This document shows positions 1-64,000 of a stretch of DNA of 64,000 bases, piece by piece. The number at the start of each line of letters is the position of its first letter. Position 1 is the stretch's first letter. Origin of the DNA: Burkholderiales bacterium (GTDB taxonomy: Bacteria > Pseudomonadota > Gammaproteobacteria > Burkholderiales > Burkholderiaceae_C). The position numbers and the translations under genes are program-made. The notes below the pieces were generated by a model. The model made no database searches. It was not told the DNA's origin and was given only the letters and a program-made list of their open reading frames with translations. The DNA is taken from NCBI GenBank assembly GCA_016195825.1, contig JACPYV010000004.1, positions 1 to 64,000 of the forward strand, written 5' to 3'.

Positions 1-1033
1 TGGCGTCATCTCCGTCTCCACCGCTGGCGGCACCGCCACCCTGCGCACCAGTGCCGTGAACAGCATCGCTCTGGCCAGTCTCACGCCGGCAACGGATGTG
101 GGCGACACCCTGGCAACGGCCACCAACCTGGCGCTGGGGCTCAACCAGGGCCAGCAGATCAGCTCAGGCGTCAACACGGCGCTCGACGTGGACCTGTATC
201 GCGTGGATCTGAGCGCGGGCGAGGTGCTCAAGCTGTCGGCCAACAGCGACTACTACGCTCGCCTGCGTATCTTTGATGCCACCGGGCGTGAGCTCAGTGC
301 CACCGATCTTCTGTACTACCAGAACCCCACCAGGCTGGGCTTTGTGGCCCAGACTGGCGGCCGCTACTACATTGGCATCAGCGGCTACGGCAACAGCAAT
401 TACAACCCCGACATCGCGAACTCGGGCACGGCCAGCGGCTACGCCTACGGTTACTCGCTCAACGTCGAGCGCCAGTTGCAGGGGGCATCGCACGTCTCGG
501 GCATTGCCGCCAGTGCAACCAGCGGCACGCCCACCAACACGGGGGTGGCCTCGGCCAACACGGGACAGACCATCACCCTCAACGGCACGGGCTTCGTGGC
601 TGGCGAGCAGCTGTACTTCTCGATCCTGGACGACAGCGGCAACCTCTCGGAGCTGCTCGTCAACTCGAGCAGCGTCGCGGCCGATGGCAAGAGCCTGACC
701 GTTGTTGTGCCCAACAACGCCACGACCGGCCGTGTGCGTCTCTCTCGCGACTTCGTGGGTTCTGTGCTGCAGATCGTGCCAACGCTCACCGCGTTCACGC
801 CCGGGGTTGGGAGCGCTTTCACCCTGAGCGGAAGCGGGTTCGCAGAGGGGCAGTCCGCCATCATTCTCCCCACCGTTCGGTTGGATGATTTGGGCAGGTC
901 TGCAGGTCTGGACGTCTATTCCGGACAGCAACAGATGATTCAGGCAACCGCACCGCTAGGGGTTTCACGCAGCCGGGTGCAGGTCCGGACTGTGGGTGGC
1001 ATCAGCGTTGCTTTGGCAACCGGACAACCTTGA
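1..1033 (+). CDS. C-terminal part of a large IPT/TIG-repeat extracellular protein (5' truncated by window)
   Basis: The reading frame is open from base 2, so the gene begins before the window and about 344 C-terminal residues are visible. The first residues look like the end of one IPT/TIG repeat (a VSTAGGTAT-type ending). A segment around VDLYRVDLSAGEVLKL resembles a bacterial pre-peptidase C-terminal (PPC) domain. The last ~100 residues contain two more TIG-like motifs (GTGFVAGEQL and TLSGSGFAEGQSA). The composition is Ser/Thr/Gly/Asn-rich with no cysteines, as in secreted adhesins or cell-surface proteins. No membrane anchor or PEP-CTERM tail is seen at the C terminus. An internal GTG at 56 could be read as a start but is unlikely to be real. 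The next gene encodes a PEP-CTERM exoprotein in the same direction. Function beyond extracellular/structural is not known. Confidence 0.75.
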   Translation, partial: GVISVSTAGGTATLRTSAVNSIALASLTPATDVGDTLATATNLALGLNQGQQISSGVNTALDVDLYRVDLSAGEVLKLSANSDYYARLRIFDATGRELSATDLLYYQNPTRLGFVAQTGGRYYIGISGYGNSNYNPDIANSGTASGYAYGYSLNVERQLQGASHVSGIAASATSGTPTNTGVASANTGQTITLNGTGFVAGEQLYFSILDDSGNLSELLVNSSSVAADGKSLTVVVPNNATTGRVRLSRDFVGSVLQIVPTLTAFTPGVGSAFTLSGSGFAEGQSAIILPTVRLDDLGRSAGLDVYSGQQQMIQATAPLGVSRSRVQVRTVGGISVALATGQP

Positions 1034-1081
1034 AGAGCGCTTTCCCAATATCCACAACGTCAACTAGAAAAGGTACATCAA

Positions 1082-1687
1082 ATGACTAACCGTCTTGCAC
1101 TGGCCATCACCGAACGTCTGGCCAGGCCTTTGCTGCGCGGCCTCTGCGCAGTCGGATTCGCTGTCACTGCAGGGGCCGTGTCTGCTGCCCCCTCGATTCA
1201 GTACGTCGCAACTGATCTCGTCGACTTGGTCGCTGGGCAGGATCTCTGGCAGTACGACTACACGATTGCCGGGGATGTCGCCGCGGGCGATGGCGTCAAC
1301 ATCCTGTTTGCGTATAGCCAGTTTGACGGCATCGATGTTCTTCTTGCCGACAGCGCCGTATTTGCAACCCCTACGCAGCCGGTCTCTGTGCTGAGCGCCG
1401 ACGGACTCTTGTCGATCACCGCACTCCAGCAGATCTCCAGTGCGGATCCTGCGCACATCTCCGTGCAGTTTCAATGGCTCGCAAGCGGCAGCCCTGGGGC
1501 CCAGCAATTTGAGGTCGTGGATAGTTTCTTCAGCGTGGTTGATTCCGGAACCACGGTGTCGCCTTCAGCACCGCATGACTTGCCGGAACCGTCGTCAGCC
1601 TGGCTCGCGGGCGTGGCCTTGGCAGGCGTCTTGATTCGGCGCCGCTCAAACGCCATTCCCTTCAAGCCGTCAGAGCTTTGCGGGTGA
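1082..1687 (+). CDS. PEP-CTERM sorting domain protein
   Basis: A 201-residue protein with an N-terminal signal peptide (hydrophobic segment ~18-35, cleavage probably after VSA/AP at 35). The C terminus is a typical PEP-CTERM tail: Pro-Glu-Pro at 168-170, a hydrophobic helix (WLAGVALAGVLI), then an Arg cluster (RRR at 186-188). Such proteins are recognised by exosortase/EpsH systems and handled at the outer surface of exopolysaccharide-producing Gram-negatives. The body (36-165) is not a family I recognise. No exosortase gene is in the window. The gene follows the TIG-repeat gene by 48 bp and may be co-transcribed with it. Confidence 0.85.
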   Translation: MTNRLALAITERLARPLLRGLCAVGFAVTAGAVSAAPSIQYVATDLVDLVAGQDLWQYDYTIAGDVAAGDGVNILFAYSQFDGIDVLLADSAVFATPTQPVSVLSADGLLSITALQQISSADPAHISVQFQWLASGSPGAQQFEVVDSFFSVVDSGTTVSPSAPHDLPEPSSAWLAGVALAGVLIRRRSNAIPFKPSELCG

Positions 1688-2042
1688 GCCTTGTGAGCCT
1701 GAGGCAGGTCTGCGCTCGTCGCGTACGGCCCTGCCTCCAAATATGCGCGTCGCGTTGGCTCGCCTGTGCCTGACGCGCCGGTGCGCAAGGCCTCGCGCGG
1801 CGGACCTCTGATCAGGTCCAGACTGGCGACCACGGCGCGCCCACGTATGTTTATCTTTCCGCCAGCGCAGACATGCGAGGCCGCGCCCAGCGGAGCGACA
1901 TGAGTTGCCTGGACGTTGTCCGACGGCGTGAGTTCGGGCTGGGTTGGTCACGCATCCTTTCAAACCGCCTGGCATGTGAGCCGGACAGAAGTCACTGCCA
2001 CGCGGGGCGGGCGGCACAAGGCCGCCTGGCGTCCATCCAGCC
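1688..2042. other. Gene-free stretch between PEP-CTERM gene and relaxase gene
   Basis: About 355 bp lying between the convergent ends of the PEP-CTERM gene and the transfer operon. Short open frames exist on both strands, but none has a plausible ribosome-binding site or a recognisable product. I see no clear tRNA, attachment site or strong terminator hairpin. It marks one end of the transfer region, so it is where an element boundary could lie. Confidence 0.5.
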
Positions 2043-3041
2043 TCAGCGTGTGATTTCAGGTCCAGGCTGCGACCTGTCCCAGCCTGGCTGCACGGAGATT
2101 CCCGGCCGCTCCCTGGCAGCCAAGACGGCCTGCCTTTCCTGCCGCTGTACTGCCTCCCGGTAGAAGGCCGTGCTGCGAACAAACGCGGCGATCCCCTGGG
2201 CGAGTTTGCGGTCCTCGGCGCTTTCCGAGGTTTCCAGCGCCTTCATGATGTGCGACCAGGCCTGCATCGCCTCGGCGCGGCTCTTGGCATAGGCGTCTCC
2301 GGCCTTGGTCGCCGTCAAGGGATGGCGCAACTCCCCTTGCGCCTTCATCTTGAGGCGCCCTAGCGTGTCGAAGTTGCGGTTCTCTCCACGCGCGGACTGG
2401 CGCGTGGCTTCAACGTCGACGCCTAGCCCGCGCAGCACGTCAGCGTAGACCGTGCGCCAGCGCTCGCGTTCCGTCCATGACGTCAGGCGCTGACCCGATG
2501 CCGACTCGGCACGCACCGTCAGATGAACGTGCGGGTTATCTCGGTCACTGTGCAGCACCATGACGTAGCGGTGCCCATTCAGCTCTGCCTGCGCGAACTT
2601 GCGCGCTGCCTCCAGCACCAACTGCGGATTCGTGCCTGTTGGCGTCGACAAGACGAGGTTGAGCGCCTCGCGGCGGCTCGACAGGTCGTCGATCAACCTT
2701 CCACCGTACCGCCACTGATCCAGTAGATCAAGAATGGATTCTTTCTCGGCGTGGCGCACGCCCCGGTCGTCTTCGAGCTCCAGCTGTCCGTCTCGGCTGA
2801 TGTACCGGAAGTGCGACGCAATGGCCTTCATGCCGCGGCCCCCGCCGGCGACCTTCAAGATGGCCTGAGGGGCTCGGCGAATGACCGTGGCCTCGATGTG
2901 CTGACGCACCTGCGCCGCCTTGGCCCGCACGCTGCCGCAGAGCCGCGGCGCAGGATCGGGCTTGACGATGCGGTTGCGGGGCTCGAACAATCGTTCTCCC
3001 CAATGCACCAGGACGGTGTCGATAGCTTGGGTCGTTGTCAT
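2043..3041 (-). CDS. Conjugative relaxase (MobP/VirD2-TraI-like)
   Basis: A 332-residue protein expected to nick the origin of transfer and stay covalently bound to the DNA 5' end through a tyrosine. A three-histidine-type motif is clear around 164-173 (H164, H171, H173 within HSDRDNPHVH). An upstream Tyr-containing segment around Y80 (SHFRYISRDG) is the likely catalytic tyrosine motif. There is no helicase or primase extension, so it is a short relaxase. Its start overlaps the stop of the upstream mobilization gene (3038-3041), implying translational coupling. It is the last gene of the ~16-kb minus-strand transfer operon. The exact MOB class (P versus a related clade) is inferred from motifs only. 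Confidence 0.82.
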   Translation of the reverse strand: MTTTQAIDTVLVHWGERLFEPRNRIVKPDPAPRLCGSVRAKAAQVRQHIEATVIRRAPQAILKVAGGGRGMKAIASHFRYISRDGQLELEDDRGVRHAEKESILDLLDQWRYGGRLIDDLSSRREALNLVLSTPTGTNPQLVLEAARKFAQAELNGHRYVMVLHSDRDNPHVHLTVRAESASGQRLTSWTERERWRTVYADVLRGLGVDVEATRQSARGENRNFDTLGRLKMKAQGELRHPLTATKAGDAYAKSRAEAMQAWSHIMKALETSESAEDRKLAQGIAAFVRSTAFYREAVQRQERQAVLAARERPGISVQPGWDRSQPGPEITR

Positions 3042-3676
3042 TGCGGCCTCCTGACTCGCCTGAGTTCGGCCAGCACCGTGGCGGCGAATTCGAGGTGCGC
3101 CCTGACGTCCGTGCCCAGCGACTGCATGCCGTTGCGGTAGCTTTGGAGTTGACTGGCAGGATCACGACCGACCTGACGCATGAGGGCGTTGATATCAACG
3201 GACATGGCGGCCAACCGGTCCGTCGACAGCATCAGTGCCGATATCAAGGCGGCATGGTCCTTGGCAAGTTCCGGAGGCGGGCTGCCGTCCAGCAACTCGC
3301 CGAGGTAGTTGCCCCGCGACATGCCGGACGCCCGTGCGCGTCGCGCCAAGGTGCGGACATGCTTTCGCAATATTCGCACCGTTGTTGCTGTCATGCTGAA
3401 GTCGTCCTCGCTCACCTTCTCCGCGGACTCGGGGGTATCTGCAGACACGTCGCCGAGGATGGGCCAGAGGGCATGCCTGATCAAGGCGGCCACTGTCGTC
3501 CGCCTTTGTCGGGCCAGCGACCTCAGGCGATCCCCCTGTCCGAACAGTGCCACAGTGAACTTTTCCGTAGAGGAAAAGGTCTTCATTGCCTTGTCCAGCG
3601 CGTCAGGCCGGCAATCCCCTGGCGCCGCGTTCGCTGCGTGTGGATCAGGGTTCGGGGAGTGAATCAGTGGATCCAT
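3038..3676 (-). CDS. Mobilization accessory (relaxosome) protein, MobC-like
   Basis: A 212-residue protein from the ATG at 3676, which has a GGAGA ribosome-binding site 7-8 bases upstream. A TTG at 3727 overlapping the preceding stop is an alternative start. The middle portion (basic, RRARASGMSRGNYLGELLDG) resembles MobC/relaxosome accessory proteins that bind oriT DNA and help the relaxase. It lies directly upstream of the relaxase with a 4-base overlap, as accessory proteins usually do. The sequence is too divergent to name more precisely, and function is inferred mainly from context. Confidence 0.6.
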   Translation of the reverse strand: MDPLIHSPNPDPHAANAAPGDCRPDALDKAMKTFSSTEKFTVALFGQGDRLRSLARQRRTTVAALIRHALWPILGDVSADTPESAEKVSEDDFSMTATTVRILRKHVRTLARRARASGMSRGNYLGELLDGSPPPELAKDHAALISALMLSTDRLAAMSVDINALMRQVGRDPASQLQSYRNGMQSLGTDVRAHLEFAATVLAELRRVRRPQ

Positions 3677-3723
3677 GGGAAGTCTCCGGTTTTCTGCTTG
3701 CCATCTCCAGGTCGCGCAGTCGG

Positions 3724-4374
3724 TCAATCCCCGGGCGCTTTCGCAGCAATTGCCACGGGTGCGACGCGATAGATCTCGATCTCGACACGGCGGTTGAGCG
3801 CCCTGCCGGACGGACTGCTGTTGTCCGCCACATGGTCGCCTGCCGGCTGGTAGGTCGCGCGAATGCGCGAGGGCTCGATGCCGGCCGCCACGAGGTAGTC
3901 CCGCATGGCGATGGCCCGGTCGCGGGCCATGCGACTCTCGGCGATGGCGTCGGAGATGCCGTCTGTCCTGCCGCGCAGCAGCACCAGTGGCGCTGCCTTG
4001 GCCTCATCGATCAGCACCTTGGCGGCTTCGGCGCTCAGGGTCATGTGCGAGCTGCCGAAATCGAAGTGCACCGTGTAGATGCGGTTGCCGCAGGTCGGCG
4101 TCGGGCCCGACGACGGCATGCTGGTAAGCGCCTGCTGTGAAGTCGCGATGCTGGCCAGCGTCGCCGCCGTGCTGCGCGTGAGTTGGCCAGCCTCGCTGGC
4201 CAGCAGTCGTGCGTGCTGCAGGTCGCCCTTGCATACCTGCAGCTCGACGGCCGCGGATGAATTGGCCGGCCGTCTGGTGGACTCATCGACCACGGAAGCT
4301 TTCGGGGGCGCGTCGCAGGCGGCCAGCAGTGACAGTGGCACCAGGGACAGGTTGAGCAGCAGGGACGGTCGCAT
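3724..4374 (-). CDS. OmpA-family C-terminal domain lipoprotein
   Basis: A 216-residue protein from the ATG at 4374, with a strong AAGGAGA site. Residues 1-20 form a lipoprotein signal ending in the lipobox LLAAC (C20). Residues ~95-205 form an OmpA/MotB peptidoglycan-binding domain (VHFDFGSS opening; GRTDGISDAIAESRMARDRA and SGRALNRRVEIEI motifs). It should be anchored in the outer membrane and grip the cell wall. Its position between the coupling protein and the relaxosome genes suggests it braces the secretion channel, perhaps in place of a VirB7 lipoprotein, which is not otherwise evident. That role is inference. The class of protein is clear. Confidence 0.8.
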   Translation of the reverse strand: MRPSLLLNLSLVPLSLLAACDAPPKASVVDESTRRPANSSAAVELQVCKGDLQHARLLASEAGQLTRSTAATLASIATSQQALTSMPSSGPTPTCGNRIYTVHFDFGSSHMTLSAEAAKVLIDEAKAAPLVLLRGRTDGISDAIAESRMARDRAIAMRDYLVAAGIEPSRIRATYQPAGDHVADNSSPSGRALNRRVEIEIYRVAPVAIAAKAPGD

Positions 4375-4406
4375 GGGGCTCTCCTTCGAGGGTGTGGGAC
4401 TGGGCC

Positions 4407-6431
4407 TCATGGCTTGCCGTTCCTGCGCGACCGCGACTGCGACTGCGACTGCGACTGCGACTGCGAGCGCCCGGCACCGAGCGAGTCGTCCTTCTCGGCC
4501 TCAGCCTCGGTGTCGTCCTTCGCGGCCTCGGAGTCCGGCTTCTCGGCGAAGGCATCGCGCAAAGCCGCGTCGAGCCTGTCGCTGCTGGACTCGGGCGCCC
4601 CAGAAAACCGACGGGCGTCCTCGGGCTGCTCGGTCCCGCCCCCCTCATCGCCAGCGGCTTGACTTGCTTCGACTAGCCGCCATTGCTCCTGGATGCGCGC
4701 ACGATGTCCCTCGACGTCCATCGTGGGCAGCACAGGCGGCGTCAGCAGCCGCGACTTGAACGCCTTGTCCCGGTGATAGCGGATCTTCTCGCCCAGGATG
4801 GGCTTGCAGTTCTCCAGGATGATCACGAGCCGTTCACTGCCCAGTTCCTTGAACTCTTGCGGCAGGAGCAAGGACCGGCGCTGGGCGCTCTCGTTGCTGC
4901 TGATGCTGCTGTGCCCATGGGCGCTGAACGACTGGCTGCGCCCGTGGGATGTCGCGCGCTCGGTGAATTGGCCCAACATGGCGCTGTATTCGTCGGCGTC
5001 GCGCTGTTCTCGCGGCGCGTAAAGAATCTGCAGGCCATGGTTGGTTGCGAAGGTACGCGCATCCTTCTCTCCATAAGCCGAATCAAGCTGTGACATGGCC
5101 TGGACGACGGTCAGCAGCCGCAGGTTGTAGCCCGCCAAAAACGCGGCCGTGTTGATGATCGCGCCGACGCGGCCCATGGTGGCGAACTCGTCATTGACGA
5201 GCAGGCACTGGAACTTCAGCGTCGGATCCTGCTGCGGCAGGTGCTGGGTGTTCAGGCTGACGAGCTGCGAGCAGAACAGGTTCAGCAATGGACGTGCGTC
5301 GGCCAGCCGGCTGGGCGGGATGCGCACGTAGATGGACATGCGATCACGCCGCAGATCCTCCAGCCTGAAATCATCGGCGCTGGTGGCCGCGTCCACGACC
5401 GCGTCCGTAAAGATCGTCAGCGGTGCGACGAATGTGGCGACGATGCTGGACAGCGTGTCCTGCGAGGTGGTTGTCAGCCGCTGCAGCGCATCCTTGCATT
5501 CCGCCGAGAACGGGCGCTCTGACGCATCGCGCATCGTCACAAGGTGCTCGATGTGCTTGCGAAGCGGCCGGCCCTTGCCGGACGCCTGGCGCAGCATCTC
5601 GCCGATGGAGCGCGGGAGCTCGGGCGTCTCCAGCAGCATCAGGCCGAGGGCAAGGAAAAAGTTGCGCGCCTGATCGTTGAAGAATGCTTCGGAGTGTGTT
5701 GCGCCGCCGTCGTTGGGGTAGAGCATCTGGCCGATGTTCAGCAAGTCGCCGATGCGGTGCCGTGGGCTGGTCCGCACGGCGCTCAGGGGGTTCCAGCGGT
5801 GGCTTCGCGCCTCGTCGTCAAAGGGCGAGAAGGCATAGACCGGCTGACCTTGGGCAGCCCGGAAGCCCGCCGTGATGTCGAAGTTCTCACCCTTGATGTC
5901 AAGAACCACGACCGAGTCTGGCCAGTTCAGCAGGTTAGGAATCACCACTCCGACGCCCTTGCCACTTCTCGTGGGCGCCGACAGCATCACCGACAGCTGG
6001 CCTGGCAGCGACAGGAAGCGGCCGCGGTGCTTGCCGACGAGGATGCCCGGCTGCTCCCCTGTGAGGAGGCCGGCCCGCGCCACCTCGGCCCGCGTTGCAA
6101 AGCGGGCAGCGCCGTGCAGTGATCGGCGTGGTCGAGCTGCCGCGAGCATGGAGGCTGGCAGAAGCACCAGCAGCCCACCTGCGGATGCGCCGATGGCAAT
6201 CTGCAGCTTTCGGCGAAGCGGTGGGTCGTCGCCATACAGCTGCCAGTAACGCGTGATGCTGGTGAGATGGACCCGTGCCGGGTTGGCCTTGTTCAGGATC
6301 AGGAAAAGCACACCTGACAGGTACAGGGTCATGCAGGTCAGGATCGCAAGGCACCCGGCGGAAAAGCTCATGGCAGCCACCTTGCGGCCGGTCGACCAAG
6401 CTGAAAACGATGTTGTGACGGCGTCGCTCAT
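4407..6431 (-). CDS. virD4: Type IV coupling protein, VirD4/TraG family
   Basis: A 674-residue protein from the ATG at 6431 (AGGAGG site; ATGA overlap with virB11). It couples the relaxosome to the secretion channel and powers DNA transfer. Two N-terminal membrane segments (~20-47 and ~76-98) precede the ATPase. Walker A is at 152-161 (APTRSGKGVG), followed by the family motif PNLLNWPDSVVVLDIKGEN with a Walker-B-like Asp. The last ~60 residues are acidic and then become a Ser-Gln repeat ending in basic residues, encoded by a hexanucleotide repeat. The acidic/SQ tail is not part of the conserved family and may vary between strains. Confidence 0.95.
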   Translation of the reverse strand: MSDAVTTSFSAWSTGRKVAAMSFSAGCLAILTCMTLYLSGVLFLILNKANPARVHLTSITRYWQLYGDDPPLRRKLQIAIGASAGGLLVLLPASMLAAARPRRSLHGAARFATRAEVARAGLLTGEQPGILVGKHRGRFLSLPGQLSVMLSAPTRSGKGVGVVIPNLLNWPDSVVVLDIKGENFDITAGFRAAQGQPVYAFSPFDDEARSHRWNPLSAVRTSPRHRIGDLLNIGQMLYPNDGGATHSEAFFNDQARNFFLALGLMLLETPELPRSIGEMLRQASGKGRPLRKHIEHLVTMRDASERPFSAECKDALQRLTTTSQDTLSSIVATFVAPLTIFTDAVVDAATSADDFRLEDLRRDRMSIYVRIPPSRLADARPLLNLFCSQLVSLNTQHLPQQDPTLKFQCLLVNDEFATMGRVGAIINTAAFLAGYNLRLLTVVQAMSQLDSAYGEKDARTFATNHGLQILYAPREQRDADEYSAMLGQFTERATSHGRSQSFSAHGHSSISSNESAQRRSLLLPQEFKELGSERLVIILENCKPILGEKIRYHRDKAFKSRLLTPPVLPTMDVEGHRARIQEQWRLVEASQAAGDEGGGTEQPEDARRFSGAPESSSDRLDAALRDAFAEKPDSEAAKDDTEAEAEKDDSLGAGRSQSQSQSQSQSRSRRNGKP
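4435..4464. repeat. Hexanucleotide microsatellite (GACTGC)x5 in the virD4 3' end
   Basis: Five perfect tandem copies of GACTGC. Read on the minus strand they encode a Ser-Gln repeat near the VirD4 C terminus. The unit is a multiple of three, so copy-number slippage would lengthen or shorten the tail without breaking the frame. Confidence 0.9.
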
Positions 6432-7516
6432 GAGGCCTCCTGATGGTTGCTGGGGTGATCGAGTCGCCATGCACGGGGCTCGTGGTGGATCTCGGAGATG
6501 AAGCGTCCGCGGCTGTCACGGTCGAACTGGACGACGATGTCGACCACAAGCCTGAGCAGCCGTTTGATCTCGGCCAGGGCCAGACCACTGCCGGCACCTG
6601 TCTCACGGACCATCAGCGCCATCTGCTCGAAGGCCAGCGCGCAGCTGCCTGCGTGCACGCTGGTGATGCTGCCTGGGTGCCCCGACGCAGCCAGCCTGAC
6701 GAAGTGGAAGCACTCGTCGCCCCGCACCTCGGCCAGGAAGATCCGGTCCGGTTTCATGCGCAGGCAGGCTTCAAGCAGCGACTTGGCCGTGATGTGCGAC
6801 GTGCCTTGCGCGTCCTTGCCATAGAACAGGTGGACGGCGTTGGGATGGTTGGGCAGCGTCAGCTCAGCCGCGTCCTGGATGGTGATCAGCCGCTCATCTC
6901 GGGCAACCTCCTCGACCAGTCCCTTCATGAACGTGGTCTTGCCGCAGCCCGTGCGGCCGCTGACGACGATGGTCTGGCGCTGGCAAACGGCCAGACGCAG
7001 GAACTCCGCATACCGTCTCGCCGCCAACAGCGCCATCAATTCCTTCTCGAAGGGCAGCACCAGCCCTTCGGCAGCGGCCTGCGCCGACGTGCGTTCGAAC
7101 AGGCCCTCCCGCTCGAAGTCATCCAGTCCCCGGGTCTGCATGGACGGCTTGCGGACCGTGATCGAGACCGTCCCGCGGGAGACTGCGGGCGGAATGACGA
7201 ACTGGATGCGCTCGCCCGTGGGCAATGTGGCCGACAGCAGCGGCTTCTCCTGGTTGATTTGCTGATCGCAGTAGGTCGCGACGGCAGTCGCCAGCGACAT
7301 GCAGCGCTCACACGTCATGTCCGGCGCATGGACCGCAGACCAGCCCCGCGTGCTCTCCACGAACAGCTCGCCAGGCCGGTTGATACAGACCTCCAGCACC
7401 CCGGGCCTGTCCAGCTGCTCGCGCAAGGGGCGCAGGAACTCGATGACCGACGTGGCGTCACCCTGCCAGTCGGCGGCCCGGTCGGTGTCGTGGGGCAGGG
7501 CGTTCATCTGCTTCAT
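6428..7516 (-). CDS. virB11: VirB11-type secretion ATPase
   Basis: A 362-residue cytoplasmic hexameric ATPase of the type IV secretion system, which switches the channel between pilus assembly and substrate transfer. Walker A is at 187-195 (GRTGCGKTT), followed by the Asp box (TIQDAAEL) and the ACLRMKPDRIFLAEVRGDE and GHPGSITSVHA segments typical of VirB11/TrbB. Length is normal for the family. It overlaps virB10 upstream and virD4 downstream by ATGA junctions. Confidence 0.95.
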   Translation of the reverse strand: MKQMNALPHDTDRAADWQGDATSVIEFLRPLREQLDRPGVLEVCINRPGELFVESTRGWSAVHAPDMTCERCMSLATAVATYCDQQINQEKPLLSATLPTGERIQFVIPPAVSRGTVSITVRKPSMQTRGLDDFEREGLFERTSAQAAAEGLVLPFEKELMALLAARRYAEFLRLAVCQRQTIVVSGRTGCGKTTFMKGLVEEVARDERLITIQDAAELTLPNHPNAVHLFYGKDAQGTSHITAKSLLEACLRMKPDRIFLAEVRGDECFHFVRLAASGHPGSITSVHAGSCALAFEQMALMVRETGAGSGLALAEIKRLLRLVVDIVVQFDRDSRGRFISEIHHEPRAWRLDHPSNHQEAS

Positions 7517-8934
7517 GGCCGTGCATCCCGGCCATTGGCGGGAACGAGCTCGTACACCGACGAAAAGTCGACGTCGCGTGCGACGTAGATGCCGACGATC
7601 GCGCCCTGGTTCTGATAGAGCAGTGGCGGGATGTTGATGGTGCTGTCCAGCACCTTCTCTGCCAGCTTGCTGGCGTTGTCCGTGGTCGAAGGCAGGACGA
7701 TGGTGTCGCCCTGCCTGGCATTGCCCTGGTCGTGCACGGCGATCTTTACCGCGTCGTCGATCAGCGACAGCAGGAGGGCGGCGCCGATCCGCTCGCGCCA
7801 GCGGTTGTCGACATACCCGTCGATGCCCGATTCACCCAGTTTTCCGGTGGCCGGCGACTCGAGGTCGACCGTCACCCCGAGTGGCGTGCGGATGCGGGTC
7901 CAGAGCACCGGGATGCGCACAGTGCCCGGCCGCACGGAAGCGATGCGGTACTCGCCGTCCAGATGCGAACCGCGCTCGATCAGCAGCACGCGACCGTCGT
8001 CGCTGTACACGTTGCGTTGAACCTGGCATCCCACCAGTCCGGATGTCGCGCTGATCACGCGGGTCTTCAGCGCGCAAGTGAAGGCCGTGCCCTTGGCGAG
8101 CAGCAGGCTGCGATTGCCAGGTCTCCCGGCATCCACTTTCGGTGTGACGGAGCCCTGAAGCTGACCGCCGAAGATCCCTCCCGGGGTGGCGACGATAGCG
8201 CCAGCTGTACCCGTCGAGGCCAGTGTTGGTGGCGGCGCGAAAGGCGCTGGTGTACCGCCGGTGGTGCTGTCTGCTGCCTGGGTCAGGTTCTCGAGCAGCC
8301 CTTGCAGTTGGCGCTGGTAGTTCTGCAAGTTGCGCGACGTCGCAGCGAGAGGATCGTTCGGTCCCAGGGCCTGCTCGACGTCTTCCCCTCGCGCGGCCTG
8401 CGGGTTCGGTGAGTGGCCCGTCGTGGCGCCGCCGACAGGTTTGGTCTGCGAACTCACCAGCAACGCTGGTGCATCTTCGGGCGAGATGGTGGGCCCGCCC
8501 TTGGGGGTGGGGGCTGTCGCGCCCGTGCGGTGTACGCCGATGGGCGCGACAAGATCGTCGTCGGTGGGCGTGAGGGCCGGCACGCGGGCTGCTGCTGTGC
8601 TGGCCGCGGAGGAGGGGGCAGGTGGCACCGGCATCTCCAGCGTGCGTGGCTCGACAGATGCGGCGGCTGGCCTGTCCCGCATCAGCCTGCTGCCCTCGCT
8701 CGGCGTCTTCTTGCCGCTCGCCAGAAGGCGCTGTATGCCCGTGGCGGACACGACGACCAGACTGCTGACCAGCAGACCCACAGCCAGCAATCCCTTCTTG
8801 GAGACCCGCAACGTCCGTGGCGCGGCGACATTGCCAGCCCGGAGATGGGCAGACAGCGGCGGACCATTGGGCGGCTGGTTGTCAGGGCCATCGGCGCCGT
8901 CGGCGCCGGCTGGCCCGGTGTACCCATGGCTCAT
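7513..8934 (-). CDS. virB10: VirB10/TrbI-type core-complex protein
   Basis: A 473-residue protein that spans the envelope and forms the inner part of the outer-membrane core ring. It has a short Gly/Pro-rich cytoplasmic N terminus, a single transmembrane helix at ~48-66, a long Pro/Ala/Thr-rich periplasmic linker (~80-260), and a conserved C-terminal TrbI domain from ~275 (KGTAFTCALKTRVISATSGLVGCQV, ERGSHLDGEY). The unusual collagen-like N terminus (GPAGADGADGP) is not a family feature. The start overlaps the virB9 stop by ATGA. Confidence 0.94.
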   Translation of the reverse strand: MSHGYTGPAGADGADGPDNQPPNGPPLSAHLRAGNVAAPRTLRVSKKGLLAVGLLVSSLVVVSATGIQRLLASGKKTPSEGSRLMRDRPAAASVEPRTLEMPVPPAPSSAASTAAARVPALTPTDDDLVAPIGVHRTGATAPTPKGGPTISPEDAPALLVSSQTKPVGGATTGHSPNPQAARGEDVEQALGPNDPLAATSRNLQNYQRQLQGLLENLTQAADSTTGGTPAPFAPPPTLASTGTAGAIVATPGGIFGGQLQGSVTPKVDAGRPGNRSLLLAKGTAFTCALKTRVISATSGLVGCQVQRNVYSDDGRVLLIERGSHLDGEYRIASVRPGTVRIPVLWTRIRTPLGVTVDLESPATGKLGESGIDGYVDNRWRERIGAALLLSLIDDAVKIAVHDQGNARQGDTIVLPSTTDNASKLAEKVLDSTINIPPLLYQNQGAIVGIYVARDVDFSSVYELVPANGRDARP

Positions 8935-9857
8935 GGTGTCGCTCCTCTCGGGGCGCGTGCGGCAACTGCCGCGTCGGGTTTCAGGATCCGCTGCACGCCG
9001 GGAACCGTGGTGCCCTCGACTGCAGGAACGCCTTCCAGGTCAAAGGCCTCGTTCCAGATGCCGACGACCGCCGAGCCAGCACGCAACATCAGCCGCCGGC
9101 TGACCCGGTCGATGACCAGGGCGTCGTCCTCCATGCGTGCGTTTACCAGCGTCTCACTGCCATCGCCCAGAACGTGGAAGACCGCAGGGACTTCCCGGTT
9201 GCCGGGGAACCGCAGATACGTGAATCGCCCGTCATCGAACACCAGGGACGGCACGATGTCCTGGGAGTCGCGGCCCTCAGCGAGCGAGTACTGGGTGTTG
9301 AGTACCCGCGGCTTGGCTTGAAGGCGCTCTGCAACCAGCTGTTCGGATGACGCCAGCGACACGACCGGCAAGACAGGCAACGGCGGCAACGGCGGCAACG
9401 GTGGCAACTGCGCCACGTGCTGGTCAGGCCCGCGCACGGTGCTCCGCTCGACCGGTGGTCTGATGGTCAGGCGGTAGACGGCAGGCTTCGGGTCCGCGTC
9501 TGGCAGGACCACGAACCTCAAGTTGTGGATGCGCCGGTCCGTGACGACGGCCAGGTTGTTCGCCGCGCTGGCAGTGCTCTTGGGCTTCACGAACAGGGTC
9601 CGATTGCCAGGATGCGTCGCCACGCACCATGCCGCATCCGCCTTGGCACAGTCAGCGCCCAGCCCGGAGGCTACCTCTGCAATCGACTCGTCCGCGCCGA
9701 GGACGACCAGCGTGACGACGCCCCGCTTGACCGGCACGGTAACGACGGCGTCGGGGTCGTAGGCGACGTCGCGCAAGCGCGGATCCTGTGCCGTGGCAGT
9801 GGCTGCACAGCCGCTCAGGACAACCGCCACGGCCCAGGTTGACCGCAGGGCGTTCAT
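8931..9857 (-). CDS. virB9: VirB9/TrbG-type outer-membrane core protein
   Basis: A 308-residue component of the VirB7-B9-B10 core complex. The N-terminal signal could be cleaved after ATA (23), but it also contains a lipobox-like LSGC (C17), so VirB9 itself may be lipidated here. The N-terminal domain carries YDPDAVVTVPVKRGVVTLVVL and NLAVVTDRRIHNLRFVV. The C-terminal domain carries a DGRFTYLRFPGNREVPAVF segment, a VirB9 hallmark. Between them is a short Pro-Leu repeat (LPPLPPLPPLP), encoded by a ggcaacggc-type repeat around 9378-9410. It overlaps its neighbours at both ends by four bases. Confidence 0.93.
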   Translation of the reverse strand: MNALRSTWAVAVVLSGCAATATAQDPRLRDVAYDPDAVVTVPVKRGVVTLVVLGADESIAEVASGLGADCAKADAAWCVATHPGNRTLFVKPKSTASAANNLAVVTDRRIHNLRFVVLPDADPKPAVYRLTIRPPVERSTVRGPDQHVAQLPPLPPLPPLPVLPVVSLASSEQLVAERLQAKPRVLNTQYSLAEGRDSQDIVPSLVFDDGRFTYLRFPGNREVPAVFHVLGDGSETLVNARMEDDALVIDRVSRRLMLRAGSAVVGIWNEAFDLEGVPAVEGTTVPGVQRILKPDAAVAARAPRGATP

Positions 9858-10627
9858 GGCTTGACCTCCGGTGGGGCGGTGTTGACCTCCGGATCGGACC
9901 GGTACGCGGTGACGACGAATCCGAAGGGGTTCTCCAGTCGATCCCTTTCCCGGGCCAGGGCGCTGGGCTGGTACTGGAAGACGACGCTGGCGACATGGCG
10001 AGTCCGGACTTCTGGCAGGCTGCGCTCCGTCTGACGCACGAACTTGTCGTAAGTCACAGTGGCCTCGCCGCCGTTGCCCCTGCGCCCCTTGGCGGCCAGG
10101 CGCACGCCGACGATGTTGATGCGCCAGTCTTCCGTGCCGCCTACCCTTTTTTGCAGGGCTTCAGTGCCTTCGAACTGGCGGCTGTAGTCCGCAAAGACCG
10201 TTGGCACCGCCATCCGGGCGACCTGGTCGAAGTCCCGCTGCAGGAACATCCAGCTGTAGCCTTCGCGGGCGCGCACGAACGCGGCAAGGTTGTGCTTGTC
10301 CAGCGCGTCCATGACCGGGATGGTTTCGACGCCCAGGCGCTGCTGCACCGTCGTTTCACCGGTGACCTTGTCGACCACGATGGGGATCTCGACAACGCTG
10401 CGCAGTGGTCCCTGGGCGAGCACGGCGGCGATGCCGATCACCCCTATCGCCAGCCCAGCACATGCGACCCGCCACGCGCGCATCTCCGACCGCTCGAGCA
10501 GTTCGATGCGGTCCACCTCCCACACTTGGTTGGCGCTCAGCACTGCCGACGTATCTATGTCCGTGGCCGTGTCGGAGGATTGAGCGGGCAATGCAGCGGC
10601 GGCGCCTGGCATCAGGACGGATTCCAT
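9854..10627 (-). CDS. virB8: VirB8-type inner-membrane assembly protein
   Basis: A 257-residue bitopic protein with a cytoplasmic N terminus, one membrane helix at ~52-71, and a periplasmic NTF2-like domain containing VVDKVTGETTVQQRL and LQRDFDQVARMAVP segments typical of VirB8. It nucleates channel assembly and contacts VirB9/B10. A good AAGAGGTC site precedes the ATG. It is 32 bp downstream of virB5 and overlaps virB9. Confidence 0.92.
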   Translation of the reverse strand: MESVLMPGAAAALPAQSSDTATDIDTSAVLSANQVWEVDRIELLERSEMRAWRVACAGLAIGVIGIAAVLAQGPLRSVVEIPIVVDKVTGETTVQQRLGVETIPVMDALDKHNLAAFVRAREGYSWMFLQRDFDQVARMAVPTVFADYSRQFEGTEALQKRVGGTEDWRINIVGVRLAAKGRRGNGGEATVTYDKFVRQTERSLPEVRTRHVASVVFQYQPSALARERDRLENPFGFVVTAYRSDPEVNTAPPEVKP

Positions 10628-10659
10628 GGTGACCTCTTGATGTGTGCTGGGCTGCTGCG

Positions 10660-11355
10660 TCAGTGCAGGTAGCTGGACACCTTGCCGGTGCGATTGAGCA
10701 TCTCGTACTGGCGCTCCCGGTCTCGCGACCGCGCGATGCGCTCATCGCTCTCCGCCATGCCTTGCAGCATCTGGATCTGAGACGTCTCGTGCGCGAGCAG
10801 TGCGTTCTCTGCGCCAATGCGCGCCTGGATTTCTTGGATGGACTTCTGATCCGACGTGGCATTGATCTGCCGCATCAGTGCCTGAATCTGGCCAAGCCGG
10901 CCGGCGGCTGCCGTCATCGCATCCTGGAGCATCCCCTTGTGCTGGTAGGGCTGGGCGAGCGTGGCCTGGCAGTTGGTGCGTGCCGCACCGGACAAGTCCA
11001 TGCAGTTGTAGACCATGCCTGCGTCACGCAGCGCCTTGCCCGCAGCGCCAAGGCCCGCATACCCCGAGGCGAGCGTGGCATTCAGCTGCAGAAAAGCCTT
11101 GGCAGGCACGTAGTTCATCAGCGCCGTGCTGTTGAAGACGTTGCCCAGGTTTCGAACGCCGTTGAGGCTTTCGATCTGGGCCTGCAGCTGCATGATCTGC
11201 CGGACCTGGTTGCTGATCTTGGTGATGTCGTTCGTCACCTGCTGGACGGTTTGGACGAGGTTGGCGACGTCGATCACGGGAATGCCGCCCGCGTGCGAGT
11301 ACTGGGTGGAGGATGCAACGAGAACTGCTGCTGTGAGCTTGAGGCGAATATGCAT
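10660..11355 (-). CDS. virB5: VirB5/TrbJ-type minor pilus protein
   Basis: A 231-residue protein with a Sec signal peptide (cleavage after SHA at 22). It contains long amphipathic helices (VQTVQQVTNDITKISNQVRQIM; IQEIQARIGAENALLAHETSQIQML) and two cysteines (in NCMDLSGAARTNC), matching the VirB5/TrbJ periplasmic family. VirB5 sits at the pilus tip and helps adhesion to recipient cells. In this operon it follows virB6, the reverse of the Agrobacterium order. Confidence 0.85.
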   Translation of the reverse strand: MHIRLKLTAAVLVASSTQYSHAGGIPVIDVANLVQTVQQVTNDITKISNQVRQIMQLQAQIESLNGVRNLGNVFNSTALMNYVPAKAFLQLNATLASGYAGLGAAGKALRDAGMVYNCMDLSGAARTNCQATLAQPYQHKGMLQDAMTAAAGRLGQIQALMRQINATSDQKSIQEIQARIGAENALLAHETSQIQMLQGMAESDERIARSRDRERQYEMLNRTGKVSSYLH

Positions 11356-11380
11356 GGTGGTGCTCCGTTGAGGTTACGGG

Positions 11381-12403
11381 TCAGGCCCCGCCTCGCTGGG
11401 CAGCGAGGCGAAAGGCGGCGGTTCTGGTGGCAGCGGGTCCTTGAGGGGCGGGCGACCGAGTGCCGGCTTGCGCAGACTGGCCCGGCTTGCCCCAGCCATC
11501 CGACCCCCTTGATCTGGCGCCTGGCGCAGAGCGCAGCCCCGAAACCACCATCAGGTTCTGGACTATTTGCAGCCCCTGCTGCACAGCAACGCCGCCGGTC
11601 AGTGCCGAGGCCAGGCTGGGCGCCTGCAAACAGACGATGGCCATGAGAACCATCACGATGCAGTACTTCAGCGATTCCGCCACCACGTTGAAGGTGGGTC
11701 CATTGAAGCCGCCCTGATCCTCGATCACTTGAACGAGGGCGTCGCCCATGCTGGCACTCAGACCCAGCGCGAAGAACGCGAACCAGGTGAGTACCACCGC
11801 ATTGAGCAGCATCGACAGCCAGCTGTCGAAGAAGCGTGCAGTCGGCTGCCATGCCAGGCAGAGAACGAACAGTGGGCCGACTGCGATCGTGAATGTCAGG
11901 ACCACCTTCGCCAGGGTCACGACGAAGAGCGCCAGGCACAGGAAAAGCACGTTGCCCAGCGCGGTCACGACTGCCGCAAACACGAGGTCAAGCCGCGTGA
12001 TGCCGGCCTCTTTGAGCAGGTCGACGACGAGCTGGCTGGCCTTGTCGTTGAAGGAGTCAAGAAGTCCGTAGGGACTGGAGACTGCCAGCGGACTCGCAGT
12101 CGCGGGAAGGAATGTGGTGGCGACGCCCGTCGCCACTGCATTTGCCGTGTCCGCGATGGTCGAGAGGTAAAGACCCGACTGAAGCGCGAGCGCGAGCACC
12201 AGGCTGATCTTGAAGACCTTCCACACAAAGGTGGGTAGTGTTTCGGGAACCGCGTTGCGCAGCACGGCCCAGCCATACAGGGCCACCCAGAGCGTTGTGG
12301 CGGTCAGCGCGATGGGTGCCATGGCGTTCATCAGTGCAGCGACCACGTCCACCACGTAGGTGTTGAGGACCTTGTCGAACTGCGTGCCAATCCATGCAAA
12401 CAT
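11381..12403 (-). CDS. virB6: VirB6/TrbL-type polytopic membrane protein
   Basis: A 340-residue inner-membrane channel component. At least five hydrophobic segments are visible (~22-50, ~62-85, ~135-165, ~170-190, ~200-225, ~240-265), with a large loop between the second and third. The C terminus (~290-340) is basic and Arg/Pro/Gly-rich, probably cytoplasmic. An AGGGAA site lies before the ATG. Assignment rests on topology, length and position between virB4 and virB5. Confidence 0.88.
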   Translation of the reverse strand: MFAWIGTQFDKVLNTYVVDVVAALMNAMAPIALTATTLWVALYGWAVLRNAVPETLPTFVWKVFKISLVLALALQSGLYLSTIADTANAVATGVATTFLPATASPLAVSSPYGLLDSFNDKASQLVVDLLKEAGITRLDLVFAAVVTALGNVLFLCLALFVVTLAKVVLTFTIAVGPLFVLCLAWQPTARFFDSWLSMLLNAVVLTWFAFFALGLSASMGDALVQVIEDQGGFNGPTFNVVAESLKYCIVMVLMAIVCLQAPSLASALTGGVAVQQGLQIVQNLMVVSGLRSAPGARSRGSDGWGKPGQSAQAGTRSPAPQGPAATRTAAFRLAAQRGGA

Positions 12404-12415
12404 GCTTTTCCCTGT

Positions 12416-12814
12416 CTACTGAACGTTGCTCGTCGGCAGCGCCTTGGCGCTGACGCAGATGCCGGTGACATCCGGACGCTGGCGTTGCATTCGCTGGCCC
12501 TGGCGCTTGACCATCCAATGGCGATGGCGCTCGTCGTCGACATAGGAAGTGCGCCGGCACGTCCCGGGACGTGCATGGAACGCGATGCGCTCCTGCCGCC
12601 CGCCGCGGGTCTCAACCAACAGCCGGTTGCTCGGCGGACACGTGGGGTTGTCAGCGCTGCACGGCGCTGCCGGGTCTGCCTTCGGCCGCTGCGGTGCCTC
12701 GACCCCCTTTGTTCCGTCAACAAGGTCCTTGACGGCCTCGTCGCCCTTGACGAGCAGTGCCCGCACGGCGGCAGCAAGGCCCATTGCGACACGAATGGTG
12801 AGCGCAGATTTCAT
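12416..12814 (-). CDS. Small exported protein of the T4SS operon, unknown function
   Basis: A 132-residue protein starting at the ATG that overlaps the virB4 stop (ATGA at 12811-12814), with a GGAAAGG site. The N terminus is a weak signal-like or membrane segment (MKSALTIRVAMGLAAAVRALL). The rest is basic with five cysteines (two in PCSADNPTCPP, then TCRR, ICVS), suggesting a disulfide-bonded periplasmic protein. It occupies the place between virB4 and virB6 where small VirB5/VirB7-type genes often lie. I do not recognise a family. Confidence 0.6.
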   Translation of the reverse strand: MKSALTIRVAMGLAAAVRALLVKGDEAVKDLVDGTKGVEAPQRPKADPAAPCSADNPTCPPSNRLLVETRGGRQERIAFHARPGTCRRTSYVDDERHRHWMVKRQGQRMQRQRPDVTGICVSAKALPTSNVQ

Positions 12815-15300
12815 GCCTTTCCCCTGCCGCTTTGAAGCCTGCGACGCCGGACCAAGTCCAGCAGAACGGGAAGCCACTGCGACGGTTCGTCGCCGTGTTG
12901 GGCCCGCACGGCATCCAGCAGGGTCACGTTGTCAGTCGTGGCGGACAGCACGGTGATGAAGTCGTCCAGGCCGGTAAGGTCCAATTCGCAGATCGCGCTG
13001 GCATGCCCCTGCTTGACCATGAAGCGCCTGCCGCCCTGGGCGCCCAGACTGCGCACGATGTCGTACTCCGCCTCGCTGAGGCCGAACCCGTCGACATACT
13101 CCTCGCGCACGGCTTCGGAGTTCGCCAGGAAGATCTTGGTCACGCTCTGCTCGATCATGGTCCGCCCGATCGGGTGGCGGATCACATCGGACGGGCTCTG
13201 GGTGTCGAAGATGCCCAGACCGTTTTGCTTGCGAATGGTCTTTTGCTTGTGCTTGGCGAACTCGCTGAAAACCTCGTGGTCGAGCGCCTTCCAGAACTCG
13301 GAGATCACGTAGATCAGGCGTTCGCCGTTGACGAGTTCCTCCATGACCTGCAGCAGGTACAGCATGACCGGCGTGCGTACCTCGGGCAGGTCCAGAAATT
13401 CCGTCGTGTCAAAGCCGACGACCCGTGTCCCCTGCAGGTTCTGCAGCCGGTCGCTGGCCTGGTCGAACACCCATCCCAGCGCGCCACCTTCGCACCAGCG
13501 CCCCAGCCGCTCGAACAGGCTGTTCTCACCTGCCTTTGGCAGGTTCTGGCGGACGGTGGAGAAGCGGCGCAGGTTCGCTGGCATCATCGCCACCGCGTGA
13601 ACCGCATGCGAAATCGCACGCTCGTCTGCCGGCATCAGCGGCAGGGCCAAGGAAGACACACAGGTGCGGATCAACTGCTCCCAGAACTGAACGCGGGCGG
13701 GCGTTGGCTCCCACTGCAGCGGATTGCACCCGGTCGGCTCCCCGGCTTCGAGCGCGAAGTAGTCGCCGCCGAGAGCCCGTATGGCGATCTCGCAGCCGCG
13801 GTCCAGGTCGAACAAGACCAGGCGCGGCGCCGGTTCCCACTTGCGGGTCAGGGTCAGCAGGAACATCTCCAGCGTGGTCTTGCCCACGCCGGTCGATCCG
13901 ATGATCAACGTGTTGCCCGGCAGCTTCTTGTCTTCGGAATCCTCGCCGTCCGGGCTGCTGTGCAGGTTCAGGTAGAACGGCTGGCCCGCTGGCGTGCGAA
14001 GCAGCGCCAAGGCCTGGCCCCACGGATTGCCGTCGCGCTTGCCACGCGCGAAGTTGTGTGCGCTGGCCAGCGCCGCAAATGCGCGTGAGGACAGCTTGGC
14101 GTCGCGGGGGCGCCACTGCCAGTTGCCGGGCATCTGCGCGAACCAGGCGGCGTCGGCCAGCAGGTCCACGGGTGACATCTGCAGGCTGGATGACTCTCCC
14201 ACCGCGCCAATGGCCTTGGCAGCGCGTCGGCCAGCGTCGGCGGCATCGTCACCGAAGACGACCAGCGAATAGTGGTATTCGCCCATGCAGAACTGCCCAT
14301 CGCCCAGTTCGTCCAGCGCGGCATCCATCGCCGCGATCTGGGTGGTGACCACGTCCTCGCTGGCAATCAGCTGATCGCGTTGCAGTTCCAGTGCACGCAT
14401 GGCGTCGCGGCGGCGCAGGATCGAGAAGCTCTGGGTCTCGATGAACTCGCTGTCCTCGTAGAGCAGGGCGTTCAGGACGCCCGGCTCTACGGCATCGGCG
14501 TACTCCTTGATGTCGACCAGTGCAGCGTAACGGCGTGCATCGCCCTGGCGCAGTTCGAGCTTGTCGCCGCCGAAGGACAGCCGAGCTGTTGGCAGCGTTC
14601 GATACAGCGGTCCCGCGGTCATCGGGATGGGCCGCCATGAACCGTTGACGAGATAGCCAAGGAACTCGGCCACCTCGGAGTAAGTGCGGCCGCGGTGCTG
14701 GCGTGTGCCCAGCAGTGACGGCCCGAATCCGCGAAGCATGCGGGCGACAAGGGCTGATTGCTCTTCGAGCACCCGCAGTGCGTCCGCCTGCGCGTGCTCG
14801 ATGGCGGTCCGTGTGCGTTGCCGTGACTGCAGAGCCCGATTGACATTGGAGACATGGGGCCGGTAGACCAGCGTCAGGTAGAGCTCGTTGCTCATCATGC
14901 GTGCCGGATCGAGCCTGGCTTGGTAGGCCATGGACAGGTCCCGAGCGAAGCCAGGCTCTTGGGGATCCGTGAGTCTGTCGACCACGGATCGATGCACCCG
15001 GTGCATCCACACGGCCCATTGGCCGCCTGCCAGGTTGCGCAACAAGTTGCACAGGGCCTCATGGCGCTCGCTGACGCAGTGCTCGTTCGCGCTCTCGAAT
15101 GTGACGCCGTCGAGGCGCCAAACGCGCAGGTAGTCGCCGGCACGCGTGATCACGTCGTGTTGACTCAACAGCGAGGAGAACGGGATGAAGCGCGCCAGCG
15201 GGTTCTCCGACATGGCCTGCGCCCAGAAGTGCGGTCGCGGTCGCAGCAGCGGCCGGCGCGACCGGGGTGAGATTCCCTTGCCATCAAACATGCCAAGCAT
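12811..15300 (-). CDS. virB4: VirB4-type secretion ATPase
   Basis: An 829-residue ATPase, the largest and most conserved T4SS energiser. The ATG at 15300 has a GGGGAG site and overlaps the virB3 3' end by 17 bp. A longer reading from 15366 would run further into virB3 and is less likely. The N-terminal VirB4/CagE domain spans ~25-430. Walker A is near residue 465 (GSTGVGKTT) and is followed by LVLFDLDRGCEIAI. The C-terminal motif VISEFWKALDHEVFSEFAKHKQKTIRKQ is typical. It lies on the cytoplasmic face of the inner membrane and drives pilus biogenesis with VirB11. Confidence 0.95.
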   Translation of the reverse strand: MLGMFDGKGISPRSRRPLLRPRPHFWAQAMSENPLARFIPFSSLLSQHDVITRAGDYLRVWRLDGVTFESANEHCVSERHEALCNLLRNLAGGQWAVWMHRVHRSVVDRLTDPQEPGFARDLSMAYQARLDPARMMSNELYLTLVYRPHVSNVNRALQSRQRTRTAIEHAQADALRVLEEQSALVARMLRGFGPSLLGTRQHRGRTYSEVAEFLGYLVNGSWRPIPMTAGPLYRTLPTARLSFGGDKLELRQGDARRYAALVDIKEYADAVEPGVLNALLYEDSEFIETQSFSILRRRDAMRALELQRDQLIASEDVVTTQIAAMDAALDELGDGQFCMGEYHYSLVVFGDDAADAGRRAAKAIGAVGESSSLQMSPVDLLADAAWFAQMPGNWQWRPRDAKLSSRAFAALASAHNFARGKRDGNPWGQALALLRTPAGQPFYLNLHSSPDGEDSEDKKLPGNTLIIGSTGVGKTTLEMFLLTLTRKWEPAPRLVLFDLDRGCEIAIRALGGDYFALEAGEPTGCNPLQWEPTPARVQFWEQLIRTCVSSLALPLMPADERAISHAVHAVAMMPANLRRFSTVRQNLPKAGENSLFERLGRWCEGGALGWVFDQASDRLQNLQGTRVVGFDTTEFLDLPEVRTPVMLYLLQVMEELVNGERLIYVISEFWKALDHEVFSEFAKHKQKTIRKQNGLGIFDTQSPSDVIRHPIGRTMIEQSVTKIFLANSEAVREEYVDGFGLSEAEYDIVRSLGAQGGRRFMVKQGHASAICELDLTGLDDFITVLSATTDNVTLLDAVRAQHGDEPSQWLPVLLDLVRRRRLQSGRGKA

Positions 15301-15616
15301 CACGGGCTCCCCGGATAGTGTTCGGCGCATAGCTGCGCGCGAGCCACAACCTGCGGTTGCGGTCATGCAGCCGCAGCCTCAGGGCGACCATCAGTTGTTT
15401 CAGGCGCTGGTCGTCCGTGGCCGTGACGACGCGCATCCAGACCAGCATGGGTACGACCGCCACCATCACGGCGAGGGCGATCCACCAACTGATCAGCACG
15501 CCGCCCCAAATGATCAGCAGCATGCTGGTGCCCAGCAGCACGACCAGTGGCAGCAGGGGAACTCCCAGCTTCATGGCGGGCCGGGTGGCACCCTTGAAGA
15601 TCACTTCGCTGCGCAT
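15284..15616 (-). CDS. virB3: VirB3-type inner-membrane protein
   Basis: A 110-residue protein with a VIFKGATRPAMKLGVPLLP N-terminal motif typical of VirB3, followed by two adjoining hydrophobic helices (~22-42, ~43-62) and a basic C-terminal tail. VirB3 acts with VirB4 in pilus assembly and is fused to it in some systems. Here the genes are separate but overlap by 17 bp. Confidence 0.9.
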   Translation of the reverse strand: MRSEVIFKGATRPAMKLGVPLLPLVVLLGTSMLLIIWGGVLISWWIALAVMVAVVPMLVWMRVVTATDDQRLKQLMVALRLRLHDRNRRLWLARSYAPNTIRGARDAWHV

Positions 15617-15634
15617 GGTTGCCGCCGCGATGCG

Positions 15635-15922
15635 TCAGGAGACGATGTAGGAGGCCATGGCACCCGCGCCGCCGATCAATGTGCCGCCGATGAGCACGTT
15701 GGCGACGTCTACCAATCGCGCGCCCTGAAAAATCATCTTGAAGCCGGCCCAGATGATGGCGATGGTCACCACGGCGATGGAGACCGTCGCCAGGATTGTG
15801 TTGACGTTGGTGACGGTCGTGTTGACCTTGTCGAAGCCCTGGGCCATGGCGGCTTGTCCGGCTGCGCACAGCAATGCACCGACCGTGGAGAGGCGGTGCT
15901 TGAGCGAATTGAGGCGATTCAT
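15635..15922 (-). CDS. virB2: VirB2-type major pilin
   Basis: A 95-residue prepilin from the ATG at 15922, with an AAGGAGA site and an ATGA overlap with virB1. It has a signal peptide of ~28 residues (cleavage after AMA) and a mature peptide of ~67 residues with two hydrophobic helices (ILATVSIAVVTIAIIWAGFKMIFQG; VANVLIGGTLIGGAGAMASYIV). Size and topology fit VirB2/TrbC pilins. The mature length suggests linear rather than cyclised pilin, but that cannot be settled here. Confidence 0.88.
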   Translation of the reverse strand: MNRLNSLKHRLSTVGALLCAAGQAAMAQGFDKVNTTVTNVNTILATVSIAVVTIAIIWAGFKMIFQGARLVDVANVLIGGTLIGGAGAMASYIVS

Positions 15923-16422
15923 GTCTTCTCCTTCGAGCGGTTGGGGGGAACGTGGCGCTTCGCGTCGCGGGCGGCGCTGGCGACCCGCTGCACGTAGCCG
16001 TGCTGGAAACCGGTGGTGAAGCTGCCGCTGTAGTAGCAGGACAGCGCCTGTCGCAGCGACAACTGGCCGGCGTCGGGGTGTGATGCTTTGGCGCGGTCCA
16101 TGCATTCGGTCAGCACGGACTGCATGGCAGCCAGGTTGGCGCAGGGCTCGAACGCTGTCTCCAGCGTCAGGCCCAGGCGCCCGAAGTTGCGGGCGTTGAT
16201 CTGACTGAGTCCGACGCTGAAATCCCAACCCTGGGCGAGCAGTGATCGCGCGGTGGACAGTGCTTCGGCCCGTGATCTCGGCTGGTGCATCAGTTCACCT
16301 CCGATGACGCCGATAGCCCATGGGTTGAAGCCGCTTTCGACCTGTACCAGTGCAACGGCCGTGTCAGGGTGCACCCCAGGCGCGCAGCGCAACATGAGCG
16401 CAAGGAAGAGCGACGGTTCCAT
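15919..16422 (-). CDS. virB1: VirB1-type lytic transglycosylase
   Basis: A 167-residue protein of the SLT-like fold. The catalytic Glu is E29 (VQVESGFNPWAIGV), followed by DFSVGLSQINARNF and LSCYYSGSF motifs. It opens the peptidoglycan locally for channel assembly. It has no obvious N-terminal signal peptide at this start, which is common in annotated VirB1 proteins of such operons. It is the first canonical virB gene of the operon. Confidence 0.9.
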   Translation of the reverse strand: MEPSLFLALMLRCAPGVHPDTAVALVQVESGFNPWAIGVIGGELMHQPRSRAEALSTARSLLAQGWDFSVGLSQINARNFGRLGLTLETAFEPCANLAAMQSVLTECMDRAKASHPDAGQLSLRQALSCYYSGSFTTGFQHGYVQRVASAARDAKRHVPPNRSKEKT

Positions 16423-16431
16423 GGGGCACGC

Positions 16432-17013
16432 TCAATCGATTGAATTCGCGAGCGATGGCCGTGATGCCAGCCAGGCTGTGTAGTCGTCTTCGAACCGTGG
16501 ATCCCAGCTGCCGAGTTGCGCCTTTGCGGCCGGACTGAACTCGGTCACCGCCTCCCCAGCCGCTGACCACCAGGTCCGGGTGAACGGCGTGCCCTGAACG
16601 GTCACGGTGATCGCGCCGGTGTATTGACAGCTGTAGACAGGACCATTCGGTCCGTCGGCAGTCCGTGTGTACTGCGGCGGGCAAAAGTTCGCGCCATCCG
16701 CCCAGGCATGACTCGCTGTATTGCCGTTGCCCGCCATGGCGCAGGCGGGGAACAGCTTGCCCCGTGCAAGGTCCCGCAAGGCCTGAGTCACCGGCGGCAC
16801 GCATTGAGCCACGGCTCGCCAGCTGGGTGCCGCCAAACACAGCAAAAGCTCGCAGCCGTCGAGCGCAAGTGCGGGCGCCGCCGACGCCAGAGTTAAGCAG
16901 GTGGCGCAGATGCCGATCACCTGGCGTCGCCAACCAGCTGGCCTGGCCGGGATGCATCCCGCTGGGATCGCGATGGCGGGAGACTGATCCAAGTAGGTGC
17001 GCATGTTCTTCAC
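16432..17013 (-). CDS. TrbM/KikA/MpfK-like conjugal transfer periplasmic protein
   Basis: A 193-residue protein probably starting at the GTG at 17013, preceded by AAAGAGGTCAC, which is nearly identical to the virB8 site. An in-frame ATG follows at 17004. A signal-type hydrophobic segment ends near ALA (50). The mature N terminus, CELLLCLA...W..AQC..P......L..GK.FPAC, resembles the Cys-rich TrbM/KikA/MpfK family (cysteines 54, 59, 71, 91). Further cysteines are in FCPPQ and SCQYT. It heads the transfer genes 10 bp before virB1. The family call is from memory of the cysteine pattern and is moderate. Confidence 0.6.
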   Translation of the reverse strand: MKNMRTYLDQSPAIAIPAGCIPARPAGWRRQVIGICATCLTLASAAPALALDGCELLLCLAAPSWRAVAQCVPPVTQALRDLARGKLFPACAMAGNGNTASHAWADGANFCPPQYTRTADGPNGPVYSCQYTGAITVTVQGTPFTRTWWSAAGEAVTEFSPAAKAQLGSWDPRFEDDYTAWLASRPSLANSID

Positions 17014-17093
17014 GAGTGACCTCTTTGATGAAGGTGTCGACTGATGCAGCCGCCGTGTTGAACGGTTAGGGGCCGTGAGAACAATCTAGGTGC

Positions 17094-17411
17094 TGACCGC
17101 ACCGGGTTTGCTGCTGGATCGGAGCTTTTTTCCAGCGCTTTCTAGAGTCCGACGCGCATGCGTTCCGCGGATCCGGAGGCGCGCTTGCCTCGCGACGGTG
17201 CTGAATCGAATCGCAGCCGGGGCCTCACAACCCGTCAGGGCATGCGATCCATGTAGAAGTTGTCCGACCACCGCTGGATTCGAGTCCGTTTCCAGCGCTT
17301 TCTTGAGTGCGCTGGGTCTTCGTGAGGCGGAGCAGGATGCGCGTGCTTGCCTAGCTTCGGTGATGAATCCAGTCAGTGCTGGGTTACAGCAGGCCGTATA
17401 GGCGCGCGATC
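17094..17411. repeat. Two imperfect ~160-bp direct repeats
   Basis: Copy 1 (~17094-17250) and copy 2 (~17254-17411) align with an offset of 160-161 bp. The best-conserved blocks are TTCCAGCGCTTTCT (17130-17143 and 17290-17303), a GCTTGCCT block (17183 and 17345), GGTG.TGAATC (near 17198 and 17360) and a terminal GCGATCC. They fill the gap between the first transfer gene and the LuxR-type gene, and copy 2 runs into the last ~27 bases of the latter. Open frames inside them on both strands look like by-products of the repeat. Confidence 0.7.
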
Positions 17412-18163
17412 CGCGCCGCTGCCCTTCGATCGGGTACGTCGAGCTTTGCGGCCAGGCGCTGGAACCTGCAATCAACCGTCTTGGCTTCGACGTGCAAAGC
17501 CGCGCCTATCGTCTTGCTGCTGTGCCCAGCCTCCTGATGACGCAGCAGATCGATTTCATCGGGCCTGATGCGCGACTGGGACAGCAATTCATTGCGCATC
17601 GCCCGGAGCAGCCAGCGGTGAAGGGCCATGACCAGCATTTCGGCCAGGATCTGCGCCTTGGGATAGCCATGCCCGTCGAAGAAACACAGGTTGTGCGAGC
17701 CCAGGCACAAGACGTCGATACGCGACCCATTGGCATTGCTCGGCGCGGGGACGATGAGGGCCGATGAAAAACCCAGCCGCGAGGACATCCTGACAAACTC
17801 CTCCTCGTCAGGCCGAACTGCCAGCTCTGAACTCCGGATGGGCTCGGTGCTGTGCATGGCGTGTCTGAGCCAGGGGTCATGCTCATGCTGGTCGACCTTG
17901 GTGTACTCGGTCACCCAAAGAGGATCACAAGCCAGCAGTGATCGGTACGAGGTGCGATCCGCACCTTCTCGCAGGGCGCTGAGGAACACACCCGCGTCGG
18001 CTCCGATCAGCCGCAACGCGTGCTTGAAGAAGGTCAAGGCGTCGGCGGTGTTCGCGGCAGAGCTGATCTGCGGCAGCAGATCCAGCAGTCTCGTGCCGTA
18101 GTCTGGCGCGCTCGTGACCGTCGCCAGACTGAACAAGTCATCGGAGCATTCCGAGGGCTTCAT
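17384..18163 (-). CDS. LuxR-type transcriptional regulator
   Basis: A 259-residue protein. Residues ~30-185 resemble an autoinducer-binding (LuxR N-terminal) domain with aromatic positions such as DPLWVTEY and DPWLRHA. Residues ~195-258 form a LuxR HTH (RPDEIDLLRHQEAGHSSKTIGAALHVEAKTV), although the usual NVKTVKFH signature is altered to EAKTVDCR. It lies upstream of the transfer operon on the same strand, so it may control it, possibly in response to cell density. No luxI-type synthase is present, so it may be a solo regulator. Target and ligand are unknown. Confidence 0.8.
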   Translation of the reverse strand: MKPSECSDDLFSLATVTSAPDYGTRLLDLLPQISSAANTADALTFFKHALRLIGADAGVFLSALREGADRTSYRSLLACDPLWVTEYTKVDQHEHDPWLRHAMHSTEPIRSSELAVRPDEEEFVRMSSRLGFSSALIVPAPSNANGSRIDVLCLGSHNLCFFDGHGYPKAQILAEMLVMALHRWLLRAMRNELLSQSRIRPDEIDLLRHQEAGHSSKTIGAALHVEAKTVDCRFQRLAAKLDVPDRRAAARIARLYGLL

Positions 18164-18428
18164 GGCCGTTGCGACGGAGTTCCTGGTGCATCAACGGTTG
18201 ACTGAACCGGCTGGGCTCGTCCTTGCACCAGCGGTCAAATGCCGTGGTGGTCTCAAACAGCATCGCGTGGGCCGTGTGAGATCCCGCCGCCGGGCAGTAC
18301 CTGCGTTCAACAAGAACGCCAGCGGAGGTCGGCACAACGGCAAACGCGAGGGTGCCGTCTGGCGACGTGAGGATGCAGCCCTTGTTCTCGGCGGCAGGCC
18401 CAGCCAGGCCTTTGCGCCAATCCGTCAT
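18138..18428 (-). CDS. Small conserved-looking protein upstream of luxR-type gene
   Basis: A 96-residue reading from the ATG at 18428; the frame is open upstream with further ATGs at 18509 and 18581. It overlaps the start of the LuxR-type gene by 26 bp. No signal peptide or membrane segment is seen. It is a compact soluble protein beginning MTDWRKGLAGPAAENKG, with a beta-rich middle (GTLAFAVVPTSAGVLVERRY). Ribosome-binding sites are weak at all candidate starts. Coding status is likely from the overlap and codon pattern. Function is unknown. Confidence 0.45.
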   Translation of the reverse strand: MTDWRKGLAGPAAENKGCILTSPDGTLAFAVVPTSAGVLVERRYCPAAGSHTAHAMLFETTTAFDRWCKDEPSRFSQPLMHQELRRNGHEALGMLR

Positions 18429-19426
18429 GGATCGGTGGCGTTTGCGTGCCTGGATCGAAGATCGCTTTGATTGAGATGCCCTGGGCGGCGGGTCTTGCGG
18501 GTTGAGCATCCCGTTCAGGTGAGGCCGTGCGTGTCCTTGCGCCGGATCTTCCGGGGCGCCGCGATTTATTGCGGATTCCATCCCTGCTCCTGTGGCGATG
18601 CAGGCCGCAGTCCACTCTGCCGGTGGATGACTGGCGGCGTGCCAATTGCAGCCCCGGGTCTATTGAAAGCTGTCGTGGTGGCCGTGTCCACCGCCCGCGT
18701 TCGGCCGACGACGGCGGTCGCTGGCCTCGATTGCTGGCCCACGGTGATTCGGAGATTCCTTCGCACCGAACGTTTGCCGCGATGTGTCGTGCGCATGATC
18801 GAGAGCGGACGCTTCTCCATGTGCGCCTCGTGGCGAAAATCTGATCGTCCGAAACGTCCATGTCTTAGGCAAAGTCGCCGTACGAATACGAAGTTACGTA
18901 TGGTTTCCTAAAAGCGTCAATTCCCTGCACGCTTCGTGCGTCGGCGCTGGCAAGGCGAGGTGTCATCTGCCCGTCCCGTGATGCAATGACTGCCAGGTCT
19001 CACCGATTTGCAGCCCAAGGACGAGATCGCGTGATTCACGATCAAGGCGCCGCTTCGGTGCCAACAGTGAGGTCGGGTGTGTCGGAACTCGGCGGCTCTG
19101 TTATGAACAGGAAGTTTGGAGTAAAACATAGCCAAACGGTCGTGCGGCATGGAGGCGCGGCCGCGGCTAGATTCGAGGTGCCCTCCGCGCTTCCAGAGTA
19201 GCTACGCGAACTGTTCTGTCTTGCCCACCGGCAGGGCTCAGGGCTCAGGAATCGGAGGCGCTTGACGTGAGCGATCCATCGGCGTGGCCCATTTGTCAAC
19301 TCCGCTGTAGTCTGTGAATTCGTCGCTGGCGCGAGCGCTGTTGGCTTGTTCACGCTGGCGCAAAGGCGGCCAGATGACTTTCAGGGCCGCGCCGTCCTTA
19401 TAGAAGCTTGGCTGACGGGAATTGCC
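18429..19426. other. ~1-kb divergent intergenic region
   Basis: This separates the minus-strand transfer operon from the plus-strand sigma-factor operon. I find no convincing gene, although several short overlapping frames occur. A relatively AT-rich patch at ~18866-18915 contains imperfect dyads (TTAGG...CCTAA flanking TACGAATACGAAGTTACGTA). It is a candidate promoter or operator for the minus-strand operon, but matches no consensus I can name. The sigma-factor promoter must lie in the right half. Confidence 0.5.
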
Positions 19427-19912
19427 ATGACCATCGACTGGCTCAGCTTATTCTCCCGGGTGAGAGCTGCGCTGGTTCGGCGCGGGCGTTCGGAACAGGA
19501 CGCCGAAGACTTGGTGCAAGAGGCTTGGTTGCGTCTGGCCCGCTACGAGCGTGAACAACATGTGGAGCAGCCCGAGGCGTTTTTGATGAGAACGGCGCTC
19601 AACCTGTCGATTGACTCCCACCGCACCCGCGCCACCCATGGCGAGGAGGTGCTGCTGGACGACGTCGTCATCCTGGATGCGGGGCCCGGCGCCGATGAAG
19701 TCCTGCTCGGGCGTGAGCGCTTGGTACACCTGAGCGAATGTCTGACCTGCCTGAGCGACAAGACGCGAGACGTCTTCCTGGCGCACCGCATCGAAGGCTT
19801 GAGCTACCAGCAGATTGCCCAGCAGTACGGCATCAGTGTCAGCTCGGTGCACAAGCACATCGCCAAGGCCTTGCTGGTGATCACGGGCCTCATGGAGGGC
19901 TGGTACCCATGA
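19427..19912 (+). CDS. ECF sigma factor, FecI-like
   Basis: A 161-residue extracytoplasmic-function sigma factor. Region 2 spans ~10-75 (EQDAEDLVQEAWLRLARYE; FLMRTALNLSIDSHR). Region 4 spans ~100-155 (CLTCLSDKTRDVFLAHRIEGLSYQQIAQQYGISVSSVHKHI), including the FecI-type VHKHI ending. The ATG at 19427 is the natural start. It overlaps the downstream FecR-like gene by ATGA, a coupled sigma/anti-sigma pair. By analogy it transcribes the receptor gene when the receptor binds its ligand. Confidence 0.92.
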   Translation: MTIDWLSLFSRVRAALVRRGRSEQDAEDLVQEAWLRLARYEREQHVEQPEAFLMRTALNLSIDSHRTRATHGEEVLLDDVVILDAGPGADEVLLGRERLVHLSECLTCLSDKTRDVFLAHRIEGLSYQQIAQQYGISVSSVHKHIAKALLVITGLMEGWYP

Positions 19913-20982
19913 ACAGTCCTGCATCCAAGCTGCCTCTCCCACCAGAGACTGGCGATGCCCCGCCGAGGGTGACACCGGACATCGCCGCAGAGGCCGCCCT
20001 GTGGGTGGCACGCCTGCACGGTCCTGACCGCAGCCCCGCGATGGAACGCGAATTCCGCAGCTGGCAGGCGCGCTCGGCGGCACATCGAGAGGCGTTTGGT
20101 CGATGTACCGAGACTTGGCAGGACGTTGCGCTCATCGGCCTGGCAACCGCGTACGACACTGTGGCTTCGGTACGCGCGTCTCATGCGGCGCGCGGCTTGC
20201 GCAACAAGACCTGGCGCTGGTCTGCAGCGTTCGGTCTGGCCATTGCGGTCGCCGGCGGCGGCATGCTCTTGCAGCACTGGCGCGAGCAGGATGTCTACCG
20301 CACCGCCATCGGCGAGCAGCGGCTGATCGTGCTGGACGACGGCACCCGCATGCTGCTCAACACGGACACCCGTGTGCGGGTGGCTTACGGCTCGGCGCAG
20401 CGCACGGTCGAGGTCCGCGGTGGTGAGGCGCTGTTCGAGGTCGCCAAAGAAGCGAGGCGGCCGTTCGTCGTTCACGTGGCGGGCAGCGAGGTCGTTGCCG
20501 TTGGCACGGTCTTCTCGGTGCGCTTCACCGACGGCCCGCAGGACAGGGATGCGCTGGCCGTGACGCTCATTGAAGGGCAGGTCAACGTGCGTGCGGCCGC
20601 TGGTCGTGGGGCCGATGGCTTGGCGCCGGACCAGACCACGTTGCTGCGCCCGGGCGATCGCCTGCAGCTGCACCACGCGGCTCCCATCCAGAGTCTTGCG
20701 GGCGCCGCGAGCCTGGATCGACCGAACGTAGACCAGGTCATGGCGTGGCGACGTCGCGAGGCGGTGTTCCAGGATTCCGCGCTCGTGGATGCCGTGGAGG
20801 AGATGAACCGCTACAGCCGCACGCCTGTCGTGTTGACGGGCGGGATTCGCGATGCAGGACTGCGCGTCAGCGGGCTGTTCCGGACCGGGGATAGCGCTGG
20901 CTTCGCGCGAGCCGTGGCAGCACTTCACGGGTTGAGCCTGCTTGAGCGCAATGGACGTTTGGAGCTGGCGAACGTTCGTTAG
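19909..20982 (+). CDS. FecR-family anti-sigma regulator
   Basis: A 357-residue inner-membrane protein. The cytoplasmic N-terminal DUF4880-type segment (~25-65) includes the AALWVARLHGPDRSPAMEREFRSWQ motif that binds the sigma factor. A transmembrane helix lies at ~95-117 (WRWSAAFGLAIAVAGGGML). The periplasmic FecR domain (~125-240) carries the typical GEQRLIVLDDGTRMLLNTDT and GGEALFEVAKEARRPFVVH segments. The C-terminal DUF4974/STN-like part spans ~280-350. It transmits the ligand-bound state of the receptor to the sigma factor. Confidence 0.93.
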   Translation: MNSPASKLPLPPETGDAPPRVTPDIAAEAALWVARLHGPDRSPAMEREFRSWQARSAAHREAFGRCTETWQDVALIGLATAYDTVASVRASHAARGLRNKTWRWSAAFGLAIAVAGGGMLLQHWREQDVYRTAIGEQRLIVLDDGTRMLLNTDTRVRVAYGSAQRTVEVRGGEALFEVAKEARRPFVVHVAGSEVVAVGTVFSVRFTDGPQDRDALAVTLIEGQVNVRAAAGRGADGLAPDQTTLLRPGDRLQLHHAAPIQSLAGAASLDRPNVDQVMAWRRREAVFQDSALVDAVEEMNRYSRTPVVLTGGIRDAGLRVSGLFRTGDSAGFARAVAALHGLSLLERNGRLELANVR

Positions 20983-21059
20983 AGCAAGCACCGCAAACGG
21001 TGCTCTCGACATCCCGTCATCTTGTTGTCACTCCTTCGACAACAGAACAAGGGTACGAG

Positions 21060-24000
21060 ATGCTCCAGAAACCGAACACATACGGCCACGCGCGGTGGCT
21101 GCCAATTCCCGCCGCGATCCTGCTTCTGCTGGGCTGCAGCATGGTCAGCGCTGCCGAGCCGCCAAGCGCGCCGCGCTATGCGATCGAGCAGCCTTCACAA
21201 GACCTGGAAGAAGCGCTGCGATCGATTGCGCGGCAGACCAATACCTCGGTGCTGTTCGATCCCCGCGCAGTGGCGGGGCGCAAGGCGAAGGCGATCTCCG
21301 GCAAGCTGTCAGGCATTGAGGCGATCAATGCAGTCGTGGAGGGGACGGGCCTGACGGTCCATGTGACCCAGGACGGCGCCGTGGTGGTTCGAGCGCTCCC
21401 CGCGCCTGCCGTGCCAGCCAGCAGCGGGTCGGCATCGACTCGCACGGATGTGCCAGGCGAATTGCCTGCCGTACGGGTCGCACCAGAGCAAGACATCGGC
21501 ACCGATGCCGGTACGCCTCAGGCCTTCCAAGGCCGCGTGCAGGAGCTGTCACGCGTCGAGATCACGGGCTCGCGACTCTGGCGCGTCGATGCCGAAGGAC
21601 CGGCGCCCGTGAACGTGTATACGAAGAAGGACATCGAAAGGAGCGGTCAGCCGAGCCTGCAGCGCTTTCTGGCGGGACTCAGCGAGGTCTCGGCATCGAC
21701 GGGGGAGGGCGGCTTCGGCAGCACCCTGGGCCAGGGTACGGTCCAGTTGCGCGGCCTGCCGCTGGGCTCGACGTTGGTTCTCATCAACGGGCGCAGGGTG
21801 CAAGGCGTGGGGTCCTCGACCGGCAGCGTCTTCAACCTGAATCTCATCCCGATGGCGGCCATCGAGCGGGTCGAGGTGGTGCCACTCGGATCATCTGCGG
21901 TGTATGGCGGTGATGCGCTCGAGGGCGTGGTCAACGTGATCCTGAAAAAGTCCATCGACGGTCAGTCGCTGGCCGCCCGGCTGGGCTCGGGCCGCGGCTT
22001 CGGGGACGGCAGCCTTTCCCTGGCCACAGGTGGCCGCATGGGCGAAGGCAGCTATCTGCTGATGGGGTCGTACAGCCGCACGTCACCGCTTTCGATGCAG
22101 GATCGTGACTTCTTCAAGGATGCTGACTATCGTCGGTTTGGCGGGACGGACGAGCGACTGAACTACTGCGCCCCTGGCTCCGTCAGCAGCGTCGACGGTA
22201 CGAACCTGCCCGGCCTGGGCGCGAGCGTCGCCGGCATTCCGACAGTGGCGGCGGGTCAGGCGCTGCGCATCTCAGATTTTCAGGCGACGGCTGGCAAGGA
22301 GAACCTCTGCAATGCCTATGCGACGGGCGGCGGTGTTGCGCTGGTCCATGGCTCCGAGACGCTTGCGGTTCACTCGTTGGCCGAGCAGCCGATTTTCGGC
22401 AGCTGGTCTGCGTTTGGTGAAGTTACGTTTGCCAAGGATCGTCAGCATGCCGAGGACACGGGACTGCCTCTGACCGGCGTGACCGTGCCCGCGGGCAACC
22501 CATTCAACCCGTTCGGCGTCGACGTTGATGTGACGGCCGTCCTCGGCCCGGAAAACGGCGTTCAGGGGCTCACGCGTCGGTCCAGCTTCACCCGCGTGCT
22601 GGCCGGCATCAAAGGCGAGTTGGCGCGGGACTGGGATGCCGAGCTGACAGCGTCCACCAGCAGCGACCGCGGTCGGACGAACACCTGGAACGACAACGTG
22701 AACTCGGCGGCGCTGTCGGCGGCCCTGGGGTCGGGTTCGTCGGCGAGCGCGATCAACCTGTTCACTGCGGGGCGTGCCGCGAGCGATGAAGTGCTGCGCG
22801 GCATCTGGTCGGACCGGATCCGGCGTGACCGCGGACGCAAGGACCAGGTCGGCGGCATCCTGCGGGGCACGGTGGGGCAGCTTTGGGCGGGACCCGTCGA
22901 TGCCATCATCGGTGCCGAAACCGCCCGCGATTGGTATGACGTATCTGTCCAGGGGCAATCGGAGACCCACGGCACCCGTAGCAGCTCCGCCACCTATGGC
23001 GAGGTCCGCGCACCACTGCTGAGCGCCGGTGAAGGCGGCCCCGGCAGCTGGAGTCTTGCTGCCCTGACACTGGCAGCTCGCCGCGATCGCTACAGCGACT
23101 TCGGATCTGCCAGCACCTTCCAAGGCGGACTTGAAGTGCGCCCCGCCCGAGGGCTGCTGATCCGCGGCTCTGCCGCGAATTCGTTCAAGCCGCCGACGAT
23201 TCTGCAGACCCATGTGGAGGACGTCACCTACCAGGCTGCGCTTTTTCGCCTTGTCGATCCCGCGCGCAACAGGGAGCGGATCACGTCGGGCACCGTGGTT
23301 CGCACGACCAACAAGGAGCTGGCGCCCGAGCGCGGGCAGGCGCGAGGCATTGGTGCGGTCTGGGAGCCGGAGGGCGGCCTGGGGACTCGCTTGAGCGCCA
23401 CCTACTGGCAGGTGCGCATCCGCGGGATGATCGCTGTCCTGCGCCCCCAGGCCGCACTCGACTATGAAAGCCTGTTCCCGGGCTTCGTGACGCGCGGTCC
23501 GTCCGTGAACGGCCAGCCGGGCGTGGTCACAAGCGTGAAGACTGCCGAAGCCAATTTCGGGCGCGTGGACACCTCCGGTACCGACGTGGATGCGGCCTAC
23601 GTGTGGAAAACCGCCCTTGGGCGACTGACCACGGCGGCCGGTGCGACCCGCACCCGTGAGTATCGCGTCGTTCTCGCACCCGGCGCGGCCACAGTGGACC
23701 GTCTCGGCCGCAGGTTCTCGGACTTCTGGTCGCCGCGCTGGAAGGGACGCCTGTCGATCGGCCTTGACGATCGCGTCTGGAACCTGTCCCTCACGAGCCG
23801 CTATCTGGGCGCCTACAAGGACTCGGGCACCAGCGACAGGCAACTGGGCGACTACTGGACCCACGACCTGGCCGCCGGCGTGGACCTGAAGAAGCTCTGG
23901 CCCGATCTGCTGCCAGTCTTCAAGGCTGCCTCGTTCGGCGTGAGCATCGCCAACCTCACGGACCGCGAACCGCAGTACGTGCAGGGCGCGCCGAACTACG

Positions 24001-24062
24001 ACGTCACGCAGGCCGATTGGCGCGGGCGCTATGTCAGCGCGCGGCTGTCGCTGGACTGGTAG
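21060..24062 (+). CDS. STN-domain TonB-dependent outer-membrane receptor
   Basis: A 1000-residue receptor from the ATG at 21060. It has a signal peptide (~1-32, ending VSAAEPP) and a Secretin/TonB N-terminal signalling (STN) domain at ~45-115, which contacts the FecR-like protein. A spacer follows, then a plug domain at ~160-295 (VEITGSRL; LRGLPLGSTLVLINGRRVQG; GDALEGVVNVILKK). The long beta-barrel ends in the aromatic residue of LSLDW. The STN domain and gene order make it a transducer: import and gene activation are linked. The ligand is not readable from sequence. The downstream hydrolase suggests a peptide-like substrate rather than only a siderophore. Confidence 0.93.
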   Translation: MLQKPNTYGHARWLPIPAAILLLLGCSMVSAAEPPSAPRYAIEQPSQDLEEALRSIARQTNTSVLFDPRAVAGRKAKAISGKLSGIEAINAVVEGTGLTVHVTQDGAVVVRALPAPAVPASSGSASTRTDVPGELPAVRVAPEQDIGTDAGTPQAFQGRVQELSRVEITGSRLWRVDAEGPAPVNVYTKKDIERSGQPSLQRFLAGLSEVSASTGEGGFGSTLGQGTVQLRGLPLGSTLVLINGRRVQGVGSSTGSVFNLNLIPMAAIERVEVVPLGSSAVYGGDALEGVVNVILKKSIDGQSLAARLGSGRGFGDGSLSLATGGRMGEGSYLLMGSYSRTSPLSMQDRDFFKDADYRRFGGTDERLNYCAPGSVSSVDGTNLPGLGASVAGIPTVAAGQALRISDFQATAGKENLCNAYATGGGVALVHGSETLAVHSLAEQPIFGSWSAFGEVTFAKDRQHAEDTGLPLTGVTVPAGNPFNPFGVDVDVTAVLGPENGVQGLTRRSSFTRVLAGIKGELARDWDAELTASTSSDRGRTNTWNDNVNSAALSAALGSGSSASAINLFTAGRAASDEVLRGIWSDRIRRDRGRKDQVGGILRGTVGQLWAGPVDAIIGAETARDWYDVSVQGQSETHGTRSSSATYGEVRAPLLSAGEGGPGSWSLAALTLAARRDRYSDFGSASTFQGGLEVRPARGLLIRGSAANSFKPPTILQTHVEDVTYQAALFRLVDPARNRERITSGTVVRTTNKELAPERGQARGIGAVWEPEGGLGTRLSATYWQVRIRGMIAVLRPQAALDYESLFPGFVTRGPSVNGQPGVVTSVKTAEANFGRVDTSGTDVDAAYVWKTALGRLTTAAGATRTREYRVVLAPGAATVDRLGRRFSDFWSPRWKGRLSIGLDDRVWNLSLTSRYLGAYKDSGTSDRQLGDYWTHDLAAGVDLKKLWPDLLPVFKAASFGVSIANLTDREPQYVQGAPNYDVTQADWRGRYVSARLSLDW

Positions 24063-24115
24063 CGCCAGGCCCCTGGGCTGCCCTCAGCCGGCCCCTTCCT
24101 TCATCTCGAGGCACG

Positions 24116-24136
24116 CCTGCCCAGGCCCTGGGCAGG
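24116..24136 (+). terminator. GC-rich hairpin between receptor and hydrolase genes
   Basis: A perfect 9-bp stem (CCTGCCCAG / CTGGGCAGG) with a 3-base loop in the 102-bp gap after the receptor gene. No T-run follows, so it may attenuate, protect the upstream mRNA end, or terminate inefficiently rather than being a classic intrinsic terminator. Confidence 0.45.
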
Positions 24137-24164
24137 TGAGCCGCGCATTCACCGGTTATTCAAC

Positions 24165-26495
24165 ATGCGTCTTCTCTTGCTCGCCCCCGTGTGCGCATTC
24201 TTGTGGGCGGTCTCGCCTGCGAGCCCGGCCCAAACGCCCGAGGGCCCTTCGGTCCGCGACATCGTCGAATTCACGCGCATCGTGCAACCCGGCAACCACG
24301 ATGCCGAGGCACTGCGACAACAGGTGTCGGCAGACGGTAGCCTAGCCTTCATCGTCACGCGCAAGGCCGATGTTGCCAGCGACAGGAACATGTACGAGAT
24401 CCGGCTGCTGGACCTGACGCCGCAGCGGCTCGCCGATCCTCGCCCCCGAGAACCCGAACCGGTGCTTTCGTTCGCAGATGATCGCGACCCGTTCTACTCA
24501 GACCCGGCCATCCAGCAGGTCAGGTGGTGGGACGCCCGCACGCTGGTGTTCCTGGGACGGCTCAAGGAGGGCTTCCATCAGGTCTACCGGCTGGACGTCC
24601 AGACACGGCAACTGACACAGCTGACCCACGAGGCCACACCCATCGTCTCCTTTGCGGCATCAGCCGACATGCGGCGTCTGGTCTACGCGCTTCAGGTGCC
24701 CAATCCACCGATGAAGGACGGCGCGCGCAGCGTCGTCGTCGGCAACCAGTCGTTCTGGAGCGTCAAGTTTGGACAGCAGCGACTGGTCGGGCAGATCCGC
24801 AAATACCGCTACTACGTTGCCGACATCGAGTCATCACGGCCGCCCCGAGCCCTGGGGGATGCGTTCGTCGAGGCCAACTACGCCAAGCCGCAGGTGAGCA
24901 TTTCGCCTGACGGTCGCTGGGCCCTGCTGCCCTGCTACGAGCGAGCACGAACGCTGGCGTGGAGCCGCCAGTACCCCATGGTGGACGAGCTCTCGAAGGA
25001 GTTCGGGCCGGCCTTGCGCGCGGACCCCCTGTCCTACTACTCCGGTACCAACGTCCTTTCCGCGCGGCGGATGGTGGCCTGGCGACTGGACGACGGCCAG
25101 CGACAGACCGTGGTGGATGCCCCCGACGATGCCTTGCCGGGAAGCTACCAGTACCGCGCCGACCGCCTCTGGCAGGGGGGCGGCGCGTCCGTGGTGTTGG
25201 GCGGTACCCACCTGCCGATGGCGTCCAACGGCGAGACATCCCCGGCCTCCCACGTGATCGAGTACTGGCCTGACAGCGGACGCTGGGCCGTCATCGCCAA
25301 GCTGGCTGGCCGGCTGGACGCCCTGCTGCCGCGCAGCGACGGTTTCGTGGCGATCGACAGCGGGAAGCGTCGCCGGTTCACGGGTAGGGACGGCGCTGGC
25401 TGGCAAGAGGTTGCTGATCCGGCACAAGCAGTAGAGGACAGCGCCTCGGCTTGGCGGCTGCGGATCCAAGAGGGTTTGAACCAGCCCCCGGATGTGGTGG
25501 CGCTAGGGCCAGCCGGGCAGACGGTACGCATGACGACGCTGAACCCGCAGTTTGATCAGAGGACCTGGGGGGCAATGAAGCCGTACGCCTGGCGCGACGC
25601 CAAGGGGCGTGACTGGAAGGGCGGACTCATGGGGATCGAGGGCACGGATCGCCGCGGCAAGCTCCCCCTGGTCATCCAGACGTATGCGTTCTCGCCAGAC
25701 AACTTTTACCTCGACGGTCCGAACACTTCCGTGCGTGCGGGCACGAGCGCCTACGCCGGCCGCGCCTTCGTGCGCGAGGGCATCCTGGTGCTGGCCATGG
25801 GCTTCCGTCCGGTCAGCGGCCCCGTCACTGACGACTTCCAGAAGCTTCGCCTTTTCAACGACGGCGTGCGCGGTGCCGTCGACGCGCTGGTCAAGGAGGG
25901 GCGCGTCGACCCTGAGCGCGTGGGCATCATCGGTTGGAGCACGACGGGTCAAAGCGTGCTGAACCTGGTGACGTTTTCCGACCTGCCCATCCGGGCGGCC
26001 ACCCTGGCCGATGGGGACGCGAACACGCTTTTTTCGTACACGTTGACGTACGGTTTCGGCGCGTGGGACTCCACGGAAGCCATCAATCAGGCGGCACCCG
26101 TCGGGCGGACCTTGGCGGACTGGATGCGCAATGATCCGGCCCTGCACACCGAATGCATCAACACGGCGCTTCGGATCGAGTCCTATGGCGTGCCGGTCTA
26201 CAACAACTGGGACATCTACGCACTGCTGCGTCGGCAGTACAAGCCCGCGGAGATGATCGTCATCCCGGGTGGCTTCCACTCGTTGTCCACGCCCAGCGAG
26301 CGGATGATCTCGCTGCAGGGGAACGTGGACTGGTACCGCTTCTGGCTGAAGGGGGAGAAGCGAACCGTTCCAGCCCTGGCTGCAGAGACGGCGGAGTCCC
26401 TGCAGGCGCAATATGACGCGTGGCTGCAGATGGAGAAGATGAAAGCTGCAGTGGGCGCCCAGCCTAGATGCACCCGCCCCGCCAGTTGGGGTTAG
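24165..26495 (+). CDS. Secreted S9-family alpha/beta hydrolase, lasso-peptide isopeptidase (Atxe2)-like
   Basis: A 776-residue protein with a signal peptide (~1-22, cleavage after PAQ), so probably periplasmic. The N-terminal ~450 residues form a beta-propeller-like region with SADG/SPDGR motifs. The C-terminal ~300 residues form an alpha/beta hydrolase. The nucleophile is probably S592 (GIIGWSTTGQ), the acid probably D683 (WDIYALLRR) and the base H705 (IPGGFHSLS). The ending GNVDWYRFWLKGE resembles the family of isopeptidases that linearise imported lasso peptides in Asticcacaulis. The FecI/FecR/TonB receptor context matches those loci. It could instead be a general oligopeptidase or esterase. 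No lasso precursor, B or C genes are nearby. Confidence 0.72.
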   Translation: MRLLLLAPVCAFLWAVSPASPAQTPEGPSVRDIVEFTRIVQPGNHDAEALRQQVSADGSLAFIVTRKADVASDRNMYEIRLLDLTPQRLADPRPREPEPVLSFADDRDPFYSDPAIQQVRWWDARTLVFLGRLKEGFHQVYRLDVQTRQLTQLTHEATPIVSFAASADMRRLVYALQVPNPPMKDGARSVVVGNQSFWSVKFGQQRLVGQIRKYRYYVADIESSRPPRALGDAFVEANYAKPQVSISPDGRWALLPCYERARTLAWSRQYPMVDELSKEFGPALRADPLSYYSGTNVLSARRMVAWRLDDGQRQTVVDAPDDALPGSYQYRADRLWQGGGASVVLGGTHLPMASNGETSPASHVIEYWPDSGRWAVIAKLAGRLDALLPRSDGFVAIDSGKRRRFTGRDGAGWQEVADPAQAVEDSASAWRLRIQEGLNQPPDVVALGPAGQTVRMTTLNPQFDQRTWGAMKPYAWRDAKGRDWKGGLMGIEGTDRRGKLPLVIQTYAFSPDNFYLDGPNTSVRAGTSAYAGRAFVREGILVLAMGFRPVSGPVTDDFQKLRLFNDGVRGAVDALVKEGRVDPERVGIIGWSTTGQSVLNLVTFSDLPIRAATLADGDANTLFSYTLTYGFGAWDSTEAINQAAPVGRTLADWMRNDPALHTECINTALRIESYGVPVYNNWDIYALLRRQYKPAEMIVIPGGFHSLSTPSERMISLQGNVDWYRFWLKGEKRTVPALAAETAESLQAQYDAWLQMEKMKAAVGAQPRCTRPASWG

Positions 26496-26618
26496 CGTCC
26501 TCTGTCGCTGCTGCACCCATGCTTTCAGTTAGGCATACGGGGCATCCTCCCTTCCGGGAGCCATGGAGGCCCTGGCCGCGTGCTGGCGCCACGCTGCTTC
26601 GACCAGCTGAGAACAAAG

Positions 26619-27053
26619 CTATCTCTTGAGCGCCAGCACCAGCACGCCCACCGAGATAAGGGCCAGTCCAAACCACTCCCTCGGGCTCGGGCGCTCACCC
26701 AAGAACGCAAAAGCGAATATGGCCACAAGCACGACGCTGGACTTGTCCACCGGCGCGACCAACGACGCGGGGCCGAGTTGAAGCGCCCGGAAATAGCAGA
26801 CCCAGGATGCCCCGGTGGCCAGGGCCGACAAGGCCAGGAAGAGCAGGGTCCTCGGAGGCAGCAGCAGCGGGTTGGCCCACTTGCCTGTCGCGTGAACAAA
26901 GATGCCCAACATCGCGACGATGATGATCGTGCGCACGAGCGTGGCCAGATCCGAATCCACTCCCTGGATGCCGATCTTTGCGAACACGGCCGTAGCTGCG
27001 GCAAAAGCTGCGGAGAGCAGCGCCCAGGTCAACCAGTTGGCGGATGCATCCAT
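26619..27053 (-). CDS. EamA-domain (half-size DMT) membrane transporter
   Basis: A 144-residue protein from the ATG at 27053 (GAAAGGGCG site), with five hydrophobic stretches and the EamA signature. FRALQLGPASLVAPVDKSSVVLVAIFAFAFLGERPSPREWFGLALISVGVLVLAL covers the last ~60 residues. Half-size EamA proteins are thought to dimerise, as small multidrug-resistance-type exporters do. Substrate is unknown. It is separated from the next upstream minus-strand gene by 125 bp, so it may be its own unit or the tail of the Fur-associated operon. Confidence 0.85.
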   Translation of the reverse strand: MDASANWLTWALLSAAFAAATAVFAKIGIQGVDSDLATLVRTIIIVAMLGIFVHATGKWANPLLLPPRTLLFLALSALATGASWVCYFRALQLGPASLVAPVDKSSVVLVAIFAFAFLGERPSPREWFGLALISVGVLVLALKR

Positions 27054-27178
27054 GTCGCCCTTTCGGCAGTTGTCTGTGGTGGGTTGACTGTGATGTTGAC
27101 TCAAGCTGCGGATCGCCGTCGGCATGCGGCGTCAAGAGCGCCATTCGCCGGAATTGGCTGTCGATTTGCCACCCGCAA

Positions 27179-27661
27179 TCAAGCCTTGCCGCGTCGGTGC
27201 ACCCACGTCAATGCAGTCATCACGACGCCCAGCATCGCATGCACGATGCCCAGCGCGGGCCGCAGGTCCTCCGGCGCAAAGTAGTAAAGGAGATAGCCAG
27301 TCAACATCAGGAGTGCTGCCAGGCTGCACAGCGCCACGCCGGTGCGCTGCTGACCCAAGAGTTGCCAGCGCTTGGACAGGCGCCAGCCTTGCGGCACGTG
27401 AGCCGCGGCCAGCGCGCCAAACATGCACAAGCCGAGCATCGCTGCCAGTCCATGAAGGCGCAGACACCAAGCCTCCAGTGGATGCGGCAACTCTCCCGCT
27501 CCCGACCCAACGGTGTAGTGCATGCCCAGCCAGATGAGGCCGGTCGTGAGCAATAGCGCGCCGCTGGCGTAAAGGGATTGGCGCTGCCACCGAGGCAGCC
27601 TGTGCCGCAGCGGGTGAGAAGCGTGCGGCGGATGGGCTCGCGGATGAAGCTGGCGGGTCAT
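27179..27661 (-). CDS. Four-helix membrane protein, DUF4405/cytochrome b-like, of flavinylation locus
   Basis: A 160-residue protein from the ATG at 27661, which overlaps the apbE stop (ATGA). Four hydrophobic helices are visible (SLYASGALLLTTGLIWLGMHY; LRLHGLAAMLGLCMFGALAAAH; TGVALCSLAALLMLTGYLLYYF; ALGIVHAMLGVVMTALTWVH), with histidines at or near helix ends (GMHY, RLHG, AAHV, GIVHA, WVHRR) that could ligate b-heme. Membrane proteins of this sort accompany ApbE and FMN-binding domains in predicted transmembrane electron-transfer systems. Heme binding is inference. Confidence 0.65.
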   Translation of the reverse strand: MTRQLHPRAHPPHASHPLRHRLPRWQRQSLYASGALLLTTGLIWLGMHYTVGSGAGELPHPLEAWCLRLHGLAAMLGLCMFGALAAAHVPQGWRLSKRWQLLGQQRTGVALCSLAALLMLTGYLLYYFAPEDLRPALGIVHAMLGVVMTALTWVHRRGKA

Positions 27662-28374
27662 GGCAGGTCTGGCGATCGGTCGTGCCGCCAAGCGGCTGCA
27701 TCGTACCGGGCGACGAGCGGGTGATCGACCCGACCGCTGAGGGCGACGACCTTGGTCAGCGCGTCGGCCCACAGGCATGTCGGCGCGGCGACGCTGACAT
27801 GCGCCGTGCATGGTGGGCTCAAGGCTGAACGGCTGTTCGGCGCAAAGTGGCTGGTGGCAAAGGCGCCATCGCTCAGCGCGGCGAACTGGCGCGATCGCCC
27901 ATCCTGTTCATCTCGCACCCGTAGGGGCAACTCCAGATCGCCGAACACGCGCAGATCGCCACCTGCGTTGATCCACCCCATAGCAATGCCATCGGCCTGC
28001 AGGGCCCGTACCGCGACGTCCACCGCGTACCCCTTGGCGATTCCACCAAGGTCCAGGGTGACGTTCGCGGTCAATTTGCAGAGCCGTAGACCGTCCAGGT
28101 GCCAGTCGTCTGGCCCTGTGTCCAGGCTGACGTCGAAGAGACCTTCGCTGTCGATGTGGAGCTTGCGGGCTGCGCTCAGTACATCAACGGCGAACTGGCC
28201 GACCGCCAATTCACCGCCTGCCGGCATCGCGTTGAAGCGAGCAATGTCGCTGTCGGGCACGAAGCGCGAGAGCTGGGCCTGTAGGGCCGAGATGATCTCG
28301 AACGCGGCCTCATGGCCGGCGGGTGCGCCGACTTCCACCAGCGTACCCAGCAGCGGCCGCGCGCGTCGCAGCAT
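27658..28374 (-). CDS. apbE: FAD:protein FMN transferase (ApbE family, short form)
   Basis: A 238-residue protein that attaches FMN covalently to Ser/Thr of exported flavoproteins, using FAD. Conserved segments are LLGTLVEVGAP near the N terminus, NVTLDLGGIAKGYAVD in the middle, WINAGGDLRVFG, and a C-terminal CLWADALTKVVAL metal-site segment. It is shorter than canonical ApbE (about 300-350 residues). It lacks a visible YxHIxDPxTG segment and has no signal peptide at this start. The immediately upstream gene encodes a protein with an ApbE target motif. Confidence 0.88.
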   Translation of the reverse strand: MLRRARPLLGTLVEVGAPAGHEAAFEIISALQAQLSRFVPDSDIARFNAMPAGGELAVGQFAVDVLSAARKLHIDSEGLFDVSLDTGPDDWHLDGLRLCKLTANVTLDLGGIAKGYAVDVAVRALQADGIAMGWINAGGDLRVFGDLELPLRVRDEQDGRSRQFAALSDGAFATSHFAPNSRSALSPPCTAHVSVAAPTCLWADALTKVVALSGRVDHPLVARYDAAAWRHDRSPDLP

Positions 28375-28380
28375 GTCCGC

Positions 28381-28884
28381 TCAGCCCACGGTGCCGGCTC
28401 GGCGCGCAGCGCCCAGCGCGGTGACGATGCGGCGCACGCCGTCAGTGACGTGAGTGCAGCTCAAGGTGGCGCCACTGATGTTGGCGATGTCCTCGCCCAC
28501 CCGCAGTGGCGCTGCGGCGGATTTCCCGACGAACTGGCGCCGCCAGGCCGGCAAGCGGATCTCTCCACCGTGGCTTTCGCGGTAGGCGAGGATCTCAATC
28601 TGCTTGACGCTGCCGTCGGCGGCAACGCCGACGGCGTAACTGATCAACTCGACCTTGCCGATGACGTCGTCCAGGACGACGTAGCCCAGCAAGACGCCGG
28701 CCTTCTTCGCCACACGCACGCCAAGGGTACGCCCGCCGCCCTCGGGCAGCACGGTCTGCGCGTCGAAGCGATCAGCGTCTGGGAAGATCAGCTGGGCCGC
28801 CTGCTCGGGGCTCAGGTAGTTGACCGCAAAGGCGCTTGCCGGCGCGAGTGCGATCAAAGCGGCAGGAGCCAGCGTGAGTCGCAT
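28381..28884 (-). CDS. FMN-binding domain protein, predicted ApbE substrate
   Basis: A 167-residue exported protein with a signal peptide 1-20 (cleavage after AFA) and one FMN-binding domain. The flavinylation motif SGATLS lies at 137-142, with T140 the expected FMN-carrying residue by analogy with NqrC/NqrB/RnfG. Upstream motifs (GVRVAKKAGVLLGYVVLDDVIGKVELISYAVGV, GSVKQIEILAYRESHGGEI) are typical. It lies between the porin (TGATG overlap) and apbE (6 bp), so flavin acceptor and transferase are co-expressed. It probably shuttles electrons in the periplasm. Confidence 0.9.
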   Translation of the reverse strand: MRLTLAPAALIALAPASAFAVNYLSPEQAAQLIFPDADRFDAQTVLPEGGGRTLGVRVAKKAGVLLGYVVLDDVIGKVELISYAVGVAADGSVKQIEILAYRESHGGEIRLPAWRRQFVGKSAAAPLRVGEDIANISGATLSCTHVTDGVRRIVTALGAARRAGTVG

Positions 28885-30206
28885 CAAAAGCTCCACCCGA
28901 CGCCCAGGTTGTAGCGGTTGGCGTCGGTCGCCTCGCGGAAGCGCTGGTAGTCGGCCTTGAAGACGATGTTCTGCGAGAGCCTGAAGTTCGCGCCGACAGT
29001 GATGACTCGTTCGGCGCGCGCGGCGTCGGGGGTCAGGCCCGGGCCGAGGTCGGCGTAGGACTTGGCGGTGTTGAATCGCTCCCAGCGCACGAACGGCAGC
29101 AGCGCATAGTCGTCGCTGGACCAGAGCTTGTAGGCGCCCTGCACATAGAAGCCATCGAAGCTCTTCGGGATCAGGGTGTCGTTGCCGATGAGCGGAAGGT
29201 TCAGTGCGGCGGTATTGCTGATGCTGCCGCGTGAATAGACCGTGGAGAAGTCCCAGCGGCCGGGCGTCCAGCGGGCGTGGACGTCCCACAGCGTGATGCG
29301 CGACTTGGCCGTTGCCAGTCCTTGCGAGGCCTGGCCGCTGAAGACTGAGCCGCCCAGCAGCAGGCCGGGGATGCCGCGCCAGTTGGCAGCACCAAACATC
29401 GCGAGGTCATGGCCCTTGGCTTGTGCCATCTCCTGATGGATGCTGCCGAGCGGCGAGTCTCGGCCCTCGGTCGAGGTGGCATCCCACTTGTTCAGGTTGA
29501 AGCTGGTGCTCAGGCCGCCTTGCAAGGTGAGACCGCTGTCGAACGTGCCGACGAGCTGGATGCCACCTTCGCGCCAGGTGGTGGGAATGATCGCCGTCTC
29601 GACGAAGTTGCGCTCGACCCCATAGAAGGCCGTGGGCTCGTGGTTCTCATTGAGCAAGCCCACGGGCATGAGGAAGAGACCGGCACGCAGCGCCAGGTCG
29701 GGCCTGATCTGATGCTCGATGTAGGCCTGCTCGATGGCGACTTCGCCACCATCGCTGGCCGACGCGACGGCGTGTTCGACCTCGAGCTCGGTGACGACCT
29801 TGGTCTTGCTGTCGAAGCGGTGCTCGTAGCCCAGCACGAAGCGCCGAATATCTGCTTGTGCGTTCTGGCCAGCCTTGGTCGGCCGGTTGTAGTTGATTTC
29901 GCCGTAGCTGGTGATGACTGTCGCCGGCTCACTGCGAGGCGCGTCAGCCGCGATGACGGGCGCGGCAGGCGCTGTTGCAGGCGCTGCGGCCGAGACTGGG
30001 GCCGCAGGGCCAGGCTGCGCGGCGCGTTGTTGCTGGAGTTGGACCAGCTGGGCCTTGACCGAAGCGAGCTCGGCGGCCAGTGCATCGAGCTTGCGGGCCA
30101 GCTCGGCCTCGGTGGCCGTTTGTGCATGGGCCGCGCCCAACGCCAGCGCAAGGGAGATGGCCAGGAGGTTGCGCGCGGGCCGGGCTCGCAGGCTGAAAGT
30201 GGTCAT
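28884..30206 (-). CDS. Outer-membrane porin (phosphate-selective porin-like) with coiled-coil N terminus
   Basis: A 440-residue protein from the ATG at 30206. Signal peptide cleavage is after AHA (~28). A short coiled coil follows (~30-62, EAELARKLDALAAELASVKAQLVQLQQQ), then an Ala/Pro linker and a beta-barrel from ~100 to the end. The final residue is Phe (GVGWSF), as expected for outer-membrane insertion. The barrel has YGEINYNRP, GYEHRFDSKTKVVTELEVEHA and FREATDANRYNLGVGW features seen in OprO/OprP-like porins. The coiled coil may trimerise or bind the cell wall. The substrate is unknown; context suggests metal- or redox-related. Confidence 0.8.
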   Translation of the reverse strand: MTTFSLRARPARNLLAISLALALGAAHAQTATEAELARKLDALAAELASVKAQLVQLQQQRAAQPGPAAPVSAAAPATAPAAPVIAADAPRSEPATVITSYGEINYNRPTKAGQNAQADIRRFVLGYEHRFDSKTKVVTELEVEHAVASASDGGEVAIEQAYIEHQIRPDLALRAGLFLMPVGLLNENHEPTAFYGVERNFVETAIIPTTWREGGIQLVGTFDSGLTLQGGLSTSFNLNKWDATSTEGRDSPLGSIHQEMAQAKGHDLAMFGAANWRGIPGLLLGGSVFSGQASQGLATAKSRITLWDVHARWTPGRWDFSTVYSRGSISNTAALNLPLIGNDTLIPKSFDGFYVQGAYKLWSSDDYALLPFVRWERFNTAKSYADLGPGLTPDAARAERVITVGANFRLSQNIVFKADYQRFREATDANRYNLGVGWSF

Positions 30207-30243
30207 GAAGACTCCGGAAGGGTTTGAGTTCTGAGGTGAGGGA

Positions 30244-31422
30244 TCAGCGCGCCACGTAGCCGTCGTTGAGCGTGCGCAGGAAGGCCACGACGTCATCGAT
30301 CTCGGCGTCGGTCAGGGCCGGCGCATCGCCAGGCTTGCGGTCGTAAGGAACCTCGGTGGTGTTGACGTTGCCCTTGAAGGCCGCAGGCAGGTCGTCGAAC
30401 TTGCGCACGCTGCCATCGGCATTGCGCGGGTACCACTTCTCGGGGTTCGTATCGCGTTGTACGTAGAAGGTCAGCGCCTCCTTGAGGGTCGTGAAGCGCC
30501 CGTTGTGGAAGAAGGCTTGGCGCTTGGCGACATTGCGCAGCGACGGCACCTTGAAGGCGCCGCACAGGTCCGTGCGCGAAACGAGTTCTGCCCGCTCGCA
30601 CAAGCCCAGGTCGAAGTAGGCCGGATCGGCGTTCCGCTGGATCACCGGGTTGCGAGGCACGCCGAGGTTGTCGTAGCTGAAATCCGTGAACAGCGGGAAG
30701 CTGCCGTCCGCGCTCTTGGCCGAGGGATGGCAGGCCTGGCAGTTGCCCTTGCCCGGACTGTTGAAGAGGGCCAGGCCGCGGAGCTCCTGCTCGCTCAATG
30801 CCGTCTTGCCTCGCAGGAATTCGTCGTACTTGCTGGAGAAGGGGCGGAAGTCGCCGTCCTCCTTCTGGTACTGGGCCAGGGCGAGCGTCATGCGGTCCAT
30901 GGCGTCGTCAGGGCGGCTCAGGATGTCATCGCCGAACACACGCTTGAACTCGGCCGCATAGCTCGCCTTGGCCAGCCGCGCGACGACGGCCGCCACGTCG
31001 GCATTGGCCATCTCGAAGGCATTCACGAAGGGCGCGGCCGCCTGGTGTTGCATCGTGGCCGCGCGACCGTCCCAGAAGAAGCCGCCGGTGGGCGTCCCGT
31101 CCGCTGCAAAGAAGAACGGCGTGTTGAACGACAAGTAGTTGATGGACGGCGCCGTGCGGCGCCCCTGTTGGTCCATCAGCACGCCGCCCAGTTGGACCGC
31201 CAGCGAATTCGCAGGCGCATGAGCCTGTGAGGCGTCATGGCAACTGGCGCAGGACTGTCGGCCCGAGCCAGACAACGTCACGTCGTTGAAGATCTTTTCA
31301 CCCAGCGCGGCCTGGGCGGATAGCGGCTGCACGGCGGGCACCGAGGCCTCCTGTGCCGTATTGCCACCGCCACCGCAGGCGGACAGCGCCATCGCGGATA
31401 CCAGCGCCACCGTCCACGTCAT
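30244..31422 (-). CDS. Diheme cytochrome c peroxidase/MauG-family lipoprotein
   Basis: A 392-residue protein from the ATG at 31422, with a lipoprotein signal ending in the lipobox LSAC (C16). Two c-type heme motifs are present: C58-x2-C61-H62 (CASCH) and C228-x2-C231-H232 (CQACH). Other family segments are FFWDGRAATMQHQAAAPFVNAFEMA, DLCGAFKVPSLRNVAKRQAFFHNGRF and DAEIDDVVAFLRTL. Such enzymes reduce peroxide or oxidise protein or metal substrates. It heads the five-gene minus-strand operon below a Fur-like site. An ATG at 31446 is an alternative start. Whether it is a true peroxidase is not decidable here. Confidence 0.88.
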   Translation of the reverse strand: MTWTVALVSAMALSACGGGGNTAQEASVPAVQPLSAQAALGEKIFNDVTLSGSGRQSCASCHDASQAHAPANSLAVQLGGVLMDQQGRRTAPSINYLSFNTPFFFAADGTPTGGFFWDGRAATMQHQAAAPFVNAFEMANADVAAVVARLAKASYAAEFKRVFGDDILSRPDDAMDRMTLALAQYQKEDGDFRPFSSKYDEFLRGKTALSEQELRGLALFNSPGKGNCQACHPSAKSADGSFPLFTDFSYDNLGVPRNPVIQRNADPAYFDLGLCERAELVSRTDLCGAFKVPSLRNVAKRQAFFHNGRFTTLKEALTFYVQRDTNPEKWYPRNADGSVRKFDDLPAAFKGNVNTTEVPYDRKPGDAPALTDAEIDDVVAFLRTLNDGYVAR

Positions 31423-31480
31423 GGGATCGTGGCAGGTCCCACCCATTGTCAATCTGCTCAATTCCAGCCGCCCATGCCAA

Positions 31481-31495
31481 TGCGAATGATTCGCA
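31481..31495. promoter_or_regulatory. Fur-box-like palindrome upstream of diheme peroxidase operon
   Basis: TGCGAATGATTCGCA is a perfect 7-1-7 inverted repeat with the spacing of the Fur consensus TGATAATnATTATCA (matching TG..AAT/ATT..CA). A further ATTCGCA half-site follows at ~31501-31507. It lies 59 bp upstream of the peroxidase-gene ATG. Iron-dependent repression is inferred. Confidence 0.65.
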
Positions 31496-31584
31496 ATGTT
31501 ATTCGCATCTGCGCGAACGGGCGAGGAGGGCGTTGCAAACGGGCGTCTTAAGTGTTCCTTAATTGAAGTTGCGGTTCGAAGAGA

Positions 31585-31640
31585 GGCTCATGGGACAGGT
31601 TTGCGACGGGTTCGCCTACCGTCTGTCCATCGAGTGAGCC
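31585..31640 (-). terminator. Stem-loop downstream of cbbA
   Basis: Nested perfect 6-bp inverted repeats GGCTCA/TGAGCC and GGACAG/CTGTCC lie just past the cbbA stop on the minus strand. They could end the cbb operon. No U-tract is obvious, so termination would be weak or factor-dependent. Confidence 0.35.
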
Positions 31641-31650
31641 ACAAGCAAGT

Positions 31651-32670
31651 TCAGTTGGTTTCCTGGCGCTTGATCAATTTCGATGCCATGCCTGCGCATC
31701 CAAACGCTTCGAATCGATCGGCGCAGAGGCCCCTGGCCCCCACCAGCGCCGCGCTCAGGAACCGGCGCGGATCGAACTCCGCGGGCGCTTGCGCCATTGC
31801 CCGACGCATTGCACCGGTCATGGCGAGTCGGATGTCGGTGTCGATGTTGATCTTGCGCACGCCGTGGCGTATGCCTTCCTGGATCTCTTCCACAGGCACG
31901 CCATAGGTTTCCTTGATGTCGCCGCCATGCTCGCGGATGACGGCCAGCCAGTCTTGCGGCACGGACGACGAGCCGTGCATGACAAGGTGGGTGTTGGGGA
32001 TGCGCGCGTGGATCTGCTTGATCCGGTCTATGGCGAGGATGTCGCCCGTGGGCTTGCGGCTGAATTTGTAGGCGCCGTGCGAGGTGCCGATGGCAATGGC
32101 CAGCGCATCGACGCCGGTCTTGGCCACGAAGTCGGCCGCCTGCTCGGGGTCGGTCAGCATCTGCTCGTGCGTCAGCAGCCCTTCAGCGCCCACGCCGTCT
32201 TCCTCACCGGCGGTACCGGATTCCAGCGAGCCCAGGCAACCCAGTTCGCCTTCCACCGAGACGTCCACCGCATGCGCCATCTCGACGACGCGGCGTGTGA
32301 CGGCGACGTTGTAGTCGTATGAAGCCGGCGTCTTGGCATCCTCCAGCAAAGAGCCGTCCATCATCACACTGGTGAATCCCGAGCGGATGGACTGCATGCA
32401 CACCGCAGGGCTGGCACCGTGGTCCTGGTGCAGCACGATGGGCAGGGTCGGGTACATCTCGGCCGCGGCCTCGACCATCTTGCGCAGGAAAGGTTCGCCC
32501 GCGTATTTGCGTGCTCCGGCCGAAGCCTGCAGGATGACGGGGCTGTCGGTCTTCTTGGCGGCCTGCATGATGGCCTGGATCTGTTCCAGGTTGTTGACGT
32601 TGAAGGCAGGAACGCCGTATCGGTGCTCGGCGGCGTGGTCGAGCAGTCGCCGCAGGGAGATCATGGGCAT
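31651..32670 (-). CDS. cbbA: Class II fructose-1,6-/sedoheptulose-1,7-bisphosphate aldolase
   Basis: A 339-residue zinc-dependent aldolase of the Calvin cycle that condenses dihydroxyacetone phosphate with glyceraldehyde 3-phosphate or erythrose 4-phosphate. The metal-site motif LHQDHG (H81, D83, H84), the [14 protein letters not shown] segment, GTSHGAYKF and the [10 protein letters not shown] phosphate loop identify the class II CbbA/Fba subfamily. It is the last gene of the cbb operon, 34 bp after the phosphoglycerate kinase gene. Two close ATGs exist (32670, 32664); the first has a GGAGTCC site. Confidence 0.95.
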
Positions 32671-32704
32671 GGTGGACTCCGGTCGGGTTTGAAAGCGGTG
32701 GGGC

Positions 32705-33886
32705 TCAGTGCGAGCGGTCTTCGAGGGCGCGCACGGCGGGAAGGGTCTTGCCCTCCAGGAATTCGAGGAAGGCGCCGCCTGCTGTGGAGACGTAGTCGAT
32801 GCGGTCGGCGATGTCGAACTGGTTGACGGCGGCCACCGTGTCGCCGCCGCCGGCGATAGAGAACGCCTTGGAGCCAGCGATGGCCGTGGCCAGCATGCGC
32901 GTGCCGTGAGAGAACTTCTCGATCTCGAATACGCCCAGCGGCCCGTTCCAGACGATGGTCTTGCATGCCTCCAGCTGGTCCACGAGCTGGCGCATTGACC
33001 GTGGGCCGAAGTCGAGGATGAGGTCTTCGCCGGCCACTTCGGTCACCGGCTTGATGACGGGCAGGGCGGTCTCGGAGATTTCGTCGGCGACGACCACGTC
33101 AGTTGGCAGGAAGAGCTGGGCGCCGCGCGCCTTCAGCGTCGCCACCACTTCGCGGGCGGCCTCCACCATGCCGGGCTCGCACAACGACTTGCCGACCGGC
33201 TGGTCGGCGGCCAGCAGGAAGGTATTGGCCATGCCACCGCCCACGACGAGCAGTTCGACGCGCTGCGCCAGCGCGTTCAGGATGGCCAGCTTGGTGGACA
33301 CCTTGGAGCCGCCGACGATGGCGGCCATTGGCCGCTCCGGCGCCGCCAGCGCGCGGCCCAGTGCATGCAGCTCCGCAGCCATCAGCGGCCCTGCGCAGGC
33401 CTCGCGGGCCAGGCGAGCCAGGGCCTCGGTCGTGGCCTCGGCGCGATGGGCCGTGCCGAAGGCGTCATTCACGTAGACGTCGCAGAGCTTGGCCATGCGG
33501 TGGGCGAGTTCGGGTGCGTTGGCCTTCTCGCCAACGTGGGCGCGGCAGTTCTCCAGCATCACCACCTCGCCGGGTGCGACGTCGAAAGGCCGGTCCAGCC
33601 AGTCGACGACCAGCGGCACCGGGGTGCCGAGCAATTGCCCGAGACGCTCGGCCACCGGCCGCAGCGAATCGTGCGCTTGCAGTGCACCCTCATTGGGCCG
33701 GCCCAGATGCGAGGTCACCATCACGCGGCCACCCTGCTGCATCGCCTGGCGGATACCCGGCAGGCTGGCGCGGATGCGGGTGTCATCGGCAATGCGCCCG
33801 CTGGCTCCCAGCGGCACGTTGAGGTCGCAGCGGATGAAGACGCGCTGGCCGCGCAGGTTGATCTGGTCAAGTGTCTTGAAGGCCAT
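32705..33886 (-). CDS. cbbK: Phosphoglycerate kinase
   Basis: A 393-residue enzyme from the ATG at 33886 (GAGGGGAG site) that phosphorylates 3-phosphoglycerate with ATP, the second step after RuBisCO. Substrate-binding segments [42 protein letters not shown] and the C-terminal [14 protein letters not shown] are all present. Length is normal. It lies 10 bp after cbbG. This operon copy probably serves autotrophic growth, with a glycolytic copy elsewhere. Confidence 0.96.
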
Positions 33887-33896
33887 GTCGCTCCCC

Positions 33897-34910
33897 TCAG
33901 ACCCGAGCCATCGCCAGTGCTGTATCCAGCATGCGGTTCGAGAAGCCCCACTCGTTGTCGTACCAGGCACAGACCTTGACGAGTCGGCCGCCGGCCACCT
34001 TGGTGCAGCTGGCGTCGACGATGCTGGAGCGGGCGTCGTGGTTGAAGTCCACTGACACCAGCGGCTCGTCGCTGTAGCCCAAGATGCCCCGCAGCGGGCC
34101 GCTGACGGCGGCCTCGCTCAGCAACTGGTTGACCTCGTCAACCGTCGTGTCGCGCCGGGCCGTGAAGACAAGGTCCACCATCGAGACATTGATCGTCGGA
34201 ACCCGTACCGCGAAACCGTCCAGCCGCCCGGCCAGCTCGGGGAGCACCAGACCCACAGCCGCCGCTGCGCCGGTCTTGGTCGGGATCATGGACTGCGTGG
34301 CCGAGCGGGCGCGGCGCAGGTCCTCGTGATAGACGTCGGTGAGCACCTGGTCATTCGTGTAGCTGTGGATGGTGGTCATCAGGCCGTACTCGATGCCAAG
34401 GCCGACGTTCAGCACCTGGGCCACGGGCGCCAGGCAATTGGTCGTGCACGAGGCGTTGGACACGACGCGGTGCTCGGGCCGGAGTACGCCATGGTTAACG
34501 CCATAGACGACCGTGGCGTCCACGCCGGCGCCGCCGGGCGCGCTGATCAGCACCTGCCTGGCACCCGCCACCAGATGGGCGCTGGCCTGGGCCTTGCTCG
34601 TGAACAGGCCCGTGCACTCCATGACGAGGTCGACGCCCATCTCGCGCCAGGGCAGGTCCGCAGGGTTGCGCATGGACGTGACGCGAATGCGCCGGCCATC
34701 CACGACGAGGTGGTCCCCTTCGCAGGCCACGGGAGGACCGAAGCGGCCGTGCGTCGTGTCATGACGGGTCAGGTGGGCGTTGATGCGGGCATCGCCCAGG
34801 TCGTTGATGGCAACGATCTCGATCTCGTGGGAGCGCTGCGATTCGAACAAGGCGCGCAGCACGTTGCGGCCTATGCGGCCATAGCCGTTGATGGCAATGC
34901 GAAGGGTCAA
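33897..34910 (-). CDS. cbbG: Glyceraldehyde-3-phosphate dehydrogenase
   Basis: A 337-residue enzyme that reduces 1,3-bisphosphoglycerate. Nucleotide-binding GYGRIGR is at 10-16 and the catalytic cysteine is C155 in [12 protein letters not shown]. The [25 protein letters not shown] and [12 protein letters not shown] motifs follow. The start codon appears to be TTG at 34910, preceded by GAGAGA; no in-frame ATG gives the family N terminus [15 protein letters not shown]. It lies 22 bp after the transketolase gene. Confidence 0.95.
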
Positions 34911-34932
34911 GGGAATGTCTCTCTGGTTTGCG

Positions 34933-36945
34933 TTATGAAATCAAGGCACGGGCCCGCGCGGCCACGGCTTCGGCCGTAAGGCCGAACAGCGAGAACAGTT
35001 CGCCCGCCGGGGCAGACTCGCCGAAGCGGTCAATGCCGACGATGTCGCCGGTCTCGCCAACGTACTTCCACCACAGGCCGGTGCTGCCCGCATCGATCGC
35101 CAGGCGGGGGAGGTGGCGAGGAACGACGTCGGCGCGCCAGGCAGCGTCCTGGCGCTCGAAGGCGTCCAGGCAGGGCATCGACACGACGCGGGCCGGGATG
35201 CCAGCCGCGGCCAGCAGTGCGGCCGCCGCCAGCGCGAGGCCGACCTCGGAGCCGCAGGCCAGCAGCGCGACGCGCTCGCCCTCAGGCCGGCGCAGCACGT
35301 AGGCGCCACGGGTGATGTCGTCCAAGCGCGGCCGGCCGTCGCCGGCATGGGGCAGCGCTTGACGTGACAGCAGCAGGGCACTGGGCCCATCGAGCCGGCG
35401 CATGGACTCTCGCCAGGCCACGGCCGTCTCGGTCGCGTCGGCGGGGCGCCAGACGTCCAGCCCAGGGATCAGGCGCAGGCTGGAGGCGTGTTCTACCGGT
35501 TGGTGGGTGGGGCCGTCCTCGCCCAGGCCGATGGAGTCGTGGGTGTAGACGTGCACAACCGGTAGCTTCATCAACGCTGCCATGCGCACGCCATTGCGGG
35601 CGTAGTCGGAGAACGCGAGGAAGGTGCCGCCGAAGGGCCGATAGCCGCCGTGCAGGGCAACGCCGTTCATGATGGCCGCCATACCGAACTCGCGCACGCC
35701 GTAGTGCACGTGGTTGCCGGTACCCGTGCCCTTGAGCGCACGGTGGCCCTTCCAGTCGGTCAGGTTGGAGCCGGTCAGGTCGGCCGAGCCGCCCAGCAGC
35801 TCCGGCGTGGCGGGGCCGAGGTCCTGCAGCACATCCTGCGAGGCTTTGCGCGTGGCGACGGCCGCCGCCTTGGCTTCGGCATTGGCGCAGGCTTGGGCCA
35901 GCGCTTCCTCCGTCTGCGGTGTCAGTGGCGCATGGCGGTCGTGGCGGCGCAGCAGCTCGCGGGCAAGATCGGGGTAGGCGAGGGCGTAAGCGGAGAAGCG
36001 CTGCCGCCAGGCGCTGTTTAGCGCCGCACCGCGCCCGCAGGCCGACCAGGCGGCCTGCACCTCGGCGGGCACCTCGAAGGGCGCCGCTGTCCAACCCAGG
36101 GCGGCGCGAGTCAGCGCGATCTCGTCGGCGCCAAGCGCCTCGCCATGGACCTTGGCGGTGCCGGCCCGGTTGGGTGAGCCCTTGCCGATGGTCGTGCGGC
36201 AGCAGATCAGCACTGGCCTGTCGGACTGGTGGGCGGTGGTGATGGCACGGTCCAGCGCGTCGAAGTCGTGACCGTCAACTTCCCGCAGCACCGTCCAGCC
36301 ATAGGCCTCGAAGCGGCCCGGCGTGTCGTCGCCGAACCAGCCCCTCACGTCGCCGTCGATAGAGATGCCGTTGTCGTCGTAGAAGGCGACGAGCTTGTTC
36401 AGCCGCCACGTGCCAGCCAGCGAGCAGACCTCGTGGCTGATGCCTTCCATCAGGCAGCCGTCGCCGAGGAAGGCGTAGGTGCGGTGGCTGACGACCTCGT
36501 GGCCAGGCCGGTTGAACTCGTCGGCCAGCAGCTTCTCGGCCAGCGCCATGCCCACCGCGTTGGCGATGCCCTGGCCCAGCGGGCCGGTAGTGGTCTCGAC
36601 GCCCGGCGTCATGCCGAACTCGGGGTGGCCGGGTGTCTTGCTGTGCAGTTGCCGGAAGCGCTTGAGCTCATCCATGGGCAGTTCGTAGCCGCTCAGGTGC
36701 AGCAGCGCGTACAGCAGCATGGAACCGTGGCCGTTGGACAGCACGAAGCGGTCACGGTCCGGCCAGGCCGGGTCGGCCGGGTCATGGCGCAGGTGGTGGC
36801 GCCACAGCGCCTCGGCGATGTCGGCCATGCCCATGGGCATGCCGGGGTGGCCGGAGTGGGCGGCCTGCACGGCGTCGACGGCGAGCACGCGCAGCGCGTT
36901 GGCGCAGGCCTGGCGCAGAGTGCGGGAGGGGAGGTCGTTCTTCAT
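34933..36945 (-). CDS. cbbT: Transketolase
   Basis: A 670-residue thiamine-diphosphate enzyme that moves two-carbon units in the regenerative phase of the Calvin cycle. It carries the N-terminal [34 protein letters not shown], the cofactor motif [18 protein letters not shown] and [16 protein letters not shown], the central [12 protein letters not shown], and [26 protein letters not shown] site precedes the ATG. It is 10 bp downstream of cbbP. Domain order (PP, Pyr, C-terminal) and length are typical. Confidence 0.97.
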
Positions 36946-36955
36946 CGTCGCCTCC

Positions 36956-37834
36956 TCACGCCGCCAGCAGGTTGCGGCGTCGCTCCACCAGCCGCATGAT
37001 CATCGGCGTGAAAATCAGCTGCATGGCCAGCTCCATCTTGCCGCCCGGCACCACCAGCGTGTTGGCGCGTGACATCCACGAGTCGTGCAGCATGCTGAGC
37101 AGGTAGGGGAAGTCGAAGCCGCGCGGGTTGGCGAAGCGGATGACGACCAAGCTCTCGTCTGCCGTCGGGATGGTGCGGGCAATGAAAGGGTCGGATGTGT
37201 CCACCACCGGCACGCGCTGGAAGTTGATGTGGGTGCGCGTGAACTGCGGGCAGATGTAGTGCACGTACTCGTGCATGCGGCGCAGGATGACGTCGGTGAC
37301 GGCCTCGGTGGAGTAGCCGCGCGTGCTGCGGTCGCGGTGGATCTTCTGGATCCATTCGAGGTTGATGACGGGCACGACGCCGATCAGCAGATCCACGAAG
37401 CGGGCCACGTCGACCTTGTCCGTCGTCACGCCGCCGTGCAGCCCTTCGTAGAACAGCAGGTCGCTTGGGGGCAGCGGCTCCCAGGCGGTGAAGGTGCCGG
37501 GCGGCTGCTTGTAGGGCGCGGCCTCCTCGTCGTTGTGCAGGTATTTGCGGCTCTGGCCCTGGCCGGTCTCACCGTAGCTGCGGAACAGCTCCTGCAGCTC
37601 GCCGAAGAGGTTGGCGTCCTCGCCGAAGTGGCTGAAATGGGGCTGGTCGTTCTTCTCGGCCTCGGCCATCGCGGCCTTCATGGCCTGGCGGTCGTGGCGG
37701 TGGAAGCTGTCGCCCTCGATGACAGCGGCTGCCACGTCCTCGCGGCGGAAGATGTTCTCGAAGGTGCGCGTGACCGACGTGGTGCCAGCGCCGGACGAGC
37801 CGGTGATGGCGATGATGGGATGTTTGGCGTACAT
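36956..37834 (-). CDS. cbbP: Phosphoribulokinase
   Basis: A 292-residue enzyme that makes ribulose 1,5-bisphosphate, the RuBisCO substrate, and is unique to the Calvin cycle. The P-loop is at 12-19 (GSSGAGTT), followed by [40 protein letters not shown], and RIHRDRS-like catalytic residues ([12 protein letters not shown]). The short bacterial length (~290) fits the octameric proteobacterial class, which is usually activated by NADH. It is 24 bp after cbbF. Confidence 0.97.
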
Positions 37835-37858
37835 GGGGATTCCCGGTTCGTGGCTGGA

Positions 37859-38932
37859 TCAGGCATTCGCGGCGAACAGGCCGCGCCGGCCGAAGAGCGG
37901 CGAGTCATAGCTTTGGCCGGGCTCTTCGGCGTGGTATTTCTCAATGCGGGCCACCTCCTGCGCCGAGCCGAAGACAAAGCCGATGCGCTGGTGCAGGGCC
38001 TCGGGGTGCACCTCCATCAGCCGGATGCGGCCGGTGCTGGCGCGGCCGCCGGCCTGCTCGATGAGGAAGGAGATGGGACTGGCCTCGTAGAGCAGGCGCA
38101 GCCGTCCGGCGCGGGATGGGTCCTTGCTGTCGCGCGGGTAGAGAAACACACCGCCGCGCATCAGGATGCGGTGGGTCTCGGCCACCAGCGAGGCGATCCA
38201 GCGCATGTTGAAGTCGTGCCCACGCGGGCCGGCCTTGCCGGCCATGCATTCGTCCACGTAGCGCTTCACGGCCGGCTCCCAGAAGCGACTGTTGGACGCG
38301 TTGATAGCGAACTCGCTGGTCTTCTCTGGCAACTTCAGGTCGGGGTGGCTGAGCACCCATTCGCCGAGCTGCGGGTCGAGCGTGAAGGCGTGCGTGCCGC
38401 GGCCCAGTGTCAGCACCAGCATGGTGGAGGGACCGTAGATGGCGTAGCCGGCGCAAACCTGTTGGATGCCGGGCTGAAGGAAGTCCGCCGGCTGTGGATC
38501 CTCGCCAGGCGTTGTCGCGCGCAGTACCGAGAAGATGCTGCCCACCGACACGTTGACGTCGATGTTGGAGGAGCCGTCCAGCGGGTCGAACAGCAGCAGG
38601 TACTTGCCGCGCGGGTGCTGAGGTGGCAGCGCATAGGGCGCTTCCAGTTCCTCTGACAACATGCCAGCACTGTGACCACCCCATTCACTGGCGCGCAGGA
38701 ACATGTCGTTGGCCAACACGTCCAGTGTCTTCTGCTCCTCACCCTGCACATTGCCAGTGCCGGCACTGCCCAGCACCTCGGCCAGTGCGCCGTAGGCCAC
38801 CTTGCGGGCGATGGCCTTGCAGGCAAGCGACACGTCTGTGATCAGCGCATTGAGATCGCCGGTGGCCTCGGGATGGCGGCGGCGCTCCTCGATGAGGAAC
38901 TGGGTGAGGGTGGAACGTCCTCCGGTGGGCAT
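37859..38932 (-). CDS. cbbF: Class I fructose-1,6-bisphosphatase
   Basis: A 357-residue phosphatase acting on fructose and probably sedoheptulose bisphosphates. The class I metal-binding motif DPLDGSSNIDVN is at 116-127, preceded by SEELEAP. MRGGVFLYPRD, RLLYEASPISFLIEQAGG and RIGFVFGSAQEV are conserved C-terminal elements. CCAGGAGA precedes the ATG. It is 17 bp after cbbZ. Confidence 0.96.
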   Translation of the reverse strand: MPTGGRSTLTQFLIEERRRHPEATGDLNALITDVSLACKAIARKVAYGALAEVLGSAGTGNVQGEEQKTLDVLANDMFLRASEWGGHSAGMLSEELEAPYALPPQHPRGKYLLLFDPLDGSSNIDVNVSVGSIFSVLRATTPGEDPQPADFLQPGIQQVCAGYAIYGPSTMLVLTLGRGTHAFTLDPQLGEWVLSHPDLKLPEKTSEFAINASNSRFWEPAVKRYVDECMAGKAGPRGHDFNMRWIASLVAETHRILMRGGVFLYPRDSKDPSRAGRLRLLYEASPISFLIEQAGGRASTGRIRLMEVHPEALHQRIGFVFGSAQEVARIEKYHAEEPGQSYDSPLFGRRGLFAANA

Positions 38933-38949
38933 GGGGGTCTCCTGGTGGT

Positions 38950-39636
38950 CTAGTAGGTCGATTCGGTATTCGGCTGCAGGCGCGTGATGAGCTCGCGCGG
39001 CGCGTCCAGGCGCCAGATGTCGCCGGCCAGCACGGCCGGTGGTTCGCCGTAGCCCCAGCTCACCCAGGCCGCGCGACAGTCGGCGGCGCGGGCGGCGCGC
39101 AGGTCGGCCGCGCTGTCGCCCACCATCAGCAGTTCGGCGGTGGGCAAGCCCAGGTGTTGTGCCGCCTGCTCGATCAGCCGCGGCGAGGGCTTGCGCTGCG
39201 CCGGGGTGTCGGCGCCATGGACGGCCGAGAAAAACGCAAGCAGGCCTGCTCCTTCCAGCACGGCGCGTGCCAGGGGCGTGGGCTTGTTGGTCACGACCAC
39301 CAGCGGATAGACGTCGGACAGTGCACGCAGCAGGTCTGCCATGCCTGGATAGGGATCACCCTGGGCGGTGGGGTCTTGCAGCGTGACCTCGTCGAAGTCG
39401 CGGCGCAGCCGCCAGGCGAGCGTGGCGGGGTTGACGCCGTCGAGCGCAGAGGCTCTCAGTGCGCGGTGGATGAGTGCGTCCGGCCCGTCACCGATCCAGC
39501 CGCGCACGGTGGACAGCTCGAAACCTTGCAGGCCGGCGTTCATCAACGCGGCGTTCAGCGCGAGAGCGACGCCGGCCGCGCTGTCCACCAGCGTGCCGTC
39601 CAGGTCGAAGGCGATGGCCTGGATGTCTTTACTCAT
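38950..39636 (-). CDS. cbbZ: Phosphoglycolate phosphatase
   Basis: A 228-residue HAD-family enzyme that hydrolyses 2-phosphoglycolate made by RuBisCO oxygenase activity. The nucleophile motif is DLDGTLVD (D10, D12), followed by VVVTNKPT (motif II) and [16 protein letters not shown]...[15 protein letters not shown] (motifs III/IV). Its start overlaps the cbbE stop by ATGA. Placement before cbbF differs from Cupriavidus, where cbbZ follows cbbT. Confidence 0.92.
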
Positions 39637-40328
39637 GTCCGCCCCCCGGCCGCTTCGGCACGCAGCGCCTCGATGCTGCGCACGTAGTCACCGCCCGTGA
39701 ACACGGCCGAGCCGGCCACCACCGTGTTGGCGCCCGCCGCCACGATGCGACGGATGTTTCGTGTGTTGACACCGCCGTCCACCTCCAGCCAGATGTCGCG
39801 TCCGGTCGTGTCGATGCGTTTACGCAGCAGCTCGATCTTGGGCAAGCTGCTCTCGATGAAGGCCTGGCCGCCGAAGCCGGGGTTGACCGACATCAACAAG
39901 ACGAGGTCCAAGCGGTCCATCACGTGGTCTATGAGGTGCATCGGCGTGGCAGGGTTCAGCGCCAGGCCGGCCTTCATGCCGAGCGACCGGATCAGCTGCA
40001 GCGTGCGGTCCACGTGCAGGCTGGCCTCAGGGTGGAAAGTGATGAGGGAGGCGCCGGCCTCGGCGAACATCGGGATCAGTGCATCCACTGGCTGCACCAT
40101 CAGGTGCACGTCGATGGGCACGGGCCGGCCTTCGGCCGTCTGGCAATGCGGCCGGATGGCCTGGCACACCATCGGCCCCACCGTGAGGTTGGGCACGTAG
40201 TGGTTGTCCATCACGTCGAAGTGGATGAGGTCGGCGCCGGCGGCGATGACGGCGCGGACCTCTTCGCCGAGGCGGGCGAAGTCGGCGGAGAGCAGGCTGG
40301 GGGCGATGCGCAGGGTGTAGGTGCTCAT
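39633..40328 (-). CDS. cbbE: Ribulose-phosphate 3-epimerase
   Basis: A 231-residue TIM-barrel enzyme that converts xylulose 5-phosphate to ribulose 5-phosphate. The motifs [58 protein letters not shown], and [12 protein letters not shown] are all present. The ATG at 40328 overlaps the cbbY stop by ATGA. Longer readings upstream run into cbbY. Confidence 0.96.
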
Positions 40329-41131
40329 GGTTGAAGGCCTTGGTACAGGGCCTGCAAGGGGGTGAGGGCCGGGGGCGGGCTGGCGAAGGTGCAGAGCTCC
40401 TCGAAGCGCAGCCAGCCCGTGGTCTTGAGCTGGCAGCCGGGCTCGCCAGTCAGCGGCGCCTCGGGCTCGCACAGGCCGGGCAGCACCAGCCCGGCGGCTC
40501 GGAAGTCGCCGCCCTCGGTCCAGAAGGTCGGCGTCACCAGCGTCCACAGGCCGGCGCCGGTCGATGAACGCAGGCCGTTCACCGAGTCCTCGAGCGCGAC
40601 GGCTTGTTCGGGCTGAAGGCCCAGCGTGGCCAGGGCTAGGCGGTAGATGTCGGGGGCGGGCTTCTTGGCGCGCACCTGGTCACCACAGGCGATGACGCTG
40701 AACAGGTCCAGCCCGCGCGGCCCCAGCGTGGAGGCCAGCAGCGCGTGGATGTTGGCGGCCGTCGTGGTGCTGGCGATAGCCAGCCGGCAACCAGCGTCGA
40801 GCGCCTCGTGGATGAGACGGGCCACGCCCTCGCGCAGTGCGACGCTACCCTCTTGCACGGCTGCCGTGTAGAAGCGCGTCTTTTCGGCATGCAGGGTGGG
40901 AACGAGACCGCGGAGTCGGGCACGTTCTGCGGTCGAGACCGCCAGCGCGTCGATGTAGCTGGCAATTCGTTCCTTGCCACCAGTCACCTCCAGCAGATGG
41001 CGGTACTCCGCGCGGCTCCAGCTCCAGCCCAGGCGGTGGCGTTCGAAGGCGAGGTTGAAGGCCACGCGGTGGGCCTCCTCGGTGTCGGCCAGCGTGCCGT
41101 CGACGTCGAAGATCAGGGCCTCAATCGCCAT
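40325..41131 (-). CDS. cbbY: CbbY, xylulose-1,5-bisphosphate phosphatase-like HAD enzyme
   Basis: A 268-residue HAD protein from the ATG at 41131 (GGCGGGAGA site), overlapping the cbbX 3' end by 11 bp. The nucleophile motif is [11 protein letters not shown] (D9, D11). The [13 protein letters not shown] cap segment, [11 protein letters not shown], and [16 protein letters not shown] with [10 protein letters not shown] complete the active site. CbbY of red-type systems removes xylulose 1,5-bisphosphate, a misfire product that inhibits RuBisCO. The C-terminal ~45 residues extend beyond the core fold. Confidence 0.92.
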
Positions 41132-42026
41132 GTCGGTCTCCCGCCGGTGCGAACACGCGGCTGGCCAGAACATCCTCGGCTTGCAGCGTGCAGAGCTGAT
41201 CGCGCGTGAGGGCCGAGTCGGCCGTGAAGAGGCGCGTCGCGTGGCGCAGCCGGATGCGGTCCAGCGCGTTGCGGATGGAGCGGGCGTTGGCGAAGTGGGG
41301 CTGCTGGCGGCGCAGGCCGACGTAGCGGGCGAAGGCGGGCTCGGCGTCGTCGTCGAAGCGATAGTTCAGCTGCCCCAGCATCAGCTGCGCGATCTGCATC
41401 AGCTCGTTCTCGCTGTAGTCGGGAAAGTCGATGTGGTGGGCGATGCGCGAGGCCATCCCGGGGTTGCTGGAGAAGAAGGTGTCCATGCGGTCCCGGTAGC
41501 CGGCCAGGATGACGACCAGGTCGTCGCGGTGGTTCTCCATCACCTGCAGCAGGATCTCGATGGACTCCTGGCCGTAGTCGCGCTCGTTCTCGGGCTTGTA
41601 GAGGTAGTAGGCCTCGTCGATGAAGAGAACGCCGCCCATGGCCTTCTTGACGATCTCACGCGTCTTGGGTGCCGTGTGGCCGATGAACTGCCCGACGAGA
41701 TCGTCGCGTGTGACGGCGACAAGGTGGCCCTTGCGCACGTAGCCCAGCTGCTTGAGCACGGCGGCCATGCGCAGGGCCACCGTCGTCTTGCCGGTGCCCG
41801 GGTTGCCGGTGAAGCACATGTGCAGCGAGGGCGGCGTGGACTGCAGGCCCTGGGCCGCACGCAGCATGTCGATGAGCAGCAAGGCCGCGATGTCGCGGAT
41901 GCGGCCCTTGACCGGCGCGAGGCCGATCAGCTCGCGGTCGAGCTGGTCCAGCACCGCGCGCACGCCCGAGGCTTCGAGCATGTCGGCCGGGGTCTGGTCG
42001 ACGGTGGGTGTGGTCAGCGCGCTCAT
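41121..42026 (-). CDS. cbbX: CbbX, red-type RuBisCO activase
   Basis: A 301-residue AAA+ ATPase that pulls on the RuBisCO large-subunit C terminus to release tight-binding sugar phosphates. Walker A is at 74-82 (GNPGTGKTT), Walker B at 131-138 (GGVLFIDE), sensor 1 is [15 protein letters not shown], and the pore-loop region is [24 protein letters not shown]. Its presence 10 bp after cbbS confirms that the RuBisCO is red-type. Family activation by RuBP is known but not visible here. Confidence 0.96.
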
Positions 42027-42036
42027 CGCTGCGGCC

Positions 42037-42456
42037 TCAGTAGCGGGCGCCCTCTGCGGCGCGCTGAACGGAATAGCTCTCGATGGCGTAACGCACCGTG
42101 CGGCCCGGCTCCTCGGTGCGGATCAGCCGGAAACCCGGCTCGGCCACGGGCCGGTTGACGATGAAGGACAGCACGACGGACTCGGTGCCGTGCGTCGAGT
42201 CAAAGGCCGTCAGGCGGACGTAGTGGCTCGGGAAGCTCTTGCGGCAGCTCTTCAGCTCCAGCATGACGCCGGCCGCGTCGCCGATGTCGAACATCGGGTT
42301 GCCGAACATCTCCCAGTAGGTGTTGCGGGGATGGGGGTCGTCGGTGTACTCGATGCCGATGGCCCAGCCGCGAGCCAGGCAGTGGTCAATCTGCCTGGTG
42401 ATCTGGGCGTCGCTGAGGTCGGGAAGGAAGGAAAAGGTGCCTTGGGTGATTCGCAT
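42037..42456 (-). CDS. cbbS: RuBisCO small subunit, form IC (red-type)
   Basis: A 139-residue small subunit from the ATG at 42456. The N terminus [19 protein letters not shown] and the [19 protein letters not shown] segment are typical of form IC. The ~30-residue C-terminal extension ([33 protein letters not shown]), absent from green-type proteins, forms the central beta barrel of red-type enzymes. It lies 87 bp after cbbL. Confidence 0.96.
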
Positions 42457-42543
42457 GGTGTGCGCTCCTGATGTGTCGGGCGAGCGCCGCCCGCGCCGGC
42501 CGCGAATCCGCGCGGCCACGCTGGCGACTGGAGGAGGGGAAGG

Positions 42544-45110
<2,567 letters not shown>

Positions 45111-45114
<4 letters not shown>

Positions 45115-46400
45115 ACCTTCTGCCCTCCACGCAAATCCTGGCCCTGCCGCGTGAGCTGCCGCAGCGCCAGCGTCTGGCCGATGAACTGCATGCGCGCCCT
45201 TTCGAGACGCTGGCCAGCCCGGGGCGGGTGCTGTCCATTGCCACGCTGCGCACCGGCGCCGCGCAGGACACGCAGTGCCTGGCCCACCTCACCGAGCTGG
45301 AGCCCGCACTCGCCGCCGGCGGCGCGACGCATCTGCGCCTGCAATGGCGCGGCCTGCGCATCAAGTGGGAGCGGCACACCGAGTTCTTCAGCCTGAGCCT
45401 CTTTTGCGAAAGCGCAGAGGGCGGCGCCTTCGACACGGCCTGGCTGGACGTGCTGCCTCCTGGCTGGCTGGCGCGGCTGCCGGGTGAGATGGTGTCGGCC
45501 ACGCTGGTGGCCCTGGTGCCCTGCGTGGGTGGGCCGCCGCATGTGCGCGATGTGGCGCCGCTGTTCGGCAGCGAGCCAGTGGTGGGCAACCGCATCGCCG
45601 ACGGCGCTGCGACCGTGGTGACCGACCTTCGCGCGGTGGACGGTGTGACACGCTTCCTGGTGTTCGACCATGCGTTGAACCGCCGCCGCGCCGGCCGCAC
45701 CGCGCAGCGGCTGGTGGAAATTGACACCTACCGCATGATGGCCTTGCTGAGCCTGCCGCTGGCCGCGCGGCGCATGGGCGAGCTGGGCGCCGAGGAGGCG
45801 CAGTTGGCCTCGCTGATGGAGCGCTTTCGCAGTGCAGCGGACGGCGACGAGGCACTGCTGGCTGAACTGGTGAGTCTGGCTGCGCGCGTGGAGCATGCGC
45901 TGGCCGACCATGGCGCGCGCTTCTCTGCGACACGTGCCTATGGCGGCATCGTGGACCGCCGCATGGCCGAGCTGCGTGAGGCGGTGGTGCCCGGCCTGCA
46001 GCCACTGTCGGAGTTCCTGGACCGGCGCTTCCGCCCGGCCGTCGAGAGCTGCGCGGCGACGGCGGCGCGGCAGGCGGAGCTGTCCAAGCGCATCGCCCGC
46101 GCGGCGCAACTGCTGCAGACACGCTCCGAGGTGGAGCGCGAGCGGCAGAACCAGTCCCTGCTGGCCTCGCTGGATCGTCGCCAGGGCATGCAGTTACGGC
46201 TGCAAGAGATGGTGGAGGGACTGTCCGTCATCGCGATGAGCTACTACGGCGTGGGCCTGGCAGCCTATGCCCTCAAGCCACTGGCCAAAGCGGCCGGCGC
46301 CAACGAGGCGTGGGTGGTCGGCGCCCTGGTCCCTGTGGTTGCGCTGGCCGTGGTGTTGAACCTGCGGCGCCTGCGGCGCCATCTCGTGTCAGCGCCCTGA
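45111..46400 (+). CDS. DUF3422 family membrane-anchored protein
   Basis: A 429-residue protein beginning within the cbbR stop (ATGA). Features are a conserved N-terminal ELHARPFETLASPGRVLSIA segment, KWERHTEFFSLSLFC, a coiled-coil region (~300-375, Arg/Glu/Gln-rich), and two C-terminal hydrophobic helices (VIAMSYYGVGLAAYAL; WVVGALVPVVALAVVLNL) followed by RRLRRH. This is the DUF3422 pattern. Function is unknown. Coupling to cbbR suggests co-expression, but DUF3422 genes also occur away from cbb loci. Confidence 0.85.
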
Positions 46401-46560
46401 GCTCGCTGGAAGCCGGCCTTCCGGTTGTCGTGTCACACCGGCATGGCACTGACCGCTGCGTGCGGCTGCGTTGCCCGGCAGGGTGTTCGGATGTCACGCC
46501 GTGCAGCAGGCGCAGAGCTTGCGTGGCGCCAGGGACAACAACAACCCTGGAGACATCCTC

Positions 46561-48144
46561 GTGCCTCACATCCTGCAGGGCGCAGCCACCGGCGCGCCCA
46601 TCGTCACCGTCACTGATGCGCAGGGACGCATCACGTACGCCAACTCTGCCTTCCAGCGCGCCTCGGGCCTGGCCGCGGAACAGGCGGTGGGGGCGCCGCA
46701 CAGCGTCGTGCGTCACCCCGAGATGCCGGCCCGCGTGTTCGCCGACCTCTGGACCTCGCTGCGCCGCGGCCAGCCCTGGACGGGCTTGATCCGCAACCGC
46801 CATCGCGATGGGCGTGACTACTGGGTGCAGGCCAACGTCATCCCGGCGCGGCGGGGCGACGAGGCCATCGGCTATACGTCCATCCAGCTGCCACCTTCGC
46901 AGGAAGAGATCCGGCGTGCCGAGGCTGTCTATCGCGCCTGGCAGTCCGGCAGCGGTGGGCAGCACCAGATCCGCCAGGGCCGCATTGTCGAAACCGGCTG
47001 GACGGCCTGGCTGCGCGCGCTGCGCAACCCACTGGACCTGCCCGTGCAGCGCCGTGTGCAGGGCTCGGCCGGGCTGCTGGCACTGTTGTTCCTGGCCGGC
47101 GTGGGTGGAGCGCTGGCGCCGCAACTCGCAATGGGCTTGTTGTCGGGCTTCGGGGGCTGGCAGCCCTGGGCCGTGGCGGGCGGGCTGCTGGGTATCGTGG
47201 CTTCCGGTGCCATTGCTGCGTACTTCCAAGGTCGCATCGTGAAGCCGCTGCGCGCGTCATGCGACGCGGCCACGGCGATTGCGGGCGGAGACATCCACCG
47301 TCCTTTCGACGACAGCCCCCAGGCCGGCGAGCTGCGCGACCTGAACCGGGCGTTGAACCAGTTGGTGGCCAAGATGGCTGCCGTGCTGCGCGATGCACAC
47401 GACCACTCGGTGCAGGTGGGCAGTCAGGTGGCCGGCCTGGCCGATGGTGCAGAGCGGCTGGCGGTGCGCTCGGCCGAGCAGTCGGGTGATGTGGGCGACG
47501 TGGCCCAGCACACGGCGGCCATCGACGGCCTGAGCACCGGCACGGCGGAGTCTGCCCGGTTGGCCCATGAGATGTCGCAGCGGGCGACGGCCGAGGCCAT
47601 CGAGGCCTGCGAGATCGCACGCACGCTGCAGGCGTCGATGCAGGACATTGCCGCCTTCGGCGAGCACATCGGCGAGATCAGCGGCCGCATCGATGCGATC
47701 TCGGTGCAGACCGGCATCCTCGCGCTGAACGCGGCCGCAGCGGCCAGCCGCGACCGCGAATTGGGCCGAACGTTCGCCGTCGTCGCTGCGGAGGTGCGCG
47801 GGCTTGCTCGCGGCAGCGGCGAGGCGGCACAGCAGATCCGTGCGCTCAGCGGCGAATCGCGCGACAAGACCGAGGCCGGCCTGCGCCTGGCGCATGCGAT
47901 GGCGGGCAAGGTGGATGGTGCCGCGCAGCGCATCCGAGCGCTCGGAGAACAGGTGGCGCAGATCCGCCAGGCGGCCCAGGCTCAGTCCGAGGGCGTGCAG
48001 CAGATCAACGACAGGTTGCGAGCGCTGGACGCTTCCACTCGGCTCAACGCCACGCTGGCCCGCGACAGCGTCGATGCCAGCGCCCAGGCACGCCTGGAGA
48101 CAGCCCGGCTGCAGGCCGCCATTGGCGTCTGGCACCTCGGCTGA
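46561..48144 (+). CDS. Aer-like PAS-domain methyl-accepting chemotaxis protein
   Basis: A 527-residue receptor probably starting at the GTG at 46561 (CTGGAGACATCCTC upstream); an ATG at 46471 is possible. The N-terminal PAS domain (~8-110) strongly resembles Aer (TDAQGRITYANSAFQRASG; VVRHPEMPARVFADLW; GQPWTGLIRNRHRDGRDYWVQANVIP), so FAD-based redox or oxygen sensing is likely. Two hydrophobic helices (~170-190, ~198-218) and HAMP precede the signalling domain (~250-500). The hairpin tip (ISVQTGILALNAAAAASRDRELGRTF) is clearly divergent from the usual [21 protein letters not shown]. It lies between the cbb and hydrogenase loci. Confidence 0.9.
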   Translation: MPHILQGAATGAPIVTVTDAQGRITYANSAFQRASGLAAEQAVGAPHSVVRHPEMPARVFADLWTSLRRGQPWTGLIRNRHRDGRDYWVQANVIPARRGDEAIGYTSIQLPPSQEEIRRAEAVYRAWQSGSGGQHQIRQGRIVETGWTAWLRALRNPLDLPVQRRVQGSAGLLALLFLAGVGGALAPQLAMGLLSGFGGWQPWAVAGGLLGIVASGAIAAYFQGRIVKPLRASCDAATAIAGGDIHRPFDDSPQAGELRDLNRALNQLVAKMAAVLRDAHDHSVQVGSQVAGLADGAERLAVRSAEQSGDVGDVAQHTAAIDGLSTGTAESARLAHEMSQRATAEAIEACEIARTLQASMQDIAAFGEHIGEISGRIDAISVQTGILALNAAAAASRDRELGRTFAVVAAEVRGLARGSGEAAQQIRALSGESRDKTEAGLRLAHAMAGKVDGAAQRIRALGEQVAQIRQAAQAQSEGVQQINDRLRALDASTRLNATLARDSVDASAQARLETARLQAAIGVWHLG

Positions 48145-48150
48145 GCCGAA

Positions 48151-48201
48151 CTGCAAGCGGCGCTTCCGGTGTGCCTTCGTCATCGGAAGTGCCGCTTGCA
48201 G
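48151..48201 (+). terminator. Long hairpin after the Aer-like gene
   Basis: A 21-bp near-perfect inverted repeat (CTGCAAGCGGCGCTTCCGGTG against CATCGGAAGTGCCGCTTGCAG, two mismatches) with a 9-base loop, starting 7 bp after the stop codon. There is no T-run, but stem length and position suggest transcription termination or mRNA end protection before the hydrogenase promoter. Confidence 0.6.
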
Positions 48202-48296
48202 GGGTGCGCTGAACGTTCGCCAGGCACGCTCTTTTAGTTGAGGCAGATCAAGGACTTGCGCGGCCCGTTCGGTGTTTTCCCTGGATGCCGAAGAAC

Positions 48297-48312
48297 TGGC
48301 GCGCGACTTGTA
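48297..48312 (+). promoter_or_regulatory. Sigma-54 (-24/-12) promoter of the hydrogenase operon
   Basis: TGGCGCGCGACTTGTA fits the sigma-54 consensus TGGCACG-N4-TTGCW except for A-to-G at position 5 and C-to-T in the -12 GC. Spacing between the GG and the -12 element is the required 10 bases. It lies 68 bp upstream of the hoxK ATG. The HoxA-type sigma-54 activator at the end of the window is the expected partner. Confidence 0.65.
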
Positions 48313-48379
48313 AGAAGAGTGTCACCCGCCGAGGAGCGGCCCAACGACAAGGCCTGAACAGGCCAAGGAGACAGCCCAG

Positions 48380-49468
48380 ATGGAAACCTTCTACGAGGTC
48401 ATGCGCCGGCAAGGCATCTCGCGCCGCAGCCTGCTGAAGTACTGCTCGCTCACCGCCACGTCGCTGGGCCTCGGCCCGGCCTTCGTGCCGCAGATCGCCC
48501 ACGCGATGGAAACCAAGCCGCGCACGCCGGTGCTGTGGCTGCACGGGCTGGAGTGCACCTGCTGCTCCGAGTCCTTCATCCGCTCCGCGCACCCGCTGGC
48601 CAAGGACGTAGTGCTTTCGATGATCTCGCTGGACTACGACGACACGCTGATGGCCGCTGCCGGCCATCAGGCCGAGGCGATCCTCGAAGAGATCATGACC
48701 AAGTACAAGGGCAACTACATCCTGGCCGTGGAGGGCAACCCGCCACTCAACCAGGACGGCATGAGCTGCATCATCGGCGGCAAGCCCTTCATCGATCAGC
48801 TCAAGCACGTGGCCAAGGACGCCAAGGCCATCATCAGCTGGGGCAGCTGCGCGAGCTGGGGCTGTGTGCAGGCGGCCAAGCCCAACCCGACGCAGGCGAC
48901 GCCGGTGCACAAGGTCATCTTCGACAAGCCCATCATCAAGGTGCCGGGCTGCCCGCCGATCGCCGAGGTCATGACGGGTGTCATCACCTACATGCTGACC
49001 TTTGACCGCATCCCCGAGCTGGATCGCCAGGGCCGCCCGAAGATGTTCTACAGCCAGCGCATCCACGACAAGTGCTATCGCCGCCCGCACTTCGACGCTG
49101 GCCAGTTCGTCGAGGCCTTCGACGATGAGTCCGCACGCAAGGGCTACTGCCTCTACAAGGTCGGCTGCAAGGGCCCGACGACCTACAACGCCTGTTCCAC
49201 CGTGCAGTGGAACGAAGGCACCAGCTTCCCGATCAAGGCCGGCCACGGCTGCATCGGCTGCTCCGAGGACGGCTTCTGGGACAAGGGCTCGTTCTACAAC
49301 CGCCTGACCGACATCCACCAGTTCGGCATTGAGGCCAATGCCGACAAGGTCGGCGGCACCGCGGCCGGCGTGGTTGGCGCCGCCGCGGTGGCGCATGCCG
49401 CCGCCTCGGCCATCAAGCGCGCCTCGCAGAAGCGCGAGCAGAACAACGACACGACCACCAAGGTCTGA
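48380..49468 (+). CDS. hoxK: [NiFe]-hydrogenase small subunit, oxygen-tolerant membrane-bound type (group 1d)
   Basis: A 362-residue Fe-S subunit. A Tat signal (SRRSLLKY at 14-21) is cleaved after AHA (42). In mature numbering the proximal cluster cysteines are C17, C19, C20 (ECTCCSE), C115 and C120 (CASWGC) and C149. These are the six residues of the [4Fe-3S] cluster that gives oxygen tolerance; standard enzymes have Gly at 19 and 120. Medial and distal cluster motifs follow ([34 protein letters not shown]). A C-terminal hydrophobic helix (~328-350) anchors it to HoxZ. AAGGAGA precedes the ATG. Confidence 0.97.
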
Positions 49469-49482
49469 GAGCGAGACAAACC

Positions 49483-51339
<1,857 letters not shown>

Positions 51340-51362
51340 ACCCCACAAGAACAGGAGACAAC

Positions 51363-51971
51363 ATGACACGCTTCACTACGTTGGCCCGTCGCGGCAGCCT
51401 GGCCTCGCTGGCGCTGCTCGCCGCAGGCGCCGCCCAGGCCCATCCGGGGCATGACTCGCTGAGCCTCGTCAATGGCCTGGCTCACCCCTTCGCCGGTTTC
51501 GACCACCTGCTGGCCATGGTCGCCGTGGGCCTGTGGTCGGCTGCCGCGCTGCCGGTCGGCCGGCGCGTGGCCGGACCGGCCGCCTTCCTCGTGATGCTGC
51601 TGCTGGGCGCGGCGCTGCCCCAGTTCGGATTGCGATTGCCCGGGCTGGAAGCCGGCGTGGCACTGAGCGTGATGGCGCTGGCTGGATTGATGCTCGCGGC
51701 CCGCTCTCCGGCACTTCGTCTGCCGGTGCCGGCGGGCCTCGCGCTTGTCGGCATGGCTGCGTTGCTACACGGCATGGCCCACGGCGCCGAGCTGGGCGCG
51801 GGGCAGTCCTTCGCGGGCTATGCCGTCGGGTTCATGGCGGCGTCGGCCCTGCTGCACGGCGCTGGCCTGGCGGTGGGCAACCGGCTGCAGGCCGGGCGGG
51901 CCTGGGCCTGGCGCGCCACGGCGGGCCTGGTCGGCTTCAGTGGTCTGGCCCTGCTGGCCGGGCGCCTCTGA
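51363..51971 (+). CDS. hupE: HupE/UreJ-family membrane protein (probable nickel permease)
   Basis: A 202-residue protein with a signal peptide ending AQAHPGHD and about six hydrophobic helices. The family motif HPFAGFDHLLAMVAVGLWSA (~37-56) and the later LLHGMAHGAELG carry the histidines thought to bind nickel. HupE proteins mediate nickel entry for hydrogenase. The gene sits between hoxG and hoxZ, so its product is co-made with the enzyme. It follows hoxG by 23 bp. Confidence 0.88.
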   Translation: MTRFTTLARRGSLASLALLAAGAAQAHPGHDSLSLVNGLAHPFAGFDHLLAMVAVGLWSAAALPVGRRVAGPAAFLVMLLLGAALPQFGLRLPGLEAGVALSVMALAGLMLAARSPALRLPVPAGLALVGMAALLHGMAHGAELGAGQSFAGYAVGFMAASALLHGAGLAVGNRLQAGRAWAWRATAGLVGFSGLALLAGRL

Positions 51972-51997
51972 GCCGGTCGCCACAGGAGGCCACCGCC

Positions 51998-52732
51998 ATG
52001 TCCAACATCACCACCCACCACGGCATGAGCCGGGACGAAATCACCAACGCGAGCGAGGTCGCCACGGCGCGCTCGATCAAGTCGGTCTACGTCTACGAGG
52101 CGCCGGTGCGCATCTGGCACTGGATCAACGCCGCCGCCATCACGGTGCTCGCACTGACGGGCTACTTCATCGGCTCGCCCCTGCCCACTCAGCCGGGCGA
52201 GGCCAGTGCCAACTACCTGATGGGCTACATCCGCTTCGCCCACTTCGCCGCCGGCTACCTGCTGGCCGTGGGGCTCATCGGCCGCCTCTACTGGGCTGTG
52301 GTGGGCAACCACCATGCCCGGGAGCTTTTCTGGGTGCCGCTGTTCCAGCGCGCCTACTGGGCCGAGATGTGGGGCATGGCCAAGTGGTACGCCTTCGTGG
52401 CCGCTCGGCCGGGGCGCTACGTGGGCCACAACCCACTGGCCCGCTTCGCGATGTTCTTCGGCTTCTTCCTGTTGACGCTGTTCATGATCGTCACCGGATT
52501 CGCGCTGTACGCCGAGGGCGCTCAGCGAGGCTCTTGGCAGGATCAGTTGTTCGGCTGGGTCATCCCGCTGTTTGGCCAGTCGCAGGATGTGCACACCTGG
52601 CACCACCTGGGCATGTGGGCGCTGATCTGCTTCATCATCCTGCACGTCTACGCCGCCATCCGCGAGGACATCATGGGCCGCTCCAGCGTGGTCAGCACCA
52701 TGATCTCCGGCCATCGGACGTTCAAGGATTGA
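51998..52732 (+). CDS. hoxZ: Hydrogenase b-type cytochrome subunit
   Basis: A 244-residue diheme cytochrome b from the ATG at 51998 (ACAGGAGG site). Four membrane helices carry the histidines expected to bind heme (RIWHWINAAAI; RFAHFAAGYLLA; DVHTWHHLGMW; FIILHVYAAIRED). It anchors HoxKG on the periplasmic face and passes electrons to ubiquinone. Length and the C-terminal MGRSSVVSTMISGHRTFK are typical of HoxZ/HupC/HyaC. Confidence 0.95.
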   Translation: MSNITTHHGMSRDEITNASEVATARSIKSVYVYEAPVRIWHWINAAAITVLALTGYFIGSPLPTQPGEASANYLMGYIRFAHFAAGYLLAVGLIGRLYWAVVGNHHARELFWVPLFQRAYWAEMWGMAKWYAFVAARPGRYVGHNPLARFAMFFGFFLLTLFMIVTGFALYAEGAQRGSWQDQLFGWVIPLFGQSQDVHTWHHLGMWALICFIILHVYAAIREDIMGRSSVVSTMISGHRTFKD

Positions 52733-52739
52733 ACCTGCG

Positions 52740-53075
52740 ATGAGCCCCGTGCAGCACGCCGGCCGACACCTGCGGCACCCGCCCGCCGGCGTGCCGGCGC
52801 GTCTGCCGCCGCACCCGGGCCGCTTCCTGCAGCGGCATTACCTGGCACCGCTGGCGATCAACCAGAGCGACGCGGCCCGGCGTCTGGGCATGTCGCGCCG
52901 CCGGCTGCATGAACTGGTGCACGGCCAGCGCGCCGTGTCGCCCGACACCGCGCTGCGCTGCGCCCTCGTGTTCGGCAGCGACGCGGCCTTCCTGCTGGCC
53001 ATGCAGGCGGCCTGGGACAGCTTCCACGCCTGGAAGCAGATGCGCGCCCAGCCGCGCCCTTCCCCCCAACCCTGA
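52740..53075 (+). CDS. HigA-like XRE/HTH protein inside the hydrogenase operon
   Basis: A 111-residue protein 7 bp after hoxZ. Residues ~25-95 match the HigA antidote pattern: HPGRFLQRHYLAPLAINQSDAARRLGMSRRRLHELVHGQRAVSPDTALRCALVFGSDAAFLLAMQAAWD. No HigB-type toxin gene adjoins it, so it is more likely an orphan regulator than a working toxin-antitoxin pair. It lies between structural and maturation genes and could sense or damp hox expression. That role is speculative. The ribosome-binding site is weak. Confidence 0.8.
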   Translation: MSPVQHAGRHLRHPPAGVPARLPPHPGRFLQRHYLAPLAINQSDAARRLGMSRRRLHELVHGQRAVSPDTALRCALVFGSDAAFLLAMQAAWDSFHAWKQMRAQPRPSPQP

Positions 53076-53086
53076 ATCGTTTCGTC

Positions 53087-53764
53087 ATGGACACGCCACG
53101 CCTCATTTCGCCCGAAAGCGCCTGTCACCCCGACCGTGACAGCAGCGAAACCCTCTGCGTGCTCGGCATCGGCAACGTGCTGTGGGCTGACGAGGGCTTC
53201 GGGGTGCGCTGCATCGAGGCCTTGCAGCAGCGCTACGAGTTCGCCCCGCACGTGCAGCTCATCGACGGCGGCACCCAGGGCCTCTACCTCGTGCAGTACG
53301 TTCAGCAGGCCGACCGTCTGCTGATCTTCGACGCGATCGACTACGGTCTGGCGCCTGGTGAGCTCAAGCTCGTGCGCAACGAGGATGTGCCGCGTTTCAT
53401 GGGCGCCAAGAAGATGAGCCTGCACCAGACCGGCTTCCAAGAGGTCCTGATGCTGGCGCTGCTGACCGAGAAGTACCCGAAGGAGGTGCTGCTGATTGGC
53501 TGCCAGCCCGAGGAGATCGACGACTACGGCGGCAGCCTGCGGCCGGTGGTCAAGCAGGCACTGGAGGATGCACTCGCCTTGGGGCTGGACACGCTGCGGG
53601 GCTGGGGTGCGCGGCCCGCCCCGCGCCTGCATCCGCTCAGCGAGGTCGAGACGGTGACCTTCGCTGAGCTCGCACTGGGCCGCTACGAATCCCAGCGCCC
53701 GCCGGAAGACGTGGCCTGCCGCACCGGTGATGAGCGCTTCATGCCGGCGCGGGAAGGGGCCTGA
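53087..53764 (+). CDS. hoxM: Hydrogenase large-subunit maturation endopeptidase
   Basis: A 225-residue HoxM/HupD/HyaD protease that removes the HoxG C-terminal tail after nickel insertion. The N-terminal motif LGIGNVLWADEGFGVRCIEAL holds the nickel-sensing Glu. FDAIDYGLAPGELKL (Asp) and KMSLHQTGFQEVL (His) complete the site. The C-terminal ~50 residues extend past the core. It is 11 bp after the HigA-like gene and 2 bp before hoxL. Confidence 0.95.
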   Translation: MDTPRLISPESACHPDRDSSETLCVLGIGNVLWADEGFGVRCIEALQQRYEFAPHVQLIDGGTQGLYLVQYVQQADRLLIFDAIDYGLAPGELKLVRNEDVPRFMGAKKMSLHQTGFQEVLMLALLTEKYPKEVLLIGCQPEEIDDYGGSLRPVVKQALEDALALGLDTLRGWGARPAPRLHPLSEVETVTFAELALGRYESQRPPEDVACRTGDERFMPAREGA

Positions 53765-53766
53765 GC

Positions 53767-54093
53767 ATGTGCATTGGCATTCCCATGGAAGTCCTGGCCT
53801 TGGAACCCGGTCATGCGATCTGCGCTGGCCGTGGCGAGCGGCGCCGCGTGCGCACGGCATTGATCGGCGAACCACAGCCGGGCGACTGGCTGCTGATCTT
53901 TCTGGACAGTGCCCAGGAGCGCATTTCGTCCGATCGCGCCGCCGAAGTGAACGCCACGCTGGACCTGCTGGCCGCCGTGCATGCGGGCGAGGGCGGCGAA
54001 GCCGCGGCTGGCTTCACGCTGCCCTCGCAGCTCAGCGCCACCGACCTGCTGGCCCTGACCGGCGCACCCCACACGATGGAGACCCTGACATGA
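53767..54093 (+). CDS. hoxL: HypC-like chaperone specific to membrane-bound hydrogenase
   Basis: A 108-residue HupF/HoxL protein. The N terminus MCIGIPMEVLALEPGHAICA contains the essential Cys2 that carries the Fe(CN)2CO unit. It is longer than HypC, with a ~30-residue C-terminal extension, as is usual for HoxL. In the family it presents the cofactor to HoxG. It overlaps hoxO by ATGA. Confidence 0.93.
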   Translation: MCIGIPMEVLALEPGHAICAGRGERRRVRTALIGEPQPGDWLLIFLDSAQERISSDRAAEVNATLDLLAAVHAGEGGEAAAGFTLPSQLSATDLLALTGAPHTMETLT

Positions 54094-54587
54094 GTACCGA
54101 ATCCCTGCTGAGCTTGCCCGTCCAGGCGCCCCTGTCGTCGGCCAAGCCGCCCGACACATCCCCGCTGGTCAGCCGCCTGGCCGAATCCTTCGGCGCCAGT
54201 TGGGTGGACATCGACACCATAGACGCGTGGGCCGCCCTGGGTGGCGACCGCGTCGTGCTGTTCGCCGGCGACGCGGTGCGCTTCCCTGAAGGCCAGGACG
54301 TGGCCGTCGTGCTGCCCGAACTGCAGCGCAGTCTGGGTGGCCGCTTCGAGATCGGCGTCGTGCAGCGCCACCTGGAGGATGCGCTGGCCCGCCGCTACGG
54401 CTCGCAACGATGGCCCACGCTGCTGTTCCTGCGCGACGGCCAGTACGTCACCACGCTGTCGGGCATGCACGACTGGGACGATTTCCTGCGCAAGGCTGAG
54501 GAGGCGCTGGCCGCTCCCGTGACCCGCCCGCCCGGCATCGGCATTCCCCTCGTCAGCGCCGCGGCCAACGACAGCAGCTGCCATTGA
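54090..54587 (+). CDS. hoxO: Thioredoxin-like hydrogenase maturation protein (HyaE/HupG)
   Basis: A 165-residue thioredoxin-fold protein without the CxxC motif, as expected for HoxO/HyaE. Key segments are RVVLFAGDAVRFPEGQDVAVVLPEL and RRYGSQRWPTLLFLRDGQYVTTLSGMHDWDDFL. It binds the HoxK precursor or Tat signal and guards its Fe-S cluster assembly under oxygen. It lies between hoxL (overlap) and hoxQ (19 bp). Confidence 0.92.
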   Translation: MSTESLLSLPVQAPLSSAKPPDTSPLVSRLAESFGASWVDIDTIDAWAALGGDRVVLFAGDAVRFPEGQDVAVVLPELQRSLGGRFEIGVVQRHLEDALARRYGSQRWPTLLFLRDGQYVTTLSGMHDWDDFLRKAEEALAAPVTRPPGIGIPLVSAAANDSSCH

Positions 54588-54606
54588 CCTTCTCACCGGA
54601 CACGCC

Positions 54607-55473
54607 ATGAAAGACTTCCCCATTCCCGTGCGCAGCATCGGTCCCGGCAGCCAGGTCGAGGACGAGGTGCTGGACTACATGCCCATGCCCCAGGGCATGG
54701 AAACCTTTCGCGCGCCGCTGCTGCCGGAGCCTGAGCAGCTGGCCGGTCGCCACCGAGCCCACGCGGCGCTTCGCGAGGCGCTGGCTCAACTCGAAGCCGT
54801 CTGTCAGGGCGGTGGCAACCGCCATGTCGACCTGGCCGGACTGGATGCGGACGACCTGGTGCTGGTGAACCAGGTGCTGGGCGAAGGCGAGGTCAGCGCC
54901 GTCGTGCAAGCGGCGGGCGACGCGCAGCAGGCGGTGCAGGTGCAGGAGGCGGTGTTCGCGGGCGTCTGGCGCGTCGTGACCACGGCCCAGGGCTGCGTGG
55001 TGTCCGACATCATCGAACTCGGCCATATCCCAGAAGTGCTGAAGGCCGTGGCCCGCCAGGACGTGGATCCCGTCGTGCCGCGCTGGCAGGGCGGACTGCC
55101 GCCCAACGTGCAGAACGCACCGGCGCTGCTGGCCGAGATCGAGGACCAGTGGCGCCTGTGGCGCCCTGGCCAGCCGGCCCATGTGGTGAACCTCACGCTG
55201 CTGCCCATGTCCGTGGAGGACATCGGTTTCCTCGACCACCATCTCGGTACCGGCCGCGTTCTCATCCTGTCACGCGGCTACGGCAACTGCCGAATCACCA
55301 ACACGCACCGGCCGCACACCTGGCGCGTCGTCTATTACAACTCGCAGGACGTCGTGATCCTGAACACCGTCGAGATCAGCGAGCTGCCCGAGGTGGCCCA
55401 GGCCGCCGTCGAGGACCTGGAGGACTCGCAGGAGCGCCTCAAGGAAGTGCTGATGTGGGTGGAGCAGGCATGA
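54607..55473 (+). CDS. hoxQ: Hydrogenase maturation protein HoxQ (HyaF/HupH)
   Basis: A 288-residue protein of the HyaF/HupH family. It includes the central GEGEVSAVV and QVQEAVFAGVWRV segments and the C-terminal HHLGTGRVLILSRGYGNCRITNT, with VVYYNSQDVVILNTVEI. It partners HoxO in assembling the small subunit under air. Its stop codon overlaps the start of a 31-codon open frame (ATGA). Confidence 0.93.
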   Translation: MKDFPIPVRSIGPGSQVEDEVLDYMPMPQGMETFRAPLLPEPEQLAGRHRAHAALREALAQLEAVCQGGGNRHVDLAGLDADDLVLVNQVLGEGEVSAVVQAAGDAQQAVQVQEAVFAGVWRVVTTAQGCVVSDIIELGHIPEVLKAVARQDVDPVVPRWQGGLPPNVQNAPALLAEIEDQWRLWRPGQPAHVVNLTLLPMSVEDIGFLDHHLGTGRVLILSRGYGNCRITNTHRPHTWRVVYYNSQDVVILNTVEISELPEVAQAAVEDLEDSQERLKEVLMWVEQA

Positions 55474-55565
55474 GTTCGCATGCCGAGCGCCGGGCCGTTC
55501 CCAAGTCGGCACGCATCCCCTCGGGGGATCGCCCGTCGTTTGCAGCGGGCGAGGGGCTGTCATGA
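55470..55565 (+). CDS. 31-codon coupled mini-ORF between hoxQ and hoxR
   Basis: The frame opens with an ATG inside the hoxQ stop (ATGA) and closes with a TGA inside the hoxR start (ATGA), so ribosomes can pass hoxQ, mini-ORF, hoxR without a gap. The peptide is basic (MSSHAERRAVPKSARIPSGD then RPSFAAGEGLS) with no recognisable domain. It may serve only to couple hoxR translation, or be a remnant of a longer linker. Its nucleotide stretch is not otherwise assigned. Confidence 0.4.
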   Translation: MSSHAERRAVPKSARIPSGDRPSFAAGEGLS

Positions 55566-55774
55566 CTTTCGAGGGGTCGTATCTGGGCGACGCGGCGCGG
55601 CTTCCCGCCGCCGCCCGGCTGGAGTGCAAGATCTGCTGGTGGGTCTACGACCCCGCCCTGGGCGACGAGGTCTGGCAGGTGACGCCGGGCACGGCTTTCA
55701 CCGACCTACCGGCCTGGTGGCGCTGTCCGCAGTGCGATGGCGACGCCGACCAATTCATGGTGTTGCAGTCATGA
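55562..55774 (+). CDS. hoxR: Rubredoxin-like hydrogenase accessory protein
   Basis: A 70-residue rubredoxin with two iron-binding pairs, C22-x2-C25 (ECKICWWVYD) and C55-x2-C58 (RCPQCDG), and the connecting GTAFTDLPAWWRCP. HoxR/HupI supports formation of the oxygen-tolerant proximal cluster under high oxygen. The core is normal; the ~20-residue N-terminal lead is short. It overlaps the mini-ORF upstream and hoxT downstream by four bases each. Confidence 0.93.
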   Translation: MTFEGSYLGDAARLPAAARLECKICWWVYDPALGDEVWQVTPGTAFTDLPAWWRCPQCDGDADQFMVLQS

Positions 55775-56250
55775 CCGAGTTGACGGCACGCGTGCAGGCG
55801 CTGGAGGCGCTGTTTCGCCACGTCGAGCGCACCCGCATGGTGGGCGTGCCCGTGCTGAACACCGCGCTGCAGGTGGAGGTCGTGGGTTTCGAGCCCGTGG
55901 CCGTGGAAGACGGAGAGGCGCCTGCGGCCGTCGGTGTGCTGCTCACGCCCTGGTTCATGAACCTTGTCTGGCTGCCTCTGCAGCATCTGGCCAGCGCTGG
56001 CCTCGTGGGGCAGGCGAGGGTGCGCACGGTGGGGAGCACAAGTTTCGATTTCATCGGTGCGCACGAACCCGGCCTGGGGGCCTACGAGGCGTGCTCGCTG
56101 GCCTCGCCCATGTTCGAATTCCCCGATCAGACCCAGGCTCGCGCAACCGCCTGGGCGGTGCTGGCGGAACTGCGACAGCCCGTGCCACCGGTCTCCAACG
56201 CGCGACGCGGTTTCCTCTTCGGTCGCTCGACTGTGGAGGCGCGGCCATGA
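55771..56250 (+). CDS. hoxT: Hydrogenase accessory protein HoxT (HupJ)
   Basis: A 159-residue HupJ-family protein. It contains MVGVPVLNTALQVEVVGFEP, GVLLTPWFMNLVWLPL, and FDFIGAHEPGLGAYEACSLASPMFEF, with SNARRGFLFGRS near the end. It resembles the [NiFe]-hydrogenase assembly chaperones that follow hoxR in Ralstonia and Rhizobium operons. It helps assembly under oxygen; the exact action is unknown. It overlaps both neighbours by ATGA. Confidence 0.9.
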   Translation: MTELTARVQALEALFRHVERTRMVGVPVLNTALQVEVVGFEPVAVEDGEAPAAVGVLLTPWFMNLVWLPLQHLASAGLVGQARVRTVGSTSFDFIGAHEPGLGAYEACSLASPMFEFPDQTQARATAWAVLAELRQPVPPVSNARRGFLFGRSTVEARP

Positions 56251-57365
56251 CCAGCCTGGACCAGCTTGCCGGCGTGCTGCGCCTGCGTCCGGGCGAAGCT
56301 CGGCCGGGGAGCGTGCTCAACAACCGTCCCGACTGGGCCGGTACGCTGGCGCGCGGCAAGTCGACCGCGGAGGTGCCGGGTCTGCTGGCCAGCCTCTACA
56401 GCCTGTGCGGCCACGCGCACCGCCTGTGCTCGCAGATGGCCCTGCAGGCGGCCGAACACGGCGACGTGCGAGCGGATGCCGGTGCCGCCCGCGCGCTGCA
56501 GTCGGAGACCTTGTGCGAGCACGTGCGCCGCATCGGCCTGGACTGGCCGCGTACGCTTTCATCTGCTGCCGTGGGCGACGCGGCACTGTCCCTGCGCTGC
56601 TGTCCGGCGCTGAGGGCGCGCGATGCCGATGTGCTCGACACGCGTCTGTGGCTGCAGCGCCACCTGCTTGGCATGCCGGTGGCAGACTGGCTGCGCGGCT
56701 GGGACGCCGAGTCAGGCTGGTGGGCCGAGTGGAGTATGGCCGGCCATGGCTGGCTGCCGGCTCTGGTGCACCATGCCCGCGTTGCGGCCGACTGGCCCGT
56801 CGTTGCCGCCGAGCCGCTGCATGTGCATGCCGGTGCGGTATCGCTGCGCCAGCTGGCGGCCTGCTTGCGCGAGGCGCCTGGCTACACCCGCCAGCCTCGG
56901 TGGCAGGACGACTGCGCCGAGACCGGCAGCTGGACCCGCCTGCACGATTCCGCCCGCCCCATGCCCGCCACGCCGTGGGCGCGCCTGGGCGCGCGCGTGG
57001 CCGAACTGGCGCGCCTGACCCTGCCCGACGTTCCGGGCCGCAGTGGCAACGGCTGGCTGGCGTTCGGCGGGATGCAGATCGCGCCTGGCGAAGGCCTGGC
57101 CTGGGTGGAGATGGCGCGGGGCCTGTTGGTGCACCACGCCATGATCGACGGCGGGTCCGGCCGCGTGGGCGCCTACCGCGTGCTCGCGCCCACCGAGTGG
57201 AACTTCCACCAGGACGGCGCCGTGGCCACGGCGCTGGAGAGCCTGCATCCGGCGCGCGGTGCCCCCACGCAGCGCCGCCTGGCGGCGCTGATGGCCGCAT
57301 ACGATCCCTGTGTGCGCTTCGAGGTGGAGACGCAGGCCGTGGAAGAGGAGCGCACCCATGCATGA
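56247..57365 (+). CDS. hoxV: Hydrogenase maturation scaffold HoxV (HupK)
   Basis: A 372-residue protein distantly related to the hydrogenase large subunit, without the full set of Ni-binding cysteines (SLCGHAHRLC is the remnant of the L1 motif; C-terminal AAYDPCVRFEVETQ is the remnant of L2). HoxV is thought to hold the Fe(CN)2CO unit transiently before HoxG. It overlaps hoxT by 4 bp and the hypA start by 8 bp. Confidence 0.9.
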   Translation: MTSLDQLAGVLRLRPGEARPGSVLNNRPDWAGTLARGKSTAEVPGLLASLYSLCGHAHRLCSQMALQAAEHGDVRADAGAARALQSETLCEHVRRIGLDWPRTLSSAAVGDAALSLRCCPALRARDADVLDTRLWLQRHLLGMPVADWLRGWDAESGWWAEWSMAGHGWLPALVHHARVAADWPVVAAEPLHVHAGAVSLRQLAACLREAPGYTRQPRWQDDCAETGSWTRLHDSARPMPATPWARLGARVAELARLTLPDVPGRSGNGWLAFGGMQIAPGEGLAWVEMARGLLVHHAMIDGGSGRVGAYRVLAPTEWNFHQDGAVATALESLHPARGAPTQRRLAALMAAYDPCVRFEVETQAVEEERTHA

Positions 57366-57702
57366 AGCCAGCCTGGCCGGCGGCATCCTGAAGCTGGTGG
57401 AGGACGCCGCGCGACGCGAGGGATTTCGCCGTGTGTCAGCGCTGCGCCTGGAGGCCGGCCGGCTGGCCGGCGTGGAGGTGCGTGCGCTGCGCTTTGCGCT
57501 GGAGGCCATCGCCCCGGGCACGGTGCTGCAGGGAGCCAGCATCGACATCGACGAGCCCGAGGGTCAGGCCTAGTGCCTGCCCTGCGCCGCCACCGTGGCG
57601 CTGGCCCGGCGTGGCGACCCTTGCCCCCAATGTTCAAGCTACCAGCTGCAGCCCATCGGCGGGACCGAGCTGCGCGTGGTGGACCTGCTGGTTGACGAAT
57701 AA
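57358..57702 (+). pseudogene. hypA: hypA interrupted by an in-frame TAG before the zinc-finger domain
   Basis: The N-terminal part ([20 protein letters not shown], nickel-binding His2, to DEPEGQA at 71) is intact. Codon 72 (57571-57573) is TAG. Reading on in the same frame gives CLPC, CPQC and [14 protein letters not shown] to a TAA at 57700, exactly the HypA zinc domain. The family has Trp before the first Cys pair, so TGG to TAG is a one-base change. Possible outcomes are a 71-residue truncated protein (nickel site but no zinc site), readthrough, or a sequence error. HypA normally delivers nickel to HoxG with HypB. Confidence 0.9.
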
Positions 57703-57712
57703 GGAGACGACG

Positions 57713-58651
57713 ATGTGTGTGGTGTGCGGATGTGCCGACAACGGCGACGGAGCAGCGAAGACTCACGATCATGCCCACGGGCATGACCACGATCACGGCC
57801 ATGTTCACGTGGACCCGAAGCAGGGTGACCTGCATTTCGGCGCCGGTGCAGCGCGCGTTTCCGTGCCGGGCATGAGCCAGGCGCGCACGGTCAAGCTGGA
57901 GGCAGACATCCTCGGCGAGAACCGCCGGATTGCGCAGCAGAACCGTCGCCACTTCGAGGCCCACGGCGTGACGGCGCTCAACCTGTTGTCCAGCCCGGGC
58001 TCGGGCAAGACGACGCTGCTGTGCGCCACAATCGAAGCGCTGAAGCGTCGCGCACCCGGCATGGACGTGGCCGTCATCGAGGGCGACCAGCAGACCAGCT
58101 TCGACGCCGACCGCATCCGCGCCACCGGTGCGCCGGCCATCCAGGTCAACACCGGCAAGGGCTGCCACCTGGATGCGCCCATGGTGGCCGAGGCCTTCGG
58201 TCAGCTGCACAGCCACGACCACCATCACGGGCATGGCCAGGCGCCAGGCAGCCTGCTCTTCATCGAGAACGTGGGCAACCTCGTCTGCCCTGCACTGTGG
58301 GACCTGGGTGAAGCGGCCAAAGTCGTCGTGCTCTCGGTGACCGAGGGCGAGGACAAGCCGCTGAAGTACCCCGACATGTTTGCCGCCGCGGAGCTGATGG
58401 TTCTCAACAAGGTGGACCTGCTGCCGCACCTGCGCTTTGACGTGCAGCGGTGCATCGACATGGCGCGGCGTGTGAACCCGACGCTGGAGGTGCTGCAGCT
58501 CTCGGCGACGACTGGGGAAGGCATGGATGCGTGGCTGGATTGGCTGCTTGCTTGGACGAGACCCGAAAACGACAGTCAGGCCGCGCTTCGTGCCCGTGTT
58601 GCCGCACTCGAATCCGAGCTGGCACAAGCCCGCGCGGCCCTGGAAGGCTGA
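57713..58651 (+). CDS. hypB: Hydrogenase nickel incorporation GTPase HypB
   Basis: A 312-residue G-protein. The N-terminal CxxCxC (C2, C5, C7) is a high-affinity nickel motif, followed by a His-rich stretch (18-32) that stores nickel. G1 is at 94-101 (SPGSGKTT) and [11 protein letters not shown] is G4. A second His run ([12 protein letters not shown]) lies mid-protein in an unusual position. The C-terminal ~25 residues ([20 protein letters not shown]) form a short coiled coil not typical of HypB. It is 10 bp after the full-length hypA end. Confidence 0.95.
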
Positions 58652-59760
58652 TGACTGCCGTTCTCGCCTTCGGCGCCTGGCTGAAGAACACGGCCTGCCT
58701 GCTGGCCGACGGCCGGGCGCAGTGGTCGCCGGTGCACGGCGACCTGAGTGACCCTGAGGCCTGCCGGGCGCTGGACGCGTGGGTGCGTCAACGCTTCGCG
58801 GAGTCGTCCGAGTCGGTCGCGGCCGTAGCGCATGACCTGCATCCCGACTTCTTCAGCACTCGCCTCGCGCAGCAGCTTGCCGCCGAATGGGGTGTGACGG
58901 CCGTGGCCGTGCAGCACCACCATGCCCACATCGGCGTGGTGATGGCCGACCATGGTGTCGACGAACCGGTGGTGGGTCTCGCGCTGGACGGTGTGGGTCT
59001 GGGCACCGACGGCACGGCTTGGGGCGGCGAGCTGTTGTGGGTGGCGCCCGGTGCCTGGCGCCGCATCGGGGGGCTGTGGCCGCTTCCACTGCCCGGCGGC
59101 GACGTGGCGGCACGCGAGCCCTGGCGCATGGCGGCGGCTGCGATGCATGCGCTGGGGCGGGGCGGCGAGATCGAGCAGCGCTTTGCCCCTGTCATTGGCA
59201 CCACGGTCGCCAAGGGCGTACAGCGCATGCTGGCGGCAAATCTGAACTGCCCCGTCACCACCAGCACCGGCCGCTGGTTCGACGCCGCGGCTGGCGCGCT
59301 GGCCTTGAGCGTTCGCCAGGCCCACGAGGCCGAGGCCGCCGTCGCGCTGGAGCAGCTGGCCGCCCGGCATCTGGCCCACGCGACCGTGCAGCCGCACGGC
59401 GACTTGGTCGACACCCAGGCGCTGCAGCGGCTGGACCTGCGCCCGCTGCTGGCGCGCCTGCTTGATGCCCCCGAGCCGGCCGAGGCCGCCGCCTGGTTCC
59501 ATGTGTCGCTGGCCCAGGCGCTGGCGGACTGGGCCGCTGCTGCTGCCCACGAGACCGGCACTCGCACCGTCTGCCTGGGCGGTGGCTGCTTCTTCAACGC
59601 GGTGCTGACCGAGCATGTCGTGCGTCGACTGACGTCGCACGGCTTGCGCGTGCTCGGCACCCGCTCCACCAACTGCGGCGATGCCGGTCTGGCACTGGGC
59701 CAGGCCTGGGTTGCCGCGCATCAACTGGCCCACCTCAGCGAGACCGCCTCATGTGCCTAG
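58651..59760 (+). CDS. hypF: Truncated HypF (HypF1-like), carbamoyltransferase C-terminal domain only
   Basis: A 369-residue protein corresponding to the Kae1-like C-terminal half of HypF (VQHHHAHIGVVMADHG metal site; LALDGVGLGTDGTAWGGELL; TGRWFDAAAGALAL; VCLGGGCFFNAVLTE). The acylphosphatase, zinc-finger and YrdC-like domains of full HypF (~750 residues) are absent. A similar short HypF1 exists in the C. necator membrane-hydrogenase cluster, so this is not necessarily a defect. A separate full-length HypF or other activity would be needed to form carbamoyl-adenylate. It overlaps hypB by one base. Confidence 0.92.
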   Translation: MTAVLAFGAWLKNTACLLADGRAQWSPVHGDLSDPEACRALDAWVRQRFAESSESVAAVAHDLHPDFFSTRLAQQLAAEWGVTAVAVQHHHAHIGVVMADHGVDEPVVGLALDGVGLGTDGTAWGGELLWVAPGAWRRIGGLWPLPLPGGDVAAREPWRMAAAAMHALGRGGEIEQRFAPVIGTTVAKGVQRMLAANLNCPVTTSTGRWFDAAAGALALSVRQAHEAEAAVALEQLAARHLAHATVQPHGDLVDTQALQRLDLRPLLARLLDAPEPAEAAAWFHVSLAQALADWAAAAAHETGTRTVCLGGGCFFNAVLTEHVVRRLTSHGLRVLGTRSTNCGDAGLALGQAWVAAHQLAHLSETASCA

Positions 59761-59978
59761 CCATCCCCACCCGATTGATCGAGATCCGCCCCGGCGCGCA
59801 GGCGCTGGTGGAACTCGGTGGCATCCGCAAGGAAATCTCCATCGCCCTCGTGCCGGAGGCAGTCGTCGGTGACTACGTCATCGTCCACGTCGGCCACGCC
59901 ATCGGCCAGCTTGACCCGGAAGAAGCGGAGCGCACCTTGCGAATGTTCGGCGAGTTGGCATCCCAGGAGGCGAACTGA
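59751..59978 (+). CDS. hypC: Hydrogenase maturation chaperone HypC
   Basis: A 75-residue protein starting MCLAIPTRLIEI, with Cys2 as the Fe-ligand. HVGHAIGQLDPEEAERTL is the conserved C-terminal helix. It works with HypD in building the Fe(CN)2CO moiety and presents it to large subunits. Its start lies within the end of hypF (10-bp overlap) and it ends one base before the hypD ATG. Confidence 0.96.
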   Translation: MCLAIPTRLIEIRPGAQALVELGGIRKEISIALVPEAVVGDYVIVHVGHAIGQLDPEEAERTLRMFGELASQEAN

Positions 59979-59979
59979 C

Positions 59980-61124
<1,145 letters not shown>

Positions 61125-61128
<4 letters not shown>

Positions 61129-62183
61129 GCAACGTTGCAAAGAAGGACCACGTCCGCCCGCTGGACATCAGGCACGGCCGCGTGGACATGAGTCACGGCG
61201 CCGGCGGCCGGGCCTCGGCCCAGCTCATCGAGGAGCTTTTTCAGGTTGCGCTGGCCAACGAATGGCTGGCCCAGGGCAATGACGGGGCGGCGTTCGCCAT
61301 TCCGCAGGGGGCGCGCATGGTGATGGCGACGGACGCGCATGTCGTCTCGCCCCTGTTCTTCCCCGGCGGAGACCTGGGCTCACTCGCCGTGCACGGCACG
61401 ATCAATGACGTGGCCATGTGCGGAGCGCGGCCGCTGTACCTGTCGGCCAGCTTCATCCTGGAGGAGGGTTTCCCGCTGGCGGAACTCAAACGCATCGTGG
61501 ACGCCATGGCCGCTGCCGCGCGCGAGGCGGGCGTACCTGTCATCACCGGTGATACCAAGGTGGTCGAGAAGGGCAAGGGCGACGGGGTGTTCATCAGTAC
61601 CACCGGCATCGGTGTGGTGCCGGTGGGCGTGGACGTGTCGGGCGCCAACGCGCGGCCGGGCGACGTGATCCTGCTGTCGGGCACGGTGGGAGACCACGGC
61701 GTGGCAGTGCTGTCCCAGCGCGAGTCGCTGGAGTTCGAGACGACGATTGAATCCGACTCCGCCGCGCTGCACGGCCTGGTGGCCGTCATGCTGGCCGCCG
61801 CCCCCGGCGGCGTGCGCGTGCTGCGCGACCCCACGCGGGGTGGCCTGGCCACCACGCTGAATGAGATCGCTCGCCAGTCCGGCGCCGGCATGCTGCTGGA
61901 GGAGGCGGCCATCCCGGTGAAGCCGCAGGTGGACGCGGCCTGCGAACTGCTGGGGCTGGACCCGCTGTACGTGGCCAACGAGGGCAAGCTCGTCGCCATT
62001 TGCGCGCCAGAGTTTGCGCAAGGGCTGCTGGCCGCCATGCACGACCACCCGCTGGGCCGCCAGGCGGCGCGCATCGGCGTGGTGGTGGAAGACGCCCACC
62101 GATTCGTGCAGATGAACACCCGCTTCGGTGGCCGCCGCGTGGTGGACTGGCTCAGTGGCGAGCAGTTGCCGCGCATCTGCTGA
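61125..62183 (+). CDS. hypE: Hydrogenase maturation protein HypE
   Basis: A 352-residue AIR-synthase-like enzyme that dehydrates the carbamoyl thioester on its own C-terminal cysteine to thiocyanate. The terminal PRIC motif (C352) is intact. The ATP site segments MSHGAGGRAS, GTINDVAMCGARPLYLSA, TGDTKVVEKGKGDG and DPTRGGLATTLNEIA are present. Start and stop are clean. It is the last hyp gene of the operon; no hypX follows. Confidence 0.97.
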
Positions 62184-62210
62184 CGCTGGGGCATTGCTGG
62201 GAGGAGCGCC

Positions 62211-62735
62211 GTGGACGATCCGCTGGACCGCGTCTACCGCAAGACGGAGCTCGCGCGCAGCGAGCTGGGAGCGCGCACGCGCAGCCTGCACGGGACGGCG
62301 CGCACGGTGTTGATCCTTGTGGACGGGCGCAGCAGCGTACGGGCGCTGACCGCGCGGCTGGGTCACGACGCGGCTGCTGCGCTGGCCGAGCTGGCGCGCG
62401 CGGGGTACGTGGAGGAAGCCCTGCCGCCTGCGGCCCCTCCTGCACGCGTGCCACCCCCTTCACCCCCTTCACCCCTATCACCTCCTGCGCCGATGTCATC
62501 GCCGCCGCCCGAAGCGGCGCTCTCGCTGGCGCGACGCGAGGCGCTGGCCCGGCTCACGCCGCACTTCGGGCCTGACGTGGAGATCGTGGCCCGGCCACTG
62601 CTGCAAGCCACCGACCGCGAGGCCTTCAACGCCGGGCTGGACCAGATCGAGCGCAAGCTCGCGCTCTACCTGGGCAAGGCCCAGGCCGCACGCGAGCTGG
62701 CCGACCTGCGCCAGCCGGCGGCGGACATAAGATGA
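62211..62735 (+). CDS. Unknown protein with winged-helix-like N terminus and proline-rich linker
   Basis: A 174-residue protein starting with GTG at 62211 (GGGAGGAG site). Residues ~20-70 look like a small winged-helix segment (GTARTVLILVDGRSSVRALTARLGHDAAAALAELARAGYVEE). Residues ~71-101 are proline-rich, encoded by a tandem C-rich repeat (~62452-62482). The C-terminal ~70 residues are predicted helical (DREAFNAGLDQIERKLALYLGKAQAARELADL). It lies 27 bp after hypE and 106 bp before the HoxA-type gene. I do not recognise a named family. Its place suggests a regulatory or assembly role. Confidence 0.7.
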   Translation: MDDPLDRVYRKTELARSELGARTRSLHGTARTVLILVDGRSSVRALTARLGHDAAAALAELARAGYVEEALPPAAPPARVPPPSPPSPLSPPAPMSSPPPEAALSLARREALARLTPHFGPDVEIVARPLLQATDREAFNAGLDQIERKLALYLGKAQAARELADLRQPAADIR

Positions 62736-62841
62736 ACGCACGGCGCCCGCAGGCGGGCCACCGCCCGAACCCGAACCCACGCATGCGTCGCCCAGCCCAC
62801 GGTCTTCGTCCCGCAGTCGCCACCCGCCCCGGAGGCCCCGC

Positions 62842-64000
62842 ATGAGCCCGGCGCTGTCCCTGCCTGTGGTGCTGGTGGTCGACGACGAGGTGCGCTCGCA
62901 GGACGCGATGCGCCGCACGCTCGACGAGGACTTCGTCGTGCTCACCGCCAGCGGTGCAGACGAGGCCCGCGTGCACCTGGAGCGGCAGGACGTCAGCGTC
63001 ATCCTGTGCGACCAGCGCATGCCCGGCCTCACCGGTGTGGCGTTCCTGAAGGAGGTGCGCGAGCGTTGGCCTGACACGGTGCGCATCGTCATCTCGGGCT
63101 ACACCGACTCCGAAGACATCATTGCCGGGATCAACGACGCCGGCATCTACCAGTACATCCTCAATCCCTGGATCCCAGAGCATCTGTTGGGCACCGCACG
63201 CAACGCGGCGGAGGCGCGCACGCTGCAACGCGACATGCACCGGCTGGACCTGGAGCTGCGCACCAGCACGCCAGTGCTGCGCCAGCGCGCCGAGCGCAAG
63301 CTGGAGCGCGCCCGCGCCACGTTCGACTTCGACCGCATCGAGCGCCTACCGGGCAGCCCCATGGACGGCGTTTGCGCGCTGGCCGAACGCATGGCGCGGG
63401 TGGATCTGAGCGTGCTGGTGCAGGGTGAATCCGGCACCGGCAAGGAGCTGCTGGCGCGCGCCATGCACTACGCCAGCCCGCGGGCGGCGGGGTCTTTCGT
63501 CGTGGAGAACTGCGCGGCGTTGACCGACACGCTGCTGGAGTCCGAACTGTTCGGCCACAAGCGCGGCGCGTTCACCGGTGCCTTCGACGACCACGTGGGC
63601 CTGTTCCAGCGTGCCGACGGCGGCACCATCTTCCTGGACGAGATCGGCGAGACCTCGCCAGCCTTCCAGCTGCGCCTGCTGCGCGTGCTGCAGGAGGGTG
63701 AGGTAAGACCGGTGGGGGCGACGCGCGTGGTGCCGGTGGATGTGCGTGTCATCGCCGCCACCCACCGTGACCTGGAGCAGCGCGTGCGCGACGGGCACTT
63801 CCGTGAAGACCTCTACTACCGCATCGCCTGCGTCACGCTGACGGTGCCACCGCTGCGCGAACGCAGCGGCGACATCGGCGTCATCGCACGTCGGCTGCTG
63901 GCCGACGTATCTCCGGCCCTGGGCCGCCCGCAGGCCCGGCTGGGCGATGAAGGCCTGGCCGCGTTGCTGGCCTACCCCTGGCCCGGCAACATCCGCGAGC
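62842..64000 (+). CDS. hoxA: HoxA-type sigma-54-dependent response regulator (3' end beyond window)
   Basis: 386 residues are visible and the frame is still open at the window end. The receiver domain (8-125) has acidic D14/D15 and phospho-acceptor D57, but the usual conserved Lys is Asn (N108, in QYILNPW). The AAA+ domain has Walker A at 195-202 (GESGTGKE), the sigma-54-binding GAFTGA at 242-247, and GGTIFLDEIGE. The C-terminal Fis-type HTH lies beyond the window. In C. necator HoxA activates the hox promoters in the unphosphorylated form. A GGAGG site lies ~7 bp before the ATG. Confidence 0.93.
   Translation, partial: MSPALSLPVVLVVDDEVRSQDAMRRTLDEDFVVLTASGADEARVHLERQDVSVILCDQRMPGLTGVAFLKEVRERWPDTVRIVISGYTDSEDIIAGINDAGIYQYILNPWIPEHLLGTARNAAEARTLQRDMHRLDLELRTSTPVLRQRAERKLERARATFDFDRIERLPGSPMDGVCALAERMARVDLSVLVQGESGTGKELLARAMHYASPRAAGSFVVENCAALTDTLLESELFGHKRGAFTGAFDDHVGLFQRADGGTIFLDEIGETSPAFQLRLLRVLQEGEVRPVGATRVVPVDVRVIAATHRDLEQRVRDGHFREDLYYRIACVTLTVPPLRERSGDIGVIARRLLADVSPALGRPQARLGDEGLAALLAYPWPGNIRE

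Follow-up and report, generated by a model that had tools for sequence, protein, structure and literature searches.

The hypA gene of a hydrogenase operon in a draft Burkholderiales genome contains an in-frame TAG at codon 72, which comparison with relatives indicates to be an isolated single-base difference, private to this one assembly. The presence of the stop is confirmed; its origin is slightly most likely a wrong consensus base in the draft, a reading to which a probability of about 0.5 is assigned, with a real mutation as its close rival. The initial annotation, which had named an assembly error as the outcome that would overturn its reading of the stop, is partly supported. The window is the whole stretch of 64,000 nucleotides that was analysed, and positions without a contig code follow its numbering; its own genome, indicated as G000, is an assembly of 6.0 Mb in 207 contigs, 93.35% complete, and its contig is indicated as C75.

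The whole hypA frame lies on the plus strand at 57358-57702 and comprises 114 codons with a single internal stop, reading from MHEASLAGG to EPEGQA before it and from CLPCAA to VDE, followed by its own stop, after it. The gene resembles those of the HypA/HybF metallochaperones (PF01155, TIGR00100), with an MHE start, a CxxC...CxxC arrangement and a position at the head of a hypABFCDE series. The part preceding the stop (codons 1-71, 57358-57570) carries the MHE nickel motif and matches PF01155 with 59.6 bits over profile positions 1-70; the part that follows the TAG (57571-57573), namely codons 73-114 and the terminal TAA (57574-57702), encodes both CxxC motifs of the zinc site and resumes the profile at position 73, its 42 residues scoring 25.5 bits, which alone is below the 28.9 cut-off. 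When the TAG is read through, the match reaches 99.7 bits (96.9 in the genome scan) over positions 1-110 of 112, in agreement with the earlier statement that the downstream frame is preserved to its own stop; the Pfam cut-off is passed, while that of the NCBIfam HypA model is missed even with read-through (79.3 versus 88.1 bits). No frameshift is seen in hypA, six relatives aligning end to end over the 114 codons, and no promoter-like or terminator-like sites were found at 57300-57800. The difference from the family resides in the TAG, placed immediately before the first zinc-binding cysteine: the product translated up to this codon lacks the zinc site, which would be present only if the TAG is read or miscalled, since all four cysteines are located 3' of it.

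A contig search with the read-through HypA protein identified 118 relatives, the best 80 of which were kept. Codon 72 is TGG, coding for Trp, in 80/80 of these, as had been proposed for the position preceding the zinc-finger CxxC; this count is not proof against further TAG cases, because one of the six search patterns includes the Trp and records of the own genome were possibly excluded. All of the best 80 of 118 also retain C73, C76, C89 and C92, together with H2 and E3 of the MHE motif, and their HypA proteins have a length of 113-117 aa, with no truncated forms (0/80). Within the genus, a PF01155/HypA match is present in 7 of 20 genomes, own included, and the stop occurs in the own genome only, the six same-genus relatives with HypA having open genes with TGG at codon 72. 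At the family level a HypA match is found in 93 of 399 genomes, 89 of them above the cut-off, and G000 alone carries the stop; the suggested comparison with close relatives indicates that it is private among the 93 matching genomes. Moreover, the sequence context of the TAG was recovered in 3 of 281 fetched loci, and all three are this hypA site itself.

The operon surrounding hypA is open. Comparison of the 18 genes from hoxK to hypE with six relatives revealed an internal stop in hypA only, and in G000 only; the 17 neighbouring genes contain none, and operon-wide decay is not seen in G000 over this interval. On the plus strand, the open genes include those for the hydrogenase small subunit (hoxK, 48380-49468; TIGR00391, 565 bits) and large subunit (hoxG, 49483-51339; PF00374, 707 bits; NF007550, 840 bits, below the cut-off of 1101), and a gene which we take to be hoxV from gene order (56244-57365), whose start codon is not fixed and whose 3' end overlaps the start of hypA by 8 nt. 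Downstream are hypB (57713-58651; TIGR00073, 276 bits), a short form of hypF (58651-59760; PF22521 and PF17788 over cut-off), hypC (59751-59978; PF01455), hypD (59980-61128; PF01924, 507 bits) and hypE (61125-62183; PF00586 and PF02769), and then an open gene for a 482-aa response regulator, presumably hoxA (62842-64000), which continues beyond the window to C75:64290. The 17 genes compared bear out the earlier description of the other hox and hyp genes as open. To call them all ATGA-coupled goes too far, however: hypB has an AAGGAG of its own and begins 10 nt downstream of the hypA stop. A truncation of hypF as a G000 lesion was considered and ruled out, because its full length is covered in the alignments with all six relatives and the ORFs of G005 and G011 have 372 codons. 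Positions 57087-57314 within hoxV give a weak match to the NiFe large subunit (20.1 bits, below cut-off).

The gene order and the short HypF are those of the hyp1 operon (hypA1B1F1CDE, with HypF1) of Cupriavidus necator, as presented in an excerpt of PMC9100943; the G000 locus differs in the hypA stop and in the absence of hypX. In C. necator, HypX is responsible for the CO ligand made under air (same excerpt). A HypX-like gene occurs between hypE and hoxA in four of the six same-genus relatives (G005, G006, G011 and G014), the G005 protein having 586 aa with formyltransferase-like and enoyl-CoA-hydratase-like parts; it is absent from this locus in G000 (window 62184-62841), G002 and G017, and no match was obtained elsewhere in G000 within the 1.48 Mb searched.

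The initial annotation had also considered that another hypA could substitute for the interrupted one and had suggested a whole-genome search for a second hypA/hybF. The PF01155 scan of G000 found one match and no second HypA in this 93.35% complete draft, of which about 7% may be missing. Two hydrogenase large subunits exceed the cut-off in G000, both on C75, one at 49639-51291 and the other, split in two, at 65414-66760; the latter, judging from gene order, is presumably a regulatory enzyme. Both large subunits would rely on this hypA.

The hypA TAG is not the only isolated stop in the assembly. A Markov model was used to search 1,477,729 bases of G000, about a quarter of the genome, for in-frame stops flanked by coding signal, after a simple codon log-odds scan could not tell true from antisense frames; candidates were sorted by eye, not blind. 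The scan yielded 56 candidates, 48 of which were judged junctions or artefacts and eight mid-gene stops, including hypA; the same scan in four relatives (G002, G005, G011 and G014; 540,031 bases) gave 13, i.e. 11 junctions and two ambiguous cases (G005 C3, minus strand, 48013; G014 C101, plus strand, 48132). The excess of mid-gene stops over relatives is not significant, either as 8 versus 0 (p = 0.083) or as 7 versus the two ambiguous ones (p = 0.55). In G000 and relatives alike, numerous other stops and frameshift-like breaks were assigned by eye to antisense or wrong-frame ORFs, or to positions 5' of likely real starts, and discarded, save hypA and the peptidase TAA described below.

Two of the mid-gene stops affect rodA and lpd. 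The rodA gene for cell shape (G000 C65:8609-9763, L265) has a TAG at codon 115 of 384 (C65:8951), where aligned solved RodA/MrdB chains (8tj3_B, 6bar_A) have Gln; the piece 3' of it alone scores 334.7 bits with TIGR02210, against a cut-off of 336.7, and the nearest other match in the sampled quarter of G000 is 27% identical and probably FtsW. Rod-shaped bacteria need RodA. The lpd gene for dihydrolipoyl dehydrogenase (G000 C130:27844-29265, L280) has a TAG at codon 69 of 473 (C130:28048), where the best match, 6aon_A, has Glu and the next two have His; by eye, it lies directly 3' of the end of an apparent dehydrogenase-complex gene.

The other mid-gene stops of the scan are a TAG in an ABC-2-like permease (by eye; C200), a TAA in an S41-type peptidase (family by eye; C88:13031), where both relatives have TTC, two doubtful cases in uncharacterised proteins (C49, TAG; C4, TAA), and a TAG in a Fic-like gene, which is probably a true pseudogene, a conserved motif also appearing altered. 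Scans of protein families added three chance finds. A sugar ABC ATPase has a TAG at C19:13604-13606, at the conserved Gln of the 'IIHQEL' motif; TAG was found in 1 of 106 ABC ATPase matches in G000 versus 0 of 102 in G005. A LysR regulator has a TAG at C25:2016 (1 of 59 matches, G000 being scanned alone), and an MFS transporter (C137:7036-8175) has a TAA, in a gapless alignment in which G002 and G005 have TAC, this case being among the matches listed from at least 65 in G000. A TGA in an MFS gene on C148 of G000 was rejected, the gene being open in another frame; among the matches listed, raw TGA rows were one in G005 and two in G011. The resulting set of ten stops, from which the Fic-like gene is omitted and in which the doubtful C49 and C4 cases and the chance finds are included, consists of seven TAG, three TAA and no TGA, and agrees better with a uniform single-base change (64, 19 and 16% expected; p = 0.37) than with a transitions-only model (p = 0.017).

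At least some of these isolated stops are probably false, because a living cell should hardly carry the rodA and lpd lesions unsuppressed. The hypA TAG and the other isolated stops would then arise from sequencing or assembly error, and the argument is based on which genes are hit, two of them being genes that a rod-shaped aerobe should not lose, and not on the stop count. The absence of a second lesion in hypA and the mostly silent private changes of the operon point in the same direction. If the consensus base is wrong, the living cell would have an ordinary intact hypA coding for a 114-residue nickel metallochaperone, which, by analogy with its family, would act with HypB in handing nickel to the HoxG precursor. 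On the other hand, the genes hit besides rodA and lpd mostly look dispensable, as real pseudogenes would, and the G000 operon has no excess of private replacements such as would betray a high error rate. The case shares with both ordinary nonsense pseudogenes and consensus-error nonsense codons of drafts a single substitution, a single assembly and an intact frame 3' of the stop, and no difference from them was found. A literature search on hypA with 'premature stop codon' had a sole match, concerning rpoS in Vibrio, and one on nonsense codons caused by sequencing errors in metagenome-assembled genomes found no papers. Were the base wrong, gene predictions for this draft would wrongly report an interrupted hydrogen-oxidation pathway; given the rodA and lpd TAGs, isolated stops in the G000 assembly should not be taken as biology without reads.

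A real, recent and private nonsense mutation, leaving a hypA null, is a serious competitor at somewhat less than even odds. The product would be a 71-residue fragment that keeps MHE but is devoid of the zinc site. Insertion of nickel into HoxG, and likewise into the second large subunit, would be impaired, and hydrogen oxidation would be lost or become dependent on high nickel. Impaired nickel delivery, the first option of the initial annotation, is possible if the stop is real. Indeed, hypA disruption in various microbes leads to a hydrogenase deficiency that nickel partly overcomes (excerpt of PMC3287977). No second HypA was found that could compensate within the 93.35% complete draft. The gene should be dispensable for heterotrophic growth.

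The distribution of private substitutions also hints at a real and older stop, although the signal consists of six changes only. The counts omit G011, which is near identical to G005; the hoxK and hoxG matches of G017, with 26% identity and probably from a paralogue on a contig ending there, are omitted from the general count and retained in the strict totals. In the 17 other operon genes the changes private to G000 are 468 silent and 156 replacement. In hypA they are 6 silent and 1 replacement in codons 1-71, and 2 silent and 4 replacement in codons 73-114, a lean to replacements with one-sided Fisher p = 0.039 versus the operon and p = 0.086 versus codons 1-71, which weakly hints at decay. 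Two of the four post-stop replacements are the commonest residues in the best 80 of 118 relatives, A81 (41/80) and Y95 (50/80). The other two are unusual, I100 (0/80; T in 74) and E114 (0/80; D in 74), the latter possibly reflecting an indel. By the strict count the G000 operon has 196 silent and 27 replacement changes, and an excess of private replacements over relatives is not seen. The 17 neighbouring genes without internal stops also weigh against a real loss, except that the rest of the operon would be intact if the loss is recent, and the comparable stops in rodA and lpd are not easily real losses. If real, the stop would be a naturally occurring hypA null within a hydrogenase operon that is open in all other respects; it could serve for tests of nickel dependence, though it would not be new in kind.

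Read-through of the TAG and a working fragment, both raised by the initial annotation, are jointly unlikely. Read-through that yields sufficient full-length HypA, whether by natural leakiness or with an amber-suppressor tRNA, is improbable. It would agree with the intact frame 3' of the stop and with the TAGs likewise found inside rodA and lpd, and a suppressor could sit in an assembly gap, since the tRNA set is incomplete, the G000 list lacking tRNA-Trp, Tyr, Glu, Asp and Ile. However, no tRNA with a CTA anticodon is present in this incomplete set, which comprises the 36 confirmed by ARAGORN out of 37 Rfam hits. TAG terminates 102 of 577 long ORFs in G000 (17.7%) versus 39 of 215 in relatives (18.1%); with no such tRNA in the set and terminator use unchanged, a reassigned or suppressed TAG in G000 is not supported. 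Comparable isolated stops also occur as TAA, the homologous residues at TAG sites differ (Trp in hypA, Gln in RodA), and TAG at codon 72 is found in none of the best 80 of 118 relatives and in none of the six same-genus ones. A broader version, in which amber codons in hypA, rodA, lpd, the sugar-transport ATPase and LysR are tolerated genome-wide through an unassembled UAG-reading tRNA, with UAG still ending other genes, is very improbable; if it were true, hydrogenase maturation and even cell-shape synthesis would rely on partial read-through.

That nickel delivery could be sustained by the 71-residue fragment, or by both halves translated separately, is hardly to be expected. The fragment retains MHE, and a GTG, the eighth codon after the stop, is available 3' of it, but all four zinc cysteines, invariant in the best 80 of 118 relatives, lie beyond the stop, and none of those relatives has a truncated protein. 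In Helicobacter pylori, single zinc-site mutants have reduced hydrogenase activity, 9-15% of wild type for C74A, C74D, C91A and C94A and 36-60% for C77A, C77D, C91D and C94D, while the H2A mutant has zero activity; deletion of hypA lowers urease activity forty-fold, and nickel restores it (excerpt of PMC7055735).

Some features of the region were observed besides the hypA stop. A small helix-turn-helix ORF (52740-53075), HigA-like by eye, lies within the hox operon, flanked by the cytochrome b gene and hoxM, and aligns at 82-91% in 6/6 relatives. A HypA match is absent from 13 of the 20 genus genomes. RuBisCO genes, recognized by eye, form with the hydrogenase genes a block of about 36 kb (C75:31700-68041), pieces of which are 84-90% identical in G005, G011 and G014; the alignment ends on both sides of the block, although on the right side two of the three contigs from relatives come close to their own ends, and the block is possibly a mobile autotrophy island.
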